Source: Chondrosia reniformis (Eukaryota > Porifera > Demospongiae > Chondrillida > Chondrillidae). From it: a stretch of DNA of 64,000 nucleotides. Positions 1-64,000 of this stretch are shown here, in pieces (the stretch's first letter is position 1; every line of letters begins with the position of its first letter). The position numbers and the translations under genes are program-made. The notes under the pieces were generated by a model that ran no database searches, was not told the DNA's origin, and worked only from the letters and a program-made list of their open reading frames with translations. The stretch is taken from the NCBI GenBank assembly GCA_947172415.1, contig OX359191.1, positions 6,758,001-6,822,000 of the forward strand. The letters are read 5' to 3'.

Positions 1-247
1 TAAAAATAATATAAAGTATGCATGATTGAAAGATCATCTAAAACATGCTAGTTGGTAATTGGTCTAATGAAATAATTTATTTAAAATTGATTTCCGCTAA
101 ATTCATAAAATAAAGTCTTTGAATAATTAGTATATTTCTTTATTAGGAAAAAACAATTATTAAATTATATAAGAAATATGTGTTATTCAATACTGAATGT
201 GCATATTACTTGTAAAACGTTATTTAACTGTTTCTCATTCTATTTAG

Positions 248-2076
248 ATGTTAGCAGAACTGCCAGTATTTTAGAGAGCACTTTGAAGGAACTCAAATGG
301 CCACAGGATGCCGCCTACATGCTGCAGATTCAAAAAATGCTAGAAATGTTACAATCAAAAACATTTAAGAGATTGACAGAAGTTGTAGAAGGCAAAATTC
401 CTCATGTTTCCATGGTAACAGAGGGTCTTTCAACCCATCAAGCACACCCTACATTGATGTCAATGGTTAGCAGCCCAAAAATACCGCAGACACTTGGATT
501 ACAGGGTCTTACTCAGTCCTTACCAAGCGCCCAAAAAATGGGTGAACATGTACAGCTGAATACAATCAATTTGTCAGATGGCAGTGGTTACTCTCCAATA
601 CACGAAAACATACAAGCAGATAGCAAGACACTGGTAATTTCATTCAAAACAATGAACTAATCAATTTGTTTCGTACATCTATTATCCGCAGCAGGCACCT
701 TCAAAACTGACCACTATGCTAATTTGTTACCATTTAGGAACTGATAGAATAGATACCCACAGGAACACTCTTTGAGCAATGAATATAAGACTAGGATTAT
801 AGTGTAATGTTCTATCAGTCATATTGCCTACCTCTTAGTTTTGATTGTATGATTGTACCAGATGCCCATCACAGCTGAAACCTGCCTTACCAGACAAGCA
901 ATCTAGATACCTCTTATTTGTAAACCCTAGTCTTATGAGTTGTCAACATTTAATAAGTGCTGCATGTAGCTGCATCTTGAAAACCAATCAGTACACACAC
1001 CTATACACCTATTACTGGAAGGACATTTTTAATAGATTTCAAAGTAGAATGTGTTCATATTATATTAGGAGTTCTGAAATTGTAAGCATGTAGTTCCTGA
1101 CTGGTACCATTTTCAAAATTGGTAAATTGTGTTAGCTTCAAGTTTGAATGTATACTTTCAATTTAAATCCATCTTGTGAACAAGTGTTGATTGATTTCCT
1201 TTTCAGTGGAGGATAACAATACTGTTGTTTATTCAGTCTCCCATTCAGCAAACTTAGGGAACATAGCTGACTGACTGTGGTGAAGTATTCATTCAAAGTG
1301 ACTTTTACCTTCACTATTCCAAGCACCTAACCAAACCCCTATCCCCATAACCTGTTTACGTATAGTCACTTTCTGAGTCCATTCTTAGTCACTGTATTCA
1401 CATACATAAGTACACATGTTGTAATTCTGTTGTTTACACCAAGCATTACATTAAAGGAATTATGGCTGTACACTGCACAATTGCACACAAAATGTATTTT
1501 TATCGCAATCGTTTGTAGGAAAGGCATGGTGCTGTGGCTAATGTGGAGATAGTGGAAACGTCTTTCATGGGACACTCCAATAATTGCCCATCAAAGGCTG
1601 ATGATGTACAGCTGGAAGGTACAGGTACAATTATTCCCAATTTCCATTCAGAAATTGAAGAGAAAGAGGATGATGATGTGTTTCTAGAGCCTGGTAGAGT
1701 GGTAGAAGGACCTGCAGAAGTTTCAGGTAAATCAATTAGGATACCTCTGTTGGGAAATCCAATTACATTCAACACTCATGTCATTTTTTATTTACCTATA
1801 TATCCAGGGGTGCATCTACAACCCTGACCTATACTATATATGATGCATACATGTAGACTTGGTATTACGATAGTTAGCAGTTTAATTACATTATTCTTTT
1901 GTTACCTAGGCTGTGGTGAGAAGATGATGATAGAAGATGGGCAGTCTTCACTGATGAGAGATGCTCTCTTCCCAATGAGGCAAAAGGAGAGCCTAACAGA
2001 GATCAGAAGGGCAGTGAAAAACAAGCTTAGTCTGTCTGCTGTGAAAGACACTGAAGATACAATTTGGGAATTATGA
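248..2076 (+). CDS. Unrecognised protein, last three exons (5' part outside window)
   Basis: Three exons join in one frame: 248-633 (acceptor TTTAG, donor CTG|GTAATT), 1519-1726 (acceptor TTTGTAG, donor CAG|GTAAAT) and 1910-2076, ending at TGA. Phases match at both junctions: phase 0 at the first, and a glycine codon split 1/2 at the second. The visible C-terminal part is about 253 residues. It opens with a helical, Leu/Lys/Gln-rich segment (LKELKWPQDAAYMLQIQKML). A Ser/Thr/Pro/Gln-rich middle follows, then an acidic patch (EIEEKEDDDVFLEP) and a basic segment (EIRRAVKNKLSL) just before the stop. I see no transmembrane segment or catalytic motif. The composition suggests an intracellular protein with a disordered tail. 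A possible polyadenylation signal ATTAAA lies at 2102-2107. I do not recognise the family. The exon structure is well supported, the function is unknown, and the 5' exons are outside the window. Confidence 0.7.
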
Positions 2077-4373
2077 ACCACATAATCCTACTCATTGTTT
2101 GATTAAAATATATATATATAATGTTTTGATGGCTTGATTTCATGCATAATTATTCTTGTAATGTCCTTGAAACATGACTTTGAGAGGTCATAGAAAAAGT
2201 CAACAGGTTTAAGACATCACTTTTTATGTCAACCTACCCAAAGTGTTGATTGTTTTAGCTTGTGTTATTGTAAGATGAGTCTACTCTAAGCTTTAAAATC
2301 AATAACTGTTCGCTTCTGAAGTCATTCCATCTTTATTCTAAGCACCAGGTAATAGATTTGTAATGGCATCCCCAATGCCAGGTAACTAAATACCACAACA
2401 CTAATTCAATCACCATATATAACTTGTATTGGTGTCTTGAACAATCCGGGGCCACCTCTCATGTCTTCTGCCTTTGTTTGCTGGACTTTTACTAGCTCCT
2501 CTCAGATAAAATGTCCTTCTTGATTCATTTTCTGTCATGTACACTCCTAGTATGTAGATATTTGCCGAGTGAGTGACTCTTCTATTACTCATACATCAAC
2601 ATGTATCATCCTTGTCATGTTACTGTTAAAACTTATACATTGAATTTAAAAAGATTTTTAATGTTCCAAGTGCAGAGAGTTAACATGTAGTATGTATAAA
2701 AACCAATTTCCTTGTTTGCATATACGTATATGTGTGACTTTTCATGAAAGCTATTATTAAAATTGTCAAATTGGCTGAAATAATTGATAGCAATATTGTC
2801 TGCCTAATAAGCATTTTATTGTGATATATGGACACCCACAAATTGCTGAAGGACACAGAGTGACAATACAATAGAAATCAGCTTGCTCAATCAATCTTAT
2901 ACTAGAAGATCCAACATAATATTCACTAATGAATGGTTCAAGATTGCACACACTTACCAGTCTAATTTAATAAGTTGTAGACAAATTAATACAATACTTT
3001 CCATTGAAAAGGATACCTTTAATCTCAAATCGTAAGGATTCTTCTATCTCTGCCTGTTTTGCCATATTAATAAGGTCTATTTGAAAGATGTGCATATCTG
3101 CTGAGGTAATCACTCCCATGCATCATGACTTCCCATCTTATGGATTTTAGATGGATTGCTATCACCCATAGTGAGCTTTGTGGAATTTCAAGTCATACAA
3201 GAATCTTATAATTAATTTCCTTAAAGGGTCCCAGTCCTACCCTAAATTATAATTGTGGGTGTGACAGGGAGGAGTGAGGTTAATTTGGATACCATCCTTA
3301 CTAGGATAGAGGAAAATGTACAGGATTACTTGGAAATCCAGCACTCAATTAAGGAACAAAATATTTCACTCTTGGTGCCAATTAATTACTGCAGCATACT
3401 TCCAATACTCTTCTCAATTTGTTAGATGTCACTGAGCCAGATACTGAAGCAAGTTTGTGGCTGTACAGTAGGTGGGAAATATTCAGTTTGTAACATCAAA
3501 GTATATAGCTCAAGTGTGGATATATAAACTGAGCAATATTCCGTAGGCGGGGGGGTTGACTAGAATTCTTCATCAGAAGTGAATTCTATGTCCAATTAAT
3601 CTCATACATATTGTAGACATATAGCAATTGTATATATTTTACATCAGTTATACAAAGTGTCTTTGGTAATTTAAATCCTTATATCAATGAAAATTCTTCT
3701 ATTGTTCTTCCTACTCATTATTTGTATTATTAACACACACACACACACCACACAAATCAGGTGCATCCTAAAGAGCCCACCCAACCTCTACCTCTGTGTT
3801 TCACAACTTGTTACTTGTGACTTGCTGGGCATTAGCGAGGAAGAGTGCCATTGTAAGCGTCCTACATAGTGCAACTACCAGTAGTGGTAGAGCTAATGGC
3901 TTACACCTAGCAAGGTAATTAGAGGACAGACTACCTCCCTTTGTAGATATACAACTAAAACCAGCCATGCAACATACACTAACAGCATTTTCACCTTCAA
4001 TCACCTATTCTGCAAGTATTTGTGGTAACATCAACCACTCTAAAACTACCATCTATAGAAGAGTTACATTTTCAAATGCAAATACAGAAATATTCAAATA
4101 AAATCAGGTAACAAATATTATAATGGTGGTCCAGGTCTGTTGTTTGTTATTTACAGGAAGATCATTAAAGATGACAAAAATAAGTAACAGTCACATTGCA
4201 CATGTATAAAACATAGAAAGTCAGTTCTGAATTCCTTTACACTTGAAACTTGGTGCCATCATGGTGGCTTGATGTAGCTGCATTTCAAGGAAAACACTCA
4301 ATAGATTAAAAATCGTTAAAATGCAGAAACCTTCACACACAATTCTAATTGATTTTCTGTTGACCATCATCTC
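2077..4373. other. Intergenic spacer
   Basis: AT-rich sequence between two convergent genes. Short ORFs here lack splice context and protein-like composition. A short CA-type microsatellite lies near 3731-3748. I found no exon, RNA gene or mobile element that I can support. Confidence 0.5.
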
Positions 4374-5156
4374 CTACACAACGTTGTTAAAATCGGACGG
4401 TTGTCGGTCGTATGAAGCTAAGAGATACTTTGGTGGTTGCGGGGTGTCGCAAATCAAATTGGGCAAAGGCAAATTCGTTTGTGCATCCAATACAGTGGTG
4501 GTGACTGTATCATTCGAGCTGAGGGGATCATGCGCTTGAGATCTGGACCAACGGCTGTACTGACAGAAGCTTGCTAAAATAAATAATGTCGAGAATATGA
4601 CAATGCCAATTACTATCCCCAAAGCTATGAGAGCAATCTGCCAGGTTCTTAATCCTTCTGGTACGCTTGAATCGGTACTCGACTCTTCTGGTGTAGTAGG
4701 TGGTTCTGTCGTTATAGTTACAATTGGATTACAGAGAACTCCCTCTGTTCCTTCGGGACAATCGCATTCGAGAGTGTTCTCCTTACAGTTGCCGCTACCC
4801 TTGCACAGGCTGCAATCTAAAATACACCTCCCATAGGCAGCATATTCGTACCAACGGCAGCACACTATGTCAAACTGAAAGCCACAATTTACTACGCCGC
4901 AATTCTCCTTCTTTTCAAATCCAGGTAGACAAGACTTGGTACAGTTCCGACATTCTCCTCCGTCAAAGTACATGTCTTCGGGGCATTCTTCTAAAGGTTC
5001 ACTTGGACAATCCCTCTTCAAAACTGATGACAGAGACGGAATACTTAACGTCACTAGTAACAGCAAAGGTAAAGGACTTCCAACGAATGTAACACTCATT
5101 TCGACACGCTTGACAAAAACTATCACACAAAGCCGGTGGTAACCTGAATTATTCAC
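4374..5156 (-). CDS. Type I membrane protein with TNFR/EGF-like Cys-rich ectodomain
   Basis: Uninterrupted ORF of 260 codons. The Met at residue 20 (5097-5099) is the more likely start, because a clean signal peptide follows it (LPLLLLVTLSIPSLSS). Residues ~50-145 are cysteine-rich. A TNF-receptor-like block (CPEDMYFDGGECRNC, then CGFQFDIVCC) is followed by CILDC and an EGF-like end (CDCPEGTEGVLC). A Thr/Pro/Ser stalk leads to one transmembrane helix (ALIALGIVIGIVIFSTLFIL, ~residues 176-195). The ~65-residue cytoplasmic tail has no death domain that I can see. It is a paralogue of the gene at 23707-24183: both share CG-V-CG-QFD-VCC, YEYA, CILDC and CxCP-G--G-LC. The likely role is a cell-surface receptor or binding protein; the ligand is unknown. 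It is divergently arranged with the beta-helix gene starting at 5484. TNFR assignment is by cysteine pattern only. Confidence 0.85.
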   Translation of the reverse strand: MNNSGYHRLCVIVFVKRVEMSVTFVGSPLPLLLLVTLSIPSLSSVLKRDCPSEPLEECPEDMYFDGGECRNCTKSCLPGFEKKENCGVVNCGFQFDIVCCRWYEYAAYGRCILDCSLCKGSGNCKENTLECDCPEGTEGVLCNPIVTITTEPPTTPEESSTDSSVPEGLRTWQIALIALGIVIGIVIFSTLFILASFCQYSRWSRSQAHDPLSSNDTVTTTVLDAQTNLPLPNLICDTPQPPKYLLASYDRQPSDFNNVV

Positions 5157-5483
5157 TAAATGTCTTCTGCGTTCTCTCTCTGTTTATAGATCTCAACGAG
5201 GTTGAACTCATTGCACCTAACTTCCTTCAAAAACCTATTACTGCCGAATCATTTCACACTCGCCTCTAATAGATTTGTTCAAATCAATTATATCACTAGA
5301 TTGTAGGCTGAAGACCTTATTTAGATCAAGTCCTGCCCCCTTTTGAAATACTTCAAAGATTGTGAAGTGTAGAATTTCAATTAATTTATTAACCACTGCA
5401 TCAACAATTTCTATTCTGCACCATTTAAATACATCTACCCGCCTTCATAATCAATTAGGGTTATCCTCTGTCATTGCACGAAT
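5157..5483. promoter_or_regulatory. Shared divergent promoter region
   Basis: About 330-385 bp separate the start codons of the leftward membrane-protein gene and the rightward beta-helix gene. Both 5' ends must lie here, so the interval probably works as a bidirectional promoter. I could not assign a convincing TATA box to either gene. Inference from layout only. Confidence 0.4.
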
Positions 5484-8400
5484 ATGGCTTCGCACGTTGC
5501 AGAAATTTTCCTATTAGTGTTCGTCTTACATCAAAGCAATGCTCGTAGGATTAACTCAGACATAAATTTTCGTACATCTCAAGTTACCGGAAAGATCGAA
5601 AGTAACGCTAACGAAATGAACGATTCGTTCTATAATGGTTTGCAATAATTTACACATTGTCACAGAATCTATATATTCAAATATAGACCTCTTATCCCAA
5701 ATTGAATACATGTATATGTAAATTGGGTTAAAAGCTGTATCTGCAGTCACTTCACACTTAAAGGTCAAAGACTTAATTTAATGCAAGCTGTAAATATATT
5801 TTAGATGTACAATTTGGAATACGAGGAGATCTGTTTTTCTCCTAACATCATTGTAGGTATTGACATTAGAGGTGTATTGTATGCTTGAAATGATACTTTC
5901 AAATATTAACACCTTCCTCTTCTAAATTTAGTGCTAGACTATGGTGCTATACCAGATGGCAAGACTGACTGCACAGAAGCTTTTCAAAAAGCACTCACAA
6001 CTGCTGGAGACCGAAAAGGAGGAATTGGTATGGTTATAAGATGCACCTTTGCGCTCAGACATCAAAAGAAAGGAATTGTAGGGGGCATGTAAATATAGCA
6101 GATTTATCAAATAATTTTTGTACCATGTAGTGATCAAATTTAGTATACTTGCTCTGCATTTAGGATATGCAATGTCATTTTTTGTCCTTTAATCAAATTT
6201 ACTCTTTAAACTACAGTATATCAGCTTTGATGTCTAATTTACCTAAGTGGAGAAGTAGGTGTGTCTCCATTGCAGTAGGTGTGTCTCCACTGCAGTAGGT
6301 GTGTCTCCATTGCAGTAGGTGTGTCTCCACTGCAGTAGGTGTGTCTCCACTGCAGTAGGTGTGTCTCCACTGCAGTAGGTGTGTCTCCACTGCAGTAGGT
6401 GTGTCTCCACTGCAGTAGTTGTGTCTCCACTCTAGTAGGTGGAAGGTGTGTCTACACTGTAGTAGGTGTGTCTCCACTGCAGTAGGTGTGTCTCCACTGC
6501 AGTAGGTGTGTCTCCACTGCAGTAGGTGTGTCTCCACTCTAGTAGGTGGAAGGTGTGTCTCCACTGCAGTAGGTGTGTCTCCACTGCAGTAGGTGTGTCT
6601 CCACTGCCGTAGGTGTGTCTCCACTGCAGTAGGTGTGTCTCCACTCTAGTAGGTGGAAGGTGTGTCTCCACTCCAGTAGGTGGAAGGTGTGTCTACACTG
6701 CAGTAGGTGTGTCTAAAATTAGCTGGGCCTTAACATTGTGAATAATATGGTTCATGTTGATGATGCAAGGACCAACATTGAGATGGAAACCTAAAATTAA
6801 AATGCAATTGAAGCTGATGTCAGCAGTTTACTTTGATCATTTATAGGTAGGTACCTACCACAGACAGTAATTCATCATGATCATGATGTCATATTTTCTA
6901 TTTAAGTTGGCAGTAATTCCCACTCCTCTCCTCTTCTCCTCCTAAACTCCTCTTTCATTGCTGATGAATACACAAGGGTTGAAATGTTCAATTTTCTTTA
7001 ATTAATTCAATTGCAACTACTATCAACGCAATAAATACTTCCTATCATTTTGTGTTTTTACATCTTTCAACCAAATTGTTCCTGGCCGGGCACCCCACTT
7101 AGGGTCTCCAGTTGCTTCAAGGGCTGATCTGAAGTTAAGTTGCCATGTGATGAACAGATATATGAACAGATATTCTATTAATGTACCTGTGTACATTTTT
7201 GCCTGTGGCTTCATTGCTGATGAGATTCATAGGATTAATTAATAACATTCATTACTTCAGCAACATTAATGATATTCATTGTCTTTTATTTGCTGCATGG
7301 GCTGATCACATCCTGCTGTGTATGTGGGCTTGTCTGATTGATTTATCTTAAATTTGTAGTGTTTGGTGATTCTCAAAGTTACATGTCATATAAATAGTAA
7401 CTAAAGGAGTCACTATTATGTGTAGTTTGTATTCAATATATAATCATAGTAATATTCTAATATTCATTTGGGACAATTGGGAATTATGGCTTTATTCTAT
7501 TTGTTATATAGAATCTTACTGGTTTTTGATTGTTTTGCCAACTCTAGTAGATTTGTACATTCAAAGACCTTATTTAGGATTTAATTTTTTAAAGTTTCCT
7601 AACTGCATCAAATATAATTTATCCCTATATATGTGTGGCATTGTTGATAATTGATTTCATTGCAATTTTACTGTTTTGACTAAGTTGTCTAGGTAGATGT
7701 ATAATACATTGATAGAGCCTTGAAATCAATCAGTAATTAGCTTTGTCATTCCAACACTCCCAAAGTAACACTACTTTGTCAGTCCATTGACACACAGCAC
7801 TTGAACATCTGCACTTTGCTCAACTGTTTCTGCACGCACATCAGAACACATATACACATGTACTACTGAGATTTACAGTGCATTTCATTTGTTAGTTATT
7901 ATTGGTCTGTGAACACACAGCTATAATGATCTGTTAACCATTTAATATTTAGAGTTAATCAAGTAGACATTGGTTGGCGATGTTGTTAACACCTTCAATT
8001 GAGGTTGTACTCTGAGATTACTTCTAAGGCTTGTTATTGTTGATTTGATCAAGAAGGATTGCCTTCTTATAAAGATACTGAAGAGAAGAGCTGGTATATG
8101 TAATCTTGTAGTCTACATTCATACATAAATCATTAAAATGTGTGATATTAATTTGTTTTGCAACTCTTATTGGTGCTGTTGGCATAAAATGTTTAGCATA
8201 TAAACTTTGAAATTGTTAATTTTCGTTTGTTGTCTACATTAGGTCAGTAACTACCTATGAAAATGTACACTAAGAGATCACTGTCACTCCTATCAGCCTT
8301 TGTCTAAATTTAGTAGAAACCAACCAATAGCCAACTCCTTGAGACAAAGGGCACAAAATAAACATCATTCAATAAATACACACCATCCTGCCTTTTAAAG

Positions 8401-11400
8401 ATTCCCACACACTATATGGACCTAGAAACCTTAAGGTAACTCCTTTTACCCAAAGGTCAGTTAATTGATTTATTCAGTCATTGAATCTGTTCAATGTCAA
8501 CAAAAATGTGTTTGGTTTTGGATTTGGCCTTTTAACCCAAGAACTGTGGACTTATGGGATATTAATAGAGGCTCTTGGTGAGAGCTTCCACTGTGTCTGC
8601 ACCTGATAATGAGACACTTTAATTGAAATAGTATCCAACCAAATGTTATCTCCATCACCTTGGAAATAGGAATTCCAGTGAGGACTATTTGTATAGCTAT
8701 AAGTAACTATATAGGTTTTATAGATTTTACACCACATACATATCAATATGTTTGTATATGATCAGGTCAGCTGTTACCATGGTGATGAGGGATGTCTTTG
8801 GTTGTGTAAGAATGTCATTGATATTACATTCCAATCAGTTGCCATAGAAACAGTTTATCAACACAAACTCATGTAACCCTGATGGATATATTGTGTTCTA
8901 TGGAGATATAGGATTCAATTATACATCATCATCATCTTAAGGACATGGTAACTGTAATAGTTTCGATCTGGTTAGAAGAAGTGATCTCTACCGTATTTCA
9001 CCTTTTAATTACTGATATATTAAATCACAGTCAAACATCACAAAGATAGATAGACACAAAAGAAGCAATTTGCTTGGAATTGAACCCAAGACAGCTTGGT
9101 TTTGACCCCTCTATGACTGAACTACAGCAATGTTCACTTCATGTTCCCCTTGCACTAACAGTAAACTAAAGAAACTAGTCTCTGTTCATACTGTAAATTA
9201 GTGGTAATTCAATTAATCTGAACAAACTAATCATGTACTTTTCTTTCCAGTTAAGTTTAGACTTGTAGTAATCATAGGAGATTCAGAAGATTAACATGAT
9301 TTGTAATATGTTTAACCAAATACAATATATATATATACGGATATACTATACTTGTGTGTACTGATTACCTGCTGGCTAGTTTAATCTGGCAAAGATGAAT
9401 TAATTACTCAATTGACTGCTTAGTTTACAAGGTATATATAAAAAGAAAACACAACATGATTGGCAACAAATTACTTTGTAATTAGCACAAGAGAGAAACA
9501 TGAATGGAGCATTGCTGTTGTAATTGTAGCTTGATTGTAGTGCACACGAAACAAACTGTCTTGTATATATTTATTTGTTTCCCAATTATCTGTTGTCATT
9601 CAAGTTTTCCCTCCTAAACTAATGTCTCCTCATGAAACAGTTGTAGTCTGATTATTATTTCAACTGTGTTCATAGGTAACATGGTAAATCACATATCACA
9701 AAACACACTCATTGGCATTTGGCATATGTAATTTTCTATACGTATATATTAAATATTGCACAAACCTTGAGAAATCCTCTTTTAGTTAGATTACTTTACC
9801 ATACTGGTATGTTTCACTTACTTTACTAAGTGATATATAAATAGCTTATGTTTGACTGTATAACTGTCTCATACATTAAGGCATGTTGCATATACATATG
9901 CATGTACTTCAGTTTTGGCTGGAGTTAATATATAGCCTGTAAATTCATAACTGTTGCTTTCATAGCTACACAACCAATTAGAGGTGTGAGCTGTTAGTTT
10001 ATGAATTGAATAGGTATATAGGTACCTATATATGTAGGTGTATTGTGTGGTGTGCTTGTTAATTGATTACTGCAGCCTAGGTGTTAGGGAATATATAGTG
10101 TATTCAGTCTTTGGTTTGAAAGAAGGAAAATCAATTATCTATTCAATTTACCCTCTCTCACCATTTGAATAGGCACTTGCATGCATCATAGATATCTTGC
10201 TTGCATGGTTAGCTTGTATGCCAGTGTTACTAGGCAAATTTAGCGCATTAATAGAAATATTTCTCAATCAAAGTATCCTCAACACCTGATCTCTTATGTA
10301 TGCACGTTCTAAGTGATTTCCTGCTATAACAATAGAACACCATTTCATTTTTCTGTTGGTCTGTAAGAGGCTATCTGCATGGTTTGTTTAAAAACATTGA
10401 GTCTTCTATGCTCATAAATTTGATCAGTAGGAAAAATGTGAAATTACCTACTCCATCAGGTAATTCATCAGTTTAACAGTTATCCATATTGGTAAGTTGT
10501 CTTCAAACTAGCTATGTCATAATAGGTAGAGGAATACAGTGTAACTCTACCAATATACGTAGCTGTTCAAATTGTAGACAACCTTCAGAAAAATGAAACT
10601 TACAAGTGTTGGAAGCATTTTGATTAATACTATCTTCTTAGATGAGAATTCAACTGTTTTCTGTAAGTCTGTGTGTATTGGACATAATAGAAAATCTATT
10701 AAAGCATAAATCCTCCATGAATTCAAAGCATATGAATCAATCTCATTTGTAAACCATTTAAGGATGTAACCCACTTCCTGGAGTCTGTCTAAGTAATAAA
10801 CCATTAACATGGCATAACTATAATATAGTCAGTTCTTAAGCCATCAGTTTACTTGTCAGCCATTTTCAACAGCCTAATCTATTTCTGGTGAGTACTGTTA
10901 CACAGGGGTGAATCTAGAAGTTTAGGGGGGGGGGGGGGGGATAATTATATAAGAGTGTGGGTATGAGGTGGTTTGGTCCGTATTTTACTAAGGTTTGAAT
11001 TTTGGTTACTACAAACTCAAACTCAAGGTATATACTGTGATAGAAATAATCACTGGGAGTTATTATACCTGACCAACCACTAAACGAGGTCATGTACATA
11101 TATGTATGTACATACATGTATGTATATATTGTGTGAATATATTACATATCCATGTACTGAGCTATATAGTGTTTGAGCCAGCTATTGGAAAGGATTATCA
11201 TTTACATGCAGTAATGACATTTCTGGTCAACTCAACTTCAGAAGCTGGATAATAGTGTATATTTGGATGATCCTTCCTTCCTGTTTTCCTGTTTTCTGGT
11301 CAACTCAGATAAATATTCCTTCCTGTTTTCCTGTTTTCTGGTCAACTCAACTTCAGAAGCTGGATAATAGTGTATATTTGGATGATGTTTTCTTCCTGTT

Positions 11401-14400
11401 TTTCTGTTTTCTGGTCAACTCAGATAAATATTCCTTCCTGTTTTCTGGTCAACTCAACTTCAGAAGCTGGATGATAGTGTATATTTGATGATGTTTGCTC
11501 ACATATGTATTTGAGATGTCCATGGGAGTGACATTTCCAAATTGAACATTAAAGTGGAACAGATTATAGGACTGCAGGAGACACTGGACCTAATTAGATT
11601 AGTGAGAAGAATATTTTAAGTTTAATGTAAAGATCTAGATTAAAAAGATCATTGAATTTTTTAATGAATTTATTAAAGTTCTATTGAAAAACTTGTTTTT
11701 AATGTTGCTAATGTGTCGAAAATTGTTTATTCATCCAATTAGTTGGGTTTAGTAAAGGGTGAATGGATTTGCCACTTAATGGTTACCAATCAATCTATCC
11801 TGCCATGTTAAACACTTGTATATAGCTTCGGAATCTATTTAATGACAATGGTGCTTACAGGACAAGTGTCAACGTAGGAGGTTGTATCGAAATTCCTAAA
11901 AGTAACAACTAATTGAAAGAGGTGAACCTGTAACAGTGACAGAGTGGCGCACTTGATTGATATCCTATGAGAAATGCCTTAAGTGAAAAAAACAACATAC
12001 TGGTTACATATAGGTGAATAAGAAATATTCCTCCCCTCCCATTCGTTCATGTCATTTTAAGAATGCTGTGGATCCATATGTACTATGCCTAGTTGCGAGG
12101 TGGACCTAGATTTGAAATACTGAACACCTCACTCTTACGAATGAATGAGGGAGTCTTAAGAGTAAACATTGACATTTTATAAGAAATGTATAAGTAAATT
12201 ATTATTATTATTATATATATGTATTGCTAAGATACAGAAGTGCAGGTCTAGAAACTTTAAGAGAGGTGTTAATACTAAATGCAATAGAAAAAGAGTATGA
12301 GCCAGTTTGGCTGGTATTTGCCAAATGTTTGAATTATGGCTACTACAAATTCAAACTCAGATGAGGGTACTTATATTATGTGTATATGTAATTTGTTGTT
12401 CATATTGCTTATAAAATATGTCCAATTTCATAGAACATCAAAAAGATGATGTTCTATATATGAAATACTTAATCTAATATAAAGTTAATGGGAACCAACT
12501 GGAGTTGAACCCCAAGCTGTGTATATATATACCTAGCACCTCAGTCAATTGAATATTTTAGCAATAGAATAAACAGGTTGGTGTTGTTAGCCTATGTGTA
12601 TGGTCTGGTTGGTTGACCTTACTCTCCCTATGGCATCTGAGGTGCAACAAGGTTGTCTGTCCGCCTATATGTAATTGAGGAAGTGCAATGAAGTTTTTGT
12701 AAACTTATAAGTAAATTCCTTCATATTCCTTCATATTCTTATTCCTAAATTACCTTCATCCATCCATTGATTCTACAGTTTATGTTCCTGTTGGAAATTA
12801 TATGTTCAACAAAGCCAGTACCATTTCTATTCCAAAAGCAGTCAGTCTTGTCGGGACTTATAGGTTAGCGTTATTTAAACACTGGATTATTATAGAGGAT
12901 ATCATGTCAATATGCATATTTTTGTGCCTTTACAGTACCCTTTAAGGTTTCAAATGAAAAAAAGTATTGTACGTATATCTGAACATACGTAGTGTACAAG
13001 TATAGCATACGTATGTCATACATATGTATGCATATGAGTATAGTCTATGTTATACGCATAATCTATGTCATACAGTACATACGGTACAGACCAAAAGTAA
13101 CGTTTACACTTGCGAGATTCAAGTGTGAGTGCCTCAAGCTTGCGAGTGGTATTCATATCAAGAATATAGCGAGGGATAAAGTGAGTACTCAGGCATCAAT
13201 GACGTTAACAATTTTATATCACTATTAAAAGGTGTCGAAAATACTTTCCACCTTGTCAAAGTCCCTCGAATGCACCACTCAGGAATCAAGATGATATCGA
13301 GTTATTCGACTATAATACCACTCGAGTTTTCAGTGACTCACACTCAAATATTGCAAGTGTAAGCGTTACTTTGGTCCGTACCGTATGTATGCATATGAGT
13401 TATATAGCCTATGTTATACCTATGTATGCATATGAGTTATATAGTCTATGTCATACATATGTATGTATATGAGTTATATAGTCTATGTCATACATATGCA
13501 TGCATATGAGTTATATAGCCTATGTTATACCTATGTATGTATATGAGTTATATAGTCTATGTCATACATAATACATGTGCGTATGCAGTGTATACATATA
13601 AAGTTTGTATATGCACTTAATAGAAATGTTCCATCTCATTCCCACTTCAATCAGGATTACCCACCAAATGGTGAGTTCCATTTTTCTTTTTTTCTTTTTT
13701 CAGTTTTATTAAAAGTTAGAATTTGATGGCTTCTCCATCCTCCTACCTGTAGATGGCTCTGTTCTCATGATTAGCTGGGGAAAGGGTCAGAATAGTGGCT
13801 GCTTCATAAATATGAGCAAAGATACTACAATTGAGGGTTTTACCATCTACTATCCAGATCAGGTACCTGATAAGGAACCACAACCATATCCCTGGTATGT
13901 ACGTATGTACCTAATTAGGCTGAAGATATACAGTACATCTTGAAGTAACATAATTGTATAAATATAAAGCTTGTAAGATTCATATTGTAGCTGCATGCAA
14001 AACATGCTTCACTATATTTTAAAACACCATTACCTGAATCAGTGACTAGCAATTTCCAGTCTTCTATATTCTCCACCAGGCCAATTATGTGCATGTATTA
14101 TATTATGTGTTTGAAGAAAGAAAACATATAAAAAAACAATTTTATTTGTGGATTTCGAGTGGGGATTAGTGACACAGAAATACATTTAATAAATAACCTG
14201 TTACTGTACTATATAGTATTCATTTTTATTTGTAAGGACAATTTTTAGGGATTATGGTACTGCTCGCTAAATTCACTAAAATGAGTACCAGTTAAAATTA
14301 GTAGCCTTAAGATACGTAGTTGTGTACTTATATACAGCATAGAATATACACACAGTGTCCTATTATGATCACACTATCACTTCATACAGTATATAAATAT

Positions 14401-17400
14401 ATTATATTACTGAGATTGAGGCTTCATTCACACATTTCTCTGAGATTCTGATGTATTATAAAGCATACAGTATATAAATATATTATATTACTGAGATTGA
14501 GGCTTCATTCACACATTTCTCTGAGGTTCTGATGTATTATAAAGCATACAGTATATAAATATATTATATTACTGAGATTGAGGCTTCATTCACACATTTC
14601 TCTGAGGTTCTGATGTATTATAAAGCATACAGTATATAAATATATTATATTACTGAGATTGAGGCTTCATTCACACATTTCTCTGAGGTTCTGATGTATT
14701 ATAAAGCCTACAGTATAAACTCTAGATCATAAGCGAAGGATGAAGTTTCACTTCTCCCTTCTTTTCCTCCACTGAACCTGTATGTATGAAAAGACTCCTG
14801 TATCTTTATCCAAAGCTCTCTCCAGGTTTAATTCCCTATAGACTTTTTTACAGAATACTGGGAATAGCATGTAGGAAAATGGTGTATTAGATTTTTCATG
14901 TATGTGCATGGCCCTTAATTCTGTATATGAGGACCTTATATATATACTGAGCCTGTATGTACGTATGTACGTATGTATGGTCCTTAATTCTGTATATGAG
15001 GACCTTAGTGTGTATATATCATATGCTTTTAGGACTTTGTGTCTGAAGGGGGATAACCCTGCTGTTAAAGATGTAGAATGTCTAAATTGTTGGAATGCTA
15101 TTTATGCTGTGGGTGCAGGTAGACATTATATAGCCAGAGTACAAGGCCAGCCCATTAATACAGTAAGCTCACTATATATACTGTATGTATTTATTCTATA
15201 TATACAGTCCTAGGATTATTGATTATTCAATCATTTACATTACTATATACTTATAATAGTATGTTACAATATATAACATATACTGGGTCATATTATATGT
15301 ACAGTTGAATCCTAAGTACTTGTGTGTATCAGTGTTGTACATGGCAATAATTGACTTCATTTCTCATTTCTTCAAAGGGAATATTTATTGATGAAACTTA
15401 TGACATCGGTCGAATTGAAGATGTTCACTTCAATCCATGGTATTTACGTACGGTAGTTTGCTAGATATAATAGTATGATCATTATGAATAATAATAAATA
15501 ATGCAAAGTATGTATATTATACAGTATATGAAGAATCTATTTTTATCATCATATATATTGCATTGATACCTACTCAGTCATCCAGCCAAAGGATAACTTA
15601 AATAATAGTTCTTGTAAAATATAAAACGCTTCTTGTGTTGTTCTCTACCAAAGGTTCTCTAACAAGAAAGAATTCTTAAGTTGGCAACTAACCCATGGAC
15701 GATCTTTTGTGTTTGCTCGCTCCGATTGGGAGTATGTCTTCAACACGTTCTCCTTTGGCTATGCCATTGGTTATCATTTCATAGAGTCCAAAACAGGAGC
15801 ATGCAATGGAAACTTCCTTGGAATTGGAGCAGACATGGCTGTATGTATTGAAATGCTCTACTTTTATTCAATAAAGTAATGTATTCTATGTATACGTATT
15901 TGTATGAATTGTACTAAAAATGCTGTTATTATATATGTATACCAATGACTATCAACTAAGCAGTATAGACATGGCACGCTATCAGTTTAGCACTACCCTG
16001 GTGATTGGCACTTGTGAAATTACTGACAAAAAGTTTGTCGTACAAGTTACGTAACTGTTTTTGACATGACACATATAAGAGTTCTACTAAATATCTAATT
16101 TACATACATAATCACTAATTCTAGTGTGCAAGTGGTGTCCTATCAATATCTGAAACCACAAGTGTTGTCTCTGAATTGTTGGACATTAATCACTTGATTA
16201 AAGGACTAGCCTTCATAACCTTTATGTTAATGTTTCCTGAATCTGCTGTAGTTTTTGTCCCCACTTCTAATTTAGGAAAGTAGGAATAGGAAAGAAATGG
16301 AATGGATGATATTCTAATACAAGTACACACTAATAGAATAAGGATTTCTTCTAACTGCGTTGAACTTATCTTTTGAAAGGATCATCTTTTGACTTTTTAG
16401 AGCGTCTAAAGACGCAGTTTTGTTGTCTCTTCTTTGTTGTCAGACGTTTCAACCCCGAGGGTCTTCTTCAGTCACATCCTTTCAAAAGCTAAGTACACAC
16501 ATATGTTAGATACTAAAGATTGATTGTAAATCAGAAACCTTAAATTTTGTGGCAAAAGAGTGTTGCAATTAATTCTGATACATTTTACAGGTGAATGCAT
16601 CAGTACAGATTGATGCTAGTCAGAAGATGGGCATTTTGATAACCAATGGTGAATTCACGTCATTCCTTAATCCAGCTTATGGATCTAATGTAAGTTCTAA
16701 ATAAAATAGTTACATCATTATTAGAGTTGATTTCTATATGCCTTTAAGCGTTTCCACCAATAAATAACAGTCAATACAAGGGAGTGTAGCCTTCTATCCC
16801 AATGAAATACTTTATTAATGTGGTGAGCAAAGTATACTACAACAGTGAACAAAGTGTACTAAATATTGATCACTGCAAATGCAGTTTTAGCTATGTCTAG
16901 AAATCTTCAGGTTATGATAAAGAAGGGGTTATCACTGAACTAAACTGATTACTGATTGATTACTAACTGATTACTAACTGATTTACAATTATATGTATGA
17001 TGTTTGTATGACGTTTGTAATTACAGGTCTCCCTGGTAGACCAGCTGTGAGCTGAAGGGACATTCCTGAGTAAAAATAATAATTATAATAATAATCACTG
17101 GAGGTGTTATGCCAAAGGGTCTTTTTGGCTGGGGGACCGAAGTCTTGTTAATGGCAACCAGTGATTACCTTCAAATCATCCAAGAGCCACAGACAGCTGT
17201 TTCACCCAGCTTTGGGCTCATCAGTGTGGCATACTTTGGTGGTGAATTTAGATGACTGCCTTCAACTTGTTAATCCTTCACTAGTGAAACACTTGCGGTT
17301 TTCCTAAGAAGCAGTGGTGGGGGGCTACAGTCTGAGGCTGACCTCCCAACCCATACTGTGGTAAAGGGGGTTAATAACACTTGGTCTGTATAAAGGTTAT

Positions 17401-20400
17401 GATGATGAAGTTAATTATCAGTGGAATAATAACTTCCAGTGATAATTTACTGTACATACACTAACTTATCTTTTGAAAGGATCATCTTTCGACTTTTAGA
17501 GCGTCTAAAGACGCAGTTTTGTTGTCTCTCTTGATTGTCTCCTTTCAAAAGATAAGTTCTACGCAGTTAGAAGAAATCCCTATTCTAGCATCTTGTGTTA
17601 ACCACTAAAGAAGGAGAAGCAGCAGGTATGTGTCTACCCAGGCTGTGACTAAAGTTTCCCTTCAACTTGTGAAGCTAATTTAGCTGACTCAGACAGATAT
17701 CTTTCCTTTCTTGTATGCTGAAGTAGTTAGGAGTGTTCCTGTAGGTAGCTATAGCTAGAGGGAGGGAAGAAGTTGTTAGGTGGTCCTTGCTGTGTGTCTC
17801 TTGGGAGAGTTATCTTTGCTGGGGTGTATAGAGCTCTGTTGATCCAGATCAATTGCTCAGGTAGTGTAAGATAGTTATTTTTGATTTTCAAAAATCAAGA
17901 AACATTCTACTTTTACCTTCTTAACATTTGGTTCTTCTGCAGCTGCACTTTTGTAAAAGTATAGCTACAGAAAAAGTAAAAGTAAATTACCAACCCACCC
18001 TATCATAGTCCTACTCACCTTGCCACCTGGCCTAGTGAAGATATGATAGTTGCCAAAGTTTTATTTCTCACAAGATGATTTTGACCTTCCATATTGACTT
18101 GATCTAGGTTCACTTAACTCTGAAATAACGTGCTAGTACAACTGTGATGGATGTGAATACTGACCAAGCAATACAGAGTAGTCCAGACGTTCCCTTATAT
18201 AGAAGAGTCCTGATATGGATTACACTGCATATGAACAGCCATGATTAGCTGTTTATATTCACGCTTACAGTTGTGTTCAAATTTAATTGAAATATTGGAA
18301 TGGAATTGAAACACTATAGTTTAGGTGCATAGTCTAATAATACCTATGTGTATGGTTTTAGGAATACCATTTAATCAAATACCATTGTATACGTCCATTC
18401 ATACATGGTATACAGAAGAATACATGGGGCTTACAAAATACATGGGTTATACTAATGCAAGCATTCTACATTTGTGCTTCAATTCAACTAAATTTTTGTT
18501 CAGACATATGTATATATTTATATGACATCAGTTTGATTTGCAGCAATGTATGAGTAGATACGCAGTTTCTTATGAATAATCATTTTCATATAGGTATGGT
18601 TGACATCCAATATACGAGATTATGGAAATACAGATATAGAATAGATTTTACTCCAAGACTTACTATTTAGGAAAAAAAACTATAAAACTTTGAATAGAGA
18701 TATAGTTATATAGTTTTCCTCCTATTGCCATTAGGCCAGACAACTGTTTCTGGGAATTTCATCCTTCATCAGTGAGCCTGGAAATCTTTATCTTCATGTG
18801 TACGTATATCCTCAGGTCCTTTTTATGTACATGTATTACTATTCCTCCTTCAGGCTCCTTTAGACTGATGCGTTTGGATTAGTGTACTAGGTCCTTTTAA
18901 CTCTAAATGTTCCTTTATGTTGCTTACTTGTAGTAATTTCCCTCCAACATGCAAATTAATAACTTCCACCCAGATGGATTGTGATCTCAAATTATCCCAT
19001 TGGATGTGGTGTTTGGCTCCAGGCATCAGAATACAGTGAACTCGTACATTTATACCAACAAATGGATATTATTTAATGCATTACTTGTTTGTACCATAAA
19101 ATGTGAAAAGATACATAAGGATTATGGATCAAACATCAGTTATTGAAACAATGGTAGGGGAATAACCTACATAAGTATTATTCATAAGTATGGATGTAGA
19201 TATGGATGGCTGTGCATAACTGTGACGTAACCTACTGTATATATTGTGTGTATTAATACTTTTGACCTTAAGTGACCACCGTATCTCTTGTGGAAGCATA
19301 CTAAGGGAAAGAACTTGGATGGTTTTCTAAGTGATTTTGTGACCCGAAATAATTGAAAGGATTAACTGCCTGTAAGCCTACAGTACCAAAATCTCTACTA
19401 AATAGTGCCCTAGTTTTAGCAGCTGCAACTTGAGTTAATTATGTGCTATTGAACTGGGTCCCCTTTGAGGATAGCCATTGGTGGTTTAGTATCAGCTGAC
19501 AGACTGCTACTCTTAGAATACTGTCTGTCTGCAAACTCTGAGTGGCTGACCTATGTGAATCTCTATGTTTTCTCTTTTCTCTCCATATACCTGGATAAAG
19601 TCTCATTATTAGATTAAGCGCTACAGTATAGTGTATTTAAAGTATATATACAGTTAGTGAGTGTTGATATATAGTGGTGGAGTGAATATTCACTTACACA
19701 GTCACTGCACAAATTACCCTTTTCAAAATGTGACACTAATTTGAAATAATAAAGTTAAACTTAGAGACTCTTGCAATTCATATTTAGTATGTGTAATTAA
19801 AGGAATTATTTAAATTGTATCCATAATAGAGTTTCAATACTGTGGAATGGTCTAACGAGTGCTAATTTAATCAAATAGTTTATCACTTTAAGACAATGGG
19901 TTTGTAGTCAATCAGGAATCAAGTTAGTAACTGTTCCTATTTTCAGTCCTTGTGAATGGAGCAACAGATGATGCATCTCCTTTGGGAACACATGTTTTGT
20001 CTGATTATTTTGATAAATATTCACCAATCCTGTCCAGCACCTGTGGTCCATTTGCTTCCATATACGTATATGCATGTATGTATACATTATTACATATGTA
20101 TATATACATGTACTTACGTAGCATGTAGATACATATGTACAGATATATGCTATAGCCAACATTTTTTTCAGTAGCATTACTACATACATTACTATAGGCC
20201 AGTAATTCTATTGTGTACTTTAATTGTTTATATGCTTCATCAGCTATTTCAAATTATACCTGTTGCTATTGTCTTGTTGGGAAATTCTTCAGTGTAAAGT
20301 GATATATTGCTTTTCACTTAGTTCCACAATACTGAATAGATATTGTAAATGTTTTTATAGCCATTCAGGTCTTTAGGTCTTCGTTGTATGTATATCAATT

Positions 20401-21351
20401 ACTCAATACATTTAAAATAGCAAATCTACAGCCAATTTCCACCTTTTCTGTTTCATCTCCTTCATTTTGAAAATTATCACTTGCTGACGTACGTACATTT
20501 TAAGCCTTTGTAGTAATTTATATATCAAGTGAAGACTTTTATCATGTATTCTCCTCTTTCTTCATATTTACATACATGTTAACCTTCCATCCATCACACT
20601 CTCTCCCACTCACATTATTACATAATTCCATTTGTGTTCTCTCTAGAAAGCTGACAGTACTCAAATTGTGGTTGGCCCTTACAACACTGGTGCAGTTCAA
20701 ATTACCAACACTGCCTTTTGGGGCCCATCCAATCAGATTGCCAGAGTGAGTACTCATGACCTAATTTATAACCATTGACATTTAAGTGAATTTCCTTAGA
20801 ACAATTGACAGAATATGTTTGCCTGTGTGAGTAATTCAAGTCTCTTATATGTTCTCTCTATCTTCCTAATTTTCTAGATTAATGGATCTAGTGTTGTTAC
20901 CTTCAGCAACTCCGTCTTCACACAATGGAATGAGGTACACACTTATAAGCTGTATTGTGTATTCCTTACATGATCTATATAAATAACCATCATATACTGT
21001 ATTCCTTTAGAGTTACCCAGCAGTGAAAGTTGAGGGATCAACTGGAGGGTATGATGTCCTTGAAATCAAACAAGGATAAGTATCTTATAAATCCTTTATA
21101 TCTGTAGCTTGATTGTAACTGGAAGCCAATTCCTCCAGGAGGGTACCCATATAGATTTGGGGAATACCCTTAAAAAGGCAGTCATAACCAGTAATGTTTT
21201 TTCTGTAAGGAACTTGTTAAAGATGGCATGTAACCCTGCCTGGATTTTAAAGTTCGCTTAACGTTGTCCTTCTTTATAGGGCTCAGCCACTATTGTGGGT
21301 AAAGCTGACAACACCCAGATTGGATTTAATGCTGATGATTCTCCAAATTGA
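5484..21351 (+). CDS. Secreted pectate-lyase-3-like right-handed beta-helix protein, 12-13 exons
   Basis: Exons with continuous phase: 5484-5637, 5932-6027, 12779-12863, 13624-13670, 13753-13894, 15033-15162, 15378-15439, 15654-15840, 16591-16689, 20647-20745, 20878-20934, 21011-21079 and/or 21280-21351. Exon 1 gives a signal peptide (MASHVAEIFLLVFVLHQSNA). Exon 2 holds the typical opening VLDYGAIPDGKTDCTEAFQ, and exon 3 gives IVYVPVGNYMF. Later landmarks are VPSH, DGSVLMISWGKG, IEGFTIYYPDQ, AGRHYIARVQGQP, DWEYVFNTFSFGYAIGYHF and CNGNFLGIGADMA. These match the pectate-lyase-3/GH28-related parallel beta-helix family, common in bacteria and fungi. The product is 408 aa if translation stops at TAA 21077-21079, or about 430 aa if the last exon is joined. 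The substrate cannot be read from sequence; polysaccharide binding or cleavage outside the cell is likely. Intron 2 (6.75 kb) and intron 9 (4 kb) are repeat-laden. Confidence 0.85.
6255..6713. repeat. 20-bp minisatellite, about 22 copies
   Basis: Tandem copies of GTAGGTGTGTCTCCACTGCA. Variants carry CATTGCA, or the longer CTCTAGTAGGTGGAAGG joint that recurs about every 4-6 units as a small higher-order pattern. The unit includes a PstI-like CTGCAG. The - strand is open in several frames, giving artefactual Thr/His/Trp-rich ORFs. It lies in intron 2 of the beta-helix gene. Confidence 0.95.
10925..10940. repeat. Homopolymer G tract (16 G)
   Basis: Sixteen consecutive G on the + strand within AT-rich intron sequence. 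It could form a G-quadruplex or simply reflect slippage; the length may be uncertain in an assembly. Confidence 0.9.
11222..11490. repeat. Imperfect compound minisatellite
   Basis: Three to four alternating copies of two blocks, TTCTGGTCAACTCAACTTC..GAAGCTGGAT and CCTTCCTGTTTTCCTG. Spacing is irregular. It is intronic, and the + strand ORF over it is a by-product. Confidence 0.85.
13078..13387. mobile_element. MITE-like element with ~35-bp terminal inverted repeats
   Basis: The left end CATACGGTACAGACCAAAAG is matched in inverted orientation by the right end CTTTGGTCCGTACCGTATG. The similarity continues inward through ACGTTTACACTTGC, with a weaker match beyond (GTGTGAGTG / CACTCACAC type). 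Total length is ~310 bp with no coding capacity. It sits in intron 3 of the beta-helix gene and is flanked on both sides by copies of a TATGCATATGAGTTATATAG-type repeat. Confidence 0.75.
13383..13570. repeat. ~39-bp tandem repeat
   Basis: About five copies of a unit containing GTATGCATATGAGTTATATAG and CTATGTCATACATAT. A related diverged piece lies upstream at ~13010-13075, on the other side of the MITE. Confidence 0.8.
14387..14710. repeat. 81-bp tandem repeat, four copies
   Basis: Four head-to-tail copies starting CAGTATATAAATATATTATA and ending TGATGTATTATAAAGC(A/C)TA. Copies differ at very few positions (for example GAGATTCTG versus GAGGTTCTG). It lies in intron 5 of the beta-helix gene. 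Confidence 0.95.
16335..16500. mobile_element. MITE-like element, GGTCTTCTTCAG family, copy 1
   Basis: The left outer arm begins AGAATAAGGATTTCTTCTAA and continues AACTTATCTTTTGAAAGGAT. The right inner arm is ATCCTTTCAAAAGCTAAGT. The interior carries CGTCTAAAGACGCAG and CCCCGAGGGTCTTCTTCAGT. Related copies are at 17462-17585 and 63135-63345. No ORF. It lies in intron 8 of the beta-helix gene. Confidence 0.75.
17028..17405 (-). mobile_element. Candidate hammerhead-bearing retroelement/retrozyme-like repeat
   Basis: A block of distinctly higher GC than its surroundings, with no ORF. One side ends in an AATAATAATTATAATAATAAT-like tract (17075-17095), like a SINE or small retroelement tail. The other part contains the hammerhead fold at 17187-17229. 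The boundaries are my estimate; no target-site duplication was identified, and only one copy is in the window. Confidence 0.4.
17187..17229 (-). ncRNA. Hammerhead ribozyme motif (short stem III)
   Basis: Read on the - strand: stem I 5' arm CCACA, core CUGAUGA, stem II GCCC-AAAGCU-GGGU, core GAAA, short stem III with loop (CAGCUG), then UC and stem I 3' arm UGUGG. Every conserved core position (CUGAUGA, GAAA, UH) is present. Stem I pairs perfectly over 5 bp. Stem II has three G-C pairs and a closing G-U where most hammerheads have G-C. Cleavage would follow the C at 17192. The minimal stem III is like the dimer-acting hammerheads known from Penelope-like elements and retrozymes; ACAGCUGU is self-complementary, as needed for a dimer. 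Activity is not shown. Confidence 0.65.
17462..17585. mobile_element. MITE-like element, GGTCTTCTTCAG family, copy 2
   Basis: The left arm AACTTATCTTTTGAAAGGAT and right arm CCTTTCAAAAGATAAGTT are inverted repeats. The right end continues into GCAGTTAGAAGAAATCCC, the complement of the outer arm seen at 16335. The interior shares CGTCTAAAGACGCAG with copy 1 but lacks the GGTCTTCTTCAG segment. The two copies may be the ends of one disrupted ~1.25-kb element. Confidence 0.7.
18730..18800 (-). repeat. Degenerate hammerhead-like dispersed repeat, copy A
   Basis: The - strand reads CUGAUGA, a poorly paired stem II region, then CCCAGAAACAGTTGTCTGGC. The latter part recurs at 26478-26530 on the + strand. 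Core elements are recognisable but stem II is broken, so it is probably a decayed copy. Confidence 0.45.
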
Positions 21352-23706
21352 AAACTATTTCTATTTAGACTCAATAGCTATATTATATGGCATTGTATGC
21401 ATATACTGTATGCAACTCCAAATATGACAAGCATTTATATGCAGTGAACTTTATGTTTTTTCATAACCGTACTAAACATTAGAAGCTCTTGCTATTCAAA
21501 AGAACATGCAAATGGTTTAAAATTTAAAGGACTCTACGTTTATTTATAGAATTGCCTTTAGTACTGAAGTGAATAATGAGTATACAGTATATTACATTTT
21601 AAATTTGGTTCTTTTTAAGAGAGACTTTGACACTTCCAATATACAGACAGAAACTGCTGCAGGTTGGCTTAAGGTTCAGTGTATATGTGGACATACAGTA
21701 TATACATATATAACATTTAGTGCCCTGAATGTGATTTCATCATATATATATTGCAGGCTAACAATCAGAATATGGATATCTTGATACCAGTAATGATGAA
21801 CTTGTATACATCATTTCTTCAACAGGTACTTTTGCATAAATAGGTTATATGTAACTGATTTGAATGCAATGCTTTACAAATTCCAGAATAGTCAGGTAAG
21901 TATCAGTAACAATATTTGTTACTCTCATACCGTATATCAGGAATTGAATGCAAGAGTAAAAGATTGCAATTTGTCCAAATTACGGGTACAAGCTAAACAT
22001 TGTGCATGGTTAAAAGAATGCAAGATAAAGCTAAGGTGTACGGGGACGTGTATACGGAATTACTGAGGTATCATGTCAAAAGATTGCACACACACAGTCA
22101 AAACTCGTAATCTCGCATTCGCATTCAATTCCTGATATACGGTATATAGGTTGCTGATCAAGATCTACAGTATCTTATTTGACAATAAACAGTTTACAGA
22201 ACATTTAACTTATAGGAAACCTACAGCTGCTGATTAATGTGAGGTGTATGTTATATACCTACATTGACATGTTGCCCTAATGCTGTATTGTATATATACA
22301 TACATATTTCTGTATGGTGATTGCTCCTATGTGGAATATATATATATGTACATGGATACATATGTGTACATGCAGTAAGATAAATATGGGCCTCACCAAT
22401 ACAATTTTTACATACATATTTCTTTTCCAATGTTATATTCTCAATGTATACAACAAACAACCCTGGGAGGTCTATCATTAATTTCTTTAGAATAAATGTA
22501 CGTACATACATTAGCACATTATGATGGCATATGCATTTTTTGTCAAATAGTGGCTGCTCCCATGTGTTTACAGATCTATTTGTATGCTAAAGGTCATGAG
22601 AGCATTTCCTAGAACCTGGACCTGTTTACATAATCAAGACCAAATATTACTTTTGTGTTAGTCCCTATTAACTCCATAAGGGCTTGTAATATCAGGTATT
22701 TTTAACATAAGGAAATACTGTATTGACATAGGCTGCCCCTTGACATTAATGTTTGTTTATCTAATTAATTTACTGCACATATGATAACTAATGGTCAGAC
22801 ATGCAGGCTACAGGAGTGTTATCTATTATGCATGTCTAAGTCCCCCAAGTGTAAGTGTGATCTGTTGATAATTGAATAACAAATCCATCATTCCATCTTT
22901 CTTGAACATCTGTAGACAGAGTTTCAGTTGAATCTTTTTGTCGTATGTTTGACCCTGGAGGTCTTCTTCAGCAACTATGTCTTTAGATGCTCAAAGGAGT
23001 GAAAGATAAAACCTTTCAAACAATACAGATATATAGAAAAAAAACTTGCCTTATCATATCTTGATTCATCTTGCTTATATCTGTAAATACAATAGTTTTT
23101 TTATTAATAAATTAGTAGATCATAATTCAAAGGTCAATTATTGATATAATTGTCAACAAGAATGGTTGGGATGATGTAAGCCCCATATTCAGGAGTGTTT
23201 CTTCACACACCCACAAATGTTCAGATATTGCAATTGAATTGGGGAGGGTCACTCGTAATATTGTCATTATTGGGAATGTATTCTCCTTCCATCCATCCTT
23301 AATTAACTGCATATTCAAAAGCTTAAAACGTACTACATTTTCTTTGACTGAGTAATGACGTTTTGTCTATGTTAATTGCCATATTAATAGAGTATAATAG
23401 CTCACGAAGGTTATTATTAATGATATTCATTGGAACAATGATGCACATAAATAGATTCATTATTATAAAGTAATAATATTCATTAATAGGTGAGCTCTTA
23501 AGTAGTGTATATATCCAGCTGGGATGAAGTATTGAGTGATTGACAGCAGTCACAGAATAAGGATTAACCTGAAAGGTCCAAAAGTCCATATTCAGAAGAA
23601 CTACTAGGATCCTGTTGTATTTTGGATTTGAATTCTGCAACTGTTTAATAGTAAAGAAGTAAAATATTCTTGTAACGAAATCACTCTCTCTGAAGTAATA
23701 TATAAG
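21352..23706. other. Intergenic spacer
   Basis: AT-rich, with many TATACGTA-type palindromes and one MITE-like element (21927-22145). A fragment TTTGACCCTGGAGGTCTTCT near 22948 belongs to the GGTCTTC repeat family. I found no supported gene. Confidence 0.5.
21927..22145. mobile_element. MITE-like element with ~25-bp terminal inverted repeats
   Basis: The left end ATACCGTATATCAGGAATTG and right end CAATTCCTGATATACGGTAT are near-perfect inverted repeats that extend through GAATGC. Length is ~219 bp, without coding capacity. The end sequence differs from the 13078 element, so it is a separate family. Confidence 0.75.
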
Positions 23707-24183
23707 ATGGCCAAATATATTCCGGGTATACGTATAGCTTTTCTCTGCCTTTTCATACTTTTTGTTGGCATTTCTAAGCAGGCATCCCTTAGAAGTGGAT
23801 CAAAGAAGGATTGCCCCGACCATCCTCCAATACTGTGTCCAAATAAGACCTATTATGCTCACAACAGTAAGAGTTGTGAGCCTTGCAGCAAATGTGAGGG
23901 ATCTTTAGTCGAGAAGCAAGCCTGTGGAGAAGTAGTTTGTGGCTATCAATTTGATACGGTTTGCTGCCATGATTATGAGTATGCAGTGTTTGACGTGTGC
24001 ATACTGGATTGCAACAGATGCCAGGGAGGTCAGCGGTGCGAATCCCATGATGGAGCTGTAACCTGTATATGCCCTCCAGGAAGATGTGGGATACTCTGTG
24101 AGAAGAGCTGTTTGGATTTGTCCAATATCACCAATTCAAGTGACAGCATTACCCATAAACTGAAATGCTACATAAACAATTAA
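23707..24183 (+). CDS. Secreted TNFR/EGF-like cysteine-rich protein
   Basis: Single-exon ORF of 158 aa. The N-terminus is a signal peptide (IAFLCLFILFVGISKQAS). The cysteine block (~residues 35-132) matches the gene at 4374-5156 almost cysteine for cysteine. It includes CGEVVCGYQFDTVCC, YEYAVFDVCILDC and an EGF-like end CICPPGRCGILC. There is no transmembrane helix: after the last cysteines the protein ends with a short Asn/Ser-rich tail containing NIT and NSS glycosylation sites. It is therefore a soluble form, perhaps a decoy or secreted ligand-binding version of the membrane paralogue (inference). TATATAAG lies directly before the ATG at 23707; the 5'UTR is not determined. An AATAAA lies at 24475-24480. 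Confidence 0.85.
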   Translation: MAKYIPGIRIAFLCLFILFVGISKQASLRSGSKKDCPDHPPILCPNKTYYAHNSKSCEPCSKCEGSLVEKQACGEVVCGYQFDTVCCHDYEYAVFDVCILDCNRCQGGQRCESHDGAVTCICPPGRCGILCEKSCLDLSNITNSSDSITHKLKCYINN

Positions 24184-24737
24184 CTTTGACTTCTTAAGCT
24201 CCCTTTATTGTGCTTTTTGCAACTTATTTCCCACCCATTTAGCAAAAGTAATATATCTGCTATGCTATCTGTATGTAGATCATGTTTTTGTATGTGATTT
24301 ATGGTTACAAAAATAGTCTATTAACATCATTGTATAGTTGAGCAATTAAATATTTATTCAAAAATATTGCCCAACAAAGTATAGCTGCTATATATATATA
24401 CAGTGCAAGTTACAATATATCCTGATAATATATACATAAGACCGGCTAATGAGGGAAATACCCATAAACTTTCAAATAAAACACTTTACTTGTACATAAG
24501 CTGTGATGTACGTAATCTCCTTGTTTAAACTTGTCTAACCATACCATTGACCTAAAATCAATGAGTGGAGAGTTTCAGTGGTTTAGTAGGTTAACAGATT
24601 GGATTGAAAAGACGCACTCTCTGTAAGACCTTACCTCTATCCAATGGCTTACCCAATTAGTATACATCGTATGTTATCTTCACTTTCAGCAGTTCTTCAG
24701 GTATAAGGTTAAGTACTTGTTTTACATATACATCCCT

Positions 24738-24767
24738 ACATAGAGAGTACTACCATGCTCTCTGATA
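24738..24767. repeat. Hairpin repeat, copy 1
   Basis: Stem AGAGAG / CTCTCT around TACTACCATG, inside the shared context CATCCCTACATA...TGATA. A second copy on the same strand at 52815-52844 has a changed but still paired stem. Confidence 0.6.
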
Positions 24768-26477
24768 TATATTACATATGATTTTCATGTTGAAGAAGAT
24801 ATCTCTGTCAAAATATTTAATTTTGTTAAAATCTGTATATCAGGTGCCCAGGAAATATGACTGTACCTGTCATAAATGCTACAAACAAATCCTATCACTT
24901 TTCTACTTGTATAATATATAAAGAGAGCTCGAGAGAGAAAGCTATTAATTTACTTAGAGTATATAGCAGACCTGATATGTACGTATAATTTTGAGAATAT
25001 AGTCATCTCTTATAAAGGAATATGCTTCCTCCTTCAAGAATACCATGCAGCTACACAATTATTCAAAATGATATATGTACATACGTATATATAACTTCCA
25101 CTGTATATATATATATATACGTACATGCAACCAATGAAGCATCCATTTTTATATACATAGTATGTCCTATTATTGTCCTATTAAGTTACAAGGAATGCAG
25201 TGGTAACAAACTAATCAAAGATATTGTACATACATACGTACATATGAATATTTGTTCCATAATGAGATTGATGGTATCATACATTGAATAGTATACTATA
25301 TGTATAATATAAAGGTTATGAACCATCATCAATGGGCCATGTATACTCCTTGGCAACCATTGTGTGTATTGCATATGTATACGTATTATGTGGTTTAGTT
25401 ATTATGGAGTATACCCTTTACTTCAATGCACATCATTGAATAATAATATAATTATGAATTAGCCTGTAAGAACTGTATTGCTTGTGGTTAATATAATTTT
25501 TAATCATCTATTATATTTAACAGCTGCATTATATGGTCACCTACGTATATATGGTATAGAGAATGTTTTAAAAAATATTGTTTATATTGTTATACTTTTA
25601 ACATTAAATTTTTAACAATATATAGCTATAGTTAGGTTTGCTGTATGTTTATATATGACTCCATTATACTGGGTGTACTCGTGTATTGTGAAATAACGCA
25701 TCGCTAATTGGGTTCACAGGTATCAATATAGTTATTCACATAGTACAATGTGCCACTTTGCTATCTTGATACTCGGTATTGTTGTACGTATAAATTTAAT
25801 TAATATGTGTCTACACATATACATATACGTATATATACTCTATCTAATATATTGAAATTGAAAGTATATATATCCTAATTATGAGGAAATTCACTGGTGT
25901 GAATGTTCATATTGAAATATATATAGTCTCTCTATTTAGTTCCACCTAATTTAGGTCATGTTTGTAAAATGATATCATTCAACCCACACTAGATACTCAC
26001 CAGTGGAACTGAGAGGAATGTGATAATGTTTTCAATAAGTATCTTTAGGTCTTGCTATGCATTTTCTGTAGACACAAAGTCTGCCATGGCATTTCTCCAG
26101 CCGACATGTTTCTTCATCAAGTTACTACCCAGGGGATCCAATTAAAGTTTTTTCTTGTTTTGAAGTTAGTTAAGCTTCATGGCTGTAATTAAGTATATAT
26201 ATACACTATCGTCACCAATTTACTCAGTCATTTGTATATATATACTGTACATGCTCATGATCACACTCCCTATGATTTCACCTTTTCACTTGTCTAATCA
26301 CCACCTTTTTCACTCTCACACATCTCTGCATCACCCTCACACACTGACATCTTACTCTAGTCCTGTACCCCCTAGTATATCTTGTCAATCCCAGCCATAT
26401 ATATATAACATTAAATAATGTGTATATAATTATGTTTTACATAGTTACATGTAAATATGAATATATAATATTCACCC

Positions 26478-26600
26478 AGGATCAATGATGGTGGATCCGA
26501 AATTCCCAGAAACAACTGTCTGGCCAAGTGGAGAAGTGAATAAAATAAATCAAACTGCATATATCCTCATCCAAAGCTCTATATAGGGTACATTGTCCTA
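26478..26600 (+). repeat. Degenerate hammerhead-like dispersed repeat, copy B
   Basis: Contains GAAATTCCCAGAAACAACTG then TCTGGCCAAGTGG, matching the complement of 18730-18785. It is followed by ATCCTCATCCAAAGCTCTAT, a dispersed segment also seen near 27722, 50168, 59132 and 61207. Confidence 0.45.
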
Positions 26601-26940
26601 AGTCTCATAAGTGTTATATGTTTTAGTCAATTACCTACATACGTACGTATATTCTTTATGTTGTCTTTATACATATATGGAAGTATTTAGACTATTTATA
26701 GAATACATTAATATGTTTTAAATACATCCTACCTACCTACACCTCAAACAGTGACACACATATACATTCAAATCCAAGATTTAGTACATTGCTCTCTGAC
26801 GTGTATAAAATCCAAATGTGTGCTCTCTTCCTATATACAGAGGATGCAGCAGTGAATTAATATAAATGTGACTTTTAAACCTGGGCCATCCTTACTTTTT
26901 GTATGGCATGTCACAATAATAAACAATCTTCATTATTATT

Positions 26941-27352
26941 ATGTCATGTGTACTGTAATTTAATTAATTTTAGCTGCAGCTGGATAAGGTTATTCCATGA
27001 AATCACTAAACTTTAATTACTGTAACATAATTGCATGTAGTTGCAAGTAGACTTTATATAGAAAGAAAGAAAGAGCCAAGTGGGTTAGAAGGGGAAGGAA
27101 GCTCCTTTATAATTACTAAAAATGGTTGCTCCTCAGTCACAAGGAAATGGCCTCCCTTTTGTATGGCTTCAAAGTGAGCAAAATGGAATAATGAGCTTTA
27201 GGGCTAGATTGGAACAACAGGCCGGGAATACTTTCTCTTATCAATATATATAGCATTACAAATCCCTCGTCTTATAATAAATCAATAATTAATTCCAGTC
27301 CATTTCTTGGTGAATATCTGGAAATTTCTTCCTTTTATGATACTCTGGATTC
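26941..27352 (-). pseudogene. RTK 3'-end relic (copy of 50278-51143 type)
   Basis: 26941-27290 is nearly identical to 50278-50635, the region downstream of the complete RTK gene. It jumps directly to 27307-27352, a fragment of the RTK C-terminal exon with its acceptor (TATACAG). The fragment encodes NPEYHKRKKFPDIHQ, as in the functional exon at 50954-51143. The rest of the exon is deleted. No gene body remains. Confidence 0.8.
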
Positions 27353-27721
27353 CTGTATAAAATTAACATTACAAATGTGCTGCATGGTATGCATATATAA
27401 TTATAATATGACACATTTAAAAGTTCGAGGCACAATCACACCATGCATACATAGGTACGTATATGTTAATTGATATACTCCAGTCAAAGATCAGCAATAA
27501 AATTGGAGTATACATAGTATTATACATAGTAAATAAGTTTAATTTTGTAATCATATGAGGTTTAGGCTTAAAGGGTAAATTATCACAGGTCCTTGAATTG
27601 AATAAATTTCGAAACTTTTTTGATCAACCCTGTCACACTTTGCCTTGTTAGATTATGAAACTTTGTGAAGTTCATTTAACAAATTTTAAACTCAAGAGAA
27701 TTCTAATACACACATAGTGTA

Positions 27722-28560
27722 CACATCCTCATCCTCATCCAAAGCTCTATAGGTTTTCCCTAAGTAGTAAGTCTAGGAAAAGAGTCTATTTGTATTCTTC
27801 CTCATAGTGATGTCAACCATGTCTATAGGAAAATGGTGTTTATGACATACCTGCCACAAATGTACTTCAAATGTAACATACATACATGTATATGCTGATG
27901 AAGACCTCCAAGTTGAAACATTCGATTTGTTTTTAAATACAATTGTTGCTGAGTCTCAATAAATTAGGATACTTATGTTTTGGCATATGTATAATATAGG
28001 TATTATAGATATGTATATATGTAGATATGTATAGGTATAGTTACAATATACTAAGGTAATCTAAATAAATAAATAATTAAATAAATAATATAATTAATTA
28101 ATTCATATGGCTCCAAGAAAGGACCTAGAAACAGAATGGGTATATTATCATAAAGTTTAAGGTATAAAACTCATTTTAAATTAAGGGATTTTTTATTTAG
28201 GCCTCCGTTTGTTAGAAAACAGAGGACAAAGTCTGCATATAAAAGGCCATAGGACTATAGAAAACCTATGGAAAATTTATATTCAAACCATGTGTTATAT
28301 TAATAAAAAATTTCAATTTGTCAGATAACTGTGAAACCAACATATATCATGGTACATGTGCATAAAAAACGTCTGGCAAAATTAAATGAACAAAATAATC
28401 AAGATATAATGATTTATATATATATAAGTTATACCTGCATGGAACATACATATATATATGTGTGAGTAAATCTTCCCAAAGAAAGGAAATCCTTCCTATA
28501 ATAAAGATGTGCATGTATGAGAGGCAAATTATTTAATAGTACTTTTATACATTAATGGTA
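27722..28560 (-). pseudogene. Patchwork of RTK intron fragments
   Basis: 27722-27890 matches 61205-61385, in the last intron of the second RTK. 27897-28010 matches the right half of the MITE at 57340-57509 with its flank. 28430-28555 matches 57565-57770, but the NIDO exon between GAAATCCTTC and GATGTGCATG is missing. Together these are rearranged pieces of at least one more RTK copy. Confidence 0.7.
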
Positions 28561-28604
28561 AGGCTAACATTCCAGAAGTGGCATACTGAAACTTAACACA
28601 TATA

Positions 28605-28678
28605 CATCACTTCTATGTTTGGGCGCATCATGGATATACTAGAAGTAGGGATCGATGCGCCCAAACATAGAAGTGATG
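28605..28678. repeat. 25-bp perfect inverted repeat at satellite edge
   Basis: The left arm begins CATCACTTCTATGTTTGGGC and the right arm ends GCCCAAACATAGAAGTGATG. The arms are perfect over 25 bp with a 24-base spacer. It lies directly before the first satellite monomer and shows no similarity to it. Confidence 0.9.
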
Positions 28679-28689
28679 CACTCACAGAC

Positions 28690-30116
28690 ACATATAGAGT
28701 ATGTCCATAAGATTTTGAAATTTTGATGGAACTTAAAATTTGCACTATTTCTCACCATACATTAACTTTGTATACCAGAATTTGAAGTACATTGAGGGCT
28801 ACAACTCTATCAAATGGAAAGATATGAAGCTGTGACTTTGCGTCAGCATTCACAGACACATATAAAGGAGTTTTTGAAATTTTGATGGAACTTAAAATTT
28901 GCCCTATCTTTCACCATACATTAACTTTGTATACCAGAATTTAGTGTTCATTGAGGGCTGTAATTCTATCAAACAGAAAGATATGAAGCTAATACTGTGT
29001 GTCAACATTCACAAATACATATAGAGCATTTCTAATGAGTTTTTGAAATTTTGATGGAACTTAAAATTTACCCTATATATCTTTCACCATACATTAACTT
29101 TGCATACAGAATTTAATGTACATTGAGGGTTGTAACTCTATCAAATAGAAAGCTATGAAGCTGTAACCTAGTGTCAACATTTACAGACACATATAGAGAA
29201 TGTCCAATGAGTTTTTGAAATTTTGATGGAACTTAAAATTTGCCATATCTCTCACCATACATTAACTTTGAATATCAGAATTTATTATACATTGAGGGCT
29301 GTAACTCTAGCAAACAGAACGATATGAAGATTACACTTTGTGTCAGCATTCACAGACACATATAGAGTATGTCCAATGAGTTTTTGAAATTTTGATTGAA
29401 CTTAAAATTTGCCATATCTCTCACCATACATTAACTTTGTATACCAGAATTTAATGTACATTGAGAGTTGTAACTCTATCAAATGGAAAGATATAAAGCT
29501 GTACCTTTGTGTCAGGATTCACAGATACATATAGAGTATGTCCAATGAGTTTTTGAAATTTTGATGGAACTTAAAATTTGCCCTATTTCTCACCATACAT
29601 TAACTGTGTACGTATACCAGAATTTAATGTACATTGAGGGTTGTAACTCAATCAAATGGAAAGATATGAAGTTGTAACTTTGTGTCAGCATTCACAGATA
29701 CATATAGAGTATGTCCAATGAGTTTTTGAAATTTTGATGGAACTTAAAATTTGCCATATCTCTCACCATACATTAACTTTGTATACCAGAATTTAATGTA
29801 CATTGAGGGTTGTAACTCAATCAAATGGAAAGATATGAAGTTGTACCTTTGTGTCAGCATTCACAGATACATATAGAGTATGTCCAATGAGTTTTTGAAA
29901 TTTTGATGGAACTTAAAATTTGCCCTATTTCTCACCATACATTAACTGTGTATGTATACCAGAATTTAATGTACATTGAGGGTTGTATATAACTCTATCA
30001 AATGGAAAGCTATGAAGCTGTAACTTTGTGTCAGCGTTCACAGATACCTATAGAGTATGTCCAATGACTTCTTAAAATTTTGATGGAACTTAAAAATTTG
30101 CCCTATCTCTCACCAT
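28690..30116. repeat. Satellite array, left block (~173-bp monomers)
   Basis: About eight head-to-tail monomers, recognisable by GAGTTTTTGAAATTTTGATG, TCTCACCATACATTAACTTT and ACATTGAGGG. Monomers here are the most diverged of the array, as expected at an edge. Confidence 0.95.
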
Positions 30117-30744
30117 ACGTATATATGTACGTCTATACAGAGAATATCCTACAATATAGAAAAATCCTTTTTGGAGCTACACTTACTTTAAAAACATTAA
30201 TTTAGCAAATTGTATCAATACATTATTCTTGAGTTAGGAATTAGACTTATAGTACAGCCGGGCCTAGTTAAAATATCGATCATATAGACATTTATAGACT
30301 ATAGTACAGGCGATAAATATCGGACCGCGTACTATCTCTAGTTTTCTGTATCATGAAAAGTCGCTCTCCTCCCTCCACCAAGACACATATTGACTGTTAT
30401 CCATTTGCCACAGTTTTGAGATGTATTGGAAATACTGCGTATGTGTGTAAAATTGCTTGGAACGATTCGCTGGTCTGGAATTAGAGTGGAATAAATTGAC
30501 GATTTCTCGAAAATAATTGGGATCAGAAAAGTCGTTCTCCTCGGCCCGTCAAGACACTTACAGGATTTTTGCGCTTTCCCCAGTTTTCAGATGATCCACA
30601 AATACTGCCTATGTCTTTAAATTTGCTTGGAACAATTCACTGATCTGGAAATAACGAGAAATGTATAAAAAAAGCCCCAACCACAACCGTTTTCTTTGGA
30701 CAAAACTTCATATAAATAGAAGCGAAAAACCTTATATAGTAGGC

Positions 30745-31134
30745 CTACCTGGACACATCTCTATGGTGGTTGCGGTTCCCATAGAGGTTGGTAGCGCTTA
30801 GACTCTGAAGCTGTCTCCTAATCGGTTGGTGCCATAGAGACGTGCTCACCAATAATCCGGATTTCGGGGGGGTTCCACGTAATGTGGGATTGGCATCTGA
30901 TATCTTAGGATTCATATGAGTCGGCCATATCGAGAAGAGCTGGTTCTTCTCACGCAAGTGACACCCAATGCTCAACTCGGCAGTAATTTGCTTCGGCAGA
31001 TTCGATAAGTTGAACGTTACCAACGATCCCGGCCTATGAGCGTCGTGGATGGTAGCGTTCGGTATGGTCCAACTTTTTTTCTTTGGAGTTTCGTTGGCTG
31101 TCGATTGGCGAAATTTCACTTTAACGAGATCCAT
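30745..31134 (-). CDS. 129-aa ORF of the satellite-embedded element, copy 1
   Basis: The predicted protein starts MDLVKVKFRQSTANETPKKK and ends NRNHHRDVSR. It is basic, with no signal peptide, transmembrane helix or motif that I recognise. The amino-acid sequence is identical in all four copies. On the - strand, TATA-like TATATAAAG lies ~120 bp upstream (31250-31275). At the 3' end the stop overlaps a good splice donor CCAG|GTAGGC (exon end 30749), so this may be a first coding exon and not a complete gene. I see no matching downstream exon in the element. Function unknown. Confidence 0.45.
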   Translation of the reverse strand: MDLVKVKFRQSTANETPKKKSWTIPNATIHDAHRPGSLVTFNLSNLPKQITAELSIGCHLREKNQLFSIWPTHMNPKISDANPTLRGTPPKSGLLVSTSLWHQPIRRQLQSLSATNLYGNRNHHRDVSR

Positions 31135-31249
31135 ATTTTATATATGGATAGAAAGTGCTTCAATAACAATCAATTACTACACAGTGCATTTCCAGTGTAT
31201 AATAAATTTTAGAAAGTATTCTAGATTTTCGGATATAGTATCGAATTTT

Positions 31250-31275
31250 GTCTTTATATACACTTTATACACCTT
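31250..31275 (-). promoter_or_regulatory. TATA-like motifs upstream of the 129-aa ORF
   Basis: The - strand reads GTATAAAGTGTATATAAAGA, two TATA-box-like motifs about 120 bp before the ATG. The same sequence is present in all four copies. Candidate only. Confidence 0.35.
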
Positions 31276-31322
31276 CTAACGGTCAGCCATATATGGTATT
31301 ACGCAATTTTCTAACAATACAG

Positions 31323-34300
31323 TACATTAACTAGAGTTCTGTAACTCTAAAGATATGAAGTTGTGACTCGGTGTCAGCATTCACAGACACATATAGAGCA
31401 TGTCCAATAAGATTTTGAAATTTTGATGGAACTTAAAATTTGCCCTATTTCTCACCATACATTAACTTTGTATACCAGAATTTAATGTACATTGAGGGTT
31501 GTATATAACTCTATCAAATGGAAAGATATGAAGCTGTAACTTTGTGTCAGCATTCACAGACATCTATAGAGTATGTCTAATGAGTTTTTGAAATTTTGAT
31601 TGAACTTAAAATTTGCCCTATCTCTCACCATACATTAACTTTGTATATCAGAATTTAAGGTACATTGAGGGTTGTATATAACTCTATCAAATGGAAAGAT
31701 ATGAAGCTGTAACTTTGTGTCAGCATTCACAGACATCTATAGAGTATGTCTAATGAGTTTTTGAAATTTTGATTGAACTTAAAATTTGCCCCATCTCTCA
31801 CCATACATTAACTTTGTATACCAGAATTTAATGTACATTGAGGGTTGTATATAACTCTATCAAATGGAAAGATATGAAGCTGTAACTTTGTGTCAGCATT
31901 CACAGACATCTATAGAGTATGTCTAATGAGTTTTTGAAATTTTGATTGAACTTAAAATTTGCCCCATCTCTCACCATACATTAACTTTGTATACCAGAAT
32001 TTAATGTACATTGAGGGTTGTATATAACTCTATCAAATGGAAAGATATGAAGCTGTAACTTTGTGTCAGCATTCACAGACATCTATAGAGTATGTCCAAT
32101 GAGTTTTTGAAATTTTGATGGAACTTAAAATTTGCCCTATTTCTCACCATACATTAACTGTGTACGTATACCAGAATTTAATGTACATTGAGGGTTGTAA
32201 CTCAATCAAATGGAAAGATATGAAGCTGTAACTTTGTGTCAGCATTCACAGACATCTATAGAGTATGTCTAATGAGTTTTTGAAATTTTGATTGAACTTA
32301 AAATTTGCCCCATCTCTCACCATACATTAACTTTGTATACCAGAATTTAATGTACATTGAGGGTTGTATATAACTCTATCAAATGGAAAGATATGAAGCT
32401 GTAACTTTGTGTCAGCATTCACAGACATCTATAGAGTATGTCCAATGAGTTTTTGAAATTTTGATGGAACTTAAAATTTGCCCTATTTCTCACCATACAT
32501 TAACTGTGTACGTATACCAGAATTTAATGTACATTGAGGGTTGTAACTCAATCAAATGGAAAGATATGAAGCTGTAACTTTGTGTCAGCATTCACAGACA
32601 TCTATAGAGCATGTCCAATGAGTTTTTGAAATTTTGATGGAACTTAAAATTTGCCCTATTTCTCACCATACGTACATTAACTGTGTACGTATACCAGAAT
32701 TTAATATACATTGAGGGTTGTAACTCAATCAAATGGAAAGATATGAAGCTGTACCTTTGTGTCAGCATTCACAGACATCTATAGAGCATGTCAAATGAGT
32801 TTTTGAAATTTTGATGGAACTTAAAATTTGCCCTATTTCTCACCACACATTAACTGTGTACGTATACCAGAATTTAATGCCATTGAGGGTTGGATATAAC
32901 TCTATCAAATAGAAAGATATGAAGCTGTAACATTGTGTTAGCATTTACAGACCCATATAAAGGAGTTTTTCAAATTTTGATGGAACTTAAAACTTGCCCT
33001 ATTCTCACCATACATTAACTGTGTACGTATACCAGAATTTAATATACATTGAGGGTTGTAACTCTATCAAATGGAAAGATATGAAGTTGTACCTTTGTGT
33101 CAGGATTCACAGATACATATAGAGTATGTCCAATGAGTTTTTGAAATTTTGATGGAACTTAAAATTTGCCCTATTTCTCACCATACATTAACTGTGTACG
33201 TATACCAGAATTTAATGCCATTGAGGGTTGGATATAACTCTATCAAATAGAAAGATATGAAGCTGTAACATTGTGTAAGCATTTACAGACCCATATAAAG
33301 GAGTTTTTCAAATTTTGATGGAACTTAAAACTTGCCCTATTCTCACCATACATTAACTGTGTACGTATACCAGAATTTAATATATATTGAGGGTTGTAAC
33401 TCTATCAAATGGAAAGATATGAAGTTGTACCTTTGTGTCAGGATTCACAGATACATATAGAGTATGTCCAATGAGTTTTTGAAATTTTGATTGAACTTAA
33501 AATTTACCCCATCTCTCACCATACATTAACTTTGTATACCAGAATTTAATGTACATTGAGGGTTGTATATAACTCTATCAAATGGAAAGATATGAAGCTG
33601 TAACTTTGTGTCAGCATTCACAGACATCTATAGAGTATGTCCAATGAGTTTTTGAAATTTTGATGGAACTTAAAATTTGCCCTATTTCTCACCATACATT
33701 AACTGTGTACGTATACCAGAATTTAATGTACATTGAGGGTTGTAACTCAATCAAATGGAAAGATATGAAGTTGTACCTTTGTGTCAGCATTCACAGATAC
33801 ATATAGAGTATGTCCAATGAGTTTTTGAAATTTTGATGGAACTTAAAATTTGCCCCATTTCTCACCATACATTAACTGTGTACGTATACCAGAATTTAAT
33901 ATACATTGAGGGTTGTATATAACTCTATCAATTGGAAAGATATGAAGCTGTAACTTTGTGTCAGCATTCACAGATACATATAGAGTATGTCCAATGAGTT
34001 TTTGAAATTTTGATGGAACTTAAAATTTGCCATATCTCTCACCATACATTAACTTTGTATACCAGAATTTAATGTTCATTGAGGGTTGTAACTCAATCAA
34101 ATGGAAAGATATGAAGCTGTAACTTTGTGTCAGCATTCACAGACATTTATAGAGTATGTCCAATGAGTTTTTGAAATTTTGATGGAACTTAAAATTTGCC
34201 CTATTTCTCACCATACATTAACTGTGTACGTATACCAGAATTTAATATACATTGAGGGTTGTAACTCAATCAAATGGAAAGATATGAAGTTGTACCTTTG

Positions 34301-35940
34301 TGTCAGGATTAACAGATACATATAGAGTATGTCCAATGAGTTTTTAAAATTTTGATGGAACTTAAAATTTGCCATATCTCTCACCATACATTACTTTTGT
34401 ATACCAGAATTTAATGTTCATTGAGGATTGTAACTCAATCAAATGGAAAGATATGAAGCTGTAACTTTGTGTCAGCATTCACAGACATTTATAGAGTATG
34501 TCCAATGAGTTTTTGAAATTTTGATGGAACTTAAAATTTACCCTATTTCTCACCATACATTAACTGTGTACGTATACCAGAATTTAATATACATTGAGGG
34601 TTGTAACTCAATCAAATGGAAAGATATGAAGTTGTACCTTTGTGTCAGCATTCACAGATACATATAGAGTATGTCCAATGAGTTTTTGAAATTTTGATGG
34701 AACTTAAAATTTGCCTTATTTCTCACCATACGTACATTAACTGTGTATATACGTATACCAGAATTTAATGTACATTGAGGGTTGTATATAACTCTATCAA
34801 ATGGAAAGATATGAAGCTGTAACTTTGTGTCAGCATTCACAGACATCTATAGAGCATGTCCAATGAGTTTTTGAAATTTTGATGGAACTTAAAATTTGCC
34901 CTATTTCTCACCATACATTAACTGTGTACGTATACCAGAATTTAATATACATTGAGGGTTGTAACTCAATCAAATGGAAAGATATGAAGTTGTACCTTTG
35001 TGTCAGGATTCACAGATACATATAGAGTATGTCCAATGAGTTTTTGAAATTTTGATGGAACTTAAAATTTGCCATATCTCTCACCATACATTAATTTTGT
35101 ATACCAGAATTTAATGTTCATTGAGGATTGTAACTCAATCAAATGGAAAGATATGAAGCTGTAACTTTGTGTCAGCATTCACAGACATCTATAGAGCATG
35201 TCCAATGAGTTTTTGAAATTTTGATGGAACTTAAAATTTGCCCTATTTCTCACCATACATTAACTGTGTACGTATACCAGAATTTAATGTACATTGAGGG
35301 TTGTAACTCAATCAAATGGAAAGATATGAAGTTGTACCTTTGTTTCAGCATTCACAGATACATATAGAGTATGTCCAATGAGTTTCTGAAATTTTGATGG
35401 AACTTAAAATTTGCCCTATTTCTCACCATACATTAACTGTGTACGTATACAAGAATTTAATATACATTGAGGGTTGTAACTCAATCAAATGGAAAGATAT
35501 GAAGTTGTACCTTTGTGTCAGGATTCACAGATACATATAGAGTATGTCCAATGAGTTTTTGAAATTTTGATGGAACTTAAAATTTGCCATATCTCTCACC
35601 ATACATTAATTTTGTATACCAGAATTTAATGTTCATTGAGGATTGTAACTCAATCAAATGGAAAGATATGAAGCTGTAACTTTGTGTCAGCATTCGCAGA
35701 CATCTATAGAGCATGTCCAATGAGTTTTTGAAATTTTGATGGAACTTAAAATTTGCCCTATTTCTCACCATACATTAACTGTGTACGTATACCAGAATTT
35801 AATGTACATTGAGGGTTGTAACTCAATCAAATGGAAATGAAGTTGTACCTTTGTTTCAGCATTCACAGATACATATAGAGTATGTCCAATGAGTTTCTGA
35901 AATTTTGATGGAACTTAAAATTTGCCCTATCTCTCACCAT
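31323..35940. repeat. Satellite array, block A
   Basis: About 26 monomers of ~173 bp (169-177; a TATA insertion in GTTGTATATAACTC adds 4). The first monomer after the element has a distinctive GTTCTGTAACTCTAAAGATA. Block A is nearly identical to block B, but has two extra monomers near 31920-32260. Confidence 0.95.
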
Positions 35941-37158
35941 ACGTATATATGTACGTCTATACAGAGAATATCCTACAATATAGAAAAATCCTTTTTGGAG
36001 CTACACTTACTTTAAAAACATTATTTAGCAAATTGTATCAATACATTATTCTCTCTAGATCTTGAGTTAGGAATTAGACTTATAGTACAGCCGGGCCTAG
36101 TTAAAATATCGATCATATAGACATTAATATAGGCTATAGTACAGGCGATAAATATCGGACCGCGTACTATCTCTAGTTTTCTGTATCATGAAAAGTCGCT
36201 CTCCTCCCTCCACCAAGACACATAATGACTGTTATCCATTTGCCACAGTTTTGAGATGTATTGGAAATACTGCGTATGTGTGTAAAATTGCTTGGAACGA
36301 TTCGCTGGTCTGGAATTAGAGTGGAATAAATTGACGATTTCTTGAAAATAATTGGGATCAGAAAAGTCGTTCTCCTCGGCCCGTCAAGACACTTACAGGA
36401 TTTTTGCGCTTTCCCCAGTTTTCAGATGATCCACAAATACTGCCTATGTCTTTAAATTTGCTTGGAACAATTCACTGATCTGGAAATAACGAGAAATGTA
36501 TAAAAAAAGCCCCAACCACAACCGTTTTCTTTGGACAAAACTTCATATAAATAGAAGCGAAAAACCTTATATAGTAGGCCTACCTGGACACATCTCTATG
36601 GTGGTTGCGGTTCCCATAGAGGTTGGTAGCGCTTAGACTCTGAAGCTGTCTCCTAATCGGTTGGTGCCATAGAGACGTGCTCACCAATAATCCGGATTTC
36701 GGGGGGGTTCCACGTAATGTGGGATTGGCATCTGATATCTTAGGATTCATATGAGTCGGCCATATCGAGAAGAGCTGGTTCTTCTCACGCAAGTGACACC
36801 CAATGCTCAACTCGGCAGTAATTTGCTTCGGCAGATTCGATAAGTTGAACGTTACCAACGATCCCGGCCTATGAGCGTCGTGGATGGTAGCGTTCGGTAT
36901 GGTCCAACTTTTTTTCTTTGGAGTTTCGTTGGCTGTCGATTGGCGAAATTTCACTTTAACGAGATCCATATTTTATATATGGATAGAAAGTGCTTCAATA
37001 ACAATCAATTACTACACAGTGCATTTCCAGTGTATAATAAATTTTAGAAAGTATTCTAGATTTTCGGATATAGTATCGAATTTTGTCTTTATATACACTT
37101 TATACACCTTCTAACGGTCAGCCATATATGGTATTACGCAATTTTCTAACAATACAGT
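35941..37158 (-). mobile_element. 1.2-kb ORF-bearing element, copy 2
   Basis: Nearly identical to copy 3, sharing ACATTAATATAGGCTATAG and CACATAATGACTG where copies 1 and 4 differ. It interrupts the satellite at the same monomer position as the other copies. Confidence 0.7.
36580..36969 (-). CDS. 129-aa ORF of the satellite-embedded element, copy 2
   Basis: Same protein, residue for residue, as at 30745-31134, with the same upstream TATA-like motifs and the same donor-overlapping stop. Confidence 0.45.
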   Translation of the reverse strand: MDLVKVKFRQSTANETPKKKSWTIPNATIHDAHRPGSLVTFNLSNLPKQITAELSIGCHLREKNQLFSIWPTHMNPKISDANPTLRGTPPKSGLLVSTSLWHQPIRRQLQSLSATNLYGNRNHHRDVSR

Positions 37159-40100
37159 ACATTAACTAGAGTTCTGTAACTCTAAAGATATGAAGTTGTG
37201 ACTCGGTGTCAGCATTCACAGACACATATAGAGCATGTCCAATAAGATTTTGAAATTTTGATGGAACTTAAAATTTGCCCTATTTCTCACCATACATTAA
37301 CTTTGTATACCAGAATTTAATGTACATTGAGGGTTGTATATAACTCTATCAAATGGAAAGATATGAAGCTGTAACTTTGTGTCAGCATTCACAGACATCT
37401 ATAGAGTATGTCTAATGAGTTTTTGAAATTTTGATTGAACTTAAAATTTGCCCTATCTCTCACCATACATTAACTTTGTATACCAGAATTTAAGGTACAT
37501 TGAGGGTTGTATATAACTCTATCAAATGGAAAGATATGAAGCTGTAACTTTGTGTCAGCATTCACAGACATCTATAGAGTATGTCTAATGAGTTTTTGAA
37601 ATTTTGATTGAACTTAAAATTTGCCCCATCTCTCACCATACATTAACTTTGTATACCAGAATTTAATGTACATTGAGGGTTGTATATAACTCTATCAAAT
37701 GGAAAGATATGAAGCTGTAACTTTGTGTCAGCATTCACAGACATCTATAGAGTATGTCTAATGAGTTTTTGAAATTTTGATTGAACTTAAAATTTGCCCC
37801 ATCTCTCACCATACATTAACTTTGTATACCAGAATTTAATGTACATTGAGGGTTGTATATAACTCTATCAAATGGAAAGATATGAAGCTGTAACTTTGTG
37901 TCAGCATTCACAGACATCTATAGAGTATGTCCAATGAGTTTTTGAAATTTTGATGGAACTTAAAATTTGCCCTATTTCTCACCATACATTAACTGTGTAC
38001 GTATACCAGAATTTAATGTACATTGAGGGTTGTAACTCAATCAAATGGAAAGATATGAAGCTGTAACTTTGTGTCAGCATTCACAGACATCTATAGAGCA
38101 TGTCCAATGAGTTTTTGAAATTTTGATGGAACTTAAAATTTGCCCTATTTCTCACCATACGTACATTAACTGTGTACGTATACCAGAATTTAATATACAT
38201 TGAGGGTTGTAACTCAATCAAATGGAAAGATATGAAGCTGTACCTTTGTGTCAGCATTCACAGACATCTATAGAGCATGTCAAATGAGTTTTTGAAATTT
38301 TGATGGAACTTAAAATTTGCCCTATTTCTCACCACACATTAACTGTGTACGTATACCAGAATTTAATGCCATTGAGGGTTGGATATAACTCTATCAAATA
38401 GAAAGATATGAAGCTGTAACATTGTGTTAGCATTTACAGACCCATATAAAGGAGTTTTTCAAATTTTGATGGAACTTAAAACTTGCCCTATTCTCACCAT
38501 ACATTAACTGTGTACGTATACCAGAATTTAATATACATTGAGGGTTGTAACTCTATCAAATGGAAAGATATGAAGTTGTACCTTTGTGTCAGGATTCACA
38601 GATACATATAGAGTATGTCCAATGAGTTTTTGAAATTTTGATGGAACTTAAAATTTGCCCTATTTCTCACCATACATTAACTGTGTACGTATACCAGAAT
38701 TTAATGCCATTGAGGGTTGGATATAACTCTATCAAATAGAAAGATATGAAGCTGTAACATTGTGTAAGCATTTACAGACCCATATAAAGGAGTTTTTCAA
38801 ATTTTGATGGAACTTAAAACTTGCCCTATTCTCACCATACATTAACTGTGTACGTATACCAGAATTTAATATATATTGAGGGTTGTAACTCTATCAAATG
38901 GAAAGATATGAAGTTGTACCTTTGTGTCAGGATTCACAGATACATATAGAGTATGTCCAATGAGTTTTTGAAATTTTGATTGAACTTAAAATTTACCCCA
39001 TCTCTCACCATACATTAACTTTGTATACCAGAATTTAATGTACATTGAGGGTTGTATATAACTCTATCAAATGGAAAGATATGAAGCTGTAACTTTGTGT
39101 CAGCATTCACAGACATCTATAGAGTATGTCCAATGAGTTTTTGAAATTTTGATGGAACTTAAAATTTGCCCTATTTCTCACCATACATTAACTGTGTACG
39201 TATACCAGAATTTAATGTACATTGAGGGTTGTAACTCAATCAAATGGAAAGATATGAAGTTGTACCTTTGTGTCAGCATTCACAGATACATATAGAGTAT
39301 GTCCAATGAGTTTTTGAAATTTTGATGGAACTTAAAATTTGCCCCATTTCTCACCATACATTAACTGTGTACGTATACCAGAATTTAATATACATTGAGG
39401 GTTGTATATAACTCTATCAATTGGAAAGATATGAAGCTGTAACTTTGTGTCAGCATTCACAGATACATATAGAGTATGTCCAATGAGTTTTTGAAATTTT
39501 GATGGAACTTAAAATTTGCCATATCTCTCACCATACATTAACTTTGTATACCAGAATTTAATGTTCATTGAGGGTTGTAACTCAATCAAATGGAAAGATA
39601 TGAAGCTGTAACTTTGTGTCAGCATTCACAGACATTTATAGAGTATGTCCAATGAGTTTTTGAAATTTTGATGGAACTTAAAATTTGCCCTATTTCTCAC
39701 CATACATTAACTGTGTACGTATACCAGAATTTAATATACATTGAGGGTTGTAACTCAATCAAATGGAAAGATATGAAGTTGTACCTTTGTGTCAGGATTA
39801 ACAGATACATATAGAGTATGTCCAATGAGTTTTTAAAATTTTGATGGAACTTAAAATTTGCCATATCTCTCACCATACATTACTTTTGTATACCAGAATT
39901 TAATGTTCATTGAGGATTGTAACTCAATCAAATGGAAAGATATGAAGCTGTAACTTTGTGTCAGCATTCACAGACATTTATAGAGTATGTCCAATGAGTT
40001 TTTGAAATTTTGATGGAACTTAAAATTTACCCTATTTCTCACCATACATTAACTGTGTACGTATACCAGAATTTAATATACATTGAGGGTTGTAACTCAA

Positions 40101-41424
40101 TCAAATGGAAAGATATGAAATTGTACCTTTGTGTCAGCATTCACAGATACATATAGAGTATGTCCAATGAGTTTTTGAAATTTTGATGGAACTTAAAATT
40201 TGCCTTATTTCTCACCATACATTAACTGTGTATATACGTATACCAGAATTTAATGTACATTGAGGGTTGTATATAACTCTATCAAATGGAAAGATATGAA
40301 GCTGTAACTTTGTGTCAGCATTCACAGACATCTATAGAGCATGTCCAATGAGTTTTTGAAATTTTGATGGAACTTAAAATTTGCCCTATTTCTCACCATA
40401 CATTAACTGTGTACGTATACCAGAATTTAATATACATTGAGGGTTGTAACTCAATCAAATGGAAAGATATGAAGTTGTACCTTTGTGTCAGGATTCACAG
40501 ATACATATAGAGTATGTCCAATGAGTTTTTGAAATTTTGATGGAACTTAAAATTTGCCATATCTCTCACCATACATTAATTTTGTATACCAGAATTTAAT
40601 GTTCATTGAGGATTGTAACTCAATCAAATGGAAAGATATGAAGCTGTAACTTTGTGTCAGCATTCACAGACATCTATAGAGCATGTCCAATGAGTTTTTG
40701 AAATTTTGATGGAACTTAAAATTTGCCCTATTTCTCACCATACATTAACTGTGTACGTATACCAGAATTTAATGTACATTGAGGGTTGTAACTCAATCAA
40801 ATGGAAAGATATGAAGTTGTACCTTTGTTTCAGCATTCACAGATACATATAGAGTATGTCCAATGAGTTTCTGAAATTTTGATGGAACTTAAAATTTGCC
40901 CTATTTCTCACCATACATTAACTGTGTACGTATACAAGAATTTAATATACATTGAGGGTTGTAACTCAATCAAATGGAAAGATATGAAGTTGTACCTTTG
41001 TGTCAGGATTCACAGATACATATAGAGTATGTCCAATGAGTTTTTGAAATTTTGATGGAACTTAAAATTTGCCATATCTCTCACCATACATTAATTTTGT
41101 ATACCAGAATTTAATGTTCATTGAGGATTGTAACTCAATCAAATGGAAAGATATGAAGCTGTAACTTTGTGTCAGCATTCGCAGACATCTATAGAGCATG
41201 TCCAATGAGTTTTTGAAATTTTGATGGAACTTAAAATTTGCCCTATTTCTCACCATACATTAACTGTGTACGTATACCAGAATTTAATGTACATTGAGGG
41301 TTGTAACTCAATCAAATGGAAATGAAGTTGTACCTTTGTTTCAGCATTCACAGATACATATAGAGTATGTCCAATGAGTTTCTGAAATTTTGATGGAACT
41401 TAAAATTTGCCCTATCTCTCACCA
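37159..41424. repeat. Satellite array, block B
   Basis: A higher-order copy of block A, about 350 bp (two monomers) shorter, with only scattered substitutions. It includes the marker monomers with ATGCCATTGAGGGTTGGATA and the truncated CAAATGGAAATGAAGTTG monomer at its right end. Confidence 0.95.
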
Positions 41425-42643
41425 TACGTATATATGTACGTCTATACAGAGAATATCCTACAATATAGAAAAATCCTTTTTGGAGCTACACTTACTTTAA
41501 AAACATTATTTAGCAAATTGTATCAATACATTATTCTCTCTAGATCTTGAGTTAGGAATTAGACTTATAGTACAGCCGGGCCTAGTTAAAATATCGATCA
41601 TATAGACATTAATATAGGCTATAGTACAGGCGATAAATATCGGACCGCGTACTATCTCTAGTTTTCTGTATCATGAAAAGTCGCTCTCCTCCCTCCACCA
41701 AGACACATAATGACTGTTATCCATTTGCCACAGTTTTGAGATGTATTGGAAATACTGCGTATGTGTGTAAAATTGCTTGGAACGATTCGCTGGTCTGGAA
41801 TTAGAGTGGAATAAATTGACGATTTCTTGAAAATAATTGGGATCAGAAAAGTCGTTCTCCTCGGCCCGTCAAGACACTTACAGGATTTTTGCGCTTTCCC
41901 CAGTTTTCAGATGATCCACAAATACTGCCTATGTCTTTAAATTTGCTTGGAACAATTCACTGATCTGGAAATAACGAGAAATGTATAAAAAAAGCCCCAA
42001 CCACAACCGTTTTCTTTGGACAAAACTTCATATAAATAGAAGCGAAAAACCTTATATAGTAGGCCTACCTGGACACATCTCTATGGTGGTTGCGGTTCCC
42101 ATAGAGGTTGGTAGCGCTTAGACTCTGAAGCTGTCTCCTAATCGGTTGGTGCCATAGAGACGTGCTCACCAATAATCCGGATTTCGGGGGGGTTCCACGT
42201 AATGTGGGATTGGCATCTGATATCTTAGGATTCATATGAGTCGGCCATATCGAGAAGAGCTGGTTCTTCTCACGCAAGTGACACCCAATGCTCAACTCGG
42301 CAGTAATTTGCTTCGGCAGATTCGATAAGTTGAACGTTACCAACGATCCCGGCCTATGAGCGTCGTGGATGGTAGCGTTCGGTATGGTCCAACTTTTTTT
42401 CTTTGGAGTTTCGTTGGCTGTCGATTGGCGAAATTTCACTTTAACGAGATCCATATTTTATATATGGATAGAAAGTGCTTCAATAACAATCAATTACTAC
42501 ACAGTGCATTTCCAGTGTATAATAAATTTTAGAAAGTATTCTAGATTTTCGGATATAGTATCGAATTTTGTCTTTATATACACTTTATACACCTTCTAAC
42601 GGTCAGCCATATATGGTATTACGCAATTTTCTAACAATACAGT
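41425..42643 (-). mobile_element. 1.2-kb ORF-bearing element, copy 3
   Basis: Same structure as copy 2 and almost identical to it. The left flanking monomer is also shared, which shows that copies 2 and 3 arose by block duplication and not by independent insertion. Confidence 0.7.
42065..42454 (-). CDS. 129-aa ORF of the satellite-embedded element, copy 3
   Basis: Identical protein to the other three copies; same context. Confidence 0.45.
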   Translation of the reverse strand: MDLVKVKFRQSTANETPKKKSWTIPNATIHDAHRPGSLVTFNLSNLPKQITAELSIGCHLREKNQLFSIWPTHMNPKISDANPTLRGTPPKSGLLVSTSLWHQPIRRQLQSLSATNLYGNRNHHRDVSR

Positions 42644-45600
42644 ACATTAACTAGAGTTCTGTAACTCTAAAGATATGAAGTTGTGACTCGGTGTCAGCAT
42701 TCACAGACACATATAGAGCATGTCCAATAAGATTTTGAAATTTTGATGGAACTTAAAATTTGCCCTATTTCTCACCATACATTAACTTTGTATACCAGAA
42801 TTTAATGTACATTGTGGAATGTAACTCTATCAAATGGAAAGATATGAAGCTGTGACTTTGTGTCAACATTCACAAATACATATAGAGCATTTCTAATGAG
42901 TTTTTGAAATTTTGATGGAAATTAAAATTTACCCTATCTTTCACCATACATTAACTTTGTATACCAGAATTTAATGTACATTGAGGGTTGTATATAACTC
43001 TATCAAATGGAAAGATATGAAGCTGTAACTTTGTGTCAGCATTCACAGACATCTATAGAGTATGTCTAATGAGTTTTTGAAATTTTGATTGAACTTAAAA
43101 TTTACCCTATCTTTCACCATACATTAACTTTGTATACCAGAATTTAATGTACATTGAGGGTTGTAACTCAATCAAATGGAAAGTTATGAAGCTGTAACTT
43201 TGTGTCAGCATTCACAGACATCTATAGAGCATGTCAAATGAGTTTTTGAAATTTTGATGGAACTTAAAATTTGCCCTATTTCTCACCATACATTAACTGT
43301 GTACGTATACCAGAATTTAATGTTCATTGAGGATTGTAACTCAATCAAATGGAAAGATATGAAGTTGTACCTTTGTGTCAGCATTCACAGACATCTATAG
43401 AGTATGTCCAACGAGTTTTTGAAATTTTGATGGAACTTAAAATTTGCCCTATTTCTCACCATACATTAACTTTGTATACCAGAATTTAATGTTCATTGAG
43501 GGTTGTATATAACTCTATCAAATGGAAAGATATGAAGCTGTAACTTTGTGTCAGCATTCACAGACATCTATAGAGTATGTCCAATGAGGTTTTGAAATTT
43601 TGATTGAACTTAAAATTTGCCCCATCTCTCACCATACATTAACTTTGTATACCAGAATTTAATGTACATTGAGGGTTGTATATAACTCTATCAAATGGAA
43701 AGATATGAAGCTGTAACTTTGTGTCAGCATTCACAGACATCTATAGAGTATGTCCAATGAGTTTTTGAAATTTTGATGGAACTTAAAATTTGCCCTATTT
43801 CTCACCATACATTAACTGTGTACGTATACCAGAATTTAATGTACATTGAGGGTTGTAACTCAATCAAATGGAAAGATATGAAGCTGTAACTTTGTGTCAG
43901 CATTCACAGACATCCATAGAGCATGTCCAATGAGTTTTTGAAATTTTGATGGAACTTAAAATTTGCCTTATTTCTCACCATACATTAACTGTGTACGTAT
44001 ACCAGAATTTAATGTACATTGAGGGTTGTATATAACTCTATCAAATGGAAAGATATGAAGTTGTACCTTTGTTTCAGCATTCACAGATACATATAGAGTA
44101 TGTCCAATGAGTTTTTGAAATTTTGATGGAACTTAAAATTTGCTATATCTCTCACCATACATTAACTTTGTATACCAGAATTTAATGTTCATTGAGGGTT
44201 GTAACTCAATCAAATGGAAAGATATGAAGCTGTAACTTTGTGTCAGCATTCACAGACATCTATAGAGTATGTCCAATGAGTTTTTGAAATTTTGATTGAA
44301 CTTAAAATTTCCCTATCTCTCACCATACATTAACTTTGCATATATATCAGAATTTATTATACATTGAGGGCTGTAACTCTATCAAACAGAACGATATGAA
44401 GATTACACTTTGTGTCAGCATTCACAGACACATATAGAGTATGTCCATTGAGTTTTTGAAATTTTGATTGAACTTAAAATTTGCCCCATCTCTCACCATA
44501 CATTAACTTTGTATACCAGAATTTAATGTACATTGATGGTTGTATATAACTCTATCAAATGGAAAGATATGAAGCTGTAACTTTGTGTCAGCATTCACAG
44601 ACATCTATAGAGTATGTCCAATGAGTTTTTGAAATTTTGATGGAACTTAAAATTTGCCCTATTTCTCACCATACATTAACTGTGTACGTATACCAGAATT
44701 TAATGTACATTGAGGGTTGTAACTCAATCAAATGGAAAGATATGAAGTTGTAACTTTGTGTCAGCATTCACAGATACATATAGAGTATGTCCAATGAGTT
44801 TTTGAAATTTTGATTGAACTTAAAATTTGCCATATCTCTCACCATACATTAACTTTGTATACCAGAATTTAATGTACATTGAGGGTTGTAACTCAATCAA
44901 ATGGAAAGATATGAAGTTGTACCTTTGTGTCAGCATTCACAGATACATATAGAGTATGTCCAATGAGTTTTTGAAATTTTGATGGAACTTAAAATTTGCC
45001 CTATTTCTCACCATACATTAACTTTGTATACCAGAATTTAATGTTCATTGAGGATTGTAACTCAATCAAATGGAAAGATATGAAGCTGTACCTTTGTGTC
45101 AGCATTCACAGACATCTATAGAGTATGTCCAATGAGTTTTTGAAATTTTGATGGAACTTAAAATTTGCCATATCTCTCACCATACATTAACTTTGTATAC
45201 CAGAATTTAATATACATTGAGGGTTGTAACTCAATCAAATGGAAAGATATGAAGTTGTACCTTTGTGTCAGCATTCACAGATACATATAGAGTATGTCCA
45301 ATGAGTTTTTGAAATTTTGATGGAACTTAAAATTTGCCCTATTTCTCACCATACATTAACTTTGTATACCAGAATTTAATGTTCATTGAGGATTGTAACT
45401 CAATCAAATGGAAAGATATGAAGCTGTACCTTTGTGTCAGCATTCACAGACATCTATAGAGTATGTCCAATGAGTTTTTGAAATTTTGATGGAACTTAAA
45501 ATTTGCCCTATTTCTCACCATACATTAACTGTGTACGTATACCAGAATTTAATGTACATTGAGGGTTGTATATAACTCTATCAAATGGAAAGCTATGAAG

Positions 45601-45700
45601 CTGTAACTTTGTGTCAGCGTTCACAGATACCTATAGAGTATGTCCAATGACTTCTTAAAAATTTTGATGGAACTTAAAAATTTGCCCTATCTCTCACCAT
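42644..45700. repeat. Satellite array, block C
   Basis: About 17-18 monomers. The opening differs from A and B after the first monomer (ACATTGTGGAATGTAACTC), but matches block D. The right end, with GACTTCTTAAAAATTTTGAT, matches the monomer before copy 1. Confidence 0.95.
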
Positions 45701-46916
45701 ACGTATATATGTACGTCTATACAGAGAATATCCTACAATATAGAAAAATCCTTTTTGGAGCTACACTTACTTTAAAAACATTATTTAGCAAATTGTATCA
45801 ATACATTATTCTCTCTAGATCTTGAGTTAGGAATTAGACTTATAGTACAGCCGGGCCTAGTTAAAATATCGATCATATAGACATTAATATAGACTATAGT
45901 ACAGGCGATAAATATCGGACCGCGTACTATCTCTAGTTTTCTGTATCATGAAAAGTCGCTCTCCTCCCTCCACCAAGACACATATTGACTGTTATCCATT
46001 TGCCACAGTTTTGAGATGTATTGGAAATACTGCGTATGTGTGTAAAATTGCTTGGAACGATTCGCTGGTCTGGAATTAGAGTGGAATAAATTGACGATTT
46101 CTTGAAAATAATTGGGATCAGAAAAGTCGTTCTCCTCGGCCCGTCAAGACACAGGATTTTTGCGCTTTCCCCAGTTTTCAGATGATCCACAAATACTGCC
46201 TATGTCTTTAAATTTGCTTGGAACAATTCACTGATCTGGAAATAACGAGAAATGTATAAAAAAAGCCCCAACCACAACCGTTTTCTTTGGACAAAACTTC
46301 ATATAAATAGAAGCGAAAAACCTTATATAGTAGGCCTACCTGGACACATCTCTATGGTGGTTGCGGTTCCCATAGAGGTTGGTAGCGCTTAGACTCTGAA
46401 GCTGTCTCCTAATCGGTTGGTGCCATAGAGACGTGCTCACCAATAATCCGGATTTCGGGGGGGTTCCACGTAATGTGGGATTGGCATCTGATATCTTAGG
46501 ATTCATATGAGTCGGCCATATCGAGAAGAGCTGGTTCTTCTCACGCAAGTGACACCCAATGCTCAACTCGGCAGTAATTTGCTTCGGCAGATTCGATAAG
46601 TTGAACGTTACCAACGATCCCGGCCTATGAGCGTCGTGGATGGTAGCGTTCGGTATGGTCCAACTTTTTTTCTTTGGAGTTTCGTTGGCTGTCGATTGGC
46701 GAAATTTCACTTTAACGAGATCCATATTTTATATATGGATAGAAAGTGCTTCAATAACAATCAATTACTACACAGTGCATTTCCAGTGTATAATAAATTT
46801 TAGAAAGTATTCTAGATTTTCGGATATAGTATCGAATTTTGTCTTTATATACACTTTATACACCTTCTAACGGTCAGCCATATATGGTATTACGCAATTT
46901 TCTAACAATACAGTAC
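45701..46916 (-). mobile_element. 1.2-kb ORF-bearing element, copy 4
   Basis: Same structure. It lacks CTTAC within TCAAGACACTTACAGG (46145 region), which opens a longer spurious - strand ORF there. It shares CACATATTGACTG with copy 1. Confidence 0.7.
46336..46725 (-). CDS. 129-aa ORF of the satellite-embedded element, copy 4
   Basis: Identical protein to the other three copies; same context. Confidence 0.45.
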   Translation of the reverse strand: MDLVKVKFRQSTANETPKKKSWTIPNATIHDAHRPGSLVTFNLSNLPKQITAELSIGCHLREKNQLFSIWPTHMNPKISDANPTLRGTPPKSGLLVSTSLWHQPIRRQLQSLSATNLYGNRNHHRDVSR

Positions 46917-49590
46917 ATTAACTAGAGTTCTGTAACTCTCAAGATATGAAGTTGTGACTCGGTGTCAGCATTCACAGACACATATAGAGCATGTCCAATA
47001 AGATTTTGAAATTTTGATGGAACTTAAAATTTGCCCTATTTCTCACCATACATTAACTTTGTATACCAGAATTTAATGTACATTGTGGATTGTAACTCTA
47101 TCAAATGGAAAGATATGAAGCTGTGACTTTGTGTCAACATTCACAAATACATATAGAGCATTTCTAATGAGTTATTGAAATTTTGATGGAACTTAAAATT
47201 TACCCTATCTTTCACCATACATTAACTTTGCATACCAGAATTTAATGTACATTGAGGGTTGTATATAACTCTATCAAATGGAAAGATATGAAGCTGTAAC
47301 TTTGTGTCAGCATTCACAGACATCTATAGAGTATGTCTAATGAGTTTTTGAAATTTTGATTGAACTTAAAATTTGCCCCATCTCTCACCATACATTAACT
47401 TTGTATACCAGAATTTAATGTACATTGAGGGTTGTAACTCAATCAAATGGAAAGTTATGAAGCTGTAACTTTGTGTCAGCATTCACAGACATCTATAGAG
47501 CATGTCAAATGAGTTTTTGAAATTTTGATGGAACTTAAAATTTGCCATATCTCTCACCATACATTAACTTTGTATACCAGAATTTAATGTACATTGAGGG
47601 TTGTAACTCAATCAAATGGAAAGATATGAAGTTGTACCTTTGTGTCAGCATTCACAGATACATATAGAGTATGTCCAATGAGTTTTTGAAATTTTGATTG
47701 AACTTAAAATTTGCCTTATTTCTCACCATACATTAACTGTGTATATACGTATACCAGAATTTAATGTACATTGAGGGTTGTATATAACTCTATCAAATGG
47801 AAAGATATGAAGCTGTAACTTTGTGTCAGCATTCACAGATGCATATAGAGTATGTCCAATGAGTTTTTGAAATTTTGATTGAACTTAAAATTTGCCATAT
47901 CTCTCACCATACATTAACTTTGTATACCAGAATTTAATGTTCATTGAAGATTGTAACTCAATCAAATGGAAAGATATGAAGCTGTAACTTTGTGTCAGCA
48001 TTCACAGACATCTATAGAGCATGTCCAATGAGTTTTTGAAATTTTGATGGAACTTAAAATTTGCCCTATTTCTCACCATACGTACATTAACTGTGTACGT
48101 ATACCAGAATTTAATATACATTGAGGGTTGTAACTCAATCAAATGGAAAGATATGAAGCTGTACCTTTGTGTCAGCATTCACAGACATCTATAGAGCATG
48201 TCAAATGAGTTTTTGAAATTTTGATGGAACTTAAAATTTGCCCTATTTCTCACCACACATTAACTGTGTACGTATACCAGAATTTAATGCCATTGAGGGT
48301 TGGATATAACTCTATCAAATAGAAAGATATGAAGCTGTAACATTGTGTTAGCATTTACAGACCCATATAAAGGAGTTTTTCAAATTTTGATGGAACTTAA
48401 AACTTGCCCTATTCTCACCATACATTAACTGTGTACGTATACCAGAATTTAATATACATTGAGGGTTGTAACTCTATCAAATGGAAAGATATGAAGTTGT
48501 ACCTTTGTGTCAGGATTCACAGATACATATAGAGTATGTCCAATGAGTTTTTGAAATTTTGATGGAACTTAAAATTTGCCCTATTTCTCACCATACATTA
48601 ACTGTGTACGTATACCAGAATTTAATGCCATTGAGGGTTGGATATAACTCTATCAAATAGAAAGATATGAAGCTGTAACATTGTGTAAGCATTTACAGAC
48701 CCATATAAAGGAGTTTTTCAAATTTTGATGGAACTTAAAACTTGCCCTATTCTCACCATACATTAACTGTGTACGTATACCAGAATTTAATATATATTGA
48801 GGGTTGTAACTCTATCAAATGGAAAGATATGAAGTTGTACCTTTGTGTCAGGATTCACAGATACATATAGAGTATGTCCAATGAGTTTTTGAAATTTTGA
48901 TGGAACTTAAAATTTGCCATATCTCTCACCATACATTAACTTTGTATACCAGAATTTAATGTTCATTGAGGATTGTAACTCAATCAAATGGAAAGATATG
49001 AAGCTGTACCTTTGTGTCAGCATTCACAGACATCTATAGAGTATGTCCAATGAGTTTTTGAAATTTTGATGGAACTTAAAATTTGCCCTATTTCTCACCA
49101 TACATTAACTGTGTACGTATACCAGAATTTAATGCCATTGAGGGTTGTATATAACTCTATCAAATAGAAAGATATGAAGCTGTAACATTGTGTCAGCATT
49201 TACAGACACATATAAAGGAGTTTTTCAAATTTTGATGGAACTTAAAACTTGCCCTATTCTCACCATACATTAACTTTGTATACCAGAATTTAATGTACAT
49301 TGAAGGCTATAACTCTATCAAATGGAAAGCTATGAAGCTGTAACCTTGTGTCAGCATTTACAGACACATATAGAGGATGTCCAATTAGATTTTGAAATTT
49401 TTATGTAACTTAAAATTTTCCCTATCTTTCACCATACATTAACTTTGCATACCGGAATTTAATGTACATTGAGGGCTGTAACTCTATCAAATGGAAAGAT
49501 ATGAAGCTGTGACTTTGTGTCAGCATTCACAGACACATATAGAGTATGTTTAAAAGGTTTTTGAAATTTTTATGGAACTTAAAATTTGCC
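46917..49590. repeat. Satellite array, block D (right edge)
   Basis: About 15 monomers. It opens like block C. The segment ~48080-48890 is almost identical to 32670-33480 (A) and 38155-38960 (B), so sub-blocks have been exchanged. Monomers become diverged towards 49590, where the array ends. Confidence 0.95.
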
Positions 49591-49624
49591 CTATGTTATA
49601 TATATACATATAGTGAAGCCATAT

Positions 49625-50205
49625 GCATAATGAAACATCTACAGGAGCTATATTCCATGAAGAAGGAATCAAGTAAAGAGGAGAGGATAATAGTTGACAC
49701 TTCAGCTATTATACGTATAGGCACAGATATGTATTCGTAAAATGTCATGCAATTAATGTACCAGACTGGAGTGGTTCATATTATACAATTGAAAATTTGC
49801 CAGGAATGGAATTCAAGCAGATTAAAATACATTACAGCTCACATAGCCTAGTACATGGAAAAACGAACTACAAAATCAGTCATGTATACTGTACATACTG
49901 TATGTATATGTACATGGTTTATGTTTATATTTAGTTGCACAAACGTTCGATCATTCAAATACTATGAAAATCTTTTGAAGGTCTGGGAAGAGGGCATTTC
50001 TCTCCTGCAGTGGAGCACCCAAAATGGCTGCCTTAGGAGAGGCATGTCTTTCCACTATACTCATCTTCAATGACTGCTCATCTATAGAGGACAAGTAACT
50101 AAATATTTCAGACATTGTTCTTCTTTCATGATGTTCCGGATTCCTATATATAGTAAATGTGAAAAATATTCTTCATCCAAAGCTCTATAGGTTTCCCTAA
50201 GTAGT
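49625..50205 (-). pseudogene. RTK 3'-end duplication with intact last exon (copy of 60670-61225)
   Basis: Closely matches the 3' end of the second RTK. 49951-50143 has the same length (193 bp), acceptor and frame as that gene's last exon (60989-61181). It encodes NPEHHERRTMSEIFSYLSSI onward, with the tail changed to IFIVFE before the stop. No kinase exons lie upstream; instead the 3' region of the other RTK type begins at 50278. It is therefore an orphan 3' piece with an open frame, unless used as an alternative last exon of the gene at 50954-58793. Confidence 0.7.
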
Positions 50206-50953
50206 AGTCTTAGTAAGACATCCCACAATAAACAGTAATTGTTATTTACTGTTTCTATGTAATATGTGTGTATGTAATGTCACGTGTACTGTAATTTAAT
50301 TAATTTTAGCTGCAGCTGGATAAGGTTATTCCATGAAATCACTAAACTTAACATAATTGCATGTAGTTGCAAGTAGATTTTATATAGAAAGAAAGAAAGA
50401 AAGAAAGAGAGAGCCAAGTGGGTTAGAAGGGGAAGCTCCTTTATAATTATTAAAAATGGTTGCTCCTCAGTCACAAGGAAATGGCCTCCCTTTTGTATGG
50501 CTTCAAAGTGAGCAAAATGGAATAATGAGCTTTAGGGCTAGATTGGAACAACAGGCCGGGAATACTTTCTCTTATCAATATAATATAGCATTACAAATCC
50601 CTCGTCTTATAATAAATCAATAATTAATTCCGGTCCATTTCTCATTTCTCATGATTTCCATTGTTAATTCATAGACATGTTTTCAAGACACAGTACAATC
50701 TTCATATATTTATATATCCTGTAGTTATGCACCCCCTATATGCCGATGAATTAAGGTCCATGAGACTGTAATAATTATTTGAAGAATTGATAAAGCTCAA
50801 GAGCTTTGATACTATATATATTACAGACTTAGCAATGAATCTCAACGATAATGAATCAATAATGTATATGCATTCACAATAACATTTTTATATTCACACT
50901 TTATAAGTTTGCACACTGTAAGTAAGCCTATATACGTAGTTCTTCACTTTTTG
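50206..50953. other. 3' flank of the complete RTK gene
   Basis: AT-rich sequence. 50278-50635 is the source or copy of 26941-27290, and includes a GAAA microsatellite (50388-50410). No gene. Confidence 0.5.
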
Positions 50954-53900
50954 CTAATTTGTGAGATATATTTCCTGAAGGTCGGTATATAGACTGTTTC
51001 CATCCTCTAGTGGACCACCCAAAATGGCTGCCTTAGGATAGATCTGGCTGTCCTGGGGACTCAATTGCAATGATTCTTTAGAAACAGAAGATAAATCTTG
51101 GTGAATATCTGGAAATTTCTTCCTTTTATGATACTCTGGATTCCTGTATAAAATTAACATAACAAATATACTTCATGGTATGCATAAATAGATATGACAC
51201 ATTTAAAAGCTTTAAGAGGTATTAGAGAGCAGAGCAGAGGTATTATTGAGCAACAGCAACATAATTTATGTTGCTGTTGCTCATTAATACCTCTGGATTA
51301 AATCATGATCGCAACAAACAACCCTTATCACTTCATTTAAAAGCTTGTATTGTGTAGTATTATACTTAGTAAATAAGTTTAATTTTGTAATTATATGGAG
51401 TTTCAGGCTTAAAAGGGTAAATTATCACAGGTCCTTGAGTTGAATAAATTCCGAATCTTTTTTTGATCGACCCTGTTATGCAGTTACTTTGCCTTGTTAG
51501 ATTATGAAACTGTGTTAAAGTTCATTTAACAAATTTATGATCAAGAGAATTCTAATACACACAGTGTACACATGCACACTCACCAACACTGAACCATAAT
51601 CCTGTAGATCTTCTTAGGACAACCTGGCGGAGGAGGCTGACAGTATCCAGTTGGTAGTATATTTACTGTCTATATACGTACGTATATATGTAAATCACAT
51701 ACTGGGATACTATAGGATGTACATATATAACAGAAAGTCTAAAATTATATACATCTGACATTAAACTATTTTTAGATGATTAAACCTCCTAGGTCCAACA
51801 ATTATATATACATACATGAAATTATAAGTTGTACGTACATGAAAGCAACAAATGAATATAGGTTTAAACTTGGAGGTCTTCATCAGCAATTAATATGGAA
51901 ATGGAAACTTTATTGCTGATGAAGACCTACGGGTGGCTTGGGCTCATATTCTATATACGTATATAACTATATTATAAATATTAAAGAGGACGTCATTCAT
52001 TATTTGTATTTATATATACCTTGTCAATGTTAAACTCTTCAAATGGTTTATGTCCAAGTGACCATATCTCAAACATCACCATTCCAAAGCTCCACACATC
52101 ACTCTTTGTAGTGTACTTGCCATACAAGATGGCCTCTGGAGCTGTCCATTTGACTGGAATCTGACCTCCCTTGGGCTTGTAGTAGTAATCCTCAACCATG
52201 TCATGTGACATACCAAAATCAGCAAGCTAATGAAAAACATAATATATAGAATCTATATATACATTCATGTATGAATGTATGAGTATATATAATATATATT
52301 TTTGTGCAATTATTATATTGAGCAATCAGCTATGTACATATTGAATGTTTTGACCCCTATAGGTATATATTCATCAAATGAATATTTACAGTACTTACAG
52401 TTTTGCTGATGAAGACCTATATAATTAAAGGGTCAAAATATTTAAATCTGTTCCATATATAACTGCATATTGTTGATACTCAATGTCATCATCAACATGA
52501 TCACAAAAGTATACGTACCCCTTATCATTTCATATTTCATCTATATGTACATACGTATAATGTTGTTTTATATGTATGCATGAAGTATATACCTTGCAAT
52601 TTAAGTCTTTGTCAAGCAGCATATTTCGTGCTGCAAGATCTCTGTGAATAAACTGCTTCTTTGAAAGATAAGCCATTGCATCACTTATTTGTATGCAGAA
52701 ATCAAGAAGCAATTTATTAGTTTTAAGAGTTCTGCCCGTTGTTGCTGTTCTAGTCCTATGTACTCTAATGCAATGTGACAATATATATATTAAAAACGAA
52801 AAAAACCGTGTCATCCCTACATAGGGAGTACTACCGTACTCCCTGATAAAGAGAACACTATACATGATCACTTAATTTATTATCACCCACTCATCTGATA
52901 GCTTCAAGAGGTAGCTTTGTAAATCTCCATTAATAACATATTCCATCACTATCCAAATCTAATTATATACAAAAGGAAAACTGTCATTTCTATATAATTA
53001 GTCTTTGTAAAATGGATTTATATTTGCCTGAATCTGTAATTTATTATACGTATATATATATACAATGCCAATGTATATACATATATTAGACACAACCACA
53101 AACGTAAGTACATACCTTGCCATCGTCCATGGCAACACCAACAAGTCTGACTATATTGGGATGGTTAAACTGTCCTATTATGGCAGCTTCCTTCAGTAGC
53201 TTGATCTTCTCATCTTCACTTGCACCTTCTCTCAACCTCTTGACTGCCACTATCTTCCCATTCTTCACTCTGCCCTTGTACACTTCTCCAAACTGCCCCT
53301 CCCCCAGCTGGTGGGAGAGCTCTAGATTTCTAATGTCTAGTTCATTGAATTCCTTTCTTTTGTTAATTTGAGTGTATAATTCTTCAGCATTACCAGAGGG
53401 CTCACAGTAATTAGGTTCTGAGTAAGCAGTGGCCTGTGAACAATGGTATTTAAGTAACTTACATCACCAAACTTTCAAAAATTATTTACCATTTAATGTA
53501 AATGATTACATGTTTACACATACGTAGATGAACATAAGTATATATAATACGTATATTATTATTAATCACATACATGTGTATTGCATGCTCTACTTACATG
53601 CATCTCAGGATTTTCATAGTATTGCACATTAGATATCTATAGACATGTACGTATATGAAACATGAATTATTATGCCATGCAACTATATCCAAGTGATCGA
53701 AGTCATGACATACTGTATATGTACATAATAGTAAATTTGAAGTTTTTACATCTTGACCATGCATATGATGAATTATTAATATATATATTGCAAATTTTGT
53801 GTTACAAGTGATCATGAGTTGCTATGTACCTAATTATATAAAGTGAAGTAATTTTATCAAATAAGGAACTAACTTCATCATTGGAAACTTCCGAATACTT

Positions 53901-56900
53901 GTTTCTTTGAACGTTTACATAATTATCAGAACTGTCACTTTCTAAAAAAATTGCTCATTTTTAAAAGTAGGTATGATAACAGTTACTGAAAATATAATGT
54001 ACTCACACTACAATTAATTATAATCTATATAAGTGTTTTGTGCATCAATTGATCATTTAATCAGTGGTGTTGGAAATATATATATATATTAGCTGAATGC
54101 TTGGAGACAATGCTTTCAATTGCAGGTTCCAGCATATCTGGCACTTAAGCATAACTTGGATTTTAATAGCTTATATAAAACTGCACATGCTCTGTATATA
54201 TCCACCATTCTTTAAAAGGATCTAGAGCTATATATACATACGTATACGTATATGTACTAACTGCACGGAGCTACATATCATTATTAAAATACCCATGCAT
54301 AGTAAAGGTGTAGATAAAGCCGACCAGTGCTATTTAAGGGGTACAGGGCTATACCTGGACATATACGTATAAGCCATTGCCACTTGCAAAACTACCAAGC
54401 CTTCTCCCGCCAGGTACATAGTATATACGTATAGAGTCTATAAATCAAACCTTTTGCAATTACAGTATACTTTAACAGCCATTTTGATTGCTATACTGGT
54501 GTATTGTTATACTGTACTTTTGCATGCAGTATTTCTGTGTGCATACATAATATACGTACTACATTGATTTTCAAAATAACGCAATATGTATATATATATA
54601 TATATATTTAATTCTTACTTTTTCTCTTAAGTCTAGGTAATAGTAACAAGCTTAAGCTGATAACAAGCAGGACAGTGCACAACAGCACAAGGAGAGCCAG
54701 TATTACTGCTATGACTATCAGAGCAGTGGTTACAGATGAATCAGATTTGTTTTGGGAACTTCCTTCACTCGCAATTGAATCTGTAGCTTTTGGATCCATA
54801 GCTTCTTTAGAAGAAGATGTACATAAAAGCTTAGCTTCTTTAGAAGAAGATGTACATAAAAGCTTAGTGCAGTCTGCATAAAGAGAGGGTTTTAGTATAT
54901 ACTGTATAAGTCTACATGAAGAGAGCGTTTTATATATATATACTGCATCAGTATGCACATGCAACAACAACATAGGTGTATGTAAACATGCATACATGTA
55001 TCATAGGTCATAGGAACAAATCTCATATAACATGAAACTTAGCTACGTATTTGAAACCTTTTGAACTGCCAGGTTTCTAACAGTATTAAAGTATGCAATA
55101 ACTCTTTGGTACACTTTAAAACCCGGCCATTCAAAAGTTTTCAAATAAGTTTAAATTTTTTTTTTCATGTGTAGACAATGGGATCACATTACATGCGTAC
55201 ATATTTATTGATAAATTTTAATTTTAATTATTGTTTTTAGTTCATTTGTTTCTACAGCTTATTTTGAGTTTGTGTATATAAATGATTTGCTGCAATAATA
55301 TATAGCATGTGTAAGTACTAATATAAACAGTGGGGTATATACGTATGTATATGCACACACAGTTAATATATATATTATGTTATTATACATGTCACCCTAT
55401 GAAATCAGGCTTATTATATATATAGCCCCCAAGTTTTTAAATATTTACTTTTCTAGAAATTTCTTATCTCACCATTTTGTACAACTTGCATCACAATGTA
55501 GGGTCTGGCAAAAGGATTCACTTTATAACATGATGGACAATCTTGTGTTGTAATGAAGAACTCATTATTTAGGGAGCACCATGATCTGTTGAAAATTATG
55601 TAAACACATGTAATATTAAGGTGAGGTATACGTAATTATTAGTTGCATATTATATACCCCTATATTCGTCTCACCATCACAGCGGAAATATATAGTAGAC
55701 TTATGGGCTAAGATACTAATATTTATCTTATCTTGCATTAGTGTTCCCCTGTATATACTATTAGAGAATTTAGATGTAATAGAGTTGCTACGTATATGTT
55801 GTATATATAATGACTAATCCCTTTCAAAAGTCTGGGTTACTTGGTAACTTAGTGACACTAGAATGCTACCCAGTGCTACTGATGAGGAGTGGTATTCTCT
55901 GACATTAAAGGCCTTCTAGCACAGTGGTATCTTAATTATGAATACTTAGTCTACCTTTCTTGATTACACTAGTTAATTTCCTTTCTTCAATTGCTATATA
56001 TACAGTATATATACGTACATGTAGGCATATACGTACATATAAACACCACATTGGTACATATAAAGAAACATAGAAGGATATACATGTATATAGTCTTACC
56101 TCATTTGGGAAGCTGTACGGCTCTCTATATTCACTTCCAATTCAACAAAACTCTCAGGTTCAAATATCACCAGAGATGGATCAGCGGTAGAACAATCTTT
56201 ATTGTTATTTTTACATGTTAAGGTATAATTGGTCAGCTCTGTAATTGTTTTTGGACATGAATTTGAGGTTATCTTTATGGACAAAGAGGTGAACCACCTG
56301 TTAGTGCCCTTCTGACAAAATGCCACACGTCCTATTGCTCCATAGCTACAGGACTCTTGAGTTGCAATTACATTAAAAGGTATCCTCTGTTGAATGCCAT
56401 TAGAGAAACAGAGTTTCTCCCCTGAATTATATGAGAACATATACACAAAATGTATAAGCAACCAAATCAGACAAAGTTTCCATGCACTCACCAACTTCTT
56501 TTCCAACTTTGTCAGTTCTAAAAATCCAATGACCAACTTTTCCTGTGTTACCATGGGAACTGTCAATATCTTTAATCTTTTCATTAAATGACATATCAAC
56601 AGTAAAGGATATATTTCCATCTCCAGCATTATAGCCGACTAATCCTTGATCTTTAGTTCTGGATGTGATTCTACCACTTGCATAATTAAATATGGCAGCT
56701 GAAATTGTGCCATCAGTTGCTATAGCAGCTTGAAATGTGTTACCCTAAATCGAGACATTAACGTTTTAATATACTATATGGTTGTCCACATTTAATTGTA
56801 TATTTACCTCGTCATCATAATTTAATTGAACATCTTTCCATGTAACTATAAGACCCCATGTTGCATTGAAAGTCTGTATACCAATAAATTCACCTATTTG

Positions 56901-58793
56901 TATACTGACATTTTGAAGAAGGCTATGATCATTTGGCATTAGTAGTCTCTTGTAATATAATTTCCCTGTGTATTGATTAGCATCATTCCAATAAACAGCA
57001 AGCACTGAAGTGCACCGTTGCTGCTGCTGCTGCATTGGAAACTTTTCAGTCTTCCATACATCTTCCACGATATCATCGTTCTCATTGTAAAAACACAGAA
57101 CTCCATTCCGATCAGCCTGCATGTGCAATGTATGTATAGCTATAATTAGGGGCTTTATGGCCACTATATAGTATTTAAAATTAAATAGCTATAGCTATAA
57201 TACATGCATATTGCATGCATATGTACATACATAAATTAAAAGTATAACTGATTAAGAAACAAAAATTAAATTAACATATATATTAGCCTTATATAATTAA
57301 AAAGTATGACTCACATAAATTTCTTGTTTTAAGTATAATAAGTATCCTAATTTATTGAGACTCAGCAACAATTGTATTTGAAAACAATCGAACGTTTCAA
57401 CCCGGAGGTCTTTTGGTCTTCATGCTGATTTAAGCTAGACCTCCGGGTTCAAACGTTCAATTTGTTTTTAAATACAATTGTTGCTGAGTCTCAATAAATT
57501 AGGATACTTATGTTTTGGCATATACGTATAATATAGGTATTATATATATATATATGTATGTAAGTGATACATGCATGGAACATACATATATGTATGAGTA
57601 AATCTTCCCAAAGAAAGGAAATCCTTCTTTATTTGCAGAAACACGTAAATTTTGCATACTGATCATGAATTCGCGATCGAAGGGATATCCAAGGAATTCT
57701 TCAAAGGATAGACCTATAGATGTGCATGTATGAGAGGCAAATTATATAATAGTACTTTTATATATACATTAGGCAAATTAGATTCCCAGTTTATCGTCCC
57801 CGCTCACATACTTTTTTGGGCACGCCGTCCAACTTTCATTTTTCATTATATGAATAGGTGCCAATAACTTCTGGTTACAACTTGCTTCTGTGCTCCTTTA
57901 TAATAAATATTCAACTTTAATACTGTGTGTTCTACTTTAATATATACAACTTACTATTGTTTCTTTATTAAAAATTCAACTCAGTGAGTTTTGTATCTGA
58001 TGACTGATTGCATGCATTTTTAATAATGAATAATAAAAAGTGACCTCCCTCCCTCATGTTATTTTCGAAACTGCTGGACGATAAACTGTGAACCATACTT
58101 AGCACATCAAAATGCATATATGTGTATACTAGGAAAATGGTGTTTTGGATTAGGACTTATATATTATACATATATTGCACCAAAGCAGCCAAGAGGTATA
58201 TACATTGGCTGGGATACCTATATTAGAAGTGTCGATCAGTGACCATGCACCTATATATATATAGCTAGTCATGCATCTAAGATGCAGGGAAGTCTTCAAA
58301 GCGCCATAGACAGCCGAATGCTGATCGACAGAGTCGACACACACAACGGTATTCTTGTTTTGTCATTCTATATAGATGTTATTGGCTTGTAAAACCTAGC
58401 TTGCATCCCAAACTGGAAGGAAGAATAAATCTATATTATATATTATATTATTATTATTAAAGTGCATCATGTGCAAAGCACACTATAGGGCGTTATATGT
58501 GGAGATGCTAGTAGTTGTATCTACTGATATAGAATGTGCGTTCGTTTTCCCAGTCTATATAATACTGCATATCTATATTTATAGGATCTAACAAAGGGGA
58601 CCATTAAACGATTGTTTTTAAACTGATTGTGAACAGACCGATCAGACCGACTTGGTGCTTATCATCTAGCTATAGATAGTTATAGTTACGAATATACGTT
58701 TTCCAAAGGTCTCTATCTATCTATTCTAAAGCACTTACAGTTAGATCTTCTGAATACTGAAAAGAAGCAGACTAATAAACCAAGCCACATCAT
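50954..58793 (-). CDS. Receptor tyrosine kinase with NIDO ectodomain (complete, 15 exons)
   Basis: Exons in gene order: 58739-58793, 57586-57713, 56808-57116, 56492-56744, 56100-56421, 55473-55585, 54619-54873, 53874-53941, 53598-53636, 53116-53433, 52891-52958, 52593-52755, 52020-52226, 51584-51669, 50954-51143. All phases agree, giving 857 aa. Signal peptide MMWLGLLVCFFSVF. NIDO domain ~45-250: EGFPFFGKIYSYIYADRNG, FNATWGLIVTWKDVQLNY, NTFQAAIATDG, VGYNAGDGN. A Cys-containing region follows, then a duplicated LLCTSSSKEA stalk. Transmembrane helix ~441-470. The juxtamembrane part is rich in Tyr (NYVNV, YYENP). Kinase: GEGQFGEV ~558, VAVK Lys ~579, HRDLAARN ~682, DFG ~700, WTAPEA ~726, then PPPPGCPKKIYRIMVQCW. 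All catalytic residues are present, so it should be an active RTK; the ligand is unknown. A second copy follows upstream at 61-64 kb. Confidence 0.88.
51237..51294. repeat. Long hairpin in last intron of RTK
   Basis: AGAGGTATTATTGAGCAACA and TGTTGCTCATTAATACCTCT are inverted repeats around ACATAATTTATGT, with about 27 paired bases and one mismatch region. Possibly a small foldback element. Confidence 0.8.
51868..51930. repeat. Foldback fragment of the GGTCTTCATCAGC family
   Basis: GGAGGTCTTCATCAGCAAT and ATTGCTGATGAAGACCT are inverted repeats about 30 bases apart, in intron 13 of the RTK. A related pair spans 52350-52440. It is related to the interior of the 16335, 57340 and 63135 elements. 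Confidence 0.65.
52815..52844. repeat. Hairpin repeat, copy 2
   Basis: GGGAGTAC-TACC-GTACTCCC, a perfect 8-bp stem with a 4-base loop, inside CATCCCTACATA...TGATA. It is homologous to 24738-24767, where the stem is changed on both sides. Confidence 0.65.
57340..57509. mobile_element. Foldback MITE in RTK intron 2
   Basis: The left arm starts AAGTATCCTAATTTATTGAG and the right arm ends CTCAATAAATTAGGATACTT. The arms are ~70 bp each and almost perfect, and meet near GGTCTTCATGCTGATTTAAG. The interior contains AACGTTTCAACCCGGAGGTC. It lies between NIDO exons 2 and 3. A half copy lies at 27897-27976. Confidence 0.85.
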
Positions 58794-58814
58794 TTTCCTG
58801 AAGATATATCAACC

Positions 58815-58889
58815 ATGGGAGGGATTTGTGTAGCGAGACTAACTTTGTTCGCTTTTCTCTTTATAATACAACCGAAAATGGAATCCCAG
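58815..58889 (+). other. Candidate signal-peptide first exon on opposite strand
   Basis: ATG plus 24 codons, reading VARLTLFAFLFIIQPKMESQ after the first five residues, ending phase 0 at a donor CCCAG|GTATTA. It looks like a secretory leader. It lies only 21 bp from, and divergent to, the RTK start codon at 58793. I found no second exon downstream on the + strand before 64000, so it may be an orphan exon, a chance ORF, or the start of a gene with a very long intron. Confidence 0.3.
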
Positions 58890-60669
58890 GTATTATTGTA
58901 ACGACCTTTTATATACAAAGCACTACGCTATCCATGTCACATGCAGCTTATGTCTATAGAAGGAGTGAAATCAGCTAGAACTTGTACACTTTAACGATGC
59001 TCCATGCACCATTAATACAGAGAGAGTGCAACATGCCTCATATACAGTCAGGGGAAGGTGTAGGAAACCAGATTCATTTAAATTAACATGACACTGGCCC
59101 AGTGGAGAAGAGAAGCAGAAGGAGAAAATTCTTATATCCTCATCCAGAGCCCTCACTAGTTCCCTGTAGCTATATATAGGCCTTCACTCGTATAAGCATA
59201 GACAAAATGTTGTAACTAATCATGAATCTTATGTTGCCAATAGCTCATTAACCAACTGATATGTGTATACTACACAAATCAATATTATACAAAATTACTG
59301 TGTAAAACCTGTCAGTCAAGTTTGAAGGGAAATAGTGACCTCTGTTGGTTGGGATAAAACAGAGAGGGGTGAGAGCCAAGAGAAATTTTAAAAGGAGGAA
59401 TGGTAAATATAGATGGTGGTTTGAGCTAAATGGCTCTGAAAGGCTTTTGGTTGAATTGGAATCACTATGGCACCACAACTATTGGAGAATGGAGAGAATG
59501 CAATGTTGGTATGGGTTTGCGTAAGGAGGGGGACTAGTCACATGAAGATATAGAGCAACTGCATGTGGTGTATATTGATGCAACATATAATCAGAACATT
59601 ATATAGAACTGATGCTTATCTAATCATGTTGGTTGTGTATCTATTGTATAGTGCTACATGGGGCAAGATATAGCCCTAGTTTGCAACTGCACACGGTGCA
59701 CTCAAATCTATATAAAATGCCTACAATATGAATACCTCACTAACTACGTACCTGCAACTATTACATTTGTCATTCCAGTCTAGTCTTTTAGCATGCAAAT
59801 GAAACTAGTGTGATCCTCATTTACATATACGTATTACGTATACATAATTGCACAAAAATACAATATAATATATATCTGAACCCAGTATTAATAATGGGAT
59901 CTATGTATTATATATATTATCCATTTTGAATCTAAAAGCAGAATATTTTGTGACATAAAACATTAACAGAGATTTTCTATACATACATACATAATATATA
60001 AGCTATATAGGAAGAAAGTCTCTTCCAGTTTTATTTATAAAGGTGAGTGGTGATTTAGATTACGAATTTACAGTCTTTTAAAAATTACCAATTTAGACAA
60101 GCTTCCTTATCTTCCTCTAGTGTGTCTTTGTATATTTGTGTGGATATATATATGGTGAAACCCTATAGTTCTGCACCATAATATTATACATATATAGGCT
60201 TATACTCTTTGTTATATTTTCAATATTATGCTTATATATAACATATTGAACAATAAGTAAGTATAAACAACTATGTACATGTATATATAGGTCATTGTGA
60301 ATACGTATATATATATATATACAATGACTGTAAATCTTGCAGTGTGAAAGTACTAATAATATATAGGGAAAATTCAGAATGGTTCAATGTGAAACAAGCT
60401 TATAAGAAAGGGTATACATGTGCCCCCATATGATCACTTAGTGTGTTTCATGGACTATGCATGTGATGAGAGAAGCAATTGATTAGTGCTGAAGTATAAC
60501 ATTGTATGTGCAGCTTTTCCTATTCACAGATATCCTACTACCTGTTGCTATAGTAACAAGGATATGGAAATAACTTGAGAGTCCTTGATGAAGCAATGAA
60601 AAGAAGGATGTGTATAATATTAATTATTCGGGGAAGACTCACAGTAAGGAGAGGAGATTGTATCATAAA
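58890..60669. other. Intergenic region between the two RTK genes
   Basis: AT-rich. A dispersed repeat near 59093-59175 has GGCCCAGTGGAGAAG followed by ATCCTCATCCAGAGCC. No further exon could be supported. The 3' flank of the second RTK begins about 60670. Confidence 0.5.
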
Positions 60670-60988
60670 GGTGATGAAATATCTATAGGAGTTATACTCC
60701 ATGAAGAAGGTTCAAGTAAAGAGGAGAGGATAATAGTTGACACTTCAGCTATTATACGTATATGCATAGATATATATTCGTAAAATGTCATGCAATTAAT
60801 GTACTGGAGTGGTTCATATTATACAATTAAAAATTTTCCAGGAATGGAATTCAAGCAGATTAAAATACATTACAGCTCACATAGCCTAGTACATGAAAAA
60901 ACGAACTGCAAAATCAGTCATGTATACTGTACATACTGTATGTATATGTACATGGTTTATGTTTATATGTAGTTGCACAAACGTTCAT

Positions 60989-63900
60989 TCAAATCCTATG
61001 TATGTAAATCTTTTGAAGGTCAGGGAAGAGGGCATTTCCCTCCTGCAGTGGAGCACCCAAAATGGCTGCCTTAGGAGAGGTATGTCTTTCCACTATACTC
61101 ATCTTCAATGACTGCTCATCTATAGAGGACAAGTAGCTAAATACTTCAGGTATTGTTCTTCTTTCATGATGTTCCGGATTCCTATATATAGTAAATGTGA
61201 AAAACATTCTTCATCCAAAGCTCTATAGGTTTTCCCTAAGTAGTAAGTCTAGGAAAAGAGTCTATTTGTATTCTTCCTCATAGTACATGATGTCAACCAT
61301 ATGCATGTCTATAGGAAAATGGTGTTTATAACATACCTGGGACAAATGTACTTCAACTATAGCGTACATACATATATGTGTATACATTATTAAGTGATTC
61401 ACACTCACCAGCACTGAACCATGATCCTGTAGATCTTCTTAGGACAACCTGGCGGAGGAGGCTGACAGTAGCCAGTTGGTAGTAACTCTATCACCTGTAT
61501 ATGTATACATATATGAATCAATGAGTCATTTTGTATATGGTGCATATTAAATATACGTATGTACAGTACAAATATTGCAATGTAATTCTTATATGAGGCC
61601 TTGGGTTGTGTAAACAAAATATGCACATGCACAGTAAAGAATTTATTATATACACATACAAAACACATTTTTTAATATATGATTATTTCTCTGAAAACAT
61701 TCCATTACCTAAAATGTATAAAATTTACACTTGCTGAAAAATTGCTAAGGCATTCATTATTTGTATTTATATATACCTTGTCAATGTTAAACTCTTCAAA
61801 TGGTTTATGTCCGAGTGACCATATCTCAAACATCACCATTCCAAAGCTCCACACATCACTCTTTGTAGTGTACTTGCCATACAAGATGGCCTCTGGAGCT
61901 GTCCATTTGACTGGAATCTGACCTCCCTTGGGCTTGTAGTAGTAGTCCTTATCCATGTCATGTGACATACCAAAGTCAGCAAGCTAATGAAAAAACATGA
62001 TATATAGATTATTGTTTAATTAATGTATGGTACATGTGATAATTAGTGTGTTTAATATAGTTTCAGATTGTATATAGTAATTAGTTATAATACATATAGT
62101 CTGTTTACCTTGCAGTTCAAGTTCTCGTCAAGGAGAATGTTTCGAGCTGCAATATCTCTATGTATAAACATCTTCTTAGAAAGGTACGACATTGCATCAG
62201 CTATTTCAACACAAAACTTTAAAAGGAGTCTACTGTTGTGCTTGTTATCTCTCTCCTGAAATCTATCATGAATGCGTAGAAAAACGTATGAAGTACTTAA
62301 TATATAAAGAAAATCTGAGAGTCAAATGATGGCGGCATTTATATAGTCAAAGTTTTAATATAATCGCCTTTAGATCTTAAAGTTCTCATAGAAGATCGTG
62401 TACATTAGATTATATATACGTATATATACGTATATACATGTAAATGTATTATTTTACTATTTGGAGAACTTACTGGTCTGACGCTTTAAGAAGATAATTT
62501 CTCAGATCACCATTACTTGCTAGTTCCATTGCAATGAAAATCTGTAAACATAATATTATGTTGTTGTATATATAATTAAGTTCTTTATAACTACATAATA
62601 TGTATACGTATACTATATGAGTAGTTTTACTGCTAATCTATTAACAAGTTGATATTTCATGAAGTGAAATATCAATTTTCATATATATTCTTGCATATAT
62701 ACCTGTCATATACACAGTTGTTTTACTATATACTATGTACACACAGTACCTTGTCATCGTCCATGGCAACACCAACGAGTCTGACTATATTGGGATGGTT
62801 AAACTGTCCTATTATGGCAGCTTCCTTCAGTAGTTTGATCTTCTCATCTTCACTTGCACCTTCTCTCAACCTCTTGACTGCCACTATCTTCCCATTCTTC
62901 ACTCTTCCCTTGTACACTTCTCCAAACTGCCCCTCCCCCAGCTGGTGGGAGAGCTCTAGATTTCTAATGTCTAGTTCATTGAATTCCTTTCTTTTGTTAA
63001 TGTGAGTGTATAATTCTTCAGCATTACCAGAGGGCTCCCTGTAATATTTCTCCGGATCCAGAACACTATACATCTTGATAGCCAGGGAAATGAAGATATA
63101 ATTTCTAAGACTTAATCACAATATACGTATAGTGAATAGTTAATAGAATAAAGATTTCTTCTAACTGCATTGAACTTATCACTTATCTTTTGAAAGGATC
63201 ATCTTTCGACTTTTAGAGCGTCTAAAGATGCAGTTTTGTTGTCTCTTCTTGGTTGTCAGATGTTTCGACCCCGAGGGTCTTCTTCAGTCAGCTCTAAAAG
63301 TCGAAAGATAATCCTTTCAAAAGATAGTGATTAGTTATTGTGTTCCTGTAGCAGCATATACGTATACTGCTATGAGAAGCTAGCTCTATATAAGTAAGTA
63401 ATCCCCGTCATCACGACAACATATTGAACCTTTTAATTAGTCTGTCAATATATAATTTGCACTATATATATGTGCATCTATATACAATTAACTGAAGATC
63501 GATATCATGGAGGGCTTGCAGGATTGATTATTCTGTAAAATGCACAGTTCCTATGACATTGACTGTAGTTTCAGAAAATAGTCATGCATAACAATTGCAT
63601 TGTATCACCAAGACATCATATTTTCATTAAATAACATGTGTATATATATGCACATTTATATATACTCACATGACTTTCAGGTTCAATAGTCTGTTGCAGT
63701 ATTTCATGGTGATTTGATTTACCCTGCTGTTATGAAAACACACGACTGAACCAAAATTTCATATATCTAAATATGTACTCTAAAAGACATAACAATAATC
63801 AAGTGCATGCTGCCTAACTGAGGTACTGTACCAGTATACATAATTACATACAATATTATACATCCTATGTATATACAATATGTTTTGGTACCACAAACTA

Positions 63901-63993
63901 CATATATACCCACTGTATTTAATTTGTGATGTGCTTCTTGCTTGGTAAGGAGAGTGCATTCACAAGTTGATCCACTTGAGAATGTTTCTTTAG
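60989..63993 (-). CDS. Second receptor tyrosine kinase, 3' half (ectodomain outside window)
   Basis: Exons in gene order: ~63914-63993, 63670-63723, 62750-63073, 62474-62541, 62109-62262, 61777-61983, 61409-61494, 60989-61181. Phases are continuous. Kinase landmarks are GEGQFGEV, VAVKRL, the hinge IFIAMELASNGDL, HRDIAARN, LADFG, WTAPEA and PPPPGCPKKIYRIMVQCW. The protein ends LQKIYIHRI. The juxtamembrane exons differ from the neighbour gene and lack its NYVNV and YYENP tyrosine motifs. Exon sizes from the kinase start onward match the gene at 50954-58793 almost one to one, so the two are tandem paralogues. The uppermost exon start is tentative because it is close to the window edge. The transmembrane segment and ectodomain are not in the window; a NIDO domain is expected by homology but not seen. 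Confidence 0.85.
63135..63345. mobile_element. MITE-like element, GGTCTTCTTCAG family, copy 3
   Basis: Begins AGAATAAAGATTTCTTCTAA, then CTTATCTTTTGAAAGGATCA and CGACTTTTAGAGCGTCTAAA. It has the interior CCCCGAGGGTCTTCTTCAGT and ends with the inverted AGCTCTAAAAGTCGAAAGAT and CCTTTCAAAAGATA. This is the most complete copy in the window. It lies in an intron of the second RTK. Confidence 0.8.
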
Positions 63994-64000
63994 CTATATA

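Follow-up and report, generated by a model that had tools for sequence, protein, structure and literature searches.

The window, by which we mean the whole 64-kb stretch of DNA analysed here, carries a type I hammerhead ribozyme on its minus strand (Table 1). Read from 17229 to 17187, this strand is CCACA-CUGAUGA-GCCC-AAAGCU-GGGU-GAAA-CAGCUG-UC-UGUGG, with all core letters in order, a stem I of at least 5 bp and a stem II of 4 bp closed by a G-U pair. The sequence-only reading that had pointed to this motif described core and stems correctly. It was also right that stem III is short, but with 2 bp and an AGCU tetraloop this is not the truly minimal form of Penelope-like elements (PLEs). A strict scan for type I hammerheads, requiring the full core, a 2-bp stem III and no fewer than 5 bp in stem I and 4 bp in stem II, returns this site alone from the window; 300 dinucleotide shuffles yield no match. 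The Rfam covariance search proposed earlier finds no family at gathering over the window, HH9 giving the hammerhead 16.4 bits against a cut-off of 52, and the local fold of the surrounding 81 nt is only slightly more stable than expected from shuffles (z -1.78), 8 of 200 of which fold as well. Silence of Rfam at its thresholds and a fold with a slight advantage over shuffles are what a chance hammerhead-like sequence could also produce. Such an origin has practically no probability, however, given the empty shuffles and the copies of the motif elsewhere in the genome (see below), which refute it. A covariance model built from 16 of the other copies, with the window copy excluded, scores the latter at 73.7 bits (E 2.6e-15); when it is one of 20 copies used to build the model, the score is 87.9 bits. 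The closing G-U of stem II is found in 6 of the 20 aligned copies, the window copy among them. Covariation among these 20 is not above shuffles because the copies are too alike. At the level of sequence the hammerhead is thus confirmed, with cleavage predicted between 17192 and 17191, and its action as a dimer is possible.

The hammerhead resides in a worn copy of a small mobile element, as had been supposed; flanked, dispersed monomer copies of the same element occur in the genome. The bounds of the block earlier proposed for it, 17028-17405, were slightly off: alignment gives ~17075-17446, including a short inverted arm joined head to head with the main arm. The outer end of the main arm (~17070-17078) is worn, approximate and placed by eye. 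Despite this wear, the 12 core letters of the ribozyme are intact. The one sign that the hammerhead may lie in an intron is an exon-like open frame upstream of the element (84 aa, 15625-15879, plus strand), in which no Pfam domain was found. Three mini-elements derived from PLEs also lie in the window, one of them adjoining the element. An older PLE-like hammerhead remnant (CUGAAGAAGACCUCCAGGGUCAAACAUACGAC) is seen at 22971 on the minus strand.

Table 1. Features of the hammerhead element and of the PLE-derived mini-elements in the 64-kb window.
Feature	Position	Strand	Basis
Type I hammerhead core	17187..17229	-	Core motif, strict scan and family model; 12/12 core letters as in young monomer
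Hammerhead with extended stem I (GCCACA/UGUGGC, internal loop, outer helix)	17175..17250	-	R1 model match 17175-17250 (model includes window copy); R2 model match 17175-17247 (model excludes window copy)
Main arm of worn retrozyme copy, about one monomer	17075..17433	-	Aligned with monomers A and B; BLAST match at 71.5% identity
Worn, short second arm of this insertion, inverted (head to head) relative to main arm	17422..17446	+	Weak local alignment, score 38.5-42
PLE-derived mini-element adjoining the retrozyme; ends unequal, one short, one long (tail); lacks a hammerhead core	17465..17587	+	Mini-element end comparison
PLE-derived mini-element with long left and short right end; minimal hammerhead CUGAAGA...GAAACGUC at 16471	16331..16490	-	Flanking repeat AAGTACACAC
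PLE-derived mini-element, minimal hammerhead-like core at 63287 (slightly altered form of GAAACGUC), long end left, short end right	63140..63325	-	Mini-element end comparison

We searched the genome of the kidney sponge Chondrosia reniformis (117.38 Mb in 15 contigs), the assembly of which is listed as odChoReni1.1 (PMC12181767). A 17,451-base contig with mitochondrial genes is open under genetic code 4 (also 5, 9 and 13), not under code 1. The 33-nt family motif, with up to three mismatches, is present at 227 places of the whole genome (106 and 121 on the two strands) and at none with the reversed control. Monomers of 359-364 nt are arranged singly, in tandem or head to head. In one tandem array five cleavage sites follow each other at 359-nt spacing, and other arrays have spacings of 363 and 364 nt, so that both the further copies and the tandem dimers expected by the sequence-only reading exist. 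Two reference monomers have a GC content of 0.456 and 0.429, below 50%. The circular folds predicted for monomers are more stable than those of 100 shuffles each (MFE z -5.3 and -6.1), and the reverse complement is predicted to fold as well as the sense strand. Eight old copies keep 93 of 95 core letters; over the 43-nt hammerhead they keep 316 of 342 letters versus 1894 of 2146 in the rest, a modest difference (p 0.026). One retrozyme dimer, at L005, is inserted in a possible coding sequence (left flank, C5:3589373) which, by eye, we take to be DIRS-type.

By the features tested, namely hammerhead, tandem units, GC content, duplications and predicted fold, the family fits the metazoan non-LTR retrozymes. 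The latter are reported from cnidarians (coral), mussel and axolotl (PMC7229834), and in that account they share with the sponge family a type I hammerhead, units of 170-400 nt, tandem copies, a GC content below 50%, a highly self-paired RNA (predicted here), duplications of more than 4 bp and PLEs in the same genome. Two fixed 3' ends and head-to-head pairs, which we describe below, are not among the features given there for these retrozymes of another phylum. The axolotl hammerhead repeat, although from a vertebrate, is similar in its short stem III with a small loop and in its length of ~330-350 nt; the form of stem III found in the sponge, 2 bp and a tetraloop, is the one described there for an axolotl family as 'similar to invertebrate HHRs' (PMC7229834). 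Ribozyme form and repeat length are also the grounds on which we liken the satellite hammerheads of newt and axolotl to the retrozyme. Plant LTR retrozymes, as presented in PMC4918200 and PMC7761336, are likewise non-coding, carry a hammerhead and form circular RNA in plants, but they differ in having a type III hammerhead, LTR, PBS and PPT and 4-bp duplications. Tandem arrays would equally be expected of plain satellite DNA with a hammerhead in it, for which unequal exchange or movement as DNA would suffice and no reverse transcription would be needed. Strongly against this very improbable origin are the dispersal of copies over many contigs, their fixed 3' ends combined with variable 5' ends, and the repeats that flank them. 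Nor can the retrozyme itself be an autonomous PLE, because monomers of 359-364 nt cannot hold an ORF for reverse transcriptase and GIY-YIG endonuclease.

The main result concerns the ends of the insertions. We read 36 retrozyme insertions, 26 of which are head to head, all with their 3' ends outward. The outer ends cluster at two positions along the monomer, ~44 nt apart: site S, 152-161 from the ribozyme cut (...GCTTATCA, position 156 of monomer A), and site L, 192-205 from the cut (...CCCTTTTTTCA, position 200 of monomer A). These are BLAST ends and therefore scattered, and one S end at 170 was corrected by hand. Between S and L lies a hairpin (TTGCAC...GTGCAA) with a largely constant stem and a variable loop. 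In all 21 head-to-head insertions with both ends at these sites, one end is at S and the other at L, for which free choice gives a probability of at most 0.5^21 = 4.8e-7. The second arm of L021, an 11-letter piece, was assigned by eye and the boundary of L013 by hand; without both, the count is 19 of 19. By script, flanking repeats of at least 9 bp (9-15 bp) are present in 18 of the 21 insertions, or in 19 after correction of the L013 boundary, compared with 17 of 930 mismatched left-right pairs from the 31 insertions given to the script.

The counts rest on the following choices. Retrozyme loci were taken from the best matches (30 loci and four further stretches) and from the 227-place motif scan (six loci); four of these six were picked for close opposite-strand copies, and the share of head-to-head insertions is accordingly not unbiased. 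L081 is a single insertion interrupted by other sequence and was counted once; worn fragments in L039 (two) and L042 (one) were left out of the tally of insertions. Ten of the 36 insertions were dropped from the site count as not clearly head to head. Another five, of the 26 head-to-head ones, were left out: the window copy, the ends of which are too worn to assign to S or L, L007a (truncated by the locus edge), L014 (left match stopping at 124, judged worn), L036 and L027. In L036 one end is near position 326, neither S nor L. One arm of L027 (1959-2001) ends at the hammerhead cut, again neither S nor L, as would be expected had copying begun at the 3' terminus of a linear RNA after cleavage.

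Inner ends lie within 15 nt of each other in 4 of the 21 insertions and more than 15 nt apart in the other 17; since they rarely coincide, the two arms resemble independent cDNAs more than a single hairpin formed by self-priming. Arms of at least 751 nt also occur, and because these exceed one monomer and cross the ribozyme cut, their template was either circular or an uncut multimer.

The same genome harbours PLEs, with GIY-YIG domains above the Pfam cut-off at no fewer than 38 genomic places (150 of 382 candidates scored). In two of the elements an ORF (743 aa in L075, 713 aa in L076) combines an RVT_1 with a GIY-YIG domain, and a minimal hammerhead follows directly after the stop codon. The GIY-YIG domain of L076 reaches 22.5 bits, just below the 22.6 cut-off, which its 98.6% identical relative L075 exceeds. 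In the autonomous L076 the ends are unequal, a short and a long one differing by 37 nt, and a 13-letter repeat flanks the element. PLE mini-elements, such as the three in the window, are 77-81% identical to the region of L075 and L076 after the stop codon and are abundant, with at least 57 matches (40 scored of 1204 candidates). The loci L060-L073 were picked for close opposite-strand copies, which again biases the share of head-to-head ones. Among mini-elements with both ends read, 19 of 20 have one short and one long end, the exception being L067 with two short ends; outside this count are L045, of which a single end could be read, L047 and L050, which duplicate L071 and L060, and two unclassified copies in L059. 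Repeats of at least 8 bp are found at 9 of 21 junctions of mini-elements and L076 versus 11 of 420 mismatched pairs, a signal weaker than that of the retrozyme.

Several further relationships between these repeats were noticed. At L076:3234-3288 the PLE lies inside a small retrozyme insertion, and retrozyme and PLE nest in each other. The resulting match of L076 to the retrozyme (87% over 55 nt) was rejected as a trace of shared ancestry. L059, considered as a possible PLE, was also rejected, as it has no open frame of at least 80 aa that appears PLE-like by eye. A second type of PLE, which is presumably Naiad-like, is found at L077:2159-4000, with a permuted arrangement: the GIY-YIG-like stretch is near the start of the ORF, and several tandem repeats of 250 bp precede it. 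A third hammerhead-like family is represented in the window at 18724-18795 (minus strand) and also at L008, L009, L015, L025, L039, L048 and L052-L058. Most of the 40 matches scored (of 463 candidates) retain ~67 nt at ~84-94% between diverged flanks, and no head-to-head pairs are found among these 40. The core letters are present and the end, GAAACAGCUGUC, is like that of the retrozyme, but the basal pair of stem II is replaced by an A.A mismatch. In L008 and L009 retrozymes are inserted into repeats of this third family, near the same motif.

Retrozymes and PLEs of the sponge also share a habitat. A 13-bp satellite, (TACTAGTTGTATG)n, occupies 189,164 places within three mismatches of two units, which corresponds to at least 2.1% of the genome. 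Among the matches listed, perfect places are mostly at 2.2-4.8 Mb of each large contig, and matches are also listed near 6.0 Mb on C2 and at 7.0-7.2 Mb on C3; perhaps the satellite is pericentromeric. Ten of 35 retrozyme insertions are within the satellite, versus 1 of 426 chunks of the window and 0 of 144 other chunks, and PLE ends, like retrozymes, often sit in it. The shared habitat counts as weak support for a connection, because the satellite is this abundant and may be a refuge of low recombination.

The tail signature is also present in published PLEs. The PLE protein of the anole, PAc, cuts and extends both target strands, and begins cDNA synthesis at two neighbouring internal sites; the interval bounded by these forms a tail, present in part of the genomic copies (PMC11167929). 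In the description given there, the start site is alike for both strands taken as a whole, not pair by pair. Rotifer Penelope is reported to form head-to-head copies with a 31-bp tail optionally at one inverted pLTR and with duplications of 8-10 bp (PMC3846280), versus 9-15 bp in the retrozyme. As far as described in these two sources, both PLEs thus resemble the sponge family in two start sites 30-40 nt apart, a one-sided tail and head-to-head pieces. The retrozyme differs from PLEs in lacking a coding region and in the form of its hammerhead, which has a looped stem III of 2 bp. Nor does homology link its start region to the sponge PLE tails sampled: none resembling it was found in L084-L089, L075-L077 and L059, a small part of the 38 GIY-YIG places.

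We consider it highly probable that the element in the window is an old retrozyme copy, and that retrozyme RNA is inserted by machinery of the PLE type, primed at two sites. The most likely mobiliser is PLE machinery, the identity of the enzyme being what we infer from the common end anatomy. In this account the hammerhead would divide the transcripts of tandem copies into units of 359-364 nt, which would be joined into circles. The circle, or an uncut multimer, would then serve as template for a Penelope-like reverse transcriptase with GIY-YIG endonuclease, an enzyme which, judging from PLE biochemistry, would cut both target strands. One target end would prime cDNA synthesis ~156 nt past the ribozyme cut and the other ~44 nt further on. 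The two cDNAs would run variable lengths round the template and meet head to head between target duplications of 9-15 bp, which is the anatomy of the insertions. Copying of only one strand would leave a single or tandem 5'-truncated copy.

Two other routes to head-to-head insertions have to be weighed. The retrozyme might be mobilised by a LINE-type reverse transcriptase and not by a PLE enzyme, the head-to-head arrangement arising through twin priming as in L1. LINEs also make target duplications of 9-15 bp. Twin priming, however, fixes one outer end only, and in the sponge each of the two outer ends has a fixed position of its own; an identical end anatomy is, moreover, seen in PLE copies from this genome. 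We therefore regard this route as improbable, even though the 15-bp duplications in Nematostella repeats were likened to those of LINEs in the 2016 study (PMC4918200). A second route, to which we give a slightly better though still small chance, leaves the element a PLE-mobilised retrozyme and lets one cDNA prime itself on an antisense template. It is favoured in the rotifer study, where it was proposed for PLEs from palindromes at the junctions (PMC3846280), and the nearly coinciding inner ends of four sponge insertions would agree with it. On the other side, the inner ends of the remaining 17 are too far apart, the one-of-each pattern is not predicted by it, and extension by the PLE protein of the anole proceeds on both target strands (PMC11167929).

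With priming of both target strands by PLE machinery as the preferred reading, a more general rule suggests itself, which we favour by a small degree. The one-of-each pattern would be an insertion rule of PLEs, the two target strands being primed at two neighbouring sites, probably by the two halves of a reverse transcriptase dimer on one RNA. Small circular ribozyme RNAs would take advantage of this complex through a pair of sites of their own around a hairpin. Already in sponges, retrozymes would then parasitise PLEs by means of circular RNA, in the way that SINEs depend on LINEs.

In animals, retrozymes are a source of abundant circular RNAs. As mobilisers of metazoan retrozymes, LINEs or PLEs have been named, with PLEs as a strong candidate (PMC7229834), and according to a review the retrozyme repeats have no conserved motif that points to the mobiliser (PMC7761336). 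The paired S and L ends represent such a mark of the mobilising enzyme. A one-sided tail as such is already known for PLEs, since rotifer Penelope shows an optional one (PMC3846280); new here are its strict one-of-each form and its presence in a retrozyme. No paper combining retrozyme and Porifera was found in the part of the literature covered by our search, and the family described here would place retrozymes in this phylum. The S/L mark can be checked in the genomes of coral, mussel and axolotl.
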